DNA of 64,000 bases from Aurantiochytrium sp. KH105. Its lineage: Eukaryota; Sar; Bigyra; Thraustochytrida; Thraustochytriidae. The notes below the pieces were generated by a model. The model was not told the origin of the DNA and did not search any database. It saw only the letters and a list, made by a program, of their open reading frames with translations. The stretch's first letter is position 1; each line of letters opens with the position of its first letter. Below, in pieces: positions 1 to 64,000 of the stretch. Position numbers and translations under genes: made by a program. Location: the NCBI GenBank assembly GCA_003116975.1, contig BGKB01000040.1:310001-374000 (forward strand), read 5' to 3'.

Positions 1-3000
1 ATTCATGCTCACGATCATATATATTGGACACGCCAACTCTCGGTCCCCTTGCCTCGCTGGTAAATGTGCGACTTCCTGCGTCCAAATCTTCGTCTTCGAA
101 GCGATTGCTTCGAATCCCAATTGAGCTTGCAGTCGCAAAACTGTGAGAGCGCAGTTCCTGCGGGATGCCACGATGCCCCTCGCGCTGAAGCTCAGTTTGT
201 AGCTGCGCACGCGTGTCGTCTACGGCCTGCTGCGCTCGAGCGAGCGAATCGTTGAGCGCCTCGATACGGGCCACGCGCGCACGTTCTCGCTGCCGCACCG
301 TAACGGAATGCGAGGACCGCGGTCGCGATGACGATGGGCCCGTTCTCATCCTCATTCGCACCGTCGTGTCAAACTCCAGAACGGCCTCGATAAGTTCGCA
401 AAGTGGTGTCACGGCGTCCTCCAGAGAACGATCGCCCTGATCGTGTTCGACAGGACCGCCGTCTGCAAAAAAATCGAGCACCGCCTCGTGCCCCGCACGA
501 TATCGGACAAAAATCCCCTTGAGAGTGGCGGTGACAAGCCGACGTGCCATGTCAGCGTCTTGCTGGCCCTCCTTGAGGCTGGTCTCCGCGTCCATTAGCT
601 GAGCTTCGATCTGCTGCGTCACCTCTTCCTGTTCGCGCAAAAGAAGGGCCGCCTTTTCGAGATCCTCTTTGAGAGCCAGAACTTGTTCTGCCTGTTCTGA
701 GGCCTGCTCGAGTCGAGATCGTATGTTGCGAACAGACCCACTTGCAGTCTCGTGCATGGCATTCTCATGCAGCACATCCTCAAAGCCTGCGTTCGCATTC
801 CCGGCGCCATGTTCAGCCTCGTGAACGCGCAGCTCAAGCGCCGCGCACTTTGTTTCAAGATCAGCGTGACGTTGTCGAAGGCGAGCGAGCTCATTTGGCG
901 AGCCTTCGGTCTCGAGATTGCTCGCCGAGAGTTTGCGAGTCTCTTCTTGTACCCTGTCCACTTGGCTAAATTTCTGCCGCAACGCGTGGATCTCGTCATG
1001 CAAAAGTCGCTTTTCGACCTGAAACCGTTCGTCTTGACCCGAAACTTCTTTCTGCAGACGTGTCACGTCCGCATGGCCTCGCGCAACCAGAGACTGGGCT
1101 GAGAATAGCAGCGAATTTAAGTGAGGCATGATGCTCTCGAGCACATTTGTCACTGTGGATGACGCTACCTCGTCCGCGCCACCCATGGCGCCCGAGGAGA
1201 CGCGCTGCATAATGTCCTGCAGATTTGCTAGCCCAATCTCTGGCGACGTCCCTTCATGCCAGAGCGTGGCGATTGCCTTTTCAATCCTTTGCATTTTACG
1301 CTTGACGAGCCTGAGCTCTTTCGTCTCTGCACTGAGCACCTGCTGCTCTTCGTGGAGATCCTCGCATGCTTTCTTGTGTGTACTAGCCTCCTGTTTGGCC
1401 GCTGCGAGCTGCGTTTCGAGGGTTTCTACGACACCCTCGAGACGCTCGCGCTCTGTTTGCAATTTAGCGACGCGGTCCTGCAAATCCATGCGCACGACCT
1501 CGAGCTCCGAGTTTTTGGCCTCCAAGGCGGACCGTTTCTCCTCGGCGGCGACGAGTTCGCGTCGTTCGCAACGAAGAGTATTCTGCGTGTCCGTGAGCTG
1601 CTGAGTAATTTCGTCGACTTCAGCGCAGCGCGCTTGAGCACTTTCGAGCTCGGCATTGAGAGAATCAAGAGCCTGACGCTGTGTCTGCGCAGCCGATCGA
1701 GCGGTTGCAAGTTCAGCTCGGGTCTCCTCGAGCTCCGCGCGAGCCAGATCCCGCTCTTCTTCCGTGACGACGCATGCTTCGCGCGCAGCGTTCCATTCGA
1801 CATTTGCCTGCGCCGCTTTCAAATTCGCCTCCTCGCAGGCTTGCTCGGTAGCAGACAGCTGCGATCGCAATGTGTCTTGCTCTTTGCGCACAGCGTCAAG
1901 TGAGGCCGCGGTGGCCTCTAGAGTTTCCTCGAGCTCGGCCTTTTCGACCTTGAGGGGTTCCACCGTCTCGCGGACGAAATCAAGGAGCGCCTCGTTCTCC
2001 TGCTGCAGCTTGCGATTCGTTGCCTGCAAGTGCTGAACATTGCGGCCCGTCCCAGGCGACTGGCCCAAGCTTCGAGATCGATCGCCTCCCTTAGCCTCGG
2101 TTTCGTGAATAGTATCGGCAACGAGGTCGTCGTCCTCACCACAGCCATCTCCCGAGCCTGCGCCGTCGACAGGTTCGTACAGCGAAAGACGCTTGCGCGA
2201 TTGGCGCAAACGCAATCCTTCAAGTCGAAGGCGTTCCTGTAATACAGCAACAGTCTCGCGCAGATCGCTTTCATTACGCTCGAGGCGTGCAATTGCCGTC
2301 TTTGCTGCGAGCATGTCAAATTTTGCCCTTTCGGTATCGGCGACCTGGTCGGGGTCGAGACCAAGCTCTTCGGCCCGGGCCTTGAGTGCGCTCTGCAGGA
2401 CATCGATGTAGACGCGCTGCTCCTCTGTGGCGCGTGATTCCTTTTCGAGCGAGGCGGAAAGCTTGAGTTTGTCTTGCTCGAGATCGCCCACGCGGGTTTG
2501 CAAGGTCTCAAGTTCCTCGGGCGTGACGCCGACGCTCGCGGGGGAGCCCCTGCGCAGCTGCAGGATCCGGGACTGCGCCTCGCCTAGCTTTTTACGCAAC
2601 GCGGTGACGCGCTGCGCCGTGACCTCACGGGCATCCTTGTCGCGCGCCAGCTCGGCCTCGAGTTCCGCAATTTTCTCGCCTTGTTCGTTGATGCGCTTGC
2701 ACGCCGACTCGTATTGGCGCGCGATTGTGGTCAAGGTGTGTCTGCTTGAACGGTTCACGAAGGCGCCATCCTGGACGTGTGCGCGGGTCTGGCGCGCGCG
2801 AAGCGCCGCAAGGTCCTCTTTGGCGAGAGGAAGCGGCTGGCTGGGCTCCAGGGACACCACGAACTGCTCGCACAGGCGAGCGTACGCCTTGCGCTCCTCG
2901 ACGTCGCCCTGGAGCTCTTCGAGCTGGGCCGCCTGGGTCCGGACCTTGGCCGCGAGTTTGTCCAGCAGGCCGTCGCGTGGCGCCAGCGCTGCCGAAGCAT

Positions 3001-3148
3001 CGGCGCTCTTGCCGCCCGGGATGGCGGTGGACTTGGTCTTCTTCTTCATGGTCGCCACGGACAGCGACGCCGACGACGGCGGCGGCGGCGGTGGTGGCGG
3101 CGGTGGCGGCGACGCTGCGCGTCTGCGCAGCCGCAGCCGCTCCGACAT
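1..3148 (-). CDS. Large coiled-coil protein, C-terminus beyond window
   Basis: The minus strand is open from an ATG at 3148 to the left edge, about 1049 codons, with an in-frame TAA upstream near 3206-3208. The protein begins MSERLRLRRRAAS and then has an uninterrupted run of about 11 prolines (residues ~14-24). A second in-frame ATG at 3049 starts MKKKTKSTAIPGG and could be the true start. From about residue 45 onward the sequence is almost all heptad-like Leu/Glu/Arg/Ala helix (many LEE, ELE and RLE runs), typical of a long coiled coil. A short less helical stretch falls around 2090-2160. There is no motor, kinase or other catalytic motif in the visible part. The family cannot be assigned; a centrosomal, ciliary or golgin-like scaffold is possible but unproven. 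Plus-strand ORFs here are antisense shadows. Confidence 0.8.
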   Translation of the reverse strand, partial: MSERLRLRRRAASPPPPPPPPPPPSSASLSVATMKKKTKSTAIPGGKSADASAALAPRDGLLDKLAAKVRTQAAQLEELQGDVEERKAYARLCEQFVVSLEPSQPLPLAKEDLAALRARQTRAHVQDGAFVNRSSRHTLTTIARQYESACKRINEQGEKIAELEAELARDKDAREVTAQRVTALRKKLGEAQSRILQLRRGSPASVGVTPEELETLQTRVGDLEQDKLKLSASLEKESRATEEQRVYIDVLQSALKARAEELGLDPDQVADTERAKFDMLAAKTAIARLERNESDLRETVAVLQERLRLEGLRLRQSRKRLSLYEPVDGAGSGDGCGEDDDLVADTIHETEAKGGDRSRSLGQSPGTGRNVQHLQATNRKLQQENEALLDFVRETVEPLKVEKAELEETLEATAASLDAVRKEQDTLRSQLSATEQACEEANLKAAQANVEWNAAREACVVTEEERDLARAELEETRAELATARSAAQTQRQALDSLNAELESAQARCAEVDEITQQLTDTQNTLRCERRELVAAEEKRSALEAKNSELEVVRMDLQDRVAKLQTERERLEGVVETLETQLAAAKQEASTHKKACEDLHEEQQVLSAETKELRLVKRKMQRIEKAIATLWHEGTSPEIGLANLQDIMQRVSSGAMGGADEVASSTVTNVLESIMPHLNSLLFSAQSLVARGHADVTRLQKEVSGQDERFQVEKRLLHDEIHALRQKFSQVDRVQEETRKLSASNLETEGSPNELARLRQRHADLETKCAALELRVHEAEHGAGNANAGFEDVLHENAMHETASGSVRNIRSRLEQASEQAEQVLALKEDLEKAALLLREQEEVTQQIEAQLMDAETSLKEGQQDADMARRLVTATLKGIFVRYRAGHEAVLDFFADGGPVEHDQGDRSLEDAVTPLCELIEAVLEFDTTVRMRMRTGPSSSRPRSSHSVTVRQRERARVARIEALNDSLARAQQAVDDTRAQLQTELQREGHRGIPQELRSHSFATASSIGIRSNRFEDEDLDAGSRTFTSEARGPRVGVSNIYDREHE

Positions 3149-3730
3149 GCGAGCCACGCGACGGCGCTCAGGCGTAGAAGCAAGCGCCCTGGGATCGCGC
3201 GCTGCTTAGAGAACTGCCAGGCCTTGCGCGCTTGCAGTCACTCAATAGTGCTTGCTTGCAAACTCTGCGCAAGCCTTGCTCGGAAAAAACGGCTCGACAG
3301 ACTGAGACGCGCACTGTGAACAACCCAAAACCCGACGACAGTGAGGTTGGGCCCCACCGTCCGGCGTTGGAATTGTGACGGTGGCCAACGATGATCGAAA
3401 GAACCGGACAAGCAAGCCGTCTCATCGGCTAGTCCGGTGCGCATGAACGAAACGCGGGAGCGAAGGACTCCGTTGAGCACGGGGCTCCCATAATCCATAA
3501 TCCTAACGTCCAAAGCTCTATTACAAGAAAAAGACAAAGTTGTCTGTCAAATTTCGTACTTAGACGCGTGGTCTGGTGGGAGAGATTGCGAAAGACGTGA
3601 AAGACATCAAGAAGAGCGAAGCCACGTAGGGCAGCAAAAAGGCATTGGCGCGCGCGAGTGACGGAGACCCGGAAGGCGGCTCCGCCTCTCTCGGCGAGGA
3701 GGAGGACGACGAAGCGCTCCGCTTGGCGAG
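3149..3730. promoter_or_regulatory. Divergent intergenic region between the coiled-coil and ICA-ATAD3 genes
   Basis: This 582-bp stretch separates two divergently transcribed genes and presumably holds both promoters and 5' leaders. No further coding region or RNA gene is visible, and no clear TATA box is apparent. Confidence 0.5.
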
Positions 3731-6700
3731 ATGGCGCGCAAGGCGCTCTGGGCGACAGCCATCGTCGCTGCGTGCGTCGTCGCGGGCGCAGCCAGCTCCG
3801 AGACGCTGGAGGGCCGCCATGCGGCATCGTCAACGTCAACGGCGTCGTGGAGCGACGTGCTCGTCTCCGACGAGAGGCTCAAGACCAATGTAACAAAGGC
3901 AGACACCGCGACGCTTCTCGACGCGGTGAGCCGCGTGCAGCTGCGCGAGTTTGATTACGTGTATGAGCAGTTCTATAATCCGATCTTCGGCAAGCGGCAG
4001 CTAGGCATCATCGCTCAGGAGATCAAACCGCTGCTGCCAGGCTCCGTTGGAGTTATTCCCAAGCGGTCCGTCAGCCATGTAGATGACAAGGACCCTACAA
4101 TCCTCACCAACGTTCACGTCTTTCATAGCGAAAACCTCTTCATGGCTCACATTGGCGCCACGCAGGAGCTGATTCAACGGACGCAAACCGCACGTAAAAC
4201 CCTCGAGGACGTGCAGGACAGCTTGGAGCGTCTGGCGCAGGACGCTACATCGGGAAAGGAGGCACATGCGGCGCTTAGCTCAATGCGGACCAAGCAAGAC
4301 GAGCTCGAAAATCTTGCCAAGGCCGCTCACGAGCGAAGCGAGGGCGCCATTCGGCTCGAACATGTCCTCAAGTCGCTGGAAGACACGAGCCGAAAAGAGC
4401 AAGCGGAGCGCACGGCACTCACGCGGCGCGTACAGGACCTTCACGAAGACTTGCGCACTGAAGTTCGAGATCAGGCGACGTTGCACCGTGACGTATCGAG
4501 TGAAATGACGGCGCTGGCCGAGGGACTCAAGCAGCTTGGGGCTCGCATCGACGAGAACCTTGTCCAGGTGCAAGCGGCGCAAACAAAAGTCAGCGAGAAT
4601 ATTGCTCAAGTTTCTCGCGAGGCCTCGGAGATCGCGCGAAAGCAAGTCGAGGAAGCTCGTACGAAGATTGACGCCAAGCTCGCTGATTTCGCGCGGGACA
4701 TGGCCGCAAGCCTCGAAAATGTAGAAAAGAAGCTTGCAAGCGAGCGCAAGGACGCTGCAGCTGCTGTCTCTGCCTTGGAGAAAAGTGTCGCGGGCCTTAA
4801 AGCTCAGATTGAGGCCAACGTTGCAAATGTAGACAGCCTTTCGCGCGAAGTTGGTTCTCTTCAATCGAGTCTTGGCACCGTGGCAGCAGATGCTGCACGT
4901 AATTTGAGCGAGGCACGAGGGGAAATTTCGCATGCTTTTGAACAAGCCAGTAGCGAGCTTGATGAACTACGGACGCGCATTGACGATCTAGAGACCAAGG
5001 TCAATGCACAAGCAGGCGCAGAGCTAATCGAGCGTCGGAAGATCGCGGAGGCCGAGGCACGCACCGAAGAGGCCAAGATTGAGCTCGAACGAACGCGGAC
5101 CGTGGAGGAGGAAAAGCGTGCGCGCTCCCTGGCAGCCATCGAAGTCGAACGTCTTGAGCGACAAGAGAATGCCACGCTTGCCCGCGTTGAAAAGGAGGAA
5201 GAGGCGCGCGCTGCTCGCGAGCTCAAGGTCGCCATAGCGCAAGAGGAGGCTGCGCGTCGCGAGTTCGAGCGTCGCGCTGACCACGAGTCGAGCCTTGTGC
5301 GCGCACAGGCTGACGCGGAGGTGTCAAAGATTCGAGCGCAGAGTGAGCTTGAGCGCGTGCGCGTCCTGGCGCAGGGCGAGGCCGATGCACAGCAAGAACG
5401 AGCCAATCACGAGCTTCGCAAAGAAATGGCCGCGCTCGAGTCACAAAGTGCCCGTGAGAACACTGTGGCGGCGATTCAAGCCACCTTCCAGGAGACGATC
5501 GCAGCGATGCGCATGGCGTCGCAGAGTCCTCAGGACGTTGCTGGTGCACTGGGGCTCTTTGTTCTCTTGGCCTTTGGCGTGTACGCGGGTCGCGAGTTCG
5601 TCATTTATTGGCGCAAGGTCTTTGAGCATAGGCTCGGACAGCCTTCACTTGTGCGCGAAACCTCGCAGCGTGGATGGCTACCTGTGGCTTATCTTGTCGA
5701 GGCGGTCAAGACTGCAACGAAGCGCACCCGAGCGCTCGGGATGCGAATGTGGTGTCGTCAGCTCGGCCGCGGCAAGGATACTGATGCTGCAAGCACGTGC
5801 AAAAAGGCTTCCATCTCCACTTCCTCCTCCTCCTCATCATCGTCATCCTCTTGTTCATCGTCGGGTGAGGCTGCCTCCTCGCCCCCAGGTCGGCCTGGAG
5901 CGAGAAGCAGCGGCCAGCCCACAGGCGAAGACTCCTTTGTGAGCTTTATGACCGACGTGGTGCTACCTCCGTCGCAAGCCAAACAGATTGAACGGGTCGC
6001 GCGTGCAACGCGTGCTGCTCACGTGAATGGCACGCCATTGCGCCATCTTCTCTTCTATGGCCCACCGGGAACCGGCAAGACTATGGTCGCGCGACGACTT
6101 TCCAAATGGTGCGGTCTGGATTATGCAATCATGAGCGGTGCCGATGTTGCACCTCTTAAAGATCGCGCCGTCACAGAGCTGCATCAGCTCTTTGAGTGGG
6201 CCAAACGCACGCCTCGTGGCGTCGCGCTCTTCATTGATGAAGCTGATGCCTTCTTGGCGACTCGCGACGGAGGCTCGATCAGCGAGTCCCTTCGGAATGC
6301 GCTCACCGCGTTGCTCTATCACACAGGCGCGCCCTCGTGCCGCATCATGCTTATTTTGGCTACTAACCGACCGCACGATCTCGACAGCGCCGTGCTAGAT
6401 CGCGTTGACGAGTCTGTGCACTTTGATCTTCCATCGCTCGGCGAGCGTAGGCGAATTGTGCGACAGTACTTTGCTCAAACCCTCGTCGCGTCATTGGATG
6501 TTCCTCCTGAATTTGCGCAGGAAGAAGCGCTTGAGCGCACTGCCGAGCTCACGGATGGCTTCTCGGGCCGTGAGATTGCAAAGCTCATGACGAGTGTTCA
6601 AGCACATGTTTTTGGCAGCGCTGTCGTCCAGGACGACAACATGGGCGAACCTCGTCGCGCCAAGCTTTCGCGAGCGATATATGACCAAGTGCTCGGCCAC

Positions 6701-6766
6701 ACTGTAAAGGAGCACGCTGCGAAGGCTCCAGTGCTTGAAAAACTGTCCAAGGCGATGTCAAAGTGA
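3731..6766 (+). CDS. ICA (peptidase S74/MYRF-type) domain fused to ATAD3-type AAA+ ATPase
   Basis: A single exon encodes 1011 residues. Residues 1-23 are a hydrophobic signal or targeting segment. Residues ~44-150 match the intramolecular chaperone auto-processing domain of endosialidase tails and metazoan MYRF: SDERLK at 46-51 supplies the Ser46/Lys51 dyad in the same spacing as MYRF, followed by the GIIAQEIKPLLPGSV segment and a terminal helix. Residues ~150-600 are coiled coil, the later part (from ~435) being the ATAD3-type Glu/Arg-rich region. A transmembrane helix lies at ~606-625, followed by the ATAD3 signature LGQPSLVRETS. After a Ser-rich linker (~697-725) comes the AAA+ domain: Walker A GPPGTGKT at 777-784, Walker B VALFIDE at 831-837, and the ATNRPHDLDSAVLDRVDE sensor region. 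ATAD3 is normally a hexameric inner mitochondrial membrane ATPase linked to nucleoid and cristae organisation. The ICA domain predicts trimerisation and self-cleavage just before Ser46. Start chosen at the first ATG of the frame. Confidence 0.9.
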   Translation: MARKALWATAIVAACVVAGAASSETLEGRHAASSTSTASWSDVLVSDERLKTNVTKADTATLLDAVSRVQLREFDYVYEQFYNPIFGKRQLGIIAQEIKPLLPGSVGVIPKRSVSHVDDKDPTILTNVHVFHSENLFMAHIGATQELIQRTQTARKTLEDVQDSLERLAQDATSGKEAHAALSSMRTKQDELENLAKAAHERSEGAIRLEHVLKSLEDTSRKEQAERTALTRRVQDLHEDLRTEVRDQATLHRDVSSEMTALAEGLKQLGARIDENLVQVQAAQTKVSENIAQVSREASEIARKQVEEARTKIDAKLADFARDMAASLENVEKKLASERKDAAAAVSALEKSVAGLKAQIEANVANVDSLSREVGSLQSSLGTVAADAARNLSEARGEISHAFEQASSELDELRTRIDDLETKVNAQAGAELIERRKIAEAEARTEEAKIELERTRTVEEEKRARSLAAIEVERLERQENATLARVEKEEEARAARELKVAIAQEEAARREFERRADHESSLVRAQADAEVSKIRAQSELERVRVLAQGEADAQQERANHELRKEMAALESQSARENTVAAIQATFQETIAAMRMASQSPQDVAGALGLFVLLAFGVYAGREFVIYWRKVFEHRLGQPSLVRETSQRGWLPVAYLVEAVKTATKRTRALGMRMWCRQLGRGKDTDAASTCKKASISTSSSSSSSSSSCSSSGEAASSPPGRPGARSSGQPTGEDSFVSFMTDVVLPPSQAKQIERVARATRAAHVNGTPLRHLLFYGPPGTGKTMVARRLSKWCGLDYAIMSGADVAPLKDRAVTELHQLFEWAKRTPRGVALFIDEADAFLATRDGGSISESLRNALTALLYHTGAPSCRIMLILATNRPHDLDSAVLDRVDESVHFDLPSLGERRRIVRQYFAQTLVASLDVPPEFAQEEALERTAELTDGFSGREIAKLMTSVQAHVFGSAVVQDDNMGEPRRAKLSRAIYDQVLGHTVKEHAAKAPVLEKLSKAMSK

Positions 6767-7110
6767 GTGACCGGAAAAGAGAAAAGTCACCACTTCAATT
6801 TGCCGCGTTGCCTTCTTTCGAAGACAAGGAACCAGCAGGCGAAGTACATGAGACCATTGGATGCCGTCCTATAGCTTGAAGCTGGAAAAGGTAGGTAAAG
6901 CGAAGATGTTAACGTGCACGAGAGAACTCGTCTTCGTCGCAGCGCTCGAACTTGAAGAATCTATCAAGTAAGCAGTTGGCTGCCAATGAGAACCGAACCA
7001 TAAAATTCAATGGAAGAACATTTCGTTTTCTTTTCAAAGCATGAATTCGCGCCGTATCCGTCACCTCTTGCTGTCTCGATCTCTCGCACTCTCTTGACCA
7101 CGCGAGCAGG
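6767..7110. other. Convergent 3' intergenic region
   Basis: This 344-bp gap lies between two genes that converge, so it should hold both 3' UTRs. No gene or repeat is evident. Confidence 0.5.
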
Positions 7111-8070
7111 TCAGGCGAGGCCAGCCTCGGCCTTGATCTTGAACATTTTTCCGACGCAGAGCTCGAAGTTGGCGAAGGCAGCTGCCTTGAAGCCGGCAGC
7201 AGCAGCAATGCCGACTGTATGGAAGGGAGTCTGTACGTCACCGCAGGCGAAAACGCCCGGCACGGAGGTCTTTTGCTGGTCGTCAACCTTGACAAAGCTG
7301 CCTGACATCGGGTCAGCAGTTACCTCGCAGCCGAGGTCCTCAAGGATCGACTTGCAGGCTGGCTCAGAGGAGCTGGCCACGAAAACCCCCTTGAGCTTGA
7401 TCTCGTCGCCGGCCTCGGTCTTGACAGCGACGCCGTCGCCGTCCTCGCTCATGCTGGAGATAGGGGAAGGATAGAACTCGTACCCGGAGGCCTTGAAAAG
7501 AGCCTGCGTGCCGTCGTCGACCTCGAGACCGTCGGCGAAGACAGTGAGCTTGTCGGACCAGTTGGCCGTCTGCGCGATGAACATGGCAGCCACAGGCGGC
7601 GGCATACTCTTGCCCATGACGAAGCCAATGGGTTCGTTGCGCACCTCGTAGCCGTCGCAGTAGACGCAGTGAAAGGCACGCTTGCCCCAAAGTGCCTCGA
7701 GGCCATCAATCTCCGGCAAGACGTCACGCGCGCCTGAGGCAAAAATGATCTTGGTCGCCTCAAGCGAGCTGCCATCCGCGAGTTGCAGCACGAAGCCGGA
7801 GTCATCATCCTTGGGATGCACCGCCTCCAAGCTGGCCTTGCGCACCTCCACAGTCTCGTACCGCTCCAGGTCCTTGAGGCCCGCCTCGCGCAGCGCCGGC
7901 GGCGGCACATTGTCGCGTGTGAGAAACCCGTTCGAGGTCGCGGCCGCGTGGTTGTTGTACGTGCCGTTATCCAGCACCACCGTCTTGCGAAGCGCCCGTC
8001 CCAGCGTCAGCGCTGCCGACAGCCCGCTCGACCCGGCGCCCACCACCGCCACCTCGAAGGACGACGCCAT
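7111..8070 (-). CDS. Thioredoxin-reductase-fold FAD/NAD(P) oxidoreductase (GliT-like)
   Basis: A single exon gives 319 residues from the ATG at 8070. The frame stays open further upstream, but the FAD-binding Rossmann motif VVGAGSSG (G11, G13, G16) sits directly after MASSFEVA, so this start is preferred. A redox-active CxxC, Cys135-Val-Tyr-Cys138 in HCVYCDGYE, lies in the NAD(P)-binding half, and a C-terminal FAD motif VPGVFACGDV is present. The CxYCDGYE form is that of GliT/HlmI-type dithiol oxidases and related low-Mr flavoproteins rather than the CATC of classical thioredoxin reductase. The likely reaction is FAD-dependent oxidation or reduction of a small dithiol or disulfide; the substrate is unknown. 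No secondary-metabolite genes lie nearby. The gene is divergent from the P4-ATPase, sharing a 511-bp upstream region. Confidence 0.88.
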   Translation of the reverse strand: MASSFEVAVVGAGSSGLSAALTLGRALRKTVVLDNGTYNNHAAATSNGFLTRDNVPPPALREAGLKDLERYETVEVRKASLEAVHPKDDDSGFVLQLADGSSLEATKIIFASGARDVLPEIDGLEALWGKRAFHCVYCDGYEVRNEPIGFVMGKSMPPPVAAMFIAQTANWSDKLTVFADGLEVDDGTQALFKASGYEFYPSPISSMSEDGDGVAVKTEAGDEIKLKGVFVASSSEPACKSILEDLGCEVTADPMSGSFVKVDDQQKTSVPGVFACGDVQTPFHTVGIAAAAGFKAAAFANFELCVGKMFKIKAEAGLA

Positions 8071-8581
8071 CTCGGCGAACTTCTTCGGCCACGCGCGCGG
8101 GAGAAAGGAGAAGGAGAAGGGCGAGGGGGTTTGCGACGTCCACGTGCACGAGCGAGCAGGCGCACGATGAGGGCAAGCGATGCACGCCAAGCGATGCGAT
8201 GCAAGCCAAGCGATGCGATGCAAGCCGAGCGTGAGTCGTTTGGGATTCACCACGGACTCTTCAGATTTCGCAAAGATTTGTGGGGTCACTCGAGGACCCC
8301 GCGTCCCAGCCACAACAACAACTGCTGCTGCTGCGCGCTGTCGCCGCCGATTCTTCCGCGCTGGCCGCGCCTGGCTGACTGACGCGCATACAGGGACCCC
8401 GGGGTGTACGCATACCCTCTCGTGCGCCGCGGCCAGCGCAGCCTGCAATCTGCTGCAGCGATCTCTTCGGCGGCAAGGGCCCGCGTTCGGGTGCCCCGCG
8501 GGCCCCCAAAACTCGTTCTTGTCGCAGGCCGATCGCGGCTCTCGCCCCGACTTCTTCATTCATTTCAGAGCCAGAACCGCC
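8071..8581. promoter_or_regulatory. Divergent promoter region with short imperfect tandem repeat
   Basis: This 511-bp stretch between divergent start codons contains about 2.5-3 imperfect copies of a ~19-bp unit (GCAAGCCAAGCGATGCGAT-like) at 8173-8231. The coding frame of the downstream P4-ATPase is open through part of it, but composition and the strong start context at 8582 argue against translation. Confidence 0.45.
8173..8231. repeat. Imperfect ~19-bp tandem repeat
   Basis: About three imperfect copies of a GCAAGCCAAGCGATGCGAT-type unit lie about 100 bp upstream of the oxidoreductase start and 350 bp upstream of the flippase start. Confidence 0.6.
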
Positions 8582-11500
8582 ATGGGCGAGGCGCAGTCGC
8601 GCGGGGCCCGGCCGCGCGGGGCCCGCGAGGGGCCCGGCCAGGCGGAGGCGGCGGCGGCGGCGGCGGAGCGGCAGCAGCAGCGGCCGCCCTCGCGCGAGCT
8701 GCGAGAAGCGCAGCGGCGGCGATGCGCGGGCGGCGAGGATGCGACGGGCGAGGCGGACGATGGCTCGGCGTCGACTACCTCGACCTCGGGGACGCCAACT
8801 TCTGCTGGCGCAGAGGGCGCGGGCGTAGGCGGCGCGGGGGCGGAAGGCGAGAGTGCAGGCGACGACGCGGCCGTGGACGCGACCGCGAACGTCGAAGCCT
8901 CCATGTCCCTTGCGAGTTCTTCCGGGTCAACCCGGAACCTCGCCGACGCCGACGAGGAAGACCTGATGCCTCTGCCTCTCCCACCGCCCTTAGTTGTGGA
9001 ACCCGGGTCCGGAGATGCGCTAGAGGGCCGCGAACGAGGCGTGACTCTCGATGAAAACGATGTTATGACGGCTTCAGAATCGGAAGATGAAGATCTCGAC
9101 GCGAAGAACGCAAAAGGCATATTGGCCCACCACAATGATTCCTCCTCGGAGACAAGTTCCACTGGCAGCGACGACCTCGCAGAAGACCCGAACGAATCCT
9201 ACAGAAGGGGAATCGGTGCGATACCGAGTATGCAGGAGACGCCTCCGTCCTGGGCCAACGACACAGAAGGCTGGACCCGGACCATTGGCTTGGGTGACAA
9301 TGCCACCATGCATTCGAACGCGGTCCATACCACAAAGTACACGGCCATGTCGTTTTTACCGCGATCCTTCCTGCTTCAGTACCGACGTGCAGGCAACATT
9401 TTCTTCACTGTGATCGTTGTGGTGATGCTCCTCGGAACGTTCTCGAGACTCTTTGATTCACCACAAGCACCATGGGGTAACATTTTTGTCCTCTCGGTCA
9501 TTTTTGGCCTGAATATGACGAGCGAATTTCTCGATGATCGCGCTCGTGCGCGCAAGGACGACGAAACGAACGCGCAACCGATCAAGATCCTCGACCCTGT
9601 CGACCGAAAGTTTGTCACCAAAACCTGGCGGGAGGTGCGCCGTGGAGACCTTTTGCGCCTGGAGAAAAATTCAGTCTGCCCTGCCGACGTGCTCGTCCTC
9701 ACAACGAGTGATATCGACACAGAACTGTGCTGCTACGTGCAGACCGCCAACATTGATGGCGAGACGTATCTCAAGAAGCGCCATTGTAAAAAGGAAGTTG
9801 TTGACAACATTATCATGTCTCCACCCGAGACCGCAGACTGGGTGGAAGGTCGCGAGTTCAGATACGAGCCTCCGTCCAGCTCGCTTTCGAGCTTTCGGAT
9901 CGTCGCCATGCCCAGGAAGGGAGAGCGTCGGCAGGAACCACTTGCATTCACGAGCGAAAATGTGGTCTTACGCGGGGCCCAACTTCGAAACACGGAGTGG
10001 ATCTTTGGCGTGGTACTCTACACAGGCAACGAAACCAAAACGCTCATGTCCATTGCGCCTGCTCGCATAAAGCAGTCCAAAGTGGATCGCATGGTAAACC
10101 AGGTAATTGTGACAGTTCTGGTCATGCTTGTCTTACTTCTCGGAGCGTCAATCTTGTTGAGTACATACGCTTACAAGCCCACCACTGAACTCTGGTACAT
10201 GATGTTCACGCCCGAGTCTTCAGGAAATTTGCTCCCGTCGGGACTGGCGCTCATCCTTACGTACCTGGTCTTGTATCGACAAATCCTTCCCATTCTTCTC
10301 TATGCCGTGCAGGAAGGCCTGAACGTGGCGCAGGCCAAGTACATTGGGTGGGACCTTAACATGTACGACGAGGCTTCTGGCAAGTTTGCCAGCTGCAACA
10401 CAACCTCCTTGGCTCAGGAAATTGGCCAGGTCAAGTGGATCTTCTCGGACAAAACTGGCACGCTGACGCGCAATGAAATGCGCCTCGTGGCCATCTGTAT
10501 CAATAATCGTGTGTACGGCCGTGCAACCAACAAGCAACTCGAAGAGTTGGCTCGTGAAAAGCTCTCTCCTCTCGACGCTTCGCGGTCTTGCTTCACTGAC
10601 GTCCTCGACGTGCTCGCATCGAGCAGTGAACCCGGGGAGCGGGAGAAGCTGCAGCATTTTTTTACTGCCCTCGCGCTCTGTCACACTGTTCTCGTGGAAA
10701 GCTCGTCTGCAAATCACCCTGTAAAGGACAGCACTCGTCTGTTACGTCGTTCGAGTTTGACTGCTCGCAGCGGAAGTATCATGCATGCGACAACACTTGA
10801 GAGCGCCGTCGATGCAGACGGCGTTCACGTGGCGAAGAAAAAGCGCTCGCCCAACCAACGTCGATTGCGCATGACGCTCAAATCGCGAAAACACGCTTCC
10901 GAGGTTATCCTGCAAGCCCGCCAAAGCGAAGGCTTCCAGTCAGATTTCAATGAACCCAGCCCGGATGAAGCGGATGACAGCGAAAACCACGAGGACGACG
11001 GTAACCTCAGTGACCCCGTCCCAACATACAACGCCGAGAGTCCTGACGAAGAGGCCCTCGTTCTTGGAGCTTGTGCGTTGGGCTTCGAGTTTGCCTACAC
11101 GGAAGGCGAGTCAACTATTGGCTTACGCTTTCGGTCTCCGACCCTTGACCCGAACCGCACTACGTATGCAAATGAGGCCAATGGCGGGCCGCTTCAACCG
11201 GATGCAAGTGGTCGGAACATTTACCACTTCCATGACTCTGCGTCCACTCGATATCAAGGTTATGAAGTTCTTGCCATCAATCCATTCACGAGCGACCGAA
11301 AGCGCATGTCTGTCTTGTACGCTGACCCAGACAACCCCGGCCGCAGAATTCTCTTTTGCAAGGGTGCAGACAATCAAATGCTAAGTGCCGCGAACCCGGA
11401 CACAACTGACTATGACAGCATACGCGCGAACCTAAAGTCATTTGCCGAGAATGGCTTGCGCACTCTCATTGTTGGTGAGCGGGAAGTTAGCGACGACGAG

Positions 11501-13417
11501 TATAGATCCTGGAGCAAATTGCACGAGGAGGCGTGTGCAATGACAGGCAAGGAGCGCAAAGCTCGACTTGATGAGGTGGCTCGAGAGATCGAGGTCAAAC
11601 TCAGCATACTCGGGCTTACCGCGGTGGAAGATCGCCTGCAGGACGGCGTGCCACAGACCATTTCAATTCTTCGCGCCGCCAAAATCAACATTTGGCTCAT
11701 TACGGGCGACAAGGTGGAGACAGCCATAAACATTGGCCGCTCAGCAGAGCTCATTAGTCAGAACTCGCGTGTCCTCATGTTGACTGCGGAAGACCTTGGC
11801 ATTTCGGAGGAGCAACAGCAAAAGCCTTCGATTTCCCCTGCCCAACCTGAAAACAAGCGGCAAGGGTCCTCCTTCGCCGTCGAGGCCAATGGCCTCGCCC
11901 TGGAAGACATTCAGGATCATATTCACAATGTCATCCAGGACCGCCTCGCTCGTATGAGTTCCGAGGACGATGGTCGACTCTCGCGACCGTCCATGTCGGG
12001 TATTTACGCAGGCGGCTACCAGAGCTATGTCATGAATCGCGACAACGAGGAACGAGGGATCAGCGGGTTCTGTATGCGCTTGTTCTCGCGCCGCCGCGGC
12101 AAGACTGAAAACGTGGAGGCCGATGCGAACTTGGCCCTCGTTGTGGACGGGGACACACTTCACTACATCATGTCGAAGAAACATCCCAACGCAGAACTGG
12201 AGGCAGCCTTTTTGCAGCTCGCGCGTGGGTGCGGCGTCGTGATTGCATGCCGGACATCTCCGGGTCAGAAAGCCGACCTGGTGGAGCTCGTCAAGGCCAA
12301 CGTGTACCCAACGCCCACTACGCTCGCAATCGGCGACGGTGCCAACGACGTGCCCATGATCGAAAAAGGTCATGTTGGCGTAGGAATCTCAGGCAAGGAG
12401 GGCACGCACGCAGCCAACGCGGCCGATTTCACGATTGCGCAATTTAAATTTCTTGCGCCCTTGCTGCTCGTTCACGGCCGATTTGGCTACATTCGGGTGG
12501 CTAAGGCCATTTCCCTCACCTTCTTTGCCAACCTGCTCTTCACCTTTGTGTCCTTCTTTTACAACTTTATTTGCCGCTTCAGTGGAACTCCGGCCTTCAA
12601 CAATGCGCAGTACGTCATTTTCCAGGCCTTTATTGCCATCCCGGTATTTGTCATTGGCTGGCTCGATCGCGACACCAAGTGGGTCTACGACACGCTCCGT
12701 AATCCGCGCTTGTATGACATTGGGCGTCTCAACAGAATTTTGCACCCAGCCATCGTCGATGCGCAGATTCTCCGTGGACTCGTCCACGGCGCCTTTGCTT
12801 TCCTGCTGGTGTTTCACAATGATTATGAGGCTTCCTATCTGGCGCTTTCGGGGTCGCTCTTTGTTGTCATTACATGCGTTCTCACTGTTCGCCAGGCCTC
12901 CGTGGCTTCGTGCTACACATGGGGCCTCCTCTTTGGCGTTTGCTTCAACATTGTCGGCTGCCTGGTGCTCGTGTCGCTTATCAATTTTTTTTACTCGGGG
13001 AGTGAGAGCAACATTTTTAATCTCGACAAGTGGGGTCGCTACTACTGGAATCAGCTGGTGGCCAGTGTCTTCATCATTTCCCTTTTGGACTACCTTGCTC
13101 CTCTGACCTACACACAAATGCGCGATTTAATCAATCGTCTCAGATTCTCTTTGCACAAGGCGCGGCAGACGGTCGATGAAGATCCTCATGATGCACTTTT
13201 CGACGGACAACTCGTGGGTTCTCCCGCCACTGCGCATTCCACATCGGCAGCGTTCCTTGGGCCGCCCATGGCAACGGAACTGCAGTCGCCTTCGGATTTA
13301 AGACCGACCACGCCCCGCGGCCCAGGTCTTAGCGTTGTGTCGGAAGGCGAGGCGGAAGCCTCGGATCTCGAAAGCGTCCGGAGCACACAGGAACGCGACG
13401 TGGTCATGAGATACTGA
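8582..13417 (+). CDS. P4-type ATPase (phospholipid flippase)
   Basis: A single exon encodes 1611 residues from the ATG at 8582, which has a strong context (accgccATGg). The first ~240 residues are Ser/Glu-rich and disordered. The P-type core follows: the PISL-containing M4 region (here LPILLYA), the A-domain DGET at 392-395, the phosphorylation motif DKTGTLT with Asp623, a long charged N-domain insertion, NAESPDEEALV, and the hinge GDGANDVPMI from residue 1251. A C-terminal six-helix bundle and cytosolic tail complete it. DGET in place of TGES is diagnostic of P4 ATPases, which move aminophospholipids from the outer (or lumenal) to the cytosolic leaflet, usually with a CDC50 partner; none is in this window. 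At ~1600 residues it is longer than the usual 1100-1350, mainly because of the N-terminal tail and the N-domain insert. Confidence 0.95.
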   Translation: MGEAQSRGARPRGAREGPGQAEAAAAAAERQQQRPPSRELREAQRRRCAGGEDATGEADDGSASTTSTSGTPTSAGAEGAGVGGAGAEGESAGDDAAVDATANVEASMSLASSSGSTRNLADADEEDLMPLPLPPPLVVEPGSGDALEGRERGVTLDENDVMTASESEDEDLDAKNAKGILAHHNDSSSETSSTGSDDLAEDPNESYRRGIGAIPSMQETPPSWANDTEGWTRTIGLGDNATMHSNAVHTTKYTAMSFLPRSFLLQYRRAGNIFFTVIVVVMLLGTFSRLFDSPQAPWGNIFVLSVIFGLNMTSEFLDDRARARKDDETNAQPIKILDPVDRKFVTKTWREVRRGDLLRLEKNSVCPADVLVLTTSDIDTELCCYVQTANIDGETYLKKRHCKKEVVDNIIMSPPETADWVEGREFRYEPPSSSLSSFRIVAMPRKGERRQEPLAFTSENVVLRGAQLRNTEWIFGVVLYTGNETKTLMSIAPARIKQSKVDRMVNQVIVTVLVMLVLLLGASILLSTYAYKPTTELWYMMFTPESSGNLLPSGLALILTYLVLYRQILPILLYAVQEGLNVAQAKYIGWDLNMYDEASGKFASCNTTSLAQEIGQVKWIFSDKTGTLTRNEMRLVAICINNRVYGRATNKQLEELAREKLSPLDASRSCFTDVLDVLASSSEPGEREKLQHFFTALALCHTVLVESSSANHPVKDSTRLLRRSSLTARSGSIMHATTLESAVDADGVHVAKKKRSPNQRRLRMTLKSRKHASEVILQARQSEGFQSDFNEPSPDEADDSENHEDDGNLSDPVPTYNAESPDEEALVLGACALGFEFAYTEGESTIGLRFRSPTLDPNRTTYANEANGGPLQPDASGRNIYHFHDSASTRYQGYEVLAINPFTSDRKRMSVLYADPDNPGRRILFCKGADNQMLSAANPDTTDYDSIRANLKSFAENGLRTLIVGEREVSDDEYRSWSKLHEEACAMTGKERKARLDEVAREIEVKLSILGLTAVEDRLQDGVPQTISILRAAKINIWLITGDKVETAINIGRSAELISQNSRVLMLTAEDLGISEEQQQKPSISPAQPENKRQGSSFAVEANGLALEDIQDHIHNVIQDRLARMSSEDDGRLSRPSMSGIYAGGYQSYVMNRDNEERGISGFCMRLFSRRRGKTENVEADANLALVVDGDTLHYIMSKKHPNAELEAAFLQLARGCGVVIACRTSPGQKADLVELVKANVYPTPTTLAIGDGANDVPMIEKGHVGVGISGKEGTHAANAADFTIAQFKFLAPLLLVHGRFGYIRVAKAISLTFFANLLFTFVSFFYNFICRFSGTPAFNNAQYVIFQAFIAIPVFVIGWLDRDTKWVYDTLRNPRLYDIGRLNRILHPAIVDAQILRGLVHGAFAFLLVFHNDYEASYLALSGSLFVVITCVLTVRQASVASCYTWGLLFGVCFNIVGCLVLVSLINFFYSGSESNIFNLDKWGRYYWNQLVASVFIISLLDYLAPLTYTQMRDLINRLRFSLHKARQTVDEDPHDALFDGQLVGSPATAHSTSAAFLGPPMATELQSPSDLRPTTPRGPGLSVVSEGEAEASDLESVRSTQERDVVMRY

Positions 13418-13796
13418 CTTGCAAATGATGGATTACTGACCCGTGTAGAAGAAACGTATATCCAAGGACTATCTCGGGAAAAAATAGGCGAGACTTGCGG
13501 CTAAAATTCTTTGCCACATCCATCTCACGCACACTGATAAACTGAATTTTGCATTCTGACCACAAAGACTTCAAAGGAGCAGACTAGGCCTAGTCCTAGT
13601 TTGTTCGCAACTCCTTATTCTCCTTGCGAAGACTTGTACTCGGTATATTTCAAAAGACGCGCGCAACACATTAATGACTCACGACGCTGACGCAGCAGCC
13701 TGCTTGTATCGCATGGCTGTTTCTGTTCCTAAGCTTGACAGTGATTGAAATTTTAGCTCTATAATTGCACCTTAACCTTTCTGATCATCATGATAT
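13418..13796. other. Convergent 3' intergenic region
   Basis: This AT-richer 379-bp gap lies between the flippase and NOL6 stops. It contains a short palindrome, CTAGGCCTAG, near 13586; otherwise nothing is recognised. Confidence 0.4.
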
Positions 13797-16700
13797 CTAT
13801 TGTTCGAGAGAAGTCGGAGAGCACAGAATCTGCTCGATGATGCCCTCGCCGAGAGACGCAATATCAACAAGAATATCCGTCACGTTAGGCACCAGCTTGA
13901 CCTCGCCTTCAGCAGCTTCTGCGCTGTTGTTTTTGGCAGGCTTTGCATGCGATGTCGCAGCGACGCGTAGCGCAACAGGCTTGTGGATATCAGCATTCCA
14001 GCAAAGACCAATTGCCTGGCCTCGAAAAGGATCGCATTGAACGCTGAACAAGTGTCCCAAATCCGAGACAAGGTCCGACGCAAAGCTGGACATTGGGTTG
14101 CAGCCAAGGAGAAGTCGTTCCTGAGACGCGGTGTTCTTGTAAAGCTTGGCGCGCGCGTGCATCGGCAGGCGGGCCTCGCGCAAGCTTGAGATCGGGTTCA
14201 ACTTGATGACCACATCGAAATCCTTGGGACTCACGGACGACTTAAAGACGGCACCCCAAAGGCGCTGCATTGAACCGGCATCATATCGCCCAGACGCCTG
14301 AAGGGCAAAAAGTTGCTCCAAGAGCACGAGCGAGTCCTTGGCCACGGTAGTGACGCGTGAAAGCACGCGCGGACTTGGGTGGCTCCGGTCGGTCCACTTG
14401 GGCGTCCACTCGCCCGCCGCATCTCTGTCCTCGTTTGTGACAATGAACATAGATGCGCCGCTGGCGCGCTCGCGAGCTGCGGAAAAGGATTTCATCAGAG
14501 AGGTGCGCAGGTCGATCTCCGAGGTTGCCGCGCCTTCGCGGACAACGCCGTCGGCATCGCTTAGGTCAATCAGGAGCGGCTCGAACTCCCAATCCCACGT
14601 ACTGAGAAGTTGCAGGAATCGCACAAAGCCACTCATGAGCGAGCGCGGGGCCTTATAAGGTTGTGGATGCAAAAAGAGCGACGCAACAATAAGCTCGATA
14701 GCCTCCTCTGAAACATGTGACCAAAAGAGGTGACCGCTCATCCAGAGTTTGGCCAATCGGCTTACAGGACCCATAACGTTGGCGCCGCCCCTGTCGTCGC
14801 CACGCCCGTGGATGGAATGGAGCATTGCATGCAAGTGCGGCTTGTCGACAGTGTCTCTCTCCAGTGCACTTGCCTGCTGCAACGCGAGCTGCGTTGGGAC
14901 GCCCTCGTCCCGAACGAGACGGTCCCCATCCTCGCCGCGCTCAGCGCGGATACGGCGAGCAGCGACTGTGGACGCAGACCCAGTGAACGAGACGCGCGGG
15001 AAACGGAGAAGTTGACGTTCTTTGTCCAGTCGAATGCGCAGTCTGAACCCATAGCCACCCGTGAGGACGTCGAGGCACGTCCGCGAAGGCTCGCATCGCT
15101 GTTGCCCGGGATGACTCGCCTCGAGTTGCTCTGCAATTTGTACATAGAATGCCGTCTTCATGACACGAATTGCCTCGACATCGTCAGGCCACTGCCCGCT
15201 CGACTCGAGCTCGACCACGAGATCGACGACGTCAACGAGACGGGAAATGCTGGTCGTAGATTTTTCGCGCTTGCTGCTTTCCCAAACTTTGCGCTTCTTG
15301 CGGTCCCCACCCTCTGCGTTTCCGCTGCCCATGATGGAGGACAATACAGCTGCGCCCTCCGTTTCTTGGGCACCAAACGCCAAGGGATGCTGTCCAGGCA
15401 GCGTCACGGATGAATACCGGAGACTCGGGTCTGCGACACGAAATCCAGTCACAGCCAAGGGCAACGACAGACCACGGAGTCGGCTCATGAGGTCCTCGGC
15501 GCAAGTTCGAAGCGCAGGGAACGGGGCATCTGGCACGCTGAGCTGGCGTGCGCGCTGGCGGTCTTGGCGATCCAAGGTGCCGAGCATGACTTCGAGCTCA
15601 CGACCCACCACGGTGGCGCCCTTTTCCAAAGGCCAGCGGCGCCTCGAGACGAAGTCAGCGATCTTGTCACATACATCGATATCGCGAAGGGATGTCGGTG
15701 CACCCGACGCAGGGCGTTTGTTTGACTTTTCGTGTTCGGGCCGCCAATCGAGCGTTTCCAGGATGGAGCCGTCGCGAAATCTCCGCAGCTCAGACTTGCT
15801 TCCCCAAAAGGCACGAAAGGCAGCAGTTGCGGCGACGTGGTCCGCATTGGGGCCCTTGTCGATCACACGAAAGGCTTCCTCGCGGTCAAGTTGCATGCAC
15901 ACAAGAAGAGCCGTACGCTGGGGGGTCTCCTTTGGGTCCCAGCTTGCGCACTCCTTTGCGTTGACGCGAACGCGCACCACATGCGCGCGGTGTGTGTCGA
16001 GGAAGCCGCGGCGAAAGCTATGCTCTACACAGCGCTGCACATAGGCCTCCCATCCGAGGTCACAGAGCAGAGCTTGCTCGCTGCGTTCGAGGTCAGCAGT
16101 CTGCCAACGGACCGGGTCCTTGAATGGAACAGCAATGCTGTAGTACTTGTCAAACTGGTGCCAAAGATGCACGGGGGCACTAAAAATAGACTCGAAGGCA
16201 CTCCGGCCGCCAGATTGGCCGGCGGAGCCCTCCAATAGATCATACGTGAGCTTGGCTTGTTCCACCACCGCGGCCCACGCAGAAGCGGACACGCGCCACG
16301 CAAGGTTCAGGCGGCCGCATGGTCCCATGAGGGCCACATCGAATGCCTTGCGCACTTCTTCGTCCGAAAGACCATTATGAATGACTGTGCAACGCAATTC
16401 GATGAGATACGACATAAGAGAAAAGTGACAAGCATGTTAAACATGCACGGTCAGTATACAGCTTCGATCTCGTCTTTTCCAGACACTTCTCTCCTTCAGT
16501 GCGGGAATACAATGGTTAAAAAAAAGGGGACATGGGCACCTCGGCGCGACCTTGCATCAGAGATTTTGATTTTCATGTGTTGACAGACACAGGGGCACTA
16601 CTTTTTGCACCCCTTCCCGATCAAAAAGATTTGCATCCTTTGCCAGTCCCTCCCGAGCGCCCATGTTCCTCTTTCCATTTTTCACGTTTGCACCGCCCTA

Positions 16701-18086
16701 CCCCTCTTCCTCTTCCCTATCCAAACAATACTTACCTGGGTTGCCTCCAGTTGATGGTCGCAGACGCGCGACAGGACCTCGACCAAGGTCAGTCTTGGCG
16801 ATGACACCCATAAAATTTCGAAAGAGTTGTTGCACCGAAAGCATGCTGCTGATTCGCTTCTCAAGAAGCTGATGTGCGAGAAACGCAGTGAGCAAAAATT
16901 CGGAAAAGTTATCGGGACCGTCCGACGACGAAAACCCACGAACACGCGCCCAAATCTTCAGAAGGCACGAAACAGGTGCGAAAGACTGGCAGCTCTCTTT
17001 CACCTCGTGAAAAAGCTCAAGGTGCGAGCGAGGGCCCGAGCTCTCAATATCCTCAAGTACACGCATGTTGTAATGAGGGGTCGGCGCGGGGGTAAGTCCC
17101 GCCCTTGCCTGTCCCTCGCCCGATCCGGCCTCTGCCTCAAATCGGTTCAACGGGCGCACATTATTCTGGTCAAGCTGGAAGCGAGAGATGGGGAAAACAT
17201 CCTCACTAATGACTGGCAGAATGCGAACCAGCATTTTGCCAACATTCGTCGCAGCAGAAGGCGTCACCAGCAACACGGGTTTGTCGAGATCGCTTGTAAA
17301 GGGGGCAAACTGAGTGGCTGCCACCAAATCCTTCTTTTTGGCCAGAGACTTGGCCAAAACACCCAAGTAAAGCCGGCGCTTGTCCAAATAACGATGGTTT
17401 AGGTAGTCCTTGCGCTTGAAGCAATCGGCTGGCATGCGAACAGCGAGATCCACAGTGCGGCTTGGCTTGGTGACGGTGCCCAAAAGGTAGCTCCCCACAA
17501 CGTCAACAGCCTCGGGGGCAGCAAAGGCCTCAAGCTCAACGGGCTTCTCGGTTTCCCAGTTTTCGAGAGGCACGCCCAGAACGGCTTCCGTCACGATACC
17601 CTTGTGCTTGGCTTTCATCACGGCGTCCTTGAGGGCGAACAGAAATGCGCGTTCCTTCTCGGCACGCTCAGCGCTCGCCGTCACGCGTGATTGCTCAAGC
17701 AACTCTCCCATTTGCAGGCGCAAAAGGTTGCTCTGGAACAGCGTCTTGGTCTCACGCAGGTACTCTTGTTCCTGGAGCGAAGGGAGTGCTGCGCGCCGGC
17801 CCTTGTTTGATTTCGTATTTTTCGCGCTGACGGGGCGCTCTTCAACATCGTCTTCCTCCTCGTCTTCGCCGTCATCAGAGTTGCCAAGTTCTTCGGAAGC
17901 GTCATCGCCGCTTTGGCCAATGTCGTCTTCGTCGTCCGCCATGGCTGCAATATGCGCGGCCAGAGCGTCTTCTCTGGCCTCCTGTTGGACATCGTCCTTC
18001 TCCTGGACGTCGGCCTCCGTCTTGGCCTCTGCCTCTTCGCGAGCCTTTTGCCGCTGGCGTTTCTGCGCGGCGGACTTGCGCGCCAT
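13797..18086 (-). CDS. NOL6: NOL6/Nrap/Utp22 nucleolar protein (two exons)
   Basis: Two ORFs that look separate are one gene. Exon 1 is 18086-16736 and exon 2 is 16384-13797. The intron 16385-16735 (351 bp) has a CAG|GTAAGT donor and a CACAG acceptor, and the phase is conserved (1+2). The spliced product is 1312 residues. Exon 1 carries a basic/acidic N-tail and the first Nrap domain, including GSYLLGTVTKPSRTVDLAV. Exon 2 carries FRAFWGSKSELRRFRDGSI and the C-terminal segment with RLAKLWMSGHLFWSHVSEE, all family signatures. Utp22/NOL6 is a nucleotidyltransferase-fold scaffold of the small-subunit processome (UtpC) in pre-18S rRNA processing. Human NOL6 is about 1146 residues; the extra length is in the N-tail and insertions. 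Most likely a single-copy housekeeping gene. Confidence 0.92.
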
Positions 18087-19006
18087 CGCGGCGGTTCTGT
18101 GCGCGGGGCGCTCTTCACTTCACTGCAGCAGAGGCTCTTCTTTCCCGGGGCCCGTCGCGCGGACCTCGACGCGATCCAGGCCCGCCGCGCGCTCTCCCGC
18201 CTCGGGCTCTGCTCGCCTCGCCCGGCCCGGCCCTGCCTTCGTGGTCGCCAGCCAGCGGAATCGGGTCTGCGCCGCGCTCGATCCCGTGGCTCTGGCGCGC
18301 TCGGCCGAGTTGGTGGCCCACGCACAAGCGGCCTATCTGCGCAACCCAGTTCGCTTGGGCCACTTCGGCACACACCCCGTCGGCCTCGATAGTGCCGTTG
18401 AGAGCGGCAACTAACAGTAAGTCACGATGAGCTCGGTCTCGTGCAGTGACGACGTGGAGCAGAAAGAAGCAAGTAGTGCCACCCACGCCCGGCTGGATGA
18501 ACGGAGTCGCCGGCCACGGCTAAGAAGGGGGAAAGAAAGAAGACCCAGGGTGCCCACCGGGCCAGCCGAGACGCTGGGACGCGACAATCCCAGTTTGTCG
18601 GGCAGACACGCAGACAGACGGACGCGGAGCGAGGGGGGGGGAGGGAACGCAAGGACGACGTTGTCTCGTCTGGCAGCTTGCTTTCAAGGCGAGACGAGAG
18701 CTGGACGAGCGTGTGAACCTAGGCTGACCTCCCTTGCGTACGAGAGGAGAGGACCAACACAAAGAAGCTGACCTTGCCCGTGCGTGTTGGGTCGCGTCGG
18801 CGGCTGCATCGACCTGCCTGCATTGTTTCTGCAGACAGTGCGGACAAGTGGCTGGGCGCTGTACATACCGCCTGTCTTGCCCTGAGTTGCCCTATCCTTT
18901 TCAAAAGTAGGGCGGCTCAACGTTTGTCTGCAATCTGTCGAACGCGAGTGAATAAGCACAGGCAGGTGGACGACGGCAGAAAAGCGAACGCTTTCCGCAG
19001 AATACA
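18087..19006. promoter_or_regulatory. Divergent region between NOL6 and TMEM216-like genes
   Basis: This 920-bp stretch lies between divergent start codons. It is GC-rich near NOL6, with a G-run at 18632-18641. No ORF with family resemblance and no RNA gene was recognised. Confidence 0.4.
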
Positions 19007-19426
19007 ATGGGCGACCAAATATTGTCCTCGCTGCCACTACAGATAATGCTCTTCTTCAATGGTACCTTTTCGTTACTCTTTGTGGCACTCGAGGCCATCT
19101 CCTTCATCTACAAGGGAAACAACTTTTTATATCCCGATGGCGTGCTCGGAATGGAGATTTTCTTTCTCATCGTGTACCTCGGGCTGGAGAAAGCACGAAT
19201 CTTCCAGGCATCAAAGGGAAATAAAATTGAGGAGGCAGGCCCTTTCGTGTGGGCCTTTGTTTTCTCTGGAGGTATTTTGCTGATTCATTTGTTTTATTTC
19301 CAGCTGCAGACATATGTACTGCGCATGGACCGTATCCTTAACGGCATGGGCATGATCTTTGTTGCAATCGAGGTTGTTCTCATGATCTTTACCTCGCTCA
19401 CGTTTCTCCGATCAGCAAAAATGTAG
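19007..19426 (+). CDS. TMEM216: TMEM216/TMEM80-family ciliary transition-zone protein
   Basis: A single exon encodes 139 residues with four predicted membrane helices. Signature segments match TMEM216: PLQIMLFFNG near the N-terminus, the YKG...YP segment, VYLGLEKARIFQASKGN after helix 2, and LQTYVLRMDRILNGMG before helix 4. Length matches the family (~140). TMEM216 belongs to the MKS module of the ciliary transition zone, gating membrane protein entry into the cilium. This implies a flagellated stage. TMEM80 is the alternative paralogue. The gene converges on the UBXN11-like gene. Confidence 0.9.
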   Translation: MGDQILSSLPLQIMLFFNGTFSLLFVALEAISFIYKGNNFLYPDGVLGMEIFFLIVYLGLEKARIFQASKGNKIEEAGPFVWAFVFSGGILLIHLFYFQLQTYVLRMDRILNGMGMIFVAIEVVLMIFTSLTFLRSAKM

Positions 19427-19630
19427 ATGATTGCAATCACAAATGAAAGCAAGGATTTTGTTTTCCCCTTTTCTCGTGAATCATTCCAGGTCTTTCCTTT
19501 GATGGCTGTGGTGGTGGTGGTGTCAACAATAGCAATACTTGAGGGTACGCATCAATATCTTGTCCAGCGCCAAGACCTTTTCCAATTCAAGCTCGAAGTA
19601 AATAAATAACTTGTGCAATCAAGATTACGC

Positions 19631-21334
19631 CTAGGACATATAATCTTTTACATAGAGCACCGCATTTGGAACCCAGCCAGCCTCACGCATCGAAAGTTCG
19701 CACCGAGATGCAAAGTCTCTGCCTCTCTCACCGGGCATGGCCGATCGTAACGAGAATTGACCGAATCGTAGCTTAGTAGCCGAGCAGCAAAGTAGCTGGC
19801 ACGCATCTGCGACAGTCTGCTCCGCATTGAGTTTAATCACGCAAGTTTGCGAATGCTCGTCTACGGTGAAATGCACAAGTAATGACACGTTCAAAGGCTC
19901 CTGCAGACTACAAATTGTCTTGGGCACCTTGGTCAAAGACGCTGATCTGTCGCGAGATGCGCCTTTGCTTGCCAACCCATCGCTGTCATCATTCTTTGCA
20001 TTCCCAGAAGCTGCAAAGAATCGCTCCAAGCTTTCGCGCGGCCGAACGATTTCGCCATCGCGAATCACGTACTTTGGTACTTGCTGAGCCACCTCCTTGG
20101 GCCCCAGTCTTCGCACGCCAGTCTGTCCGGCAATCAACGTGCGCGTCGCTGGATCATGGATCTCACCACGATGATCTTGAATTGCAAAGGCGACCCCGGC
20201 GGGATAAGACGTTTTGAACTCGCTTGGGAAATAGCCGTCTTCGACGTCGTGCATGAATGCTTTGCCACTCGGCTCGTCGAACGGACGGAAAACACCATCG
20301 CCGCTGAGAATACCGTTCTTGAACACCAAGAGGTCTAATGTTGTTCGACAATCACTAAGCCCAAAGACGCGCGATTGACGATCTCGTTGGATGACGCCAC
20401 TGGGCCCTGCCAATGCATTGAGTTCCTCGAGGGCGCGCAAAAGCCTGTCAAAGTCAATAGGAGCCGGCTCGCCGTCGCCGCCTCGCCACTCCATGCCATA
20501 ATCGCGAAGGAATCGCTTCATTTCCGCATTCTCGCGACGCAGCTCATTGAGCTCCACGTCAGAGGCGCCGTCCGCTTGCGATTGGTTCTGCGCGAGCTCA
20601 ACCATTTCTGAGTTACGAAGTCTATGGTTTTCGCGTGAGAGCCTCACAATCTCTTGCTCAAGATCTGCAACTTTTCGCGAAAGCTGTCTGCGCGCCGATT
20701 CGACTAGCGAGAGTCGCGAAGCCATCGAGGATACCAGGGCGGAGGATTCTTCATCCTTGGCCTCAGCCCGAGATGATTTTCTGGTGCTCGTGTTTGTAGA
20801 TTTGAGCCCAAGCGAAGAGCGTGGCCTCCCGTCAAAGGATGGGCGTCGCGAAACTTCGTCTTCCTCTCCCCGGAGAGGTAGGTCGCCCGCATGTCGGTCG
20901 ATCATCCTTTCCAGAAAAGACTTGCTTGCGGTGGCACTCCGGTCCAAGCGCAATTGAGGAGGCAGCATGGGCGCTGGGGCGGCTTTGCCATTGGCATTTG
21001 CCTCCATCATGGACGCGTGCGCGGCGAGACTGGATGATCCTGATGCTCTTCGCGCTGATGCGGCCGCGCCTGGAGACGATAGGCTCGAGCTTGACGGCGA
21101 TTTGATTTGCGTCTTGGTTGAAGAAGACGCGGAAGAAGAAGAAGAAGTTGGTGATGATAATGATGATGATTTCGATGATGATAACGATGCTGACGAGGAT
21201 TTCGAAGAACCGCCAAAGGGCGGGGAGCCTGACTTATTCGCTGCTGCGACCATGGCTGCCTGGCGTCGCACAGCCTCGCGCTGCTGCTTGTATCTTCTTT
21301 TGCGCGCCTCGAAGTCACTCAGCGAGACCGACAT
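19631..21334 (-). CDS. UBXN11: UBXN11-like SEP/UBX-domain protein
   Basis: A single exon encodes 567 residues. A basic N-terminus is followed by a poly-Ser tract (~37-95) and a coiled coil (~205-260), then FLRDYGMEWRGG, as in UBXN11. A SEP domain (~325-400) contains LVFKNGILSGDGVFRPFDE and DGYFPSEFK. A C-terminal ubiquitin-like region (~475-567) ends REAGWVPNAVLYVKDYM. UBXN11 (Socius) is a p97-adaptor-family protein reported to bind Rnd GTPases; its exact role is unclear. The SEP domain suggests p97/VCP binding. The UBX FPR loop is not obvious, so the C-terminal domain is called UBX-like only. Confidence 0.8.
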   Translation of the reverse strand: MSVSLSDFEARKRRYKQQREAVRRQAAMVAAANKSGSPPFGGSSKSSSASLSSSKSSSLSSPTSSSSSASSSTKTQIKSPSSSSLSSPGAAASARRASGSSSLAAHASMMEANANGKAAPAPMLPPQLRLDRSATASKSFLERMIDRHAGDLPLRGEEDEVSRRPSFDGRPRSSLGLKSTNTSTRKSSRAEAKDEESSALVSSMASRLSLVESARRQLSRKVADLEQEIVRLSRENHRLRNSEMVELAQNQSQADGASDVELNELRRENAEMKRFLRDYGMEWRGGDGEPAPIDFDRLLRALEELNALAGPSGVIQRDRQSRVFGLSDCRTTLDLLVFKNGILSGDGVFRPFDEPSGKAFMHDVEDGYFPSEFKTSYPAGVAFAIQDHRGEIHDPATRTLIAGQTGVRRLGPKEVAQQVPKYVIRDGEIVRPRESLERFFAASGNAKNDDSDGLASKGASRDRSASLTKVPKTICSLQEPLNVSLLVHFTVDEHSQTCVIKLNAEQTVADACQLLCCSATKLRFGQFSLRSAMPGERGRDFASRCELSMREAGWVPNAVLYVKDYMS

Positions 21335-21536
21335 TGTTCGCAGCCTCTCCCGTGCTTGCAGGTTGTCCTACTTTGCAGCACTTGTCTCGCTTCGCCAAGC
21401 AGATCGCCACACGCAAAGAGCAGGCGCTGCGCTATCAAATGGCCGAGTAAGGTCTTGTTGCTGTGATTTCTTTTCGCGGGACTTTACTCACCTTGCGCGG
21501 CACCGCATCGGCCGCGCCACATTCCCCTGAACGGAT

Positions 21537-21600
21537 CATTTCATTTCATTTCATTTCATTTCATTTCATTTTATTCCATTTTATTTTTTTTATTTTTTTA
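21537..21600. repeat. (TTTCA)n pentanucleotide tract and T-rich tail
   Basis: About six perfect TTTCA units run into a T-rich stretch, in the 294-bp gap between the UBXN11-like start and the stop of the double-TTL gene. Confidence 0.9.
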
Positions 21601-21628
21601 GTCACTGTCAAAGTCGGGGTTCGTTTAC

Positions 21629-24600
21629 TTAGCCGCCACCTGCAGCAGCGGCCTTTTTGCTTGCCTCCCACTTGGCGTAAAGGTCGCGAATACGCATGTC
21701 AACGTAGCCATCCTGGTACTCTGCATTCTCCTTGGCAAGATAGATCTTGTAGCGGTAGGAGATGGTGTTACGGATGCACGAGGCCATCATCTCACGCGTG
21801 GGACGGTGCTTGCACGAGCTCCACTTCTTTTCAATGTACTTGTTGAGCTCGCGCTTGTTGGCTGCGTGCCGCTTTTCAGCATAGTTGTGGAGCCAGGCAT
21901 TCTTTAGGATGGATGCCTTGCTGAGCATGAGGTCACCCTTGAACTCCTCGCAAGGATCGTAGTCACTGGGGCGCTGTTTCTCTTCGATCTCCGTGAAAAC
22001 CATGCGCCAGTCGCCATATGAATCGCCGCGACGCATGCGCGCAAAGGCTTGCGGCATGTCGTTCACTTCCAAGACAAGACCCTTGAGGGATGTCAAAAAG
22101 GCCTCCTTCTCTTCCTTGAGCTCGTCCACAGCTGGAAAGGCGTCCTTGGGATTGATCCGACGCAGGCCGCTCAGATGAATTTGGTACTTTGTGTCGAGAA
22201 ACATGTTGAGCGAGACCAAGTGGTACGAATCGTGCGGCCGCGAGACGTTGCCATTCTTTTGAATCATGTGACGGCGCGCAGCGCGAAAGACGAGCTCACC
22301 GACCCGCTTGGCATACGTATCAAAAACAGAGCTCAGGTAACGTGAGCCGAGCATGTTTGCGGAGGCCTGCTGATCTTCAAAGTCGTCAAACGTGCTGTAG
22401 TACTCATTGAGCAAAAAGCTGTCGCCCGTGTAGAACTCGTCGGGCTCCCACTTTTCGAGGGGCTCCTCCAGCAATCCGGCAGCAAGATCGCCAATGGGTG
22501 CTTCACCATCGGACGCCTCATCGTACGCGCCAAGGTCAGAGTCATCCGCTGCAGCAGCCGCAGGGTTACCACCGAGGACATCAGGGCTTGCGCCCACTGC
22601 GGCGGTCGCAGCCGACAGAGACGCGGCCGCATCGGCCTGCTCCTGCAAAACAGCATCCAGCCCAAGGTCAACGTTGACAAGAGCATCATCATCGTCGTCG
22701 TCGTCATCGTCGTTGGCGGCAGCAGTTGTGGCAGCTGCTTCTTGGCCAGCTGCTTCTTGGCCCGCTGCGCCGTCCGCGCCCAGCGAGCCCGATGCACCTG
22801 CCTCCGAAGCAGTGTTCGTCGTGACCCGTGCCGCGCGAGGTGCACTTGCATCCTGTACGATTTTGGAAGAGCGCACAAAGCCACGGCGGTAAAAGACAAA
22901 GTACGGACGCGTCGTTGCGACCAGGAGAAACACCTTCATATCCCACCACTTGTTGTCAAAAAGCTGACGATTGTGGATGAACTTTTGCGCAATAACTTCA
23001 CCCTTGCGTGACTTGCCGCACTCGCCAAAGTCCTCGCGCAGCTCTTCAATGGTCGAGTAAAGGCGCACGTTATCACCTCCGACGCTGTCGATGGGCTTGA
23101 GCAGCCAGCGCTGCTTTGATTTGACCTGGAAAAAGGCCTTGCAGTCATCGTAATTGTAAAGCATGTAGGTGGACGGCATGTACCGAAGTTTGCGCGCATC
23201 GCAGCCGTGGCTATTGAAAAAATCGACTTGAGCCATGACAGACTCGCCCTTGTGGCCAGCGAGCGTTTCGAGGCCCTCGACGCCGTTGACGTGATCGTTG
23301 AACTTTTCCAGCGAGCCGGTCTTGCCAGTGTACTTGGCAAATCGCCTGTTAGCAATCTTGAGGGGCGCACTGTAGTCGCGATTGTTCTTGAACTCTTGGC
23401 ACGGGTTGTACACCACGCGCGTTTGCTCCTCCTCCAATTCGTTAAAGATCATCTCGAAGCTGCCGTAGCGGTCGCCATAGCGCATGAGCGTGTAGAATTG
23501 AGGGTTTTCGTGTGTCTGCTGCGCCAAGTTAAAGTACTCTTCGACCATTTGACGCGAATCAAAGTTAATACTCCAGGTAAAGCCAGGGTATCCGTTCGAT
23601 TCGATGAACCACGTGTGGTAGGCGGCGTCAATCATGAAATCAATACCAAAGATGTGGAAGGTGCCCTTGCGCTTGATGAACTTGGGCCGCGCTGACTGGA
23701 AGATGAGGAGGGCCACCTTTTTGATGTATGGGTTAAGCATCGTCTCGACATAATGCGCACCGGTCTTGTCGTGCTCGCGGAGATGGTCTTGCATCATGGC
23801 AAAAGGCCAAATATGGTCCGAAAGCTTGAATCCCTTCTTCATACTCTGGAAATGGGTGTTGGTCAGATACACGCGGCGATCCTTGGACATGGGCGCGTAC
23901 TCGGCGAGTGCGCGCCGCAGATAACCCTCGTGGTACCACACCAAGTAGGGGTTGCTCGAAGAGATGAGCATGTAAACGCGGACGTCGAACTTGCACTTTT
24001 TCAGCAGGAGCGGTTTCTCGAGGTACTCTTGCACGAGGTAGCGCTCTGTGGGCTTCCAGGTGGCTCTTTTGCAGGGGAAAAATTGCGGCACCTTGCTCAT
24101 CACACTGGCTACCTCTGAGTGAAAGGTAATACCCTGACCCTGCGAACCCGTTTCAGGCTTGAGGAGCCAGGTGATTCCGTTAGCCTCGAGACGCGCCAAG
24201 TCGTTACACTCATCATCGCGATACAAGCGGTACGACATGGGCGAAATACCGAGATCGTTGTACTTGCACCCGTATTTGCGCACAAAACTCTCCTTCACCT
24301 TGAGCTGCTGACCTTTGTTGCCACCAATCGCGTCACCACCTTGGAAGGCCGTCAGGTAGCTCTTGCCCTCGTAGTCTTCGTAAATGTTCTTGTAGAGATC
24401 TGGCCGGATCTTTTGCATGTGATTCAGCTGCGTCGTGTCTGTCATGAGAAAGGTCACGCGGTAGTTGATCGACTTATACGTGTCACCGTTCTGAGCGGCG
24501 CGAAAGCGCATTTGCCAACCACGATCCAAGAGATCCTCGATGGCAAGACCACGGCAACCATCACGCAGACATCCAAAAGTGCGCACAGCGCGCGTGTCTT

Positions 24601-26827
24601 CCGGTCGCATCTTACGCACGGCGGGCCTACGGATCTGCACCAGATCGGCAGGCGTCTTTGACATGTACTGCGGAGGGTCGAGGCCAGGCAAGCGCTTCAC
24701 TTTGACGGTGCTCTCGTTGGTGATTTTGTGCTGATGCACATGAATAAGGTCGAGCAAGTCCTCCGGCTCGATCGAAGCCTGGACCCATCTTGGGTCGTAG
24801 CTTGGTCCCGCCGCTGACTTGCTGCGTCCCGAATGAGAACCAAGTGTAGTGACGAAAACGCCAACGAGACCCAGTACGAGGAAACCGGCGGTCAAGGCAA
24901 TGATACCGAGCCTGGCAATGGCCATCTTCACGGCGCGCGGCATCGGGGCCGCGGCTGCGCCTTTCTTACCCTTTTTCCCCTTTTTTCCGGCTGGTGTCTT
25001 TTTGCCTTGTGCGGCGCGCCACCTTTGAATCTCTTCAATGTCCTTGCGAACCTTCAGAGAGAGTCCAGATGTTGCTACGCCTTGGAAGGCTTCCTTTGGA
25101 GCCGTGATGAGCTTCTTGAGGCCGCTAAAGCGGCTCTCGCCGCCCTTGCGCTTTGTAGAACGTTTTGATGCACGTGCTGCACGACCGTCTGTCTTTTGCG
25201 AGCTGGCTTTGCCATTTTTGCGATGTTTGAGGCCATCGCGGTTCGCAGCGAGCTTACCGCTTTCCAATCTGTCATCGAATTCGCTTTCGCTGTCGGAGCC
25301 AGAACCACTCGAGGTATCTTCGTCTTCGGAAGATGAGGACTGGGAGTCTGATGCCTCATCCTGCTGCGCTTCGATATCAAAGTTGGATCCCTCTCCGCCG
25401 GAAGTGCTTCCGTCCTCGTCGCCCTCGCCGTCGTCCTCGCCCGACGAGAAGGAGGAGTCATTTGCGTCACCGTTGACGGGTACCTTGACTTCGTCCGCGT
25501 CTTCCAAAGATCTCGACCAGTCCGAGACCTCGGCCTCCTCGTCTTCTTCGTTGTGGCTCTCCTCCTCCGCCTCTTCTTCCGAGCCAGATGCGGATTGTTC
25601 CTCAGACTCTTCGCCGGAAGAGCCACTTCCTTCTTCTTCCTCTTCTTGCTCTGAAGCATTTTCCGAGCCTTCTTCTTCTTCGGAGCCTTCCTCGGATCCT
25701 TCTTCTTCTTCTTCTTCTTCTTCAGATCCTTCTTCAGATCCTTCCTCGGATCCTTCGTCGTCGGATCCTTCTTCGTCCTCAGATCCCTCTTCTTCCTCTT
25801 CCTCTTCCTCTTCAGAGCCTTCGTCATCTTCGGATCCTTCATCAGATCCTTCGGATCCCTCTTCTTCCTCAGATCCCTCTTCTTCTTCTTCGGACCCCTC
25901 TTCTTCCTCGGATCCAGATCCATCTTCTTCGGATCCGGATCCATCTTCTTCTTCGGATCCAGATCCATCTTCTTCTTCGGATCCTTCTTCTTCTTCGGAT
26001 CCAGATCCATCTTCTTCTTCGGATCCTTCTTCTTCTTCGGATCCTTCTTCTTCTTCAGACCCTTCTTCTTCTTCAGATCCTTCTTCTTCTTCAGATGCTT
26101 CTTCTTCTTCAGATCCTTCTTCCTCTTCAGATCCTTCTTCCTCTGCATCCTCCCCAGATTGCTCCTCCTCGTCGTCAGACTTTTCGTCTTCCTTGGCGTC
26201 GGAGTCCTCGTTGGCATCATCGTTTTCGTCTTCTTCCTCGGCATTTGCGTCGGAGGCTTCTTTTGCGTCCTCTTCTTCTTCGCGATCTTTTTCTCCTTCG
26301 CCATCATCCTGCTGTTCCTCTGCGTTGGCATTGTCATTGCCGGAAGGAGCAGTGTCGGTAGCTTCTTGGTCGCGAACAAGCTCAGAGGTTGCTGAGTCGT
26401 CAACAAGTCCTACGCTTTCTTCTTGCATGCCGGAGGCCGGGGCAGCGGCCAACTCGGCATCATTGTCAGCATCTGCATGTGTGTCCTCGTCTTCCGCAGC
26501 GGACGAACCGGTAGCAACAGCGGCAACCTCATCAAGAGGCGCGGCTTTGCTCTGAAGAACAGCGCCATCTTCTACGGGGATATCCGGTGGTGTCTGTTCA
26601 TCGGGAACTGGCGCGGCCGCGACTTGTGGCGTCGCGACGGACGGCTCCTTTGTCGTCGTCGATCTTGTTGAATCCGGGGTCTTCTTCTTCTTTTTCGTTT
26701 TGGCCTTGGTCTCGGAAACCTCCTTTGACTTCTTGCTGCTGCTGCTCTTGGACGACGAAGACTTGGACTTGACCTTGTCGCTCTTGGCCTTGGCCTGCGC
26801 ACCGTCTTTGGTCTTGGACTTGCCCAT
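21629..26827 (-). CDS. Membrane-anchored protein with acidic repeats and two TTL (ATP-grasp) domains
   Basis: A single exon encodes 1732 residues from the ATG at 26827 (MGKSKTKDG); the frame upstream offers only a GTG. Residues 1-45 are Lys/Ser-rich. Residues ~180-470 are extremely acidic with an EEEGSE-type hexapeptide repeat. One membrane helix lies at ~637-661, preceded by a basic stretch, suggesting a type II orientation. The rest holds two tubulin-tyrosine-ligase-type ATP-grasp modules. The first (~840-1160) has WLLKPETGSQGQG, FDVRVYMLI, and FGIDFMIDA...FIESNGYPG. The second (~1200-1610) has RWLLKPIDSVGGDNV, WDMKVFLLV, an Asp-rich insertion, and VLEVNDMP. The TTL fold ligates amino acids to protein carboxylates; tubulin is the usual target. 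Here the catalytic part is predicted lumenal or extracellular, so the substrate is an open question. Confidence 0.88.
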   Translation of the reverse strand: MGKSKTKDGAQAKAKSDKVKSKSSSSKSSSSKKSKEVSETKAKTKKKKKTPDSTRSTTTKEPSVATPQVAAAPVPDEQTPPDIPVEDGAVLQSKAAPLDEVAAVATGSSAAEDEDTHADADNDAELAAAPASGMQEESVGLVDDSATSELVRDQEATDTAPSGNDNANAEEQQDDGEGEKDREEEEDAKEASDANAEEEDENDDANEDSDAKEDEKSDDEEEQSGEDAEEEGSEEEEGSEEEEASEEEEGSEEEEGSEEEEGSEEEEGSEEEDGSGSEEEEGSEEEDGSGSEEEDGSGSEEDGSGSEEEEGSEEEEEGSEEEEGSEGSDEGSEDDEGSEEEEEEEEEGSEDEEGSDDEGSEEGSEEGSEEEEEEEEGSEEGSEEEEGSENASEQEEEEEGSGSSGEESEEQSASGSEEEAEEESHNEEDEEAEVSDWSRSLEDADEVKVPVNGDANDSSFSSGEDDGEGDEDGSTSGGEGSNFDIEAQQDEASDSQSSSSEDEDTSSGSGSDSESEFDDRLESGKLAANRDGLKHRKNGKASSQKTDGRAARASKRSTKRKGGESRFSGLKKLITAPKEAFQGVATSGLSLKVRKDIEEIQRWRAAQGKKTPAGKKGKKGKKGAAAAPMPRAVKMAIARLGIIALTAGFLVLGLVGVFVTTLGSHSGRSKSAAGPSYDPRWVQASIEPEDLLDLIHVHQHKITNESTVKVKRLPGLDPPQYMSKTPADLVQIRRPAVRKMRPEDTRAVRTFGCLRDGCRGLAIEDLLDRGWQMRFRAAQNGDTYKSINYRVTFLMTDTTQLNHMQKIRPDLYKNIYEDYEGKSYLTAFQGGDAIGGNKGQQLKVKESFVRKYGCKYNDLGISPMSYRLYRDDECNDLARLEANGITWLLKPETGSQGQGITFHSEVASVMSKVPQFFPCKRATWKPTERYLVQEYLEKPLLLKKCKFDVRVYMLISSSNPYLVWYHEGYLRRALAEYAPMSKDRRVYLTNTHFQSMKKGFKLSDHIWPFAMMQDHLREHDKTGAHYVETMLNPYIKKVALLIFQSARPKFIKRKGTFHIFGIDFMIDAAYHTWFIESNGYPGFTWSINFDSRQMVEEYFNLAQQTHENPQFYTLMRYGDRYGSFEMIFNELEEEQTRVVYNPCQEFKNNRDYSAPLKIANRRFAKYTGKTGSLEKFNDHVNGVEGLETLAGHKGESVMAQVDFFNSHGCDARKLRYMPSTYMLYNYDDCKAFFQVKSKQRWLLKPIDSVGGDNVRLYSTIEELREDFGECGKSRKGEVIAQKFIHNRQLFDNKWWDMKVFLLVATTRPYFVFYRRGFVRSSKIVQDASAPRAARVTTNTASEAGASGSLGADGAAGQEAAGQEAAATTAAANDDDDDDDDDALVNVDLGLDAVLQEQADAAASLSAATAAVGASPDVLGGNPAAAAADDSDLGAYDEASDGEAPIGDLAAGLLEEPLEKWEPDEFYTGDSFLLNEYYSTFDDFEDQQASANMLGSRYLSSVFDTYAKRVGELVFRAARRHMIQKNGNVSRPHDSYHLVSLNMFLDTKYQIHLSGLRRINPKDAFPAVDELKEEKEAFLTSLKGLVLEVNDMPQAFARMRRGDSYGDWRMVFTEIEEKQRPSDYDPCEEFKGDLMLSKASILKNAWLHNYAEKRHAANKRELNKYIEKKWSSCKHRPTREMMASCIRNTISYRYKIYLAKENAEYQDGYVDMRIRDLYAKWEASKKAAAAGGG
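25660..26160 (-). repeat. 18-bp coding minisatellite encoding acidic hexapeptides
   Basis: On the minus strand an 18-bp unit of the form GAAGAAGAAGGATCTGAA, with GGATCC/GGATCT variants, recurs over ~500 bp. It stays in frame and encodes EEEGSE with DGSGSE variants in the double-TTL protein. Many unit boundaries carry GGATCC. Confidence 0.85.
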
Positions 26828-26886
26828 CTTCACGACGCCGGCACAGCCCTCCTCCCTCGTCGCCCTCCCTCGTCGCGCGGGCGCGG

Positions 26887-26922
26887 CAAGTCAAGTCAAG
26901 CCAAGCCAAGCCAAGCCGAGGC
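26887..26922. repeat. CAAGT/CAAGC pentamer tract
   Basis: About seven consecutive CAAGT, CAAGC and CCAAG units lie 60-95 bp upstream of the double-TTL start codon (minus strand). Confidence 0.85.
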
Positions 26923-27174
26923 CAGGCCCTCCCGTCCTTTCGCAGGCCGCCAAGGAGCAGGTTGTGGCCCGCCGGCTACCCGGTAAACCGCGGGCGGCAA
27001 GCAGGCGAGGGTCTCGCGCGGATTCGGCCTCGCGGGGCGGCGAGGGGCGGGGCGCGGGCGGCGTCGCGGGGCCTCCCGGGCCTGCGCGCCTGCCTGCCGG
27101 CCTCCCTCCTCCCTGCGCCGCGCCGCGTGCAGGCGGCGTGGACGTCGCTCGCGCCGCAGGACTCGCTCCGGGTT

Positions 27175-27203
27175 TGCTCTGCTCTGCTCTGCTCTGCTGC
27201 TCT
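27175..27203. repeat. (GCTCT)n pentamer tract
   Basis: About five GCTCT units in the promoter-side region upstream of the double-TTL gene. Confidence 0.85.
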
Positions 27204-27639
27204 TATGCTCTGCCGCGCCCGCGATTCAAACCAGCTCCGCCGCCGCGGCGCTATAGCCCACTTGCGGCCGCGCCGCGCAAGTCGGCCCCGCCCCGCCGCA
27301 AGTGGGGGCCTCCGCCCGCGCCACTTGCGGCCGCCCAGATAGTCGATAGGGCTCCCGCGCGGAGAACGGCCCGGCCCTCGCGGGGCGTCAGAGAACGGAG
27401 GCGAACGCGGGAATGGAACGCGGAATGGAACGACCCGGCGAGAGCGGCGTGACGCGCAAAATTCGCGACAATACTTGTCATTTTTATTTTTACTTTTTTT
27501 CTCGTTGGAAGGTTTTCCACGCGGCTTCGAGGCGGCGAAATTTAACAGACCCAGTGCGCTTGCCGGGGGGGGTAGCATGGAGAGGAGGGGGGTAGGAAAA
27601 AATGGGCGCACAGCGAGGCACAGCATGAAAAAAACGACC

Positions 27640-27815
27640 AAGTACACCCTCTGTAGCAAGGGTGAAAAATGAGTCGATCATCAAAAATATGACGAAGGCC
27701 GCCCTCTGTGGCAAGAGTGTAGAATGGCTCCAATCCCTGCAGTAAAGGGGTGGAGAGGAAAATGAGCCCAAAATTCGACAAAGTCCAACTGATGTAGTGA
27801 AGGGTCGTACAAAGA
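27640..27815. repeat. Degenerate ~50-bp tandem repeat
   Basis: A motif read on the minus strand as CTTGCYACAGAGGG recurs with divergence near 27650, 27703, 27745 and 27797, with spacing of about 43-54 bp. The segment is less GC-rich than its surroundings and ends close to the ambiguous base at 27875. Confidence 0.45.
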
Positions 27816-28197
27816 CACTGCAAATGCAAGAAGGAAACGTTTGTACACAAATGATTTCGTTTAAGCAGTTTCGGNCCGTCCAGTGAAGCTGCCGTCGCCA
27901 CGCGCGCCGACGTGCGCGGCAACGCACAGACGGCTCCAAGCCACGTCGGGGCCATCGCTATCTGCTATCTCTTACCCGCCCGCTGCCGCATGCTGCAGCC
28001 TCTGGCCGACCGCAACCCACCTGACGATACGGGGTCTCGAAATAGAAAACCCTCCTCGATGGGGAGGCCCGATCAGAACCAAACGGAACGAGCAAGCTGT
28101 TTATTGTCGCGAATGATCAGATCCAAGAGCGGCGCCGCGAGACGCGGCGGGACCTCGCTCGAGCGGCGCGCGGCGCAGCGCAGAGCAGAGCAGATCG

Positions 28198-28272
28198 GGA
28201 GCGCGGCGCGGCGCGGCGCGGCGAGGCGAGGCGAGGCGCGGCGAGGCGAGGCGAGGCGGCGCGGCGCGGCTG
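28198..28272. repeat. (GGCGC/GGCGA)n pentamer tract
   Basis: Mixed GGCGC and GGCGA pentamers cover about 75 bp, ending 220 bp before the SRP19 start codon. Confidence 0.8.
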
Positions 28273-28491
28273 GACGGCGCGGGAAGCGGACGCAGCGGCC
28301 CAGGTCTCGCAGAGGGAAAAAGCGGTGACAGACGGCCAGCCTGCCTGCCCAAGCACGGCGCACGCCAGCGTGGTGCAGCAGCTGCAGCTGGAGCAGCTTC
28401 GCAGCGGCGGCGGGGACGAGGCGAGAGGGTACAATTAACGGAAGCGGAGCAGCCGCGTGAGGACGAAGCGAACGCGCAGGCTTTCGCCACC

Positions 28492-29213
28492 ATGATGCCA
28501 GGAATGCCGGGGATGCCCGGGATGGGCGGGGGCAAACCCATGTCGAACGAGGAGATGGCTGCGCAACTGGGCGTGCCTGCCGATGCCATGGAGGAGGAAG
28601 GCTTTGAGAGGGCGGCTGCTATTGAGCGACAACAGCGGATGCAGAAACAGGTCCAGGAGACCGATTTCACCACGGGCGAATGGTGCACGTTGTACCCGAT
28701 CTACATTGACAAAGCCAAAACGGTGAGCCAGGGCCGCAGACTTCCGGTGGACCAATGCTGCGACTTCCCGATTGCCGATGAGATGGCCTCAGTGCTCTTC
28801 GAAAAGGCAAAATTCATGATTGTACTGGAGGTAAGTATACTTGAAGTGGGCAGCGCGAATCTTTTTCACAACATGCTAACTTGTGAGTGCCCTGCGTTTG
28901 AATACAGCGTGGCAAAGCGCATCCCCGGGACCCGACGCGGCGCACGGGCCGCATCCGCGTCAAGTACCGCAACCCCGACAGTGAAATCCCCGTTCATCTT
29001 GACTTTCCAACAAAGCGATCTCTCTTGGAGTTTTGCGGACAGCATGTACCTTCGTGCAACATTCGCAAGCAACGCCTCGCGCAGCGTGCCGAGCACGAAA
29101 AGCGCTTGGCTGCGGCTCTTGCCAAACAAAACAAGGGAGGTAACGCAAAGGGGCCTGCCGGATCTGCCACTGCTTCGGGCGCTAGCAAGAAGAAGAAGAA
29201 GGGCAAGCGATAA
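28492..29213 (+). CDS. SRP19: Signal recognition particle 19 kDa subunit (two exons)
   Basis: Exon 1 is 28492-28830 and exon 2 is 28908-29213, joined across a 77-bp intron (GAG|GTAAGT ... ATACAG|CGT) in phase 0. The product is 214 residues. A Met/Gly/Pro-rich N-tail precedes the SRP19 domain: WCTLYPIYIDKAKTVSQGRRLP, then after the splice HPRDPTRRTGRIRVKYRNP and FPTKRSLLEFC. A Lys-rich tail ends KKKKKGKR. SRP19 binds SRP RNA helices 6 and 8 and allows SRP54 to assemble, supporting co-translational ER targeting. Human SRP19 is 144 residues; the N- and C-tails make this longer. A second in-frame ATG follows directly after the first. Confidence 0.93.
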
Positions 29214-29299
29214 AGATACATTTTTTACTTTTACTACATTGTCAATCACTCTGGTTATGCTCGTGCTGACCAAGCAAACCTTGCGTTATCTTCACAAAT

Positions 29300-29716
29300 T
29301 CACACACTAATGCATGAGGTGCGGCGGCATCGTCTCCACCAGAGCGCCACCGCGCTGGCTCGGTCAGCGAGGTATTGTTTATATGCTTGACCTGGTTTGG
29401 CGGTGGTGCAATATATGCTGCCAGGGCATGGTCCAAATCTGTGAATGAGACGCACGAGCTCGTAATAGTCTGCCTTGAGCTCTCGCCGACGCAAGTCCTG
29501 TGAAAGAGCCTCCTCCTGCTTCATGGCAAGTCGCTCGGCGCGCTCTTCCGCTTTGCGTGCGCCATGTTCGGCACGAGCAAGGTCCTCGGTAGCATCAAAG
29601 CGGCACGCGAAACCCCATAACTTTGACGCAAGCGGCTTGCTCTCTCCTCTTGGGTTCAAGGCCGATGCAGAGGCCACGGCGTGCCCGGTCTCTTGCCGTC
29701 GCCGCCGGGACGCCAT
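29300..29716 (-). CDS. Small coiled-coil hypothetical protein, C-terminus uncertain
   Basis: An ATG-started frame of 138 codons. Residues ~45-90 form a convincing charged helix (RKAEERAERLAMKQEEALS, then LRRRELKADYYELVRLIH). After about residue 92 the frame becomes Cys/Trp/Arg-rich and less protein-like, while another frame of the same strand (roughly 29242-29436) reads DLDHALAAYIAPPPNQVKH and looks more natural. No plausible intron joins the two, since the only GT...AG pair is ~17 nt apart. A frameshift, sequence error or false gene are all possible. The stop lies 87 bp from the convergent SRP19 stop. Family not recognised. Confidence 0.45.
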   Translation of the reverse strand: MASRRRRQETGHAVASASALNPRGESKPLASKLWGFACRFDATEDLARAEHGARKAEERAERLAMKQEEALSQDLRRRELKADYYELVRLIHRFGPCPGSIYCTTAKPGQAYKQYLADRASAVALWWRRCRRTSCISV

Positions 29717-30137
29717 CGCTTGCGCGCGCGAAAGGGATTGTCTTGTTTCCTCCTCACATGCGCTCTCAGTGGAGATCCGTTACATGGTCTTGTACCGAGC
29801 CGGACGGCACTGACATCTTGCAAGTTTTTCGAGGCCAACACTCGAACTAATATCAAAACAGGCAGAATAATAGAGTACATTCCACGCTCCGCTTCATGGC
29901 ATAGGCCAGATCTTACGCGGCTATCGCGTTCAAACGCGAGTGGGCGGGCTTGCAGCATTTAAGTATCAGGATTTCTGATGGGTTCACGAGGAAGAGGGTG
30001 GGAGGGGGGGGGAGAGAGGATTCGAGAGAAAAAGAAGGGAAGTGAAGCAAATAGCAGAAGACGCAGGCTTTCTCTGCTCTCCTCTACTTGGCGCCTGCTG
30101 TGACAAGTGAGGAGCAGATCCACAATCTAAGACAACG
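29717..30137. promoter_or_regulatory. Divergent upstream region
   Basis: This 421-bp stretch upstream of the PPC-domain gene contains a G-run at 30000-30012. Nothing else is recognised. Confidence 0.35.
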
Positions 30138-31739
30138 ATGGAGCTTGCCGACCTCACGCTCGCCAAGGTTGACATCGATCGCGCGGCTGACGCATCGATA
30201 CTGGTACGTAGGGTTTAGATGCAGAGACGGAAGAGTGTCAAATCGCAAGCCAGCTGACACGATCAGAGGTCGACGTATATCCAATGATAGGGCGAAAATG
30301 AGCAGCTCGCGCACACCGAGCGACTCAAGACCAAAGCATCGGCAGCGCTCGCTAATGCATTGTCGCTCACGACAGATAGGCGTGCCGTGGCTTCATGCAC
30401 ACAATCAATCGATGCAGAACTTGCCGCACGAATAGCAAAAGTCGAACAGTCCAACCAAGAAGAAGCACAACAAGGCCTGGACGAAGTCATTGCAGCGCAA
30501 GGCAAAGCTGCCTGTCCAGAACTTACACGGGAGCTGCTAAACCTCGCCAGTAAGCTCAAGTCGCTGAATGCAGAAATGAATCCCAAGCCGCCTCATGACC
30601 TCGAGAGTGGCTACGAAATTACAGACAATGCGCTCCAAGGCGAGACACGCATCTATCGACTTCCCTTTGAACCGGACAGCGTCGGCTTCAAAGTTGTCTT
30701 GCAGGCCACCGAGGGGGATCCGGATTTATATGTTTGTCAAACGCACCAAAAACCAAGCATGAGCCATCACACGTGGCGATCGGCCTCAGAAGGCAATGAC
30801 GTCGTCCACGTGCAGCAAGGCGACCCCAAGTTCAAAGAGGGTAGCCTGTACATTGGTATACATGGCCACAGCAAATGCCACTTCCGCCTCAAGGCAAACT
30901 GGATTGAGAACCGCAACGTGAAACGGGGCAAGGATGCCCTGGAATTTCGACAGACAGCGGCAGGTCGTGTGTCGGAAAAAATCTTGAACTTTCGAGAGGC
31001 CCAAGACAGAAAGATGCGTACTCGCGCTGCTCTCGGTGCCGCTTCTTCCCATGGATCAAAGTCGGTGCCAACGAGAGAAATCAAGCAAGATTTCAAGCAC
31101 CTCTCAGAGGCCAGACTCGACAACTATAGCGTGAAGCGAAAACTCTTGCGAGATTTAGCCGAGCTTCGCAAACAAACCAAAGAGTCTTCGAATGCCGTCA
31201 ACGCTCGCAAGTTGTGGGAAAATGATAGCTGTCCATCGGCAGAGGTGCAGCGAGCCTTTTGGATTGGCGTCGGTGACTTCACTGTGGGCAAAGTTCGCAA
31301 TTGCAACTATTCCGACTGCACCAGCCAGGAGCTACCCGGTGTGCTTCGCTTTGGTCAGCGTAAGTTACGAGAACGCGCCGCACCTCGACTGAGTCTACGC
31401 GCCGATAGACCCGCGCCGACATCGCGAACTCTGCACCAAGCGCATCTGGACATGATGGCCCGAATGCAAAGGCAAAAGGAATCCTTGAGCGACGCTTTCG
31501 CCAAGGCCGCACCTGTTACAGAGCTGGGTGGGCTCGCTCTCGAGGTGCCTGTGCGCAGCGCTGACGAGCGCACGCGCAAGGCCTTTGCGCGAGGACTCGT
31601 CGTGTCTTCAAGTGTTCAAGCAGGGGACACCAGCTCGCACGCGCTTGACATGGAAAAGGTCGGCCTGGCAAGGGCACAAGCTGTGAGTGATCGTCAGGTT
31701 GTGTCGTCTGCGCGCACATTCCGGGGATTTCGCCGGTGA
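30138..31739 (+). CDS. PPC-domain coiled-coil protein of unknown function (two exons)
   Basis: Exon 1 is 30138-30203 (MELADLTLAKVDIDRAAD) and exon 2 is 30291-31739. The 87-bp intron has CTG|GTACGT and ATAG|GGC borders in phase 0; the exon 2 frame has no ATG before coding-like sequence begins, which supports the splice. The product is 504 residues. Residues ~130-235 resemble a bacterial pre-peptidase C-terminal (PPC) beta-sandwich: DPDLYVCQTHQKPS, the alternating GSLYIGIHGHSKCHFRLKA. It is flanked by helical regions. There is no signal peptide or protease domain, so a cytosolic role is likely; function unknown. Confidence 0.75.
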
Positions 31740-31994
31740 AAGCGCTGCCTTGGACACGAATTCAAGGAAAAGACGAAGAGGGAAGCGACAAGAGTAAACG
31801 AAACAAAACTGTGTCTGCCGCGATTGCATCACGTGAGACTATCGATGAGGATGCGGATGATAATGATAAAATGATGATTATGAGTGCATAATTGACGCCC
31901 AGGACGAGGCCTAGGCGTCCTAGCCCTGGGCTCTGCGATACTTGATCCACCTATACGGAAGCGCCATACATGCGGAGTCGAGTTAAGCTTCTTC

Positions 31995-32708
31995 TTACTC
32001 TTTCTTCTCCGCAAGGCGCGGAAAGGTGAGGTAGATGTCAATGGCACTCGCGAGAGCGCCGCAGGCACCGCAAATGGGCTCCGAGGACATGAAGAGCTCG
32101 CTAATATGGAGTGTGCTCACCACGGTGACGAGGTGCTTGACGAGATTCAGGCGGCGATGGAACTTTTGCTTCTTTACGGCCTCCTCGTCCTCTTTGGCGG
32201 ACACTTGCTTGCCTTCGAGTTGAATTTCGCTGAGCAGATACGCCACATTCAAAACAGCGGACACGACGAAGCCGGTAAAGCTGATGCGCTTCGATCGCGC
32301 CTGGTCCCCAGGGACCCATCCGATTTGCTGCAGCCAGCGAATGTGGTCGCCCACATGCCACCAAATCATGCCCAATTGTGCAACGACATAGGCAGCGGTA
32401 GCATCCTCGCGCCAAGGGTATTTGGCCTTGCGCAGCGCGAGAATAATGCCCAGACTTGAGAGCCATCGGTTAGTGCGCCGCGAGTCCATGATGCGCACAA
32501 AGAGGGAGCGGGCGCGCTGGTGTACAAGGGCTACCTTGGCGTACTCGGGAGAGTCCTTGGGCAGGTTCTCCATCGACTGAGCCGCGAGACCGGCAACAGC
32601 TCGTGCACCATAGTGCACGAACTTGCCGACTTTGTCGCGCCCCACGCTAGTCGCCAGAAACTTGTTGGCGCCCGCAAGGCTCAAGTCAAAGGACGGACCA
32701 GACGCCAT
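31995..32708 (-). CDS. PEX11: PEX11-family peroxisomal membrane protein
   Basis: A single exon encodes 237 residues, the usual PEX11 length. The order of features fits the family: an N-terminal amphipathic helix with RDKVGKFVHYGARAVAGL, the SRRTNRWLSSLGI segment, WWHVGDHIRWLQQIGW in the middle, a hydrophobic segment at SFTGFVVSAVLNVAYLL, and a C-terminal hydrophobic helix ending in a Lys-rich tail. PEX11 tubulates the peroxisomal membrane before fission. It converges on the PPC-domain gene (255-bp gap) and is divergent from the K+ channel gene. Confidence 0.92.
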   Translation of the reverse strand: MASGPSFDLSLAGANKFLATSVGRDKVGKFVHYGARAVAGLAAQSMENLPKDSPEYAKVALVHQRARSLFVRIMDSRRTNRWLSSLGIILALRKAKYPWREDATAAYVVAQLGMIWWHVGDHIRWLQQIGWVPGDQARSKRISFTGFVVSAVLNVAYLLSEIQLEGKQVSAKEDEEAVKKQKFHRRLNLVKHLVTVVSTLHISELFMSSEPICGACGALASAIDIYLTFPRLAEKKE

Positions 32709-34135
32709 CTTGCTTGCTTGTTTGCTTGCTTGCCGGCCGCTGGGCCTCGCTCGACGCGGGCTCTCCTTTTCGTTTCTTGCCTCTCTGTTCTAGACTCTGA
32801 TCAGCCTGCCGCGCTACGGTGGCACTCGCGAGAGGTCTCGACGAATCTCGACGTCCACTTCTTGGTCTGCAGGACTCTTGGCGCCATGCGCGATGCAATG
32901 CAATGGAGTGCCGGGTGAGTGCAGAGGAAAGAAAGGTGCGTCGCAATGGCTGAAAGTCCACCAATGAGTGATTTGAGTCGCAAATGACACATTTGTGGTT
33001 ATAGTCAGGACCGGACGGCCGTCGGCGGACTGTGGCTTTGACTTTGACTCGAGAGTGGAATTGGTGTTCTACGTCCAGGTCTTCACAATCATTGGGCACC
33101 GCGTGCAGACAGAAACCTTTCCGTCTTTAAAATATTCTGATTGTAAAGTTTGACGGCCTTCACTTCTGGCGGTATCGATGGCGCTATTGCTGATGCGGGT
33201 ACAGACTCGCATCTCGACGTGACCAAAGCGAACAAGTTTTTCCTCTCGGTATACTGTGTCGAAACCAGAATACGACAGATGACGCTGTTGGAATGCTACT
33301 TTTTACCTCGTGGGCCCAGGGCAACTCGGGAGGTCACGACTTTTATAAATTTCAAGCCAAAATAAAATAAAAATTGAAGACGCCAGCGAGAAAAGTCCCA
33401 AGTTCTTATGAGGTCTCTTTCCATTCCCAAGGTCGAATATCTGGGAGACACTTTCCAAGCTTCCGACAGCTTACTTTTTCACGTCCTGCTGCCTGCTCAT
33501 AGCCTTGCATATATTTTTATAGCATGGACGTAAGAATGATGGGCTTGCTTTTATAAAAAATGCCATTGGACATGGTCTCTAACGGATAGTTACGAAGTAG
33601 GCTTCGCAGCTTCCCGGTTTTGACGCAAGCAAGTTGTCCACCACCTTACTGCTACTATGCTATGTATCAACACTTACCGGATACGCGGGTCTAATGCAGG
33701 GAGTGGACACAAGCCGTTGTTTAGGAAGGTGAGCAAGCAAGCTCTGGCTGACGTGACGTGCCGGAGCACTTGCCGGTATCTGACCAACTTTGCTGGCTTT
33801 CCTGCCTGCTTGCTTGCTCCCAGCCGGAGCAGAGCAGTGCAGTGCAGAGCAGAGCGTGGCAAAGCGGGGCAGAGCGAGACGGCGGTGCGCCGCTCGCTCG
33901 CTCTGTTCGCCATAGTGATTAAGACGGGAGAGCACATTCCTTAGACGCTCTCAATCAAGACCAGGTTGACCAACTCATATTTTTTCCAGGTCGTGTGCGC
34001 GCACCGTTGCTCTGAGGCAGCAGCTACAAAAATCTTGGTCTCGATTGAAAGTAACGTGACAAAACAGTCCTCAAAAGACCCTGACGAGAGCGCACCTTTG
34101 CACGGGTGCGCATCTCGCTCCTGTGCACTACAGAT
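32709..34135. promoter_or_regulatory. 1.43-kb divergent region between PEX11 and the two-module channel
   Basis: A CTTG-period tract lies next to the PEX11 start (32708-32735). The middle is AT-rich (33340-33660), and a GCAGA/GCAGT-rich stretch occurs at 33826-33880. No gene, tRNA or transposon feature is recognised. Confidence 0.4.
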
Positions 34136-37100
34136 ATGCCCGAAGGCTCCATTAGCTCCAAGGTGATTGGCGGCTTTACCAAAGCGTCTGCATCAAACAC
34201 AAAGGCGCACGATGGAGACCACAATCGACTCAAACTGGAGCAACGCGCACAGACCTTCTTGCGAAGTATGCACACGGTCCCTGACCAGGCTCCGTCAATA
34301 CCCAAAAGCTTCCGAGACGTCCCTGATAGCGAAGTTGAGGACGCCTCTTTAAATCGCACCAGCTTTCGCATATCCGAGATGGACACGGAGATGTCGAGTG
34401 TGGACGACATCGGCTCAGAGTCAGGCGCTCAAAGCGAAGACGAATCTTTTGCTCTCGACGAAGAAGAGGAGCCCATGCCGCGATACATTATCCACCCGCA
34501 AAGCACAAACAAAGTCGTCTGGGACGTCTTTGTGAGCATACTTATTTTCTACAGCGTCATTAACATTCCGTTCCGAATCGGCTTTGGTGTTGATTCAGAA
34601 GGCTTCGCGTATGGCTTTGACTGGTTCGTTGACGGCATGTTTGGCTTCGACATCATTCTCAGCTTCTTTACTGCCTATTGGCACAACGATGAACTGGAGA
34701 CGTCGCGAAGACGCATCGTTGTGCATTACCTTCGTGGTTGGTTCTTGATCGATCTGGCGTCAACGCTGCCATTCGATCACATCGTCGCGGCCTTGATGCA
34801 CAGCGATGACGCAAGCGACGTGAACTCCTCGCTGCGTTCCATCAAGCTCATCAAGTTCTTCCGTCTTGTCCGCTTGATCAAACTGGTGCGACTTCTCAAG
34901 CTAAAAAAGTTTGGCTCGAGCCTTGAAGGTGCCTTCAGCCTTAATCCTGCGCTTCAGCGTCTTCTCAAGCTCCTTTTGCAGATCATTTTCATTTGTCACC
35001 TGCTGGCCTGCTTCTGGTACTTTACTTCAACGCTCGACGACAGCTCCGACGACAACTGGGTCATGGCGCACGGACTTTCGAGCGACAGTATTCCAACCCA
35101 ATACCTGGCGAGTTTTTATTGGACCGTAGCAACTATGATGGCTGTAGGCTACGGAGACATCCACGCCGTCAACGACATGGAGCGAATGTATTCGATCTTT
35201 GTGCAAGTGGTGGGAGCAACCTGCTTCGGTTTCATCATTGCCAATATTTCAGCATTTCTGGAAACCTTTGACCCGCGCGCCTCTGCGTATCGCTCGAGGA
35301 TGGACCGTCTCAAGCAATACATGCGCGACCGCGACCTTCCTAGAAAACTGCAACGCCGCGTGCGAAAATATTACGACTACGTCTTGTCCAAGGAGTCCAT
35401 CTTTGATGATGCGAACATTCTTGCGCAGCTCCCTTCGCACCTTACAGAGACAGTCATTCTTCACATTCACGGCCACAAGGCTCGCACAATCAACTTTCTC
35501 AAGTACGAGGACAGCAGCTTTGTAGCTTACATCATGGCGCGCTCCAAGGTCCTTCTCGCCTTGTCGGGAGAAGTTATTTGCGAGCAAGACTCGGTCGGCA
35601 CAGACATTTTCATGGTTCTCAAAGGCAAAGTCGAAGCCATTGTTCTGGAGATCGATGAGACGGAGCACAAGCGCTTTCGCATCAATCAAGACGAGGAGGA
35701 GAACGCTTTGATGCGGAAAGGCGCGGAACGCATCAACAGTGCCAGCGGAACCCTTCGAATCAATGCACCCGCATCGGCGAGCGATGCCGACGCAGGCCGC
35801 GAAGCCCCCCCAACGCTCACTGGGTCGACTGGGAATAGCTCAAGTCGTCTTGAACCTCCGCGGCCTCGCGATGTGCGTAACATGGTCAAGCAACAGCTCG
35901 GGGCCTCGAGTCGGAACATGGTGAAAAAGGGCATTGCTTTTGGAAAAAAGGTCAAGCACGCCGTCGTCACAGGCTTGTACAACCGCGGATCGAATTTTGG
36001 CGAAGTCGGCGTCTTGCGAAATAAACCGCACGAAGTCACCTTTCGCGCGAATCAGACGTGTGACTTACTTTCCATCTCCAAAGAACATATGGAGTACGCA
36101 ATCTACATGTACCCGACCAGTGCCTTGCGCTTTCGAAAGCGATGCGACAAGCACGCCGAGCTCCTCGAGAAGTCCATCGCCTCGTCTACCGAGTACTTTC
36201 CGCACTCAGATCGCCATGTAAAGACGCTTGTAACGGTTGATGCCCGTATGCACCAAAGTGCGGCGACCGTGGAGCGTCGCATTGGCCGAATGGTCCTTTC
36301 CAATATGATTGCCTATGACATCACCGGTCGCTTTCAGAGTCAGGCACAGCGAGGACGTAAAAAGAAGAAGAATCGCGCGAGGACGTTAGGACTTCGCACG
36401 AGCAGTGCGTCGTCCGAGTCGCATTCCGACAAGAGTCATCACGTCGCTGTAAAAACGTCCATCAAAGTGCGCCGCGCATTGATCAATCAGAAGAGTCGAG
36501 CCGGAAGCCTTCTCTTTAAAACCCCCGAGGTGACCGAAGAGCTCGCGATCCTTGGAGCTGGGGCCTCCTCGACAAGCAGAGTGTTTCCGATGAGCGATGT
36601 GACAAGTCGAACCGAGAGCCTTAGTGCTTTGGACTCAGCCGTTCCATTCAATGCTCCATCAACGACCACGATCTTGCCCACTTCTCGCTCTGTGACCCGA
36701 TCCAAGTCGAGGTCCCGATACATTGTGGACGCCAAGCCAGACAGCGGACCCCTGAGCTTGCTACCAAGCCTTCTGAATCCAGCCCTTGAAAAAAAGACCC
36801 AAGGGGCTCGCTCTCATATTGCCTGGGGTTTCCGAACGGCTCGCTCTGCTGCTTCAGAAGCATCCTCTTCGACAGCGATGTCGACAGCACGGCATTTGCT
36901 TCCGCATCAGCTTCGCCGGAAAGCAAAGAACAGCGGGGATGGACCTGAGTCTCCAAAGAAAAGGCCAGGTGCAATATCGACTGACAAGTACGACGACAAC
37001 GCTGCGACTAAGAAAACAGAATTGTTTTCGCCTGGAGCAAACAGCGAGAGCGGAAGCGGTGGCGACGATGATAGCTCGCGAGCAGATCATACGAATTCCA

Positions 37101-39226
37101 GCGAAGCTCATGATGGCCAGCCAGTCTCCACTGCTGGGGTGCACAAGCTTTCGGATATGCCGGCGCGAAGTAATACCGGGCTGATGGTATCGCGCGTCGC
37201 TGGAAAGATTTGCGAAGATGTCGAAATGGACCTCGATAGTATTCTTCGCGAGCTGTGGATCGTTCCCCCGGGTCATGGCCTCAAGGTCAAGTGGGACTTG
37301 CTCATTGCGTTCTTTATTGTGTATTCTGTGCTCCTCGTTCCGTTTCGCATTGGATTTGCGCAAAGCTCAGAAGGGTTCTCCAAGGCGTTTGACATTCTCG
37401 TGGATATCTTCTTTGGGCTGGACATGATTGTTGCATTTCGTACTGGCTTTGAAAGCTCTGATCAGGATGTGGTGATCGTTGTCCCGCTTGCCATTGCCAA
37501 ACAATACCTCAAGGGATGGTTCTTGGTTGACTTCATGTCAACTTTTCCCTTTGATGCGGTTCTTGCTGCGCTGCTTGCGAGCGCAGATGAAGAGGCATTG
37601 CGCAGCTTCAAGCTGATCAAGATTTTTCGAATGATCCGGCTTCTCAAGTTGATCCGCCTCTTCAAATTGCGAAAAATTCTGGGCGAGCTGGACTCGGAGA
37701 TTGAACTGTCTTCAGGTTTCACCAAACTCATCACTTTGTTTCTGCAAATTACCTTTGTAGCACACCTTTTTGCGTGCTTTTGGTTCTTCGCCGCCTCGAG
37801 TGAGGATGATATTCGCGAACGATGGTATGTACGTCTCGGCTTTTCCCCAGACGACGACCAAGATGTTTCGAGCAAATACATTTCAAGTCTATACTGGTCA
37901 TTTACGACAATGACAACAGTTGGTTATGGTGACATTTCACCAACGAGCGATCCGGAGCGCATCTATGCCATTTTCATCATGATCATGGGTGCAACCATCT
38001 TTGGTTACGTGGTGGGCAGCATTGCCAATCTCATTTCTCAGCTTGATATTGCCGATGCGCTGTACAAAGCAAAGATGAACGAGCTCGACGAGTACCTCTC
38101 CGAGCAAGGCATTCCTCGCGACCTGCGTCGCGAGTGCAAGTCGTGCTATGCGTATTCGCTTTCGCTCAAGTCCGTGTTTGACGAGCGCGCGTTGCTGAGT
38201 GCGCTGAGCCCGTCGCTGCGCCAAGAAATTATCATCACCATTCACCAGGCCGCAGTCGATGCAATTCCGCTTTTCCGCGACCAAACTGCGACGTTTACGG
38301 CGGACCTGATCCAAGTCATGCACCCTCAGTTGGCGCTTCCCGGGACATTTATTGTGCGTCACAACAGCATTGGAGGGATGATTTACTTTATTGTTAACGG
38401 CGAAGTTCTTGTTTATGAGGACACGTGGCCGCAGCCCGACGAGCAAGGCCGCGTCGACTTTGAGCGAGCAAAGCTCTTTCGCCATCGGAATGGCAACTTT
38501 TTTGGACACCAAGCAGTGCTGTCAGGCAAGCGGCATGAAATTACCGCCAAGTGCACCAAGCTCACGCAATTGTACATTTTGAGCAAATCCGCGATTGGCG
38601 AGTTGGTCGACTCGGTGCCTCCCTTTGCTCTCTTGCTACAGTCAGCCTTGCGCTCCGCCATTCGAAGACAAGACATGTCCTTTGGCAAGCTGCAGCGCGG
38701 CCGCGCTGGGAATAAAACCAGCAAACTATGGTCGCTCGTCCAGAACCATTTCAATGACATTCTGAACATGTCTCCAAACAAGTTCAAGCGCATGTCTGTT
38801 GAAGCGAACTCGTGCACGAAACTCGAGGAGCTCATCGGTCGCATTGTTGGTGTTAATCTTGACACGCGAGTTGGTGAGCCGGGCGGGGCCGACTCGTTTA
38901 CGGCAACCGTGCGTAAGATCCGAGAAGCGAAGCGGAATGGCGGCTTTGACGTATCTTCTTCTTCGAGCATTGCCGATTTACCATCTGCAGAGGTATCCGC
39001 CGAAATGCAGGCTCTTCCCGCCACGGGAGCGTGGAAGTTCAAGGCGTCACAAGTTGAGAAGAAAGTCAACAAGCGGGCATCGGATGGAAGCGTATCAGAT
39101 ACGAGCCTATGGGAGGCAAGCGAGCCAGGCGTGGTGACACCTGCAGAAAGCACTTCTGTGCTTTTCAATACCGCTGCTGATTCAGACGATGATGCCAGCG
39201 ACGCTCAACCCATGCAGGACGAATAG
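34136..39226 (+). CDS. Two-module (2 x 6TM + CNBD) voltage-gated K+ channel
   Basis: A single exon encodes 1696 residues from the ATG at 34136; the frame upstream offers only a GTG. It holds two complete EAG/HCN/KAT-like units. Unit 1: S1-S6 (~130-375), S4 with repeated Arg/Lys every third residue (~233-260), filter VGYGD with GYGD at 338-341, then C-linker and CNBD (~460-660). A ~400-residue disordered Ser-rich linker follows. Unit 2: S1-S6 (~1050-1300), S4 near 1155-1180, GYGD at 1263-1266, and a second CNBD (~1385-1490). GYGD filters predict K+ selectivity. Two units per chain imply assembly as a dimer of pseudo-dimers. Both CNBD phosphate-binding cassettes depart from the canonical FGE...R(T/S)A form, so cyclic nucleotide gating is uncertain. 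Confidence 0.93.
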   Translation: MPEGSISSKVIGGFTKASASNTKAHDGDHNRLKLEQRAQTFLRSMHTVPDQAPSIPKSFRDVPDSEVEDASLNRTSFRISEMDTEMSSVDDIGSESGAQSEDESFALDEEEEPMPRYIIHPQSTNKVVWDVFVSILIFYSVINIPFRIGFGVDSEGFAYGFDWFVDGMFGFDIILSFFTAYWHNDELETSRRRIVVHYLRGWFLIDLASTLPFDHIVAALMHSDDASDVNSSLRSIKLIKFFRLVRLIKLVRLLKLKKFGSSLEGAFSLNPALQRLLKLLLQIIFICHLLACFWYFTSTLDDSSDDNWVMAHGLSSDSIPTQYLASFYWTVATMMAVGYGDIHAVNDMERMYSIFVQVVGATCFGFIIANISAFLETFDPRASAYRSRMDRLKQYMRDRDLPRKLQRRVRKYYDYVLSKESIFDDANILAQLPSHLTETVILHIHGHKARTINFLKYEDSSFVAYIMARSKVLLALSGEVICEQDSVGTDIFMVLKGKVEAIVLEIDETEHKRFRINQDEEENALMRKGAERINSASGTLRINAPASASDADAGREAPPTLTGSTGNSSSRLEPPRPRDVRNMVKQQLGASSRNMVKKGIAFGKKVKHAVVTGLYNRGSNFGEVGVLRNKPHEVTFRANQTCDLLSISKEHMEYAIYMYPTSALRFRKRCDKHAELLEKSIASSTEYFPHSDRHVKTLVTVDARMHQSAATVERRIGRMVLSNMIAYDITGRFQSQAQRGRKKKKNRARTLGLRTSSASSESHSDKSHHVAVKTSIKVRRALINQKSRAGSLLFKTPEVTEELAILGAGASSTSRVFPMSDVTSRTESLSALDSAVPFNAPSTTTILPTSRSVTRSKSRSRYIVDAKPDSGPLSLLPSLLNPALEKKTQGARSHIAWGFRTARSAASEASSSTAMSTARHLLPHQLRRKAKNSGDGPESPKKRPGAISTDKYDDNAATKKTELFSPGANSESGSGGDDDSSRADHTNSSEAHDGQPVSTAGVHKLSDMPARSNTGLMVSRVAGKICEDVEMDLDSILRELWIVPPGHGLKVKWDLLIAFFIVYSVLLVPFRIGFAQSSEGFSKAFDILVDIFFGLDMIVAFRTGFESSDQDVVIVVPLAIAKQYLKGWFLVDFMSTFPFDAVLAALLASADEEALRSFKLIKIFRMIRLLKLIRLFKLRKILGELDSEIELSSGFTKLITLFLQITFVAHLFACFWFFAASSEDDIRERWYVRLGFSPDDDQDVSSKYISSLYWSFTTMTTVGYGDISPTSDPERIYAIFIMIMGATIFGYVVGSIANLISQLDIADALYKAKMNELDEYLSEQGIPRDLRRECKSCYAYSLSLKSVFDERALLSALSPSLRQEIIITIHQAAVDAIPLFRDQTATFTADLIQVMHPQLALPGTFIVRHNSIGGMIYFIVNGEVLVYEDTWPQPDEQGRVDFERAKLFRHRNGNFFGHQAVLSGKRHEITAKCTKLTQLYILSKSAIGELVDSVPPFALLLQSALRSAIRRQDMSFGKLQRGRAGNKTSKLWSLVQNHFNDILNMSPNKFKRMSVEANSCTKLEELIGRIVGVNLDTRVGEPGGADSFTATVRKIREAKRNGGFDVSSSSSIADLPSAEVSAEMQALPATGAWKFKASQVEKKVNKRASDGSVSDTSLWEASEPGVVTPAESTSVLFNTAADSDDDASDAQPMQDE

Positions 39227-40091
39227 TTTGTCAAATTGACAGTGAGTTGAAGAATGTAAGATGCGATCCGTGTAATGCTATTTTTTTTTTGTTAGTCTGC
39301 TCCAGTTAGGCCTACTTTGTCTTTGTGTTGTCGGTTCACTGTGCGAGAAAATCTATCGAACACAGATTCTCAGCAAATAAAAATAAAGGTCGTACTCTCG
39401 ATAAAACTCACTCACGCTGGCCCTTTTTCTGTTCTTTTTCGGTAAAGTAACACCAAGGCTCTAACGTCTGACTCTACTATCTTCGCGTCATCGACCGTCT
39501 CCGTCCCGTCATGATCTACAGTTGCTGAGTCCTGTCTTTTCCCATGTCAAATAGCGCGCGGAAAGACAGGCAAATCTCTTGATTGCCCCTTGGACGGTGA
39601 ATCTCATCCCCTCACTGTCAATCACATCTCCTCGCCGACGTGAAAACGAGTGCCGCTGTAGCCGAGCACTAGGGGTTTCTAGCCCGTCCGAGTCCGTCCG
39701 AGTGCTATCTGGGCGCTAGCGGGCGGTAGGTCGGGCAGCCAAACAAACGTTGACAGTGAGCAAGCACGAGTCCAATTCCGATTCGCCTGCTGCACCTTGC
39801 GACCGCGCGCGCCCGCCAGGCCCGCGCCGTGGAGCTCGCCGCCTGTACCGGCCCGCCGCCCGCGCGCCCGCCGCCCTCCGCGCGCGCCCCCCCACCTCTG
39901 CCCCGCGCCCGCGCCGCGCCCCCGGGCTCGCGTCGCCGAGGCAGCCGCAACGGCAACGAGCCCGGCGCCGAGACGCGGTCTTTCTCCTCGTCGCCGCCAA
40001 CGACGACGTGTATCTCGTGGACGCCGTCGACGTCGCGGACCTTGTGAGCGCCGTCCACGCGGAGATCCAGCGTGCGCGACGAAGGAAAAGG
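39227..40091. promoter_or_regulatory. Intergenic region between channel 3' end and MAP kinase
   Basis: This 865-bp stretch holds the channel 3' UTR (a T-run at 39282-39290 and AATAAA-like sequence near 39377) and the MAP kinase promoter and leader. A GTCCGTCCGA direct repeat occurs around 39685-39705. The kinase frame is open upstream of its ATG but is low-complexity Pro/Arg/Ala. Confidence 0.4.
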
Positions 40092-41469
40092 ATGTCGCAG
40101 GCGCAGCCGGAGTCGGGCATGCCCCAGGGGATCCCCATCAACGGGGCGCCGTCGGGCGCAACGGCGCCTTCGGGGACCCAGCCCGAAGGCAACACGCATT
40201 CGTTCGTGGTGACCGGAACCAAGTTTGAGGTCGATCGGCGCTACGAGCTCATCAAACTCATCGGCCATGGCGCCTACGGTGTTGTTGTGTAAGTTTTTTT
40301 TTTTTGGCATCATCCTGAGTGCTTGCGCGCGTGCGTGCGTACTGGCTCGCTCGCTTGCCTGCGATGCTACTATGCGCACGCGAGGGGTAGTATTGCGCAG
40401 AGAATCTGACCGTAAAAGGTTATACGAAACGATCCACAGGTCAGCGCTGGACAGGACGACGGGAGAAAAGGTGGCCATCAAAAAGGTCCCGCGCGCGTTT
40501 GACGACTTGATCGACGCCAAGCGCATTTTGCGCGAGATCAAACTTTTGCGACACTTTGACCATGAGAACATTATCGCCATGCGCGACATCCTCCAGCCGC
40601 CAAGCTTGGACGACTTTGAGGACGTGTACATCATCTCGGATCTCATGGAGACCGATCTGCACCGGATCATCTACTCTAAGCAGAAACTGTCCGACGACCA
40701 CGTCCAATACTTTGTGTACCAGATGCTGCGCTCGCTCAAGTACATGCACAGTGCTGGCGTGCTGCACCGCGACCTCAAGCCTTCGAACTTGCTTTTGAAC
40801 TCGAACTGCGACCTCAAGGTGTGCGACTTTGGTCTCGCACGTGGCGTCAATGATGAGAAGCTCGACCTCACCGAGTACGTAGTGACTCGCTGGTACCGTG
40901 CCCCAGAAATCATGCTCTCCTGCAAGGAGTACACCTTTGCCATTGACGTGTGGTCGGTGGGCTGCATTCTCGGCGAACTGTTGGGCCGCAAGCCCATGTT
41001 CCCCGGCGAGGACTACATTCATCAGCTCACGCTCATCAGCGACCTGCTCGGCAAGCCGTCCTCCGATGACCTGGCGTTCGTGACATCGGAGAAGGCTCGC
41101 CGTTTCATGGAGAAGCAGCCCGACAAACCGCGTGTCCCATTCAAGAACATTTACCAGCGTGCCAACCCGGCCGCGGTGGATCTTCTCGAGAAGATGCTCG
41201 TTTTCGATCCCACGAAGCGCATCACCGTCAAGGATGCTCTGGCACACCCTTACATGGCCTCGCTCGCGAATCCGTCGGACGAGCCGGACTGCCCCTCCGT
41301 TTTCGAGTTTGAGCACGAGTCCGTGGAGGACTTCAGCAAGCCCATGCTGCAGGAGCTCATTTGGAAGGAAATGGTTCACTTTCATCCGTCCGCTCAGGAA
41401 GCTCTCGACTTGCGAAAAAGCCAGGGCATTCTCGCCATTGATGCTCTCGAGTCAAAAATGCAAATGTAA
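40092..41469 (+). CDS. ERK-type MAP kinase (two exons)
   Basis: Exon 1 is 40092-40288 and exon 2 is 40440-41469. The 151-bp intron (T|GTAAGT with a T-run just inside, CCACAG|G acceptor) interrupts the glycine-rich loop after YGVV. The product is 408 residues. It shows the glycine loop GHGAYGVV, the ATP-binding Lys80 in [14 protein letters not shown] with His175-Asp177, a DFGLAR motif, and the activation-loop Thr210-Glu-Tyr212 in [17 protein letters not shown] marks an ERK-type kinase activated by dual phosphorylation by a MAPKK. The 45-residue N-tail is Gly/Pro/Ala-rich. A C-terminal helical segment contains the FEFEHES region typical of the family. The downstream pathway cannot be inferred from neighbours. 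Confidence 0.95.
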
Positions 41470-41787
41470 ATCTGCGCTTTTCTTGCCCACTCCAGTCTCT
41501 TTTCTCCATCTCCGTTATCATCGCCCATCATCATCATCATCATTATCAATATCTTCAATTTAAACCCCAGACAATCATCATTGAAGCCTCCTTTGATCAC
41601 GCATACGCACGAAAGAGCCGCATCTTCTCGATCCCAAGATACCTCATTGTTGATTCGAATCACATCTCATTCTCAAAAAAGAAGTGAGGCCTGGGTCTCA
41701 TGTCACATGGTTTGCAGAACCTTACAACAAAGAAGCACTCGTTGCGACGAGCAAAAAGTAAGCAAGCAAGGTCAATTTTTTTTAATG
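41470..41787. other. Convergent 3' intergenic region with CAT/ATC microsatellite
   Basis: This 318-bp gap between converging genes contains an (ATC)n-like run at 41527-41549. No gene is seen. Confidence 0.5.
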
Positions 41788-43992
41788 TTACAAACAGACA
41801 TACCGACGCGAAAGAACATGCAAGAGCTTGCGCCGGGTCTGGTGGGCACCCGGGGCATTGGCCACGACCTCGTCGATGAATTTGTCCCACAAACGAGCGC
41901 GAGCGCCTCCCTCGCAGGCATCGGGGTCAGGATACACGAGATGAAAGTTCTCTGCAGAAGCGGACTCGCGGTCTAGATTCATGAGATACATGAGCATGTC
42001 CTCATCTCGGGCGAGAGCGCGCACTTCGGCTTCCGAAACGCCACAGCGATGCAAAAGACGTGCTGCTGTGCGCGTAGGCAGACCGCGCTGTGCTTTGAGA
42101 GCGATTCGCGCGACCTCTTGCTGCATTTGGCTCTTGGTCATATCGTAATGGGATTGCGCCGCACCGGACATTTTCATGCTCGGCTCTCCGTTCACTTCAA
42201 TGACACGCGGCACAAGGTTAGCGTCGACAATAAGGTCCACGCCGAGCAGATGGTAGCAATTAGCACAACGAAATCCTGGACTCAGACTCTCAAAATACTC
42301 TGCAAACGGCCTCTCTGCTGTGACGAGCAACATGCCGATCGCGCGGCGCATACGCGCAAATAAAAGTTGGAAACGGTCAAAGCCCAGCGCGTTCTCAAGC
42401 TTGCCAAAGGACCACGTCAAGAGATCCATATCCTGCTGCTTCTTTTTGTTGACCGAAGTGTTGGTCAAATACTGGGTCTTGTTGCCTCCATGACGCGCAT
42501 TCGGGTTGTAACGGTCCGTCGCAAGCCTTACCAGACCGTCGCGAAAAAGATAGCCTCGTGCAAATGGACTTACACTCGTCACGAGCACATAGGTCCGCAA
42601 GTCCCACTTGCGACCCTCGAGCAGATGCGGATGCAAGAGATAGGGCTGAACAATGAGTTTGCGCGAGTCTTGGGAAACAAGCGCTTGCAGTTCGGCGTTG
42701 GAGTCAAGTACAAAAATGCCCTTGCCTCCACCCTGCTTGAAGGGCTTGATAATCCATGCACTGTCGCCCACGGACGAGCCGCGGCGTAAACGTCTATTCA
42801 GCGGCTCGCGTTCCGCGGGAAGGACCCAGCACGGAAACGTGTACGCCGGTACCCACACTCCGCTTCGTTTAACCGTTGTGCAGTACTTGTCCTTGGACCA
42901 GAGAACTTCTTGCAGGCCAATCACTCGGTTCACGCGCGAAAAGGCGGCCTGGTCAGCCTCGAGGCGCAAAAAGTCCGCGTCGGAGAGGCATTTTTCCGTA
43001 TTGAGTGAAAGACACAAAATGACGCCCCAGTCTCGGTTCCGGACAGACCGCAACGAGCCGGAAGCACGACCGTGCGCGACGGCGGTACTCAACTTTGACA
43101 CTTCCTCAACTTTGAGGCCGAGCAGGCGGTATGCCTGAGAGACAGGTTTCAAGTCGCGCTGAATGATGCTCGAGGTGCCGACAATGATAGCCTCTTTGGG
43201 CCTCTGTCGGGATTTGCCTTCTACAGGGTCCCAATTTACTTTGTCGCGCACCGCTTTGCAGGCAAAGAGCAAAAGCTCTGCGCGTTGCTGCACGTCTCGC
43301 GGAGCGAACGCGTCGACAATTTGCGTCACTGGTCCGCCTGGAATTGGTCCCGATGCGCTTGGCAGCGAGACTTCACCGGCTTGCCAGGCGCCGACGGGGG
43401 TGATGCGCTCTGCGTCGGCAGCATCGATAAACATTGCAACGGTTTCATCGAGAAGATGCCACTCCTTGGCCTCTGCGACGACCGGCTCGATCGCCCTTTC
43501 TTGCTCTATAGTACTTGATGGAGCATCGCGACTCGGAGGAGCAAGTTCGTTGCTTGCGACCTGCCCGGCCTTTTCATTTAAAGCGCGCTCCAAAGACGGC
43601 TGCCCACCTTCAAGCTGAGCGCCGTGGAATCCGGGATCACCAAGAAATGCGTCTTCTTCTTCATCATCTTTGTCTCGATCATCCCCATACGCAGGCATCT
43701 CGCGTCCGGCCAGAGCATGAGACGGTGACTCGCGCGCGCTGTCCGCGTCTGCAGGCTGCTGCATCTGCATCTCCGCAGCGCTGCGCGCGCGCAAGGCGTC
43801 GTTCACGAGCAAGAGCCCTGCGGACCATGCGGCGAGGCCGGCGAGCCCCAAGATGATCATCCTCCGCGTGCGGCGGCCGGGCGCGCCCTTGCGGCGCTTC
43901 TTGCGGCGCTTGCCGGAGGCGCCGGCCGGGGCCTCCGCCGCGTCCCCCGGCCGCGCCTCGCGCCGCCGCGTCGGCAGGACTTCGCCGCCCAT
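41788..43992 (-). CDS. Membrane-anchored TTL-like (ATP-grasp) protein
   Basis: A single exon encodes 734 residues from the ATG at 43992 (MGGEVLPTRRRE); the frame extends upstream but that part is low-complexity and runs toward a hexamer repeat. A strongly basic N-tail (KRRKKRRKG...RRTRR) precedes one hydrophobic helix at ~46-65, predicting type II topology. A disordered linker follows to ~240. The TTL module occupies ~400-690: SAWIIKPFKQGGGKG for the nucleotide loop, KWDLRTYVLV, a conserved YLTNTSVNKK, and LLGVDLIVDANLVPRVIEVNGEPS with the metal-binding Asp and Glu/Asn. The ATP-grasp residues look intact. As with the larger TTL gene, the catalytic part would lie in a lumen or outside the cell. 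Substrate unknown. Confidence 0.88.
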   Translation of the reverse strand: MGGEVLPTRRREARPGDAAEAPAGASGKRRKKRRKGAPGRRTRRMIILGLAGLAAWSAGLLLVNDALRARSAAEMQMQQPADADSARESPSHALAGREMPAYGDDRDKDDEEEDAFLGDPGFHGAQLEGGQPSLERALNEKAGQVASNELAPPSRDAPSSTIEQERAIEPVVAEAKEWHLLDETVAMFIDAADAERITPVGAWQAGEVSLPSASGPIPGGPVTQIVDAFAPRDVQQRAELLLFACKAVRDKVNWDPVEGKSRQRPKEAIIVGTSSIIQRDLKPVSQAYRLLGLKVEEVSKLSTAVAHGRASGSLRSVRNRDWGVILCLSLNTEKCLSDADFLRLEADQAAFSRVNRVIGLQEVLWSKDKYCTTVKRSGVWVPAYTFPCWVLPAEREPLNRRLRRGSSVGDSAWIIKPFKQGGGKGIFVLDSNAELQALVSQDSRKLIVQPYLLHPHLLEGRKWDLRTYVLVTSVSPFARGYLFRDGLVRLATDRYNPNARHGGNKTQYLTNTSVNKKKQQDMDLLTWSFGKLENALGFDRFQLLFARMRRAIGMLLVTAERPFAEYFESLSPGFRCANCYHLLGVDLIVDANLVPRVIEVNGEPSMKMSGAAQSHYDMTKSQMQQEVARIALKAQRGLPTRTAARLLHRCGVSEAEVRALARDEDMLMYLMNLDRESASAENFHLVYPDPDACEGGARARLWDKFIDEVVANAPGAHQTRRKLLHVLSRRYVCL

Positions 43993-44214
43993 GCGCGCAT
44001 GCCGGCCGGGCGCCACGTGACTGCGCGCAGCCGCGTCGCAGCAACGACTCCATGCATGGAGCAGCGCCGCGCGGTCCCTCCGCGGGGCTCCGGCGCCGCG
44101 GCGAGTCGCTGCCGCCGGCGCCCGCCCGCGCGCACGGCAGGCGCGTGCGCGCTCCCCGGCGGCGCGAGCAGGGTCTTGAAGGTACCCGGGGCGCGTGCCC
44201 GCGCTCCCCGGCAC

Positions 44215-44290
44215 GCCATCGCCATCGCCATCGCCGTCGCCGTCGCCATCGCCGTCGCCATCGCCGTCGCCGTCGCCGTCGCCGTCGCCG
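44215..44290. repeat. (GCCATC/GCCGTC)n hexamer tract
   Basis: About twelve hexamers alternating GCCATC and GCCGTC, 220 bp upstream of the TTL-like start codon. Confidence 0.9.
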
Positions 44291-44654
44291 GCGCCGTTCC
44301 CCCGCGCGTCACGGTCTCATGGCCCCACGCTGCAGGCCGCGCCGCGCGCGAGGCTGCGGCTGCAGGCGGGCGGAGTTGAGTTCGGGACTCACTCCTCGGG
44401 CCCCGAGCCCGCGGCGCGGCTCTGCGCGCGAGCGGCGGCTCCGCGCTGCTTGCGGTGCTAGCTAGCTCGCTGCAGCTGGACGAGAAAGGCGGGATGAGAA
44501 GAGGCGGGTCGAGAGAAGGCGAGGATAGCGAGGAGATGAGTGAGACCAGGGTGGAAGTAGTTAGATAGAGAAGCACGCGAGGAGAGGAGGCCAGGTCACA
44601 GGCGCAGCCCGCGCACGCGGCGAGCAAATCCGCTTCGCCGAACCGGCCGAGACG

Positions 44655-44760
44655 AGCAAGCGAGCGAGCGAGCGAGCGAGCGAGCGAGATCGGTGTGCGT
44701 TGCGTTGCGTTGCGTCGCGTTGCGTCGCGCTGCGTCGCGCTGTGTCGCGTTGCTTTGCGT
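44655..44760. repeat. (GAGC)n tract followed by TTGCG/TCGCG pentamer tract
   Basis: About eight GAGC units (44655-44688) are followed by TTGCG, TCGCG and CTGCG pentamers (44696-44760). The pentamers end 113 bp before the hydrolase start codon. Confidence 0.9.
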
Positions 44761-44872
44761 GGTGTCTGGGACGCTCGCAGACAGACTTGCTCGACGCGGA
44801 GAAGGAAACGGCACCGAGGCGGAGCGAAGAAAAAAAGGTCCTAGCGGTGGCTTTGGCGGGCGAGGTGGGAAG

Positions 44873-46304
44873 ATGCTGAGCGAGCTGCTGCAAGAGTATG
44901 GCATGGAGGACGTGACCGTGGGACGCGCTGTCGTCGGCACGCTCCTCCTTCACATCGTGTGGCTGAGGCACAACAGTCTGTTGCCGGATCTTGCCCGCAA
45001 TGCTGGTCGTTTGGCGCTTGTGGTCGCCCGGCTGGTCATGGTCATCCTCATGCTGGAGAACCTAGTCTCGCTGCTCGTACTCCCGGCTCAAGTCATCCAC
45101 TCAACGGAGACCGCCGACGGTCTCGCAATGAAGGGCTGGGATATCTTGAACGTATCGGTGCCCGTTTCGCGCGGTCCGGCGATCCATGTCAGCGCGGGTG
45201 TTTTCACGCCTGCAGAGGAACCTGGCCACAAGGGTCTTACGATCATTCTGCTCCCTCCCAATGGCGCAAGCTTTGAGGAGTTTGCTGACTTCATGATTGC
45301 GTACGCCAAAGATGCTGGCGCGGAGCGCGTGGTTGGTATCAACTACCGCGGCGTTGGCCAGAGCGAAGGTGGAGCAACCTGTGCCAAGGACCTTGTCGAC
45401 GATGTCGAGGCCGTCATCGAGTACCTTACCAAGGAGCGCGGATACGATGAGAATCTCATGCTCGTGCATGGCTGGAGTCTGGGCGGCGCCGTTGCGCTCC
45501 AGCTGCGCCAAAAGAGGCCCCATCTTCTTGTGGTCAGCGACCGCTCCTTTCGCAGCCTCTCTGCGGCAGCGATTAGCATGCTCGAGGAGCCGATTCCCAG
45601 TGGCGCTGTTGGACTTTTTGCCGGCTTCGTCGCCGCCTTTGTTCTTTGCGGCGACTCGCTCAAACAATTCCGTTTCGTGTCCAAGTGGGGTGGCGCTGCC
45701 CTTGTAAGTTTTCCCTTCGATCCCGTTTCTAAGGTCTTTTCTCCTTTATTCCTTTTCGACCCAAGTGACTCACCCATCAACTGACCCATTAACTGACGCG
45801 ACTGAAACTCTCTATAAATGGCTCCTCGACGTTTTCTCCGCTTTATCTCTTCATGTATTTATCAATTTGTGCGGCGCAGGCGATTGTCTTTGCAATCGGT
45901 GGACTCAAGATGCTCGTGCCAGACGCCCTGCACCTGCTCAAGTGGGAGTTTGACATCCAGGCACCTGAGGTTTTGTACAGCTCACCTCTTATTGTGCTTT
46001 TCCACCGCGAGGATGGCATCATTGCCTTCGATGACGTTTCGCTCCATCAGTCGCTCGACCTTAACCAGCCCATGGTGATTCCCATCGAGATGGAGCACGT
46101 CATCGTGGATAACCCGGCAGGATCACACATGTGTACGTTTTCTTGCAATTTCCGACTCGTTGAATGCTTGCTGTTACTGACGAATGCAGTCTCTCACCAT
46201 TTTCGTGAATTATGGCCCTATCCATCACAGATGTGGCGAACAGCATTGAATCAGAATGGTCGCTGCTCATCAAGGCAATTCACGAGAACCTGCCCAAAGC
46301 TTAA
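44873..46304 (+). CDS. Membrane-anchored alpha/beta hydrolase (three exons)
   Basis: Exons are 44873-45703, 45880-46132 and 46231-46304. Introns are 176 bp (CTT|GTAAGT ... GCGCAG|GCG) and 98 bp (AT|GTACGT-type ... ATCACAG|AT), with conserved phase; the last exon reads VANSIESEWSLLIKAIHENL and ends at TAA. The product is 385 residues. Hydrophobic helices at ~16-33 and ~45-72 suggest membrane anchoring. The hydrolase core has the oxyanion-type LLPPNGASF, NYRGVGQSEGG, and the nucleophile elbow HGWSLGG with Ser202. Likely Asp/His partners lie in the SSPLIVLFHREDGI and later segments. Substrate unknown; lipase/esterase or thioesterase roles are possible. An alternative acceptor at 46190 would give a less natural C-terminus. 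Confidence 0.82.
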
Positions 46305-46628
46305 AAATCGATACGGATAATGATCTTCTTTTTGAGCGTGAACTGTTGTCAAACTATAGTTTCCAAACTAGTTCGATCGTCCAGTTTTATTCCGCGCGAT
46401 AGTTCGTTCGCGCAAGCATGCAGAGTCGGCAGAATTTATTTCGTAGCGACGCGATTCCAGTCGCGACTGCGCGCATTGCTCGCGAGAGTCGTCGGCCTCG
46501 GGGCGGCCAGCTAGCTGGCCGCCAAAGGAATCTTGCGCACTTTTGCGCCGCGCCAACGACAAAGGGAAACTCTTCCGTGTAAAAGCGGTGGGCGGGGAGG
46601 GGTACGGGGCGCGAGGGCAGACAGCGCC
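46305..46628. promoter_or_regulatory. Intergenic region upstream of PqiA-like gene
   Basis: This 324-bp region lies between tandem genes. The PqiA-like frame is open upstream of its ATG but offers no ATG there. Nothing else is recognised. Confidence 0.35.
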
Positions 46629-49220
46629 ATGATGCTTGTGGTGGCTTGCGCGCTCGTCGCGTGTAGTGCGACGATGCGCGACGCGCTGCAGTCGCTCTTT
46701 GCGGTGCTCGTGTCCATCTTTGCATTTGACCTTGTACTGCTCTGCACACTCACGTGCGCGGTCGGGGTCTTGGTGCTCATGTCTTCAGAAAAACCCTTCG
46801 CCTGGCCCTTTTCGCGCGCTTCCGAAGAGGCGACGATTTTCGATTCAAGCGAGGAGTCCACCAAAGCTCATGGCTCCACAGAGGCGACAGACGATGGCTC
46901 GTCAACTCAACCTCGCGCAACGCGGAACCGCTCTGCGACGCGCCGACTTGCGTCACAGGCGCTTCTCGGCGCTCTCGTTGGCTCCACGCGTCCTGACGCG
47001 ACTCATGGCCAGCAGATCACATCGCTTGGGGCGACGCAGAGCGAGCTCATGCTCTGCAACGGGAAAAGTATTCGAGATTGGGCATTTCGCACCGACGAAG
47101 AGGGCTTTCAAATTGAATTGACCGATGTGGCCATTTCCTGTCCATGGTTAGTGGAGCCCATTATTGCGCTCGAGTCGATGCGGCTGCGCTGGACGCCAGC
47201 TCTTGCTAGCCAAATCGAATGTGATGCGCCTTTGGTCAAGCTCGGAAATCAATCTGCCGATCCGTGTGCTCTCGCGCTGGCGAACCTGGATCCTCTGCGA
47301 AGAGCAATTTTCCTGGAAACCGAAGAAAAGGATGAGGATCCAAGCTCGCAGCCGGCGCCTCCTAGAGATGAGTGGAAACAGGTTCTCATCTTCATTATTT
47401 GCTTTCTGGGCGCCGGAGCAATTCTGGAGGTGCTCATGATTGTTTTCATGCCGACCTCGCTGTCGCGCTGTCTCCGTGGCTCGGCGGAGGATGTGCCGGG
47501 GTCCCGACGACTTCGCTCGACTTCTGCCACCTCGCCTTTGGAAGAGTGTTTCGTGGGATCCTCCGGAGCGTCGACCTCATCCGTGATCCTCGAGCCTCAA
47601 CACGACGCATTAGCAAGTTTGCAGCGCATCCCGCTGCACGCACGGATCCTTGTGCCCTTTTTCACCGTCGCTTGCATCGCATTGTTCATTAGCGCAAACG
47701 TAGCTGTGGGCGCCAGCGTGGAGCTGACCGTAGAGTATGATCACAAATCCTTTTGGCCACCATGGCGGCATCATGATACGTGGATTGAGCATCTATACGG
47801 TCCGTACAATGTCTTTGCCTTTTCCCTCGCCAACACAGTCACTGAAATGTACCAAGCTGGCGTTTACATTCTCGCCCTTCTCGTGCTCGTCTGGTCGGGA
47901 ATATGGCCATACCTCAAATTGGTTCTCCTTCTCGTGTGCTGGATCACTCCGCCCCGCTTCATTCCCGTCAAGGTACGAGGCGGGATGCTCGTTGTATTTG
48001 ATGCTCTGGGGAAGTGGTGCATGATTGACATTTTCCTCATGGTGATGATGAGCGTTGCTTTTCGTTTTCATGTCGTTTCCTCGGAGGTTCCCTATCTATC
48101 GTGGCTGCTTCCGCACGAATTCGTCACCCTCGACGTCACGGTGGGGAGCCATTGGGGCCTTTTTGGCTTCATGCTCGCTGCAATCACCTCAATTCTCGTG
48201 GGTCACGTTATACTTGGCTATCATCGCACCGCGGTTGCGAGCCAGGTCTCGCAACTGCTTCGTCAGAGGCTGTCGGTGATCGATGAGGAATATAGTGGGG
48301 CTTTCGACGCTGATTTTGGCGCAGTCATGGACGATGGAGACGCGGACGTGCTCATGCTCGCAGAGACCGAAGCCGAGGCGGCCGAGGCCGAACGAAGTGC
48401 CTTGCGCCAGGCAGAGACGGCCCGGCTTGCTCAGCAACTTTTACGCAAGCCAAAGAGACGCAGGTATTGCTGCTCATGTCCGCAGGGCTCGTACTTTAAC
48501 GTGGGTTCCGATGAGCTTCCCCTCTCCGGACGCGCTGCGGCTATGTTTGACCGCAAAGAAGCTGTTGCTGACGCCGCGGGCCTCTTGCCTAAAATCGCTG
48601 TTTCGTTTGCTTTGGTGGCTACCTTTGCCCTCATTCTGGCAGGGGCACTGGCGGACTCCTTCGAATTCACGTTTACGGGTACTGCGGCAAGGGCCATTCG
48701 CATCGTTCAGCCAGAGTCCTCCGTGCGAAGATATAGCCTCGTCTCGATTGCCCAGGCGATCGATCCTGGCGACGACGTCATTACGCCGCCGTGGCGCTTT
48801 GGTGTCATCTTCATGCAGGTTGTATACCTTCTCTTTGCAATGGTCATGCCTCTTGTGCAATGCTTTTTTCTCTTTGCGCTCTGGCTAGTCCCTATGCGTC
48901 TGCGCGATCAGAAAATTGTCATGATGGTCACCGAGCTCATTTCGGCATTTTCCGCGCTTGATTGCTTTATTGTTTCTATTATTGCGGCCTGCATTGAAAT
49001 CAATCAGTTCGCCGTCTTTCTCGCCGGCGATCACTGCGACAAGCTCGAAGAGTACACCAAAGAGCCCTGTTTCGGCATTCAGACCACATTCTTGCCAGGT
49101 TGCTGGGTCACTGTTGTCGCTGCCGCAGCGCTTTTCACTGTTAATCAGTTTGTCGTCCGCATGTGTGACAAGATTCTTCGAGATCGCGAATTGGACCCTG
49201 TCCTCTTTGCTGTAAACTGA
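46629..49220 (+). CDS. Tandem PqiA-like multi-pass membrane protein
   Basis: A single exon encodes 863 residues from the ATG pair at 46629 (MMLVVACALV). An N-terminal hydrophobic region (two helices, ~1-55) is followed by a soluble, Ser/Glu-rich part. Two membrane modules resemble bacterial paraquat-inducible protein A: module 1 at ~344-540, with YILALLVLVWSGIWPYLKLVLLL and the hallmark LGKWCMIDIFLMVMM, and module 2 at ~654-860, with VYLLFAMVMPLVQCFFLF and a divergent FSALDCFIVSIIAAC. PqiA works in the bacterial envelope with MCE-type PqiB in lipid transport; the eukaryotic role is unknown. The CxxC metal site of bacterial PqiA is not obvious, though a Cys cluster (RYCCSCPQG) occurs between the modules. 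Confidence 0.75.
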   Translation: MMLVVACALVACSATMRDALQSLFAVLVSIFAFDLVLLCTLTCAVGVLVLMSSEKPFAWPFSRASEEATIFDSSEESTKAHGSTEATDDGSSTQPRATRNRSATRRLASQALLGALVGSTRPDATHGQQITSLGATQSELMLCNGKSIRDWAFRTDEEGFQIELTDVAISCPWLVEPIIALESMRLRWTPALASQIECDAPLVKLGNQSADPCALALANLDPLRRAIFLETEEKDEDPSSQPAPPRDEWKQVLIFIICFLGAGAILEVLMIVFMPTSLSRCLRGSAEDVPGSRRLRSTSATSPLEECFVGSSGASTSSVILEPQHDALASLQRIPLHARILVPFFTVACIALFISANVAVGASVELTVEYDHKSFWPPWRHHDTWIEHLYGPYNVFAFSLANTVTEMYQAGVYILALLVLVWSGIWPYLKLVLLLVCWITPPRFIPVKVRGGMLVVFDALGKWCMIDIFLMVMMSVAFRFHVVSSEVPYLSWLLPHEFVTLDVTVGSHWGLFGFMLAAITSILVGHVILGYHRTAVASQVSQLLRQRLSVIDEEYSGAFDADFGAVMDDGDADVLMLAETEAEAAEAERSALRQAETARLAQQLLRKPKRRRYCCSCPQGSYFNVGSDELPLSGRAAAMFDRKEAVADAAGLLPKIAVSFALVATFALILAGALADSFEFTFTGTAARAIRIVQPESSVRRYSLVSIAQAIDPGDDVITPPWRFGVIFMQVVYLLFAMVMPLVQCFFLFALWLVPMRLRDQKIVMMVTELISAFSALDCFIVSIIAACIEINQFAVFLAGDHCDKLEEYTKEPCFGIQTTFLPGCWVTVVAAAALFTVNQFVVRMCDKILRDRELDPVLFAVN

Positions 49221-49232
49221 TGATCCTCTCTT

Positions 49233-49258
49233 TATATAATAATAATAATAATAATATG
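49233..49258. repeat. (ATA)n microsatellite
   Basis: About seven ATA/AAT units just after the PqiA-like stop codon, in its 3' UTR. Confidence 0.9.
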
Positions 49259-49374
49259 TACCTCTCTTCCTTAGCCTGGTGCTCTGTTTACGAAGTCTAA
49301 CCCCGACCACATATGAAATACTATCTTTCCTGAGACAGCTTGTGGGACCAATTTTGCTTGCAACAAATTAAATT

Positions 49375-52305
49375 TTACAAGTGCCCAATGTCGGCATCTT
49401 GGTTAAGCCCGCCAGAGCTGATGATGTGCACGCGCGCATCCGTGGCCTCGGTCCCCAGAGGCATTCGGAGTTTGTTGTGCGTGAGAGATACACTTTGTAG
49501 GAAGGAGTTTGATTTCAAGCACGCCGCGAGCACCTCTACAGCGCCCTCGTCGACGAGGTTTAAATCGAGCTTGAGCACGCAAAGACATCGATTGTTCGTT
49601 GCCAGCTCCTTGAATAAAGGCACAACGTCGGAACTCAGTAACTTGTTCCACGATAAATCAAGCGTCGTAATGTTAGCCGCCCCCTTGCGATTGGTGCATA
49701 CAAGCGTAGCTAGCGCGCGGGCGAGAATGGAGGAAGAGCCGAGCCCGTTTCCAGCAATATTTAACTCACGTAGTGCCCGGTGGCACGCGAGTACTTTCAG
49801 AAGGTCGGCCATGGCGGCATTATCAAAACGATTGTTGGCCAAATGCAAACTTGTAAGGTGCGTTGCAAGGGCAACCTCTGCCTGTTTCGCAAGCATCGTC
49901 GCGGTCATTGAGCCAGCTAGGTTACATGACAAGTCAAAAGTGGCCACTTGGTGCTGCTTTGCTATTGCGGCGACAATCATCGTGCAAGCTTCGTCGTTGA
50001 ACTGATTATCACGAAGGCAGAGATTTGCAACCGGTTGTTGGTGCTTCCAAAGGGCTTCTGTCACAGTGCTGGCGTGTCTGGAACCGACCGCAAAGTAACC
50101 AAAATTGAAAGCCGATGTGCTGCTCGAATGCGAATGTTTGAGGTGCACGGACCTACCAGCTCCATGATCGCGAAGGGATGGCATCGTGGCGCTGGCCTGA
50201 AGTGTAGGGGATAGGTGCTGCCGTTGCGTCTCTTGACGCCCAAGCGATTCAGGACTCTGCGGCTGCTCCGGGCCATCGCATGCTAAAGTGAGCCCTCCCC
50301 ACTCCCAGTCCTCGTCCCAATCCCAGCGATTAAAGTCCCAGCGAAGAGCTTCTTTGTGATGATGCTCTTTTAGGATTTCCTGATACGCGACGCAAAGGTC
50401 TTCAGGTCGACGATTGCGAAGGAAATGCAATTCCTTCTCCCGGCGCTGTGAATTTCGCGATTGCAGCGTTTGCCAGTCTTTGTGGGCTGCGTTCCGCGGC
50501 ATTGTCTTGTGCCTTCCTTCTGCCAGAACCTCGCCGGTAAGATCCCACAAAATCTCCTTTTCATGCACAGTAAAGGGTCGCTCGCTCGCGGAACTTCGAA
50601 TGTCAGCCCGGATCTGTATCTCGCGCTGCTCCGCGGCGCGAAACTCAGCTTCGACACGTTCAAGATGGGAGAGTGTGCGTGCCCACTCCATGAGCCAGGC
50701 AGACAAGACGAACTTGAGGACTGCGTCCAGCCCGGAGACGACGGTCACGTGTCTGGCTTTAGCGCGCGAAATTCCCATGGCCGAGGGTTCAACAGCAAGA
50801 CTTGCCAAATGATTATCAAACGAGCTGCGCGCAGAGGCATTCCAAGGCATTGGCGTCTTGAGGCGGGTACAATCCGCGTGTGCGACTTCAAGAAGCCACG
50901 CGTGCGACTTCGCGTCAAAGAGCTTCTCTGCCATGACCTCGACGCGCTCCTGAGGAACCCAGGAGGCCCCATCACCAGTATCAAGACACTCGCACCAGTC
51001 GCGCGAGCTTTCGAAGAGCAGGGAAATGACTGCGAAGAGCACTTCGGAGAGCAAAGGTGTGTACATTTCAGGCTTGGTGAGCCCAAGCGCCATGCCAAAG
51101 AACGCAATACGGTCGCTTTGGCCCTCGAGCGCCTGGATACTTGCGACCAAATTGACGAGATGGTCATCCGCCATGGTTTTCACGCCATATTGATCGGATG
51201 CAAACTTTTGCACAAACTCTGCAAGTTCAATCGCTTTGCCTAGCTCCTTGGACTTGCGCACCCATTGTCCGAGGATCTCGTTTAGTTCCGGAATGATGAG
51301 CCGCATCGGAATCTTGCGTACTGCTGGCTGCGCGACGGCGCCGCCGCGCGGTCTTCGCTTGGGCGCAGGAGCCTCACCATTGACCACACGAAGCATTTTG
51401 ATGAGAGAATGTGCTTTCACGCGACGGTAGTCATTGATTTCAATGTTGCTCACGATGGGGTGTTGAGCAAACACAGTTTCCACGTCATGGTAACGCACGT
51501 CCAGGACGCCGCCAGAGAACGAAAAGGTGTACTTGTGCTCATCTCCACTCACATCTTCTGTAGCCAGCGCGAGGCCGGTCTCGCTTGCGATTGCCAAGGA
51601 GACATCCACCGGAGAGAGGACCCCTGCTTCTCTTTCCGTGCAAGCATCCTTGGTGGATAATTCACAAGCGTCGGTGCCTGACTTTGTCACGGCGCGTTCG
51701 GTGCTGTGCCCGCTATTTTTATCTGCACTGGGTTTCTCTGTCACGGAATTGGAGCTCTTGCCGCCTTTTAGCATACCTGACTTGCTCTGTCTTCGCTTTT
51801 TCTTTTCTTTCCCCAAGGTTGCCCGGGATCGCGACGAAGCCAGACTCGCGCTTTCCTGCAGAGCCTCGGCATGGAAAACGAGTCGAGCATATCGATCAAA
51901 CAATGTTTCTTCCGTCCGACCAGGAAGAACTGTTGCCTGTTCGCAAATAGCACATTGCGCAGCATCTTCGGTCATGAGTACTTCTCGCACGCTTTCGTTG
52001 AAGCTGCATTCCTGGCAGATTTCACATCCGCCCTCGCAAAACTCGAATTGTGGTGCGTCGCTTTCGATCTCTGTTTCACAGATGCAGCACTGGCGCTGCA
52101 AGGCATCATGGTTTTCTTGGTCCACGACCGCGCTCGTGTCATCGGCTGCGCTTGTGTCATGTTCTGCATTGTTTTGCTGCAGATGATCTTGTATTCGCGA
52201 CGCGTTCTCCATCGTCTTTTTGTCAGAGTGCATCATGTCATGCTCTGCAGCAAGTTTCGCCTTTTCCGTCCTAGGTCCTTTGCGAGAAGCGTGGCCGCTA
52301 TCCAT
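49375..52305 (-). CDS. Cys-rich (RING-like) and leucine-rich-repeat protein
   Basis: A single exon encodes 976 residues. An acidic N-tail precedes a cysteine-rich module at ~73-121: C73, C74, C76, C90, C94, C97, C100, C118, C121. This gives CxxC...CxxxCxxCxxC...CxxC spacing, compatible with a zinc-binding RING-like fold but lacking an evident His. A long unassigned helical region follows (~250-600), including a Trp/Asp cluster DFNRWDWDEDWEWG near 675. The C-terminal ~220 residues are ribonuclease-inhibitor-type LRRs, with repeats such as VANLCLRDNQFNDEAC, LTSLHLANNRFDNAAM, LRELNIAGNGLGSSS and ITTLDLSWNKLLSSD. Protein-protein interaction, possibly as an E3-like scaffold, is inference only. Confidence 0.85.
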   Translation of the reverse strand: MDSGHASRKGPRTEKAKLAAEHDMMHSDKKTMENASRIQDHLQQNNAEHDTSAADDTSAVVDQENHDALQRQCCICETEIESDAPQFEFCEGGCEICQECSFNESVREVLMTEDAAQCAICEQATVLPGRTEETLFDRYARLVFHAEALQESASLASSRSRATLGKEKKKRRQSKSGMLKGGKSSNSVTEKPSADKNSGHSTERAVTKSGTDACELSTKDACTEREAGVLSPVDVSLAIASETGLALATEDVSGDEHKYTFSFSGGVLDVRYHDVETVFAQHPIVSNIEINDYRRVKAHSLIKMLRVVNGEAPAPKRRPRGGAVAQPAVRKIPMRLIIPELNEILGQWVRKSKELGKAIELAEFVQKFASDQYGVKTMADDHLVNLVASIQALEGQSDRIAFFGMALGLTKPEMYTPLLSEVLFAVISLLFESSRDWCECLDTGDGASWVPQERVEVMAEKLFDAKSHAWLLEVAHADCTRLKTPMPWNASARSSFDNHLASLAVEPSAMGISRAKARHVTVVSGLDAVLKFVLSAWLMEWARTLSHLERVEAEFRAAEQREIQIRADIRSSASERPFTVHEKEILWDLTGEVLAEGRHKTMPRNAAHKDWQTLQSRNSQRREKELHFLRNRRPEDLCVAYQEILKEHHHKEALRWDFNRWDWDEDWEWGGLTLACDGPEQPQSPESLGRQETQRQHLSPTLQASATMPSLRDHGAGRSVHLKHSHSSSTSAFNFGYFAVGSRHASTVTEALWKHQQPVANLCLRDNQFNDEACTMIVAAIAKQHQVATFDLSCNLAGSMTATMLAKQAEVALATHLTSLHLANNRFDNAAMADLLKVLACHRALRELNIAGNGLGSSSILARALATLVCTNRKGAANITTLDLSWNKLLSSDVVPLFKELATNNRCLCVLKLDLNLVDEGAVEVLAACLKSNSFLQSVSLTHNKLRMPLGTEATDARVHIISSGGLNQDADIGHL

Positions 52306-52829
52306 TCGTTTGTCTCTGTCCGCAAGGTCTCAAGCTTTTGGCCAATGTTCTCCTCGCATCGCACTTCGCCTCCGTACTGCTGTCCTCTGAGGGATCAGGT
52401 AAATAAATTATCACGGACTTCAAGTTTGCCTCCAGGTGGCTAGCCAGCCAGCCAGCCAGCCGGCCAACGTTTTGGCAGGGATTGAAGTAAATTGGCTTCT
52501 TCTATAAGTACGCTATTCATCGCCATGAACGAAGCCAGCCTGCAGTCATGATGCTTATGAATGGTATGCAGAGTGCCGCTGCCAGTGCGGTGCAGGCCGC
52601 ATGGGTGTCACAGACTCTATTTGGTCTCACCGGATCTTTTTCTCTCTCACATTGTGATTCGGCGTGAAAAAAACCGATAGCTCAGGGTTTTCTGGGACGC
52701 ACGCGGCGAGGCGTCAGGAAGCGCAGCAGATTAATCAGAGGGAGGCAGCGGTCGACCGCTCGGCCAGTCGGCAGGCCGGCAGGAGCGCTGAGCGCTGAGC
52801 GCAGTCCCATTGGCTTTCCAAGTCTCAGA
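52306..52829. promoter_or_regulatory. Divergent upstream region
   Basis: This 524-bp stretch lies between divergent start codons. A GCCA-rich run (AGCCAGCCAGCCAGCCGG) lies at 52443-52462. No gene is seen. Confidence 0.4.
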
Positions 52830-53860
52830 ATGGAGATCGACGAGGGGGAGGACGACGTCGATCAGGTAAAAGAAGCACGACGGCAAAAGCGAGTCGAGGC
52901 ACGTGCGCGCGCAGAACAGGCGCGACGCGCAAGTCGTGCCGCCGCAGCACTAAGAAAAAAACATCCCTTGCGCAAGCACTGTGCAAGGATTGTCGATGTC
53001 GTCTTCAAGTCGGTGATTTCACCAAGTCTCAAAGAGACTGTCGTATCCTTCACGCTGCAATACCTGCTCTTTATTCGTGGCCAGACTCCGAGGTAAGTGC
53101 GAGAAAGAAGACAAAGGAAGAGGACCGCGCGTTGAGCAGAGCTTTACCCTCGCGCACGCATCACAAATGACGTGACTGACGCTCAAATCAAATACTTGTC
53201 AGTTTACTATCCGAACTGCGGAAAGCGCCAAGTCTGGGCGCGGAGGCTGGGTCGAAGCGGCCCCGCGGCAACGCCATTCGAGACCAGCGCCGCATCCAGA
53301 GACTGCTTGATACGATTGAATGTTTTGATGCAAAGCTGGAGATTTTAATGCGTCAATGTACAGTCTTGAGTGCAGTTTTCATTTTCGGTCAGTCTCTCGC
53401 TTCGGCGCGAGAAGCCTATTGGGTGCGCTTTCACAATAACGTCGCAGACGCGCAAGAACAGACGAACAACGAGGAGATGGAATGGTCTCTCACCGACCAC
53501 CAAGTTGGGCTTGTGCAAAAGAAGGTTGCGCGTCAATTTGTTCAAACGGCAAAGCTCACAAAGGACTGTCCACCAAAGACAAGAGTCTTCGTTTTGTTTC
53601 AGTGCCAAGGTTTAGATGTCCAGATTTCTGATTTCAACTTGCCTCCAGAACTGGCGCTGCGACCTGACTTTTCTCTCGGCGACCTGCAGATTCGTGGAAA
53701 CGCGTTGGCACTGCACATCGTTGACTGTCGAAATCCTCGTGAGAGTAATTCAATGTCAGTGGAGCACACTTTAGATATTGACGAAGCAGGTAAAGTTCTC
53801 CCAGAAAAGGAGGCAGAAGAAAACCTATGGGTCGCCTTTTTACCTCGTATCACTCTCTGA
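52830..53860 (+). CDS. p31comet/MAD2L1BP-like protein (two exons)
   Basis: Exon 1 is 52830-53092 and exon 2 is 53203-53860, joined across a 110-bp intron (AG|GTAAGT ... TGTCAG|T) with phase 2 conserved. The product is 306 residues. A charged N-tail is followed by SLKETVVSFTLQYLLFIRGQ and LLSELRKAP, resembling the opening helix of p31comet with its 'YLLYxRxQIP' segment. Later IQRLLDTIECFDAKLEILM and VFIFGQSLASAREAYWVRF match the p31comet pattern before a central strand. p31comet is a HORMA-like MAD2 mimic that works with TRIP13 to disassemble mitotic checkpoint complexes. The resemblance is by pattern; sequence divergence in this family is high. Confidence 0.6.
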
Positions 53861-54076
53861 GCCCTCTGAGCTCTATACAGAGTAGAAGCTGCTCGCTTAC
53901 GGATCAAGTGCATGATCCTCAAGTCAAATGAAGTGATACACCCTAGAGATGAACCGAGCCGCAATGTAAGTAATCAGGCAAGCTAGCAGGCGACAGAAGG
54001 AAGTTAAGCAAGGAAGAAGAAGAAGAAGGGAGCACAAGCGCCAATCAAGCAAATGAGCAAACAGAAAAGCAATAAT

Positions 54077-55162
54077 TCAACGAATTTCCTTGTTTCGGAT
54101 ACGCTGATTGATGGACTGCACAATCTTCTTGAATCGATTGAGTGCCGCAGCGTCCTTTCCGTCGCAGGCATCTGCGGTGTATGGCGGCTTGATGATGATT
54201 CCTAGCTCAGAGACAATGTTTGGACCTTCCCAACGGAGGTTGTATGTCTTGTCGAGAGCATTGAAAAGGAGCTGGGCCTCCTCAGTTACGCCTGTGCCCA
54301 TACGCTGCGCATCCTTGGCCGCGCGCTCGAGGCCTTGGCGGGATCGACGGTTGACAAAATCCGTCGTCAGCGCAGGAATAGCCTCAACTTCCCGCGATCC
54401 TTGCAGTTTCTGTGCACCACGAATCTTGTCAGTATGGGTCAGTCAATTCTTGCAGAGTTCACCACTCCTTCCTCTACGCAAAGCAAAGCAAAGCAAAGCA
54501 AAGCAAAGCAAAGCAAAGCAAAGCAAAGCAAAGCAAAGCAAAGCAAAGCAAAGCAAAGCAAAGCAAAGCAAAGCAAAGCAAAGCAAAGCAAAGCAAAGCA
54601 AAGCAAAGCAAAGGAAAGCAAAGCAAAGCAAAGCAAAGCAAAGCAAAGCAAAGCAAAGCAAAGCAAAGCAAAGCAAAGCGAAGCAAACCTACCTCGACCT
54701 TTTCAATGAGACTCATCTTCACGAAGCGGACATCTTGCTTGAGAGTGCTCTGCGGATGCGGTTCCTCTGCGCATCATCATTTATTCATTCATTCATTCAT
54801 TCACGAAGCGTTCTCGTCAGTCGTTTTGCGCTCTCAACACATTCTTGTTTTCTCGCGCGATCTAGAAAGCACTTCTCATCACAACGTAGCCGCGAGGCCG
54901 CTCGCTGCCGCCGGCCTCCGTCCTCCGTTGCATTTGAATCAGAGCACCGCCATGGCATTCCAAGCCGTCATTTCCCTCGTCGTCGTCTTCGTCTTTCTCT
55001 CCCATGCTCGTCGCCGTCGCCGTCGCCGTCGCCGGCCAACTCACCAATAATGACGAGGTCGCTCGCCTCGTCGCACGCGAAGACGAAGCCGCGCGCAGAG
55101 GCGCCGCCGCGCAGGAGCAGACGCACCTCGCTGCCGAGCGCGAGCTCCGCCGCCGCGGGCAT
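54077..55162 (-). CDS. LSM12: LSM12 homologue (three exons)
   Basis: Exons are 55162-55045, 54766-54693 and 54409-54077. Intron 1 is 278 bp (ATTG|GTGAGT ... GCGCAG|AG) and intron 2 is 283 bp (GAG|GTAGGT ... GCACAG|AAA); phases agree throughout. The product is 174 residues, close to human LSM12 (195). Exon 1 encodes an Lsm-type segment (LGSEVRLLLRGGASARGFVF). Exon 2 gives DVRFVKMSLIEKVE. Exon 3 holds the anticodon-binding-like AD domain with AQLLFNALDKTYNLRWEG and GIIIKPPYTADACDG. LSM12 binds RNA and ataxin-2-type partners in other organisms and may act in translation control or NAADP response. The second intron carries a large AAAGC microsatellite. Confidence 0.87.
54478..54684. repeat. (AAAGC)n microsatellite in LSM12 intron 2
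   Basis: About 41 pentamer units over ~205 bp, nearly perfect, with two visible interruptions (GGAAAGC near 54613 and AAGCG near 54680). It fills most of the 283-bp intron and begins ~8 nt from the splice donor. All ORFs through it are repeat artefacts. Confidence 0.97.
54779..54804. repeat. (ATTC)n microsatellite in LSM12 intron 1
   Basis: About five ATTC units near the acceptor end of intron 1. Confidence 0.85.
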
Positions 55163-55567
55163 GGCGCCCTCTCCCGCCGCTCCCTGCCGCTCCTCCGCCT
55201 GCTCGAGCAGCGGCGGCAGCTCCAGCTCCAGCGCGAACGAGCTCTGCTCTGCGCTGCTCTGCGCTGCGCTGCTCTGCCTTCGAGTTGCCTTGTCTTTATC
55301 TTGCCTTGCCTTATCTTGCCTTGCCTTATCTGGCCTTACCTCGCCTTCTACCTCGCCTTATCTCGCCTGCTGATACTTTGCGCTGCTGCAGCCGCACAAC
55401 AGTCAAAACGCAGACACGCGCCAGGCGAAGAAAGCCCTGGCCGCGCAGACAGAGCTCGCGGAGAGCTCGCTGGGCCGGACCCGGGGGCCAGCGGCAGCGC
55501 TCAGCGCGGGCCGCTCTCGAGCGACGCCACGCCCGGACCATCTATCCGTCCGTGCAGCCAGCCATCC
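55163..55567. promoter_or_regulatory. Divergent LSM12/TAPT1 region with pentamer-period repeats
   Basis: This 405-bp stretch holds GCTCT/GCGCT pentamers (55242-55280) and CCTTG/CCTTA pentamers (55283-55372). The TAPT1 frame is open across it but is repeat-derived there, so translation is placed at 55568. Confidence 0.6.
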
Positions 55568-58500
55568 ATGGCGCGAGGGTCTGCGAAGAAGCGCAGACAA
55601 CGCCGCTCGCTCGCGGCCGCGTCCGCAGCGGCCGCGGGACACGATGACGAGGCTGGGAAGCCTCGCCAGGATGCCGCGGATGTCGATGAAGACCACGGCG
55701 AGCCCGAGGCCGACCCGAGTAGCGGCGAGGTCGAACCATGCCTCAAAGAGGACGAGGCTGGCCAGCGTGGCGACGACAGTACCGACGCCGACACCGATGA
55801 TACGAGGTCCGCCAAGGAAAACAGCAGCGCTGAGGCTAGCAAAACTTCCGAGGAAAAATCAAAAGAAGCCATGATCCACGAAAACGGGACAACAGAGAAC
55901 GGGAACGGCGCATTAACTCCGAGTACGCCGCAAATTGTAAACGTGCCCACAGATAAATTACAGGGACTCACGCCCGAAGATCGGGCAGGACTGCCTAACG
56001 CCGCGTCGAATTCGCAATCGCTGGCAGGAGCTCGCTCTGCATCCTCGTCCGTGTCATCTGCATCCCGTTCTCGTCCGCTTGGCGCAAGCTTCGACGCGGC
56101 AGACGTTGCCAACGGAGGAGGTGCGACGGGCAACGGAGCACACTTTATTGGATCAATCTCCAGCAATCCCGGTTCCGGGTCTGTCCTCGTACCCCCGCTT
56201 CCCGCCACTGATGGCGATGCGGGCCTTTCACAAGCGAACGGCAAAGCGGCTAGCGGCGGCAGCAACTGCGGCGTGACGGGGACAAAGGATCAGTCCATCG
56301 ATCCTTCCGAAGTAAAGCCCTTGACCTCACCTGTGTCCATGGCCTCTCGTTTTGTCCAGCCTAGTCCGTCTTCGTCTCTGGAGGCAATTTCGCATACAAC
56401 TTCTGAAACAAGACGAGCTTCGCGATTGGTTGGACGACCTCGTTCACGTTCATCAAACAGCGCGTTGTCGCCTATAGACTTTGACCCACCGACGCGCGAA
56501 GCTGTGGAGCGCGAGCTGCTTCCACATCTTCTCGCATCGGCTTCGCATGCACCGCCGGCACCCCGTCGCATGCGAGCAAGCCCTGTTGGAAGATCGCTTG
56601 CAGACAGCGATCAGGATCCCGCCCCTGCGGAGGCAGCGATGACTGCCTCCTCCATGCTACAAACACTCACGCCTCCCCAACACTCACCGGTGCCAAGCTC
56701 GACATCCTCAACGCCCACAGGTCGTTCTTCTTCCCGAGGCCACGGATTGCGCAAGCGCGCGAGCTCAAATTGCTCGGAACCACGGCCCGGGGACTCCGCT
56801 GCGGAGAGCGCAATGTATGCTCAGAATTCGTGGGCGCCCCCGGCGCCGACCGTGACCTTACTCGACGCCGCGACAGCCTCGGCGCTGAATTCGGGAAAGG
56901 AAGCCGCCGCGGTGCACGCCGGCAGCCCGGCCGCTCCTGTCATCGCGCCCGCTGCGAGGCCCCGGGAAATGAGCCGCTTTTCACGCGCCGACTCAACGAG
57001 CGATCAAGGTCAATTTCCTTCTGGAACGGGGAGTGCGAGTCTCGCCGTGGCCACTGAGGAGGTCATTGCAGCCCAGAACGCGGCAGCGGCTGCAGAAGCC
57101 GCTGCAGCCGCGGCAGTAGCTGCAGCTGGCGGTTCTGAAGCTGATGAAGCAGCAGCTGCCGCTGCGGCAGCTCTCCCCGAGGACGACTTCATCCGATACT
57201 ATGTCAAAGAAGACGATCCTAGCGAAGATTTGGATGGAGGCAGCCCTGTGAGCTTCTTTGACTGGGTTTGGCAAGACCTCGGCTTTGAGACAGAGGAGGA
57301 CCAGGCCTTCAGCTCGAAGAATGCATCAGTGGAGGACGATGTCTTTAACTTCATTCGCGTTCCTTTAGAGGTGGAGAAGCTCCTCATCTTTGGTTTCTTT
57401 CTCTGTTGCGACTCCCTCCTTTTTGTGCTCGTCTACCTTCCGGTGCGTGTCGTGCGCGCCCTCTTTCTTCTCGTATGCACACTTGTTGTTCCGAGTCGCT
57501 ATGGCGCACATTTCAAGTTTCATCGTACGCAGCTTTACGATCTTTTGCGCGCGAGCATCATTGCCATTGCTTTTGCGGTGCTTTTGCAGGTGCACATGTC
57601 ACGGATCTATCATTATGTGCGCGGACAGGCTTTCATCAAGCTGTACGTAATCTTCAATATGTTGGACATATTCGACCGACTCATGTGTTCCTTTGGGCAG
57701 GACATCATGGACTCGCTCTTTTACATGACGAAAACCTCGCCTCGCGCGTACGGGCGCATCTTTTTTCGATTCATTCTCGGTATTTGCTACGTGACCGCAC
57801 ACTCGCTGCTCTACTTTGTGCGCCTCATCACGCTCAACGCCGCAATCAACTCGACCAGCAATGCGCTCATGACGATTCTCATTTCGAACAATTTTGTGGA
57901 GCTCAAGGGAAGCGTCTTCAAGCGATTTGCGGAGCAGAACCTCTTTCAAATCACTTGCAGCGACATGGTCGAACGTTTCGAACTCTTTGTCTTTCTTGTC
58001 CTCACGGGCCTTCAGAGCGCCGACACCTGGTTCGAGTTCATTTACAGCAGTGCGGCATACGTCTTTGTTTGCGAGTTCCTCGTCGACTGGATAAAGCATG
58101 CCTTTATCACCAAGTTCAATCGTATCCATTTCTCCTGCTACGGAAACTTTCTCGAGGCGCTTTGCCGGGATATCGCGCCGGTGAGCAACCACAAGCACCC
58201 GTACGCGACGAGTCAGAGACTGGGTGGTCGACCCGTGGATGCTACACAGGCTGTGGCGCAGCGCATCGGCCTCGCGACGCTCCCGCTCACCTGCATTGTC
58301 TTGCGTTTTGTCTTTGTCAATATGCCACACGATCTGAGGGAGAACCCTCTCACGGTCGCCAACATTCTTTTTGTGATTCTCTCGTATGGATGTCTGCTGG
58401 CGTTTAAGACCTTTATCAACATCGTACTCAAGGGCCGTGCCTGTGCGGTGCTCATGCATCGTGAGCGCAAGATTCTCAGCCGTAGTTCACCCCGACTTTC

Positions 58501-58627
58501 CAATCTGCCGAGCACACCAACGGAGAAGGAGTTGCAAAAGGCGTTGGTGGCCAAGCATTTGCAGCACATTGATCAGCTCAGCTCCATCCGCCGCTACCAG
58601 ATCTTCAAGTCCAGAATTCCTACGTAG
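55568..58627 (+). CDS. TAPT1: TAPT1-family (DUF747) membrane protein
   Basis: A single exon encodes 1019 residues from the ATG at 55568 (MARGSAKKRRQRR, good context). Residues 1-545 are low-complexity Ser/Ala/Pro with an Ala-rich stretch near 500-535. The conserved part (~555-1010) has VFNFIRVPLEVEKLLIFGFF, IYHYVRGQAFIKLYVIFNM, DIFDRLMCSFGQDIMDSLF and LISNNFVELKGSVFKRFAEQ, all TAPT1 signatures, with about six to seven membrane helices. TAPT1/Emp65 is an ER or ciliary-basal-body-associated membrane protein; yeast Emp65 works with Slp1 in folding of membrane proteins, and human TAPT1 is needed for ciliogenesis. The long disordered N-tail is larger than in animals. Confidence 0.93.
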   Translation: MARGSAKKRRQRRSLAAASAAAAGHDDEAGKPRQDAADVDEDHGEPEADPSSGEVEPCLKEDEAGQRGDDSTDADTDDTRSAKENSSAEASKTSEEKSKEAMIHENGTTENGNGALTPSTPQIVNVPTDKLQGLTPEDRAGLPNAASNSQSLAGARSASSSVSSASRSRPLGASFDAADVANGGGATGNGAHFIGSISSNPGSGSVLVPPLPATDGDAGLSQANGKAASGGSNCGVTGTKDQSIDPSEVKPLTSPVSMASRFVQPSPSSSLEAISHTTSETRRASRLVGRPRSRSSNSALSPIDFDPPTREAVERELLPHLLASASHAPPAPRRMRASPVGRSLADSDQDPAPAEAAMTASSMLQTLTPPQHSPVPSSTSSTPTGRSSSRGHGLRKRASSNCSEPRPGDSAAESAMYAQNSWAPPAPTVTLLDAATASALNSGKEAAAVHAGSPAAPVIAPAARPREMSRFSRADSTSDQGQFPSGTGSASLAVATEEVIAAQNAAAAAEAAAAAAVAAAGGSEADEAAAAAAAALPEDDFIRYYVKEDDPSEDLDGGSPVSFFDWVWQDLGFETEEDQAFSSKNASVEDDVFNFIRVPLEVEKLLIFGFFLCCDSLLFVLVYLPVRVVRALFLLVCTLVVPSRYGAHFKFHRTQLYDLLRASIIAIAFAVLLQVHMSRIYHYVRGQAFIKLYVIFNMLDIFDRLMCSFGQDIMDSLFYMTKTSPRAYGRIFFRFILGICYVTAHSLLYFVRLITLNAAINSTSNALMTILISNNFVELKGSVFKRFAEQNLFQITCSDMVERFELFVFLVLTGLQSADTWFEFIYSSAAYVFVCEFLVDWIKHAFITKFNRIHFSCYGNFLEALCRDIAPVSNHKHPYATSQRLGGRPVDATQAVAQRIGLATLPLTCIVLRFVFVNMPHDLRENPLTVANILFVILSYGCLLAFKTFINIVLKGRACAVLMHRERKILSRSSPRLSNLPSTPTEKELQKALVAKHLQHIDQLSSIRRYQIFKSRIPT

Positions 58628-58749
58628 ACTATAATCTTGGACGTCCTACATCAGGCAATGAGGAGCTGGTCTTCCCGGAGAAGTAGGACCTGTACAATGA
58701 CTCTTTTTACTTCAAATTTAACGCTAGGTTTTAGTTTCATTTTTTCCTC

Positions 58750-58774
58750 GTCGTTTCGTTTCGTTTCGTTTCCT
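58750..58774. repeat. (CGTTT)n pentamer tract
   Basis: About five CGTTT units in the 231-bp convergent gap between TAPT1 and GH92 genes. Confidence 0.85.
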
Positions 58775-58858
58775 TCTTTCCTTCCTTCCGTCATTTGATC
58801 GTTCCTTTGCTTCATTCTATCTGACCTTGTTCGAGAGAATTGACTGACCTCTTTGGCC

Positions 58859-61527
58859 CTAGACGACTCGAATGAATTTGAGCTCGCCGCCCCGTGAAAG
58901 CTCTTGAAAAGGTAGATTGACGGGGCCGTGCGCCAGAGAGTGTATTGCACCACGCCATTGCACGGCGTCTGCCACACGTAGGGGACGGCCTGTGACATTG
59001 CTCGTTCGCAAATGATGCTCGCGCGAAATGATTAGGGGCTCGCTGTCCGTATCTCCGCGATGTACGATGATCTTGCGGAAAACAGATGGTGCCCCGACTT
59101 GGTAATGGCCCGATCCAGGCGCAAGTGCAAAGAGACCGAGCGTTGACAGCAAAAACCAGCTCGACATTTCTCCGTTGTCTTCATCGCCGGCATAGCCAAA
59201 GGGGCCATAGGTGGTCTGCAGCGCGTGTTGAATCCATGCCTGACCCTCCCGAGCACATGTAGCGCCAGCGTGAGCAAACATGTACAGCATGTGGTGCACT
59301 GGCTGGTTATTGTGAGCGTACTGACCAAAGCAGTGGGCGCTCATTTCCGTCGCCTCGTGCACCACGTCTGGCAGGTGAAAGGTGGGGACCCCCGTGACAG
59401 CCTCTTGCAGCTTTGAACAAAGCACATCGCGGCCCCCATACGCCGCTGCAAGACCACCTGGATCATGGGGAACAGAAAATCGATACTGCCATGGCCCACC
59501 CTCTGTGTAAGCACGGTCCCACGCGAACTCGTGAAAGGGCTCGACAAAAGAACCGTTCGCGTGTTTGGGGCGAAAAAAGAGAGTCTTCGGATCGAAAATG
59601 TGCCGCCAGTTTCCGGCGCGACGCGCAAGGTCTTGCTGGATATCCGTTCGCCCGCGATGCGCTGCTGCCTGCCCAATGGCATAGTCACATAGCGCCATGT
59701 CGAGCGTCTCGGAGACAAGTCCCGGGACAAAGCCTCGCGTTGCAAACTGTGTCAGCTGCTCTCCACGGCTATTAGCTGCACCGCTGCCGTCGCGGTCAAA
59801 GGGTTCGTAGGCGTTGCGCAATAGTGCAGCAAATGCGGTGTCCGCATCTTCGCTGTCAAGTGCGTCGTAGACGATAGCTTCGGCAAGAACGACATCACCC
59901 ATGGTAGATACCATTTCGTTCCGCGAACCTGGGCTTGGCCACTGTGGAACGCGGCCCAGGTCGCGAAAGGCGTTTATCCACCCTCGGAGGACTTGTCTGG
60001 CGATCTCGGGAAAGACGAGATGCAAGAAGGGATACACCGCACGGTAAGCGTCCCAGAACCCACTGTCTGTGGCAACAGGCCCAGGCCGCAGTGCGGCGGG
60101 GCGCGTGTAGGGGGACATGTGAACAATCGAACCATCACGCTGCTCCTCGGCAATCAGTCGAGGGAAGAGCAAGGCGCGGTACATGCACGTGTACAGTTGC
60201 GTCTTCAGCTCGAGATCGTTCCACGGCGATGCGGGCATCTGAATCTCGGACTTGGACTCTGTCACATTGGCCATCGAATCCGTTTCGACCTGGACGCGAG
60301 ACAAGAGACCATTCCACCGCATTGCCACATCCTTGGCGAGATGCTCTGCGCCAGCGAACGGAGCCAACTCACGATCTGCGTTGAAGCGGGCTTGCTCAAC
60401 ACTGACAAAGGAGGTCCCTATGCGCAGCAACGCCGTTTGCGAGATATTTACATTCTGTGGACTCCAAGCGATGGTTGCCACGCAAAAACCCTCGCCGCAA
60501 TTAACTTTGGTACTGATGCCAGATACTTGAGGGTTTTCGATTAGATCAAGCATCACGCTGAAATAGTTGCGAAAATTGGATTGCGCGTGGAGGCCGGCGC
60601 GTGTGAGCTTGATATCCTCGTCTGCAACGCCCTTCTTATAGGACGCGGAAAACCCCTCGATACGCACCGCGCCGCCGACATCGCTGCCTTCGTCCTTGAC
60701 ACTGTGCAGAGCAATACATTTCACGTGAGATGTTGATTTTCATTTGTCTTTCCCAAAAGCTTCTCGGCCAGGACGAGGACTTACATGTTGATCTCGCCTT
60801 CATTGATGAGCACGTTGATGGATCGTGCACCATGCAAGTTGGCAGGAAAGCGGGTTTCGAGAAGGGCTCCAAGCTTGCTTGGAGCAAATACAACTTCCGC
60901 ACAGCCTTCGCGCGAGCAATAGTTGATCAGATTGCCACGAAAGAGGTATGGCTTGTACGTGCTCTTGTGAAGACTGTAGATTGGATTTTTCAGTCCTTCG
61001 ACTTCCGGTGCAACGAGAAACTGGCCGTAGTCACCAATCCAAGGTGATGGTTGGTGCGTGCATCGGAACCCATAGAATGTGACCTGGTGTGGATCGTGGA
61101 ACCAGCGCGCCCGCAGATCTTTGGTGCTTGAGACGACCCAGTGTGAAATGCCTTGAGGCGCGCTCATGATGGGCAAGACGTTACCGCGGCTGAGCGCTCG
61201 TCCCAGTGGGAGAACGCCACGATGTATGTCGACAAATTTCTCCACAAGCTCCAACGCGGTGTCATCTTGCGCTAGACATTCATCAACGTCAACCGCAGGG
61301 ACGTCCTTGAACTTTGACGACGCCGCCTGGCAAGCCACAGCACTCAAGCACAGTAGTATCGCCGCGCACAATCGCCACGCCAACGCCACGACTGATGTCC
61401 GCGTCAGGACAACGGTCCTTAGCGCCAGGGGGCGCTTCCGTTCAAGGCCGCACGAGAGCCCGCGCGGCTCGCTGCGTTGCGTGCCTGTCTGCCATTCTTG
61501 ACCCGTCGACGCAGGCCTTGGCGGCAT
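58859..61527 (-). CDS. GH92 alpha-mannosidase (two exons)
   Basis: Exon 1 is 61527-60785 and exon 2 is 60701-58859. The 83-bp intron (AT|GTAAGT ... GCACAG|T) keeps phase 2. The product is 861 residues from MPPRPAST; an upstream GTG is not preferred. A hydrophobic segment at ~45-65 (ALAWRLCAAILLCLSAV) is a signal peptide or anchor. The N-terminal GH92 domain has LPIMSAPQGISHW and PHQVTFYGFRCTHQPSPWIGDYGQF. The catalytic domain has RPGPVATDSGFWDAYRAVYP, GYAGDEDNGEMSSW with the Glu that serves as general acid in GH92, and GSGHYQVGAPSV. GH92 enzymes are Ca2+-dependent exo-alpha-mannosidases; here a secreted or endomembrane role in glycan breakdown is likely. Confidence 0.93.
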
Positions 61528-61754
61528 TTGCGTTTCGTTTTGCCGCTTGCAAGGAAGGCTTACAAAGTTCAACTCATGGTCAATGTCAAGGTGTAGTATC
61601 GCCCGACCTGACTGTAAGAATATAGAGGATCGCGGAAAAGACACGATCCGGACAAGCAGGATATCAGGGCCGTGCGGGCTCTTAGTAGTTAGTTAGAAAA
61701 AGGAGACCAAGAGCGGCAACTTTCTTTCGTATGTGTCAAAAAGTCAATGAAAGT

Positions 61755-63675
61755 CTATTGGTTGTTGGCGCTTGCCGTGGCCTTGTCGTTTGTGGCCTTG
61801 GTTCTCGCGGCCTCATCCTCGGCCTTTTTCGTCTTCGCCTCTCCTTCAAGCCACTCGAGCGAGTATACCGGGATACCCCACTCCCGAGCCTTTGTACACT
61901 TTGGTCCCGTGAGGTCGAGCGAAATAAGAAGCGTGACTGCTGGATTCCGGCGCGTAAGACGATCCGTAAAGCGAGCGCCAAGTTCTTTGGCCAGCGTCTC
62001 GACGCGCAATCGCTCAGCGCCCACGTACCGACTGACGCAGATCAGCGCTCGCGAATAGTCGAAGGAGAGCACCTTTTTCGGACGCAGCCGCAAAGGGCCC
62101 GTTCTCGCACGAGCGAGCCGCGAAGAAGCGGACGACGAGGTCGTCGTTGCCGTCGTCGTCGTCGTTTTCGTTGTGGGGGCCAAAGGTGGAAGCGCAGCGT
62201 TCGCGGACGCTTTTCGTGACAAGGCTGGTTGCGGGTCGTCTGATCCGTTTGCTTGCACCTTTGTCGCTCCCGCAAGGGAGTGCTCCCTCGCCCTGCGAAT
62301 GTTGGCATCACGGTTTTCACTCGAGGATGGCAAGCGCTTGCCGCCTTGCTTTAACTCGGTGACGTCTCCACATCGCCTTCGTTTGCGTGGCGGGACGACG
62401 CCATCCTGGAGGCTGGCCATTATATCTGTGGTGGTGATTTCCTCCAAATCGGGTTGCAGTCTACGAAGCATGTCGAGATAGTCTGCGTTGGGACGATCGC
62501 CAACGACGACGTGCGTAGCCGTTGGGTTCCATTCCCAAAGCACGGTCGCCCCTGTGCGTGAAATGATGGCCTGCACAGTTCGCCAGCGTTTGGGGTCAAA
62601 ACCATGCAAGAAGACAGAAAAGTGCGATAGTAGCGTTAACTGGGTGTCGGCACGTTCTGAGCGATCGAGTGCTTCGCGCTCGGAGGCCATCAGCGCCTCC
62701 AGAGCCGCCTGGCGTGCTTCTTCTTGCTCTCGTTCCTCAGCAATCTCGCGATCGCGTTTGTTCCGAAGCGCTTGCATTTTCTTTCGTTGCTGAGCGCGAC
62801 GGTCCTCAATCACTTCTGACTTGACGCGATACTTGTCTTCAACGGGAAGGTATGCATCGGCGGCCACGCAGTCTCGCACCCAGGTGTCAGAGACGACGTC
62901 GATGTTCCCATAAGTGAGCGTCGCTTCGCATTTGGGCCCAACGAAGGCCTCGGCGACGAGATGGGTCGTGGCTTCGGGCCGCATGGACGCAGCGTAGTTT
63001 CCGCCATTCGTTGAGATGAGATCAATGATTTCATTCTTGACGCTAATTTTCTCGTTCCAGCCAGTCACAGAGAAACGAAGTTTATGAAAGATTGGTGTCT
63101 CGTAGTTATCGACATCGACAAGATCCTCTGCGCGAAAGCAGGCCTCTACCCAGGCCGCATCCACGACGGGCACGCCCCAGCGTTTGGCTGCAAAGTATCT
63201 GTGCAACAGCAACAACAGCAACACCGATAGCAACAACAATAACATCGGAAAGTAGAATGGTTTGGTTGGTGTTCAAACACGTCAGCTCGTCAGTTTTCTG
63301 CTCCGCTTTTCTCTACTCTACTCTACTCTGCTCTGCTCTGCTCTATATGGCCGTCCGGTCTTGCGAGGCGCAATTGCCTGACAAAGCTTGCAACACTTAC
63401 TTTTCTGAACCTACGCCACCCGCGATAAGTGCATGCATCGACCTGTCAAAGGTCCCGGACAGCTCACCGCCCATGAGCCTAACGACCTCTTCAAGCCGCG
63501 CTCGTTGCGTTGCATCAAGATGTGTTGCGCTAAGCACAATGCCTGTAAAGACTCCGCTGCGCTTCTTGGCCGGTTTGGTCGTCGAAGCAGCCCCACGCCG
63601 CTTCGCCTGGACATACTTGCGCTCGCTGCGCAAACCGTTCGACATCGCGGTTGACGGTGGTTGGGCGGTCTCCAT
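61755..63675 (-). CDS. Four-BRCT protein, TopBP1/Dpb11/Rad4-like (two exons)
   Basis: Exon 1 is 63675-63401 and exon 2 is 63198-61755. The 202-bp intron (AAA|GTAAGT ... GCACAG|A) splits BRCT1 and keeps phase 2. The product is 572 residues. BRCT1 (~32-118) ends VVDAAWVEACF. BRCT2 (~128-220) has THLVAE and VVSDTWVRDCV. BRCT3 (~282-366) has LHGFDP and THVVVGD. BRCT4 (~481-551) ends YSLEWLEG. A charged coiled-coil linker joins BRCT2 and BRCT3. Four BRCTs in two pairs is the layout of yeast Dpb11 and fission-yeast Rad4, phospho-peptide-binding scaffolds for replication initiation and the DNA damage checkpoint. Start chosen at METAQPPS; the frame upstream has only TTG. Orthology rests on architecture. 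Confidence 0.83.
63310..63344. repeat. (CTCTA/CTCTG)n pentamer tract
   Basis: About seven pentamers inside the BRCT-gene intron. Confidence 0.85.
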
Positions 63676-64000
63676 CTTGGTTTTTCTCGTTTGCTCGCTT
63701 AACGCTCGCTCGCAAGCAAACAAGGCTCTGCTTGCTTCAGGACGTTAGCGCGCACGACGCCCTCGTCCTCACCGTCCACGATTTGACGCCTGGCGTCCAG
63801 CCCGCGGCGGCGCTCGTGGCCCCGCGTTGCCTTTCCTGTCACTCTGCGCTGCGTTCGGGTTCTGCTGTGCTTGCATCCATGCAGTGCAGACGCATTTGCA
63901 GGCGTGCGTGCCGTCAATGCCTGCACTGGCAGTCGTCGTTCCTTGCCTTTGCTTGCCCGTGCATGCGTGGTACGCTCGCCCGGTCTTCGTAGAAGCCCGA
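63676..64000. promoter_or_regulatory. Upstream region of BRCT gene to window edge
   Basis: This 325-bp stretch presumably holds the BRCT gene promoter. It is rich in TGCxTGC-type words (63850-63960). No gene is recognised. Confidence 0.35.

Follow-up and report, generated by a model that had tools for sequence, protein, structure and literature searches.

A conserved single-frame fusion of an MYRF-type ICA domain to an ATAD3-type AAA+ ATPase in Aurantiochytrium sp. KH105 and its relatives

In the marine thraustochytrid Aurantiochytrium sp. KH105, a single reading frame joins an ICA (Peptidase_S74) domain to an ATAD3-type AAA+ protein; this conserved fusion is real, widespread and, as far as we searched, without a published description. 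The ATAD3 family is known from mitochondria, and the trimer-forming ICA domain is known from phage tail spikes. The gene lies in the window, by which we mean the whole 64,000-nucleotide stretch of DNA that was analyzed, and runs uninterrupted from ATG to stop codon (Table 1). The original prediction had been that one 1011-codon frame joins the two parts, and both the ORF and the Pfam matches bear this out. Its description of a “full ATAD3 coiled coil” was inexact, since the ATAD3_N match begins at profile position 64 of 265 and the canonical start is absent. The Walker A motif (GPPGTGKT, residues 777-784) and the Walker B acidic pair (D836/E837) occupy positions with complete or >=90% conservation in a 28-row alignment.

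Table 1. Features of the fusion gene, with coordinates in the window.
Feature	Coordinates	Strand	Basis
Whole ORF, 1011 aa plus stop	3731..6766	+	Frame repeated in second allele; Hondaea P0001
Hydrophobic N terminus, putative signal peptide (residues 1-22)	3731..3796	+	Kyte-Doolittle; boundary set by eye
Short variable segment preceding Ser46 (residues 23-45)	3797..3865	+	7/23 identical to P0002
ICA/Peptidase_S74 domain, MYRF type (residues 46-152)	3866..4186	+	Pfam 35 bits; sequence and fold match to 7dc3
Peptidase_S74 Pfam stretch (residues 46-106)	3866..4048	+	Pfam, 35 bits (curated cut-off, 22)
Ser46 codon, putative nucleophile	3866..3868	+	Aligns with MYRF S587
Lys51 codon, putative general base	3881..3883	+	Equivalent of MYRF K592
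Long coiled coil extending the last ICA helix (residues 133-595)	4127..5515	+	Model helix 133-184; remainder from sequence
ATAD3_N (residues 435-642), profile positions 64-265 of 265	5033..5656	+	Pfam, 53.6 bits (curated cut-off, 25)
Membrane helix, inside the ATAD3_N match (residues 603-620)	5537..5590	+	Sequence, by eye
AAA+ ATPase (residues 773-899)	6047..6427	+	Pfam, 83.8 bits (curated cut-off, 21.2)

A PDB sequence search matched residues 46-148 to the ICA domain of MYRF (7dc3; E 3.9e-5). The original prediction had proposed comparing the predicted fold with that structure, and the search with a 185-residue model of the N terminus, in which residues 133-184 form a helix, returned 7dc3 as the best match, followed by the endosialidase chaperones 3gw6 and 3gud. 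An ICA fold is predicted, from a model of moderate confidence (pLDDT 73.7, pTM 0.54; residues 18-44 below 50 and block 41-50 averaging 55). The separate Pfam family MYRF_ICA scored 13.9 bits against the window protein, below its cut-off of 24.1, and was matched by 6 of 28 relatives at E <= 0.01. Residues 46-152 were the best-conserved part in comparison with relative P0002 (97/107 identical, versus 212/265 for the AAA part), the SW-x-DVLV sequence adjoining Ser46 is conserved there as well, and the two host alleles differed in the ICA region by 6 synonymous and 0 nonsynonymous changes; judged by these sequences, the ICA part is under purifying selection. A search of viral folds (BFVD) gave 227 matches at E <= 0.001, and the named ones among the 50 listed comprised phage tail proteins, Peptidase S74 proteins, and a small number from eukaryotic viruses; these model-based matches do not settle where the domain came from.

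The frame is not peculiar to one assembly or one species. A second allele (contig C64) encodes 1006 aa with identical architecture, and protein P0001 of Hondaea fermentalgiana is 98% identical to the window protein and alike in architecture. A search of other genomes had been suggested originally, and, besides Hondaea, all three Pfam domains (Peptidase_S74, ATAD3_N, and AAA) were present in 31 of 223 proteins among the database matches listed, including P0123 and P0211, which, to judge by their EukProt names, seem to derive from transcripts. The statement that no such fusion had been described stands within the reach of our searches, but the build is widespread. A search with residues 25-165 returned 3 proteins out of 870 candidates; it is limited by word seeding, so we gauged the spread of the domain by running profiles on proteins already listed. 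Trained on 19 members that carry the motif, an ICA profile matched 110 of 225 sequences at E <= 1e-6. It detected a degenerate ICA domain in oomycete and brown algal ATAD3 relatives and in that of one named diatom, whereas 0 of 25 canonical ATAD3 rows matched, even at E 10. Profile-profile comparison of the labyrinthulid-type ICA gave E 6.8e-24 with the oomycete type, 1.5e-13 with the brown algal type, and 3.4e-18 with the diatom type; the five ICA groups compared with canonical ATAD3 N termini gave E 0.38-0.75. These labels are our own, and the labyrinthulid-type group has a fitting name only for Hondaea and the window, the diatom-type group for 1 of 4 rows (P0196, Leptocylindrus). Little or no ICA signal was obtained for Aureococcus P0076 (E 0.49) and the short entries P0175 (1.5e-5) and P0183 (4.4e-4), and the profile did not match the short entry P0189. 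The model of the Pythium oligandrum relative shows, at residues 61-131, the order of helices and strands seen in the window model, this order being the sole basis on which the N-terminal domain of the oomycete relative P0148 was compared; all 50 matches listed for the whole P0148 model in Foldseek were AAA+ proteins, with the VIA rows mostly over 391-695. The ICA domain is homologous across these relatives, the fusion is conserved, and the catalytic motif is kept in some and altered or absent in others. Some relatives, e.g., P0011-P0027 (metagenome and MMETSP/EukProt entries), have a Cys-x-x-Cys before the ICA domain; our guess is that they are dinoflagellates.

In a tree of the AAA and membrane-helix region (96 of 225 sequences; root not fixed), the 25 canonical ATAD3 rows, including the host's own, formed one starred clade (97/91), with the window protein outside it. 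Constraining the 58 ICA-labelled rows into one group against the other 38 was rejected (p-AU 4.1e-55) because rows with no detected ICA domain, several of them truncated sequences, nest among the ICA rows; we therefore claim no clade with a known root for the ICA-labelled rows. The existence of similarly built relatives among oomycetes, brown algae, and further protists suggests that a second ATAD3 branch has been overlooked. The Durusdinium record P0004 grouped with labyrinthulid-type rows in this tree and may be a contaminant contig.

Several features bear on location. The N terminus of the window protein has a 12-residue Kyte-Doolittle mean of 2.50, and signal-like N termini (>= 1.9) were found in 55 of 67 ICA-type relatives (25/32 and 30/35 in the two groups; the other 12 fell under the cut-off) versus 1 of 23 canonical ATAD3 proteins, where the call reflects hydrophobicity at a cut-off, and in rows, of our choosing (90 of 225 sequences). 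Glycosylation sequons were enriched on the N side of the membrane helix only: 68 versus 42.9 in shuffled sequences for 30 motif-bearing rows and 77 versus 31.0 for 35 degenerate rows (0/200 shuffles as high in either case), although the shuffles overstate significance because the counted sequences are related. On the C side the counts were 32 versus 38.4 and 37 versus 39.8, respectively, and a reversed-motif control gave 50 rather than 68 on the N side of the motif-bearing rows. Canonical ATAD3 N sides leaned likewise, weakly (18 versus 12.5; 10/200). The host genome also holds a separate canonical ATAD3. On these sequence indications, the ICA-ATAD3 family appears to belong to the secretory pathway and not to the mitochondrion, and the distribution of sequons is consistent with an N side of the window protein in the lumen.

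The claim that Ser46 and Lys51 are properly spaced held: they lie 5 residues apart, like S587/K592 in MYRF and S911/K916 in endoNF (PMC8326128). The motif was kept in 35 of 110 ICA rows, selected by possession of Asp47 and Lys51; Ser was present in 18 and replaced in 17 (Gly in 14, Cys in 2, and Ala in 1). In the other 75 rows the aligned motif was absent and the rest of the domain persisted; only 5 of the 75 had a Ser-x4-Lys near the domain start, by chance or otherwise, and 0 aligned with the dyad. Altogether, 92 of 110 ICA rows lacked Ser or the whole motif, 5 of the 92 being sequences cut near the N terminus. The dyad behind the earlier idea of autocleavage is intact, but autocleavage as the purpose of the fusion is weakened because only ~23 poorly conserved residues separate the putative signal peptide from Ser46 and because the dyad is missing in those 92 rows. 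Self-cleavage by the window protein is possible; judged from the alignments, it is not a trait of the whole ICA-ATAD3 family, for which assembly is the likelier shared role of the ICA domain.

From these observations we infer a location, topology, oligomeric state, cleavage, and ATPase role for the window protein. We hypothesize, and consider it fairly probable, that it belongs to an old second ATAD3 subfamily of the secretory pathway, most likely of the ER membrane. A signal peptide would place the ICA domain and coiled coil in the lumen, and the single membrane helix would span the bilayer, with the AAA+ motor on the cytosolic side. The ICA domain would trimerize the coiled coils and so seed or hold a hexamer; two ICA trimers per ATPase ring would fit as a matter of arithmetic. 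In the window lineage, Ser46/Lys51 may cut before Ser46 after trimer formation, trimming a short N-terminal remnant, while the function retained family-wide would be assembly, not proteolysis. We give rather little credence to a more elaborate version in which the lumenal ICA trimer of an ER ATAD3 acts as an assembly sensor that cuts off its own N-terminal membrane anchor and so licenses the cytosolic AAA+ domain, lineages unable to cut keeping the trimer as a scaffold.

Other readings differ chiefly in compartment and in what the dyad does. That the frame is an artefact, two neighboring genes fused by misassembly or a missed intron, is a negligible prospect: the frame recurs in the second haplotype contig, the build recurs in Hondaea and the other three-domain proteins, two with transcript-like names, and the ICA part is under purifying selection. 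We rejected it for practical purposes because relatives share the build. It was originally proposed that, in a mitochondrial ATAD3, the ICA trimer cuts before Ser46 and matures the N terminus, linking assembly or import with that maturation. In its favor, a mitochondrial location is described for ATAD3 of human and Plasmodium (PMC13249166), the dyad is intact with MYRF-like spacing, and Ser is kept in 9 of the 11 rows with [SC]DxR[LIV]K; nevertheless, the signal-like N terminus across the subfamily, the lumenal-type sequon bias, and the separate canonical ATAD3 leave the mitochondrial frame unsupported, most ICA rows lack the dyad, and we regard this as unlikely.

A serious, if tentative, possibility is that the role of the ICA domain is structural only, as a trimeric cap, and that Ser46 is a relic, with no cut in the window species either. 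The domain's persistence where Ser is replaced or the motif lost, the want of any aligned substitute dyad, and the meager segment that a cut would remove all suit this reading, and MYRF Y615, which matters for MYRF cleavage (PMC8326128), corresponds to Phe74 in the window protein. Against it, 9 of the 11 [SC]DxR[LIV]K rows retain Ser and the other two have Cys, and R49, Y76, I94, and Q96 match MYRF R590, Y617, I637, and Q639 in our reading of the alignment.

The window protein shares with ATAD3/ATAD3A the Walker motifs and the order of ATAD3_N coiled coil, membrane helix, and AAA+ domain; it has a signal-like segment, the ICA domain, and extra coil instead of profile positions 1-63, it falls outside the canonical clade, and its compartment is likely different. 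MYRF likewise has an ICA domain of like fold, with equal dyad spacing, and after it come a coil and a membrane helix. However, MYRF has an Ndt80-type DNA-binding domain upstream of its ICA domain; this is not among the 25 Pfam families listed for the window protein at E <= 1, a host-genome search run without a positive control gave none either, and the 45 residues ahead of the window ICA domain are too few to hold MYRF's stalk and cargo. MYRF is a type II protein, and the window protein would be opposite in orientation if its N side is lumenal; the window protein also falls under the cut-off of the MYRF_ICA family. The phage endosialidase or tail-fiber intramolecular chaperone has the Peptidase_S74 family, dyad, and fold in common with the window ICA domain; in phage endosialidase it is C-terminal and removes itself after trimerization (PMC3742443), whereas the window ICA domain is N-terminal and would stay attached to the ATPase. 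If there is indeed a widespread paralog line bearing a secretory signal, stramenopiles gain an ATAD3-type motor on another membrane, linked to a trimerization domain that the literature treats in the context of phage spikes and MYRF. Within this single architecture the catalytic motif has been lost to different degrees, a natural experiment that could reveal whether the ICA domain is needed chiefly as a chaperone or as a protease.

With the idea of an origin from a MYRF gene in mind, PF13887 and PF05224 were sought in the host genome and gave 0 matches; control genomes likewise gave 0, so the absence of a MYRF gene from the host genome does not follow. The same genome has three further Peptidase_S74 gene types (two frames, of 1236 and 14,562 codons, and a 434-aa protein), with N termini that look secretory by eye. 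Unlike the window protein, these are repeat-rich, with an ATPase not seen in the parts read, but they too carry an S74/ICA domain with an SDxxxK dyad.

The original prediction of an ICA domain (the self-cleaving trimerisation domain known from MYRF and phage tail spikes) joined to ATAD3 in one open frame is confirmed, and the interpretation first placed on it is supported in part. The sequences suggest that the window protein, the product of this frame, belongs to an old ATAD3 subfamily, probably of ER type, whose ICA trimerisation domain would be lumenal and self-cleaving at most in some lineages. The three Pfam domains all scored above their curated cut-offs (see the table). The coil, initially described as that of a full ATAD3, is recognized as ATAD3_N, but only profile positions 64-265 are matched; the start of the canonical profile is absent, and its place is taken by a hydrophobic N-terminal stretch, by the ICA domain, and by additional coil. 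By sequence, the closest solved structure to the ICA part is the MYRF ICA domain (7dc3; residues 46-148, E 3.9e-5). Ser46 and Lys51 occupy the positions of MYRF S587 and K592, and PMC8326128 reports that MYRF cleavage requires both.

Coordinates and main properties of the fusion gene and of other Peptidase_S74 genes in the same genome
Feature	Contig	Position	Strand	Description
Open frame	window	3731-6766	+	1011 codons, single frame
Peptidase_S74	window	residues 46-106		Pfam, above curated cut-off
ATAD3_N	window	residues 435-642		Pfam, above curated cut-off; profile positions 64-265 only
AAA	window	residues 773-899		Pfam, above curated cut-off
L015-L019, giant open frame	G000:C159	ATG near 136843		14,562 codons; counterpart on C208
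L013	G000:C83			Secretory-looking, C-terminal Peptidase_S74
L014	G000:C25			Secretory-looking, C-terminal Peptidase_S74

Comparison of copies and relatives indicates that the fusion is a real gene. The assembly (76 Mb, 367 contigs) has ATAD3_N matches at four places, corresponding to two fusion copies (1011 amino acids [aa] on the window contig, C40, and 1006 aa on contig C64) and two copies of a canonical ATAD3 of 598 aa; we read each near-identical pair as alleles. Between the fusion alleles, synonymous and nonsynonymous differences numbered 6 and 0 in the ICA region, 31 and 10 in the coil, and 20 and 4 in the AAA part. A Hondaea fermentalgiana database protein (P0001) is 98% identical to the window protein; compared with the C64 copy, it has 3 substitutions in 1006 residues. 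In the comparison with the relative P0002, the ICA region was the best-conserved part (97/107 residues identical, versus 212/265 in AAA and only 7/23 in residues 23-45). The three Pfam domains also occur together in two EukProt entries, P0123 and P0211, whose names resemble those of transcript-derived open frames, an argument that in these species the fusion is transcribed as a unit.

The fusion is also widespread. Two whole-length searches (best 120 of 195 and best 120 of 900 matches) yielded 223 distinct proteins, and precomputed Pfam assignments place Peptidase_S74, ATAD3_N, and AAA together in at least 31 relatives (31/223 among the matches listed). Only the 19 rows of one alignment that carry the catalytic motif were used to build an ICA profile, which was then run against 225 sequences (the 223 listed, the window protein, and the host canonical ATAD3; unrelated AAA proteins were included) and matched 110 of them at E up to 1e-6. 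The matches included oomycetes (Phytophthora, Pythium, Saprolegnia, Aphanomyces, Albugo, and others; full-sequence E ~1e-14 to 1e-20), brown algae (Ectocarpus, Ascophyllum, Scytosiphon, and Hapterophycus; ~1e-11 to 1e-14), and a diatom (Leptocylindrus; 4e-8). Short entries matched weakly or not at all (P0175, Phytophthora, 1.5e-5; P0183, Ectocarpus, 4.4e-4; P0189, Phytophthora, none), Aureococcus P0076 gave E 0.49, and the 25 canonical ATAD3 rows gave no match even at E 10. In profile-profile comparisons, the labyrinthulid-type group matched the oomycete-type (E 6.8e-24), brown algal (1.5e-13), and diatom-type (3.4e-18) groups; the weakest pair among the five ICA groups was brown algal versus CxxC type (1e-5), whereas canonical N-termini gave only E 0.38 to 0.75. 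In the structural model of P0148 (Pythium oligandrum), helix 61-69 is followed by strands 73-77 and 87-91, helix 93-99, strands 104-113 and 120-129, and finally a long helix, an order that matches that predicted for the window protein. Four ATAD3-type proteins of 1260 to 1498 aa (P0046, P0048, P0049, and P0052), in which ICA was not detected, all carry PF19077 and PF19078, with PF24517 or PF25174 in one each.

An IQ-TREE tree of the AAA and membrane-helix part, built on 317 columns and covering 96 of the 225 sequences, placed the 25 canonical rows, including the host's own copy, in one starred clade (97/91) and grouped the window protein with P0002 and P0003 (100/94) within a set of seven (100/99). 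ICA presence required five changes (84 labeled rows, 53 with ICA; unclear rows excluded). A single group of all 58 ICA-labeled rows (S, D, or W) against the other 38 was rejected (p-AU 4.1e-55) because rows without detected ICA, several of them N-terminally truncated, nest among ICA rows. Since the root is unresolved, we claim a distinct line and not a dated single origin. P0004, a Durusdinium trenchii record on a 15.6-kb contig with Cys at the catalytic Ser position, clusters with labyrinthulid-type proteins, away from the other clade; this contig may be a contaminant.

PMC13249166 describes Plasmodium ATAD3 as mitochondrial, and its authors regard the study, as far as they know, as the first ATAD3A characterization in unicellular organisms. 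For the window protein, sequence signs point away from the mitochondrial setting originally assumed. The window protein begins MARKALWATAIVAACVVAGAAS, which is compatible with a secretory signal, and the host canonical ATAD3 begins MWPFGKKAEDE. Among 90 rows that we picked from the 225, a signal-like segment (12-residue Kyte-Doolittle mean, cut-off 1.9, first 60 residues) was present in 25/32 motif-bearing and 30/35 degenerate (ICA without the motif) relatives versus 1/23 canonical proteins. N-glycosylation sequons were in excess N-terminal of the membrane helix, both in motif-bearing proteins (30 rows; 68 versus 42.9 in shuffled sequences, reversed motif 50) and in degenerate ones (35 rows; 77 versus 31.0, reversed motif 33), with no excess C-terminal of it (32 versus 38.4 and 37 versus 39.8, respectively); the 23 canonical proteins showed a weak lean (18 versus 12.5, with 10/200 shuffles equally high). 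These counts come from related sequences, and we treat them and the signal-like N-termini as indications. Taken with the secretory-looking N-termini (by eye) of the three other S74 gene types found in the genome, they lead us to propose a lumenal position in the ER for the ICA domain and coil, with the ATPase on the cytosolic side. One potential glycosylation sequon, NVT (window 3887-3895, residues 53-55), follows Lys51 by two residues and has a counterpart at the equivalent position in P0002; a glycan attached there would sit at the active site. A conserved Cys-x-x-Cys motif (NWLLQCSSCVDQ) directly precedes ICA in 22 motif-bearing relatives (P0011-P0027 type), of which 14 have Gly and 8 have Ser at the catalytic position; a function in disulfide formation or redox chemistry would be compatible with a lumenal location. 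P0026, separate from these 22, begins inside the Cys-x-x-Cys motif and has Ala at the catalytic position.

Autocleavage before Ser46 had been proposed to couple assembly or import to maturation. Self-cleavage is plausible for the window protein and for its closest relatives; in the window protein, the predicted cut would release only residues 1-45, or ~23 residues once signal peptidase has acted. The Ser of P0003 is residue 21 of a listed protein that starts with Val and is possibly incomplete. Family-wide, however, the catalytic segment (Asp47 and Lys51 aligned; window protein and P0001 both counted) was found in 35/110 ICA rows, of which 18 have Ser, 14 Gly, 2 Cys, and 1 Ala; rows with [SC]DxR[LIV]K had Ser in 9/11 and Cys in 2/11. 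The other 75, including all oomycete and brown algal rows of the set, lack the aligned motif: five have Ser-x4-Lys near the domain start, none in the dyad's columns, and five are entries truncated close to the N-terminus. With the Ser or the motif missing from most ICA rows, the alignment argues that cutting is not the reason ICA persists across the family. PMC8326128 describes a C-terminal triple coiled coil as the main driver of MYRF trimerization; in the window protein, the equivalent last ICA helix continues into the long coil, and thus, by analogy, coil trimerization is the likeliest shared function.

In keeping with the original statement that no such fusion had been described, ATAD3 together with Peptidase S74 was not found in the literature searched, which leaves out most subscription journals. 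Nor did that literature yield ATAD3 in a dinoflagellate or oomycete context, ATAD3 with a signal peptide in diatoms, or "chaperone of endosialidase" in a thraustochytrid; the best matches listed for ATAD3, endoplasmic reticulum, and stramenopile had two of the three terms, and those listed for a combined five-term query lacked ATAD3.

Among the other S74 genes of the genome, L013 (a 1236-codon frame) and L014 (434 aa) have the motifs SDARLK and SDRRWK, and their Peptidase_S74 domain is C-terminal, as in phage. The giant frame opens with a secretory-looking N-terminus and contains Gly/Ser-rich repeats as well as two ICA domains in its interior; these domains align to almost the full length of the ICA profile and carry SDSRIK and SDRRIK (SDxxxK).
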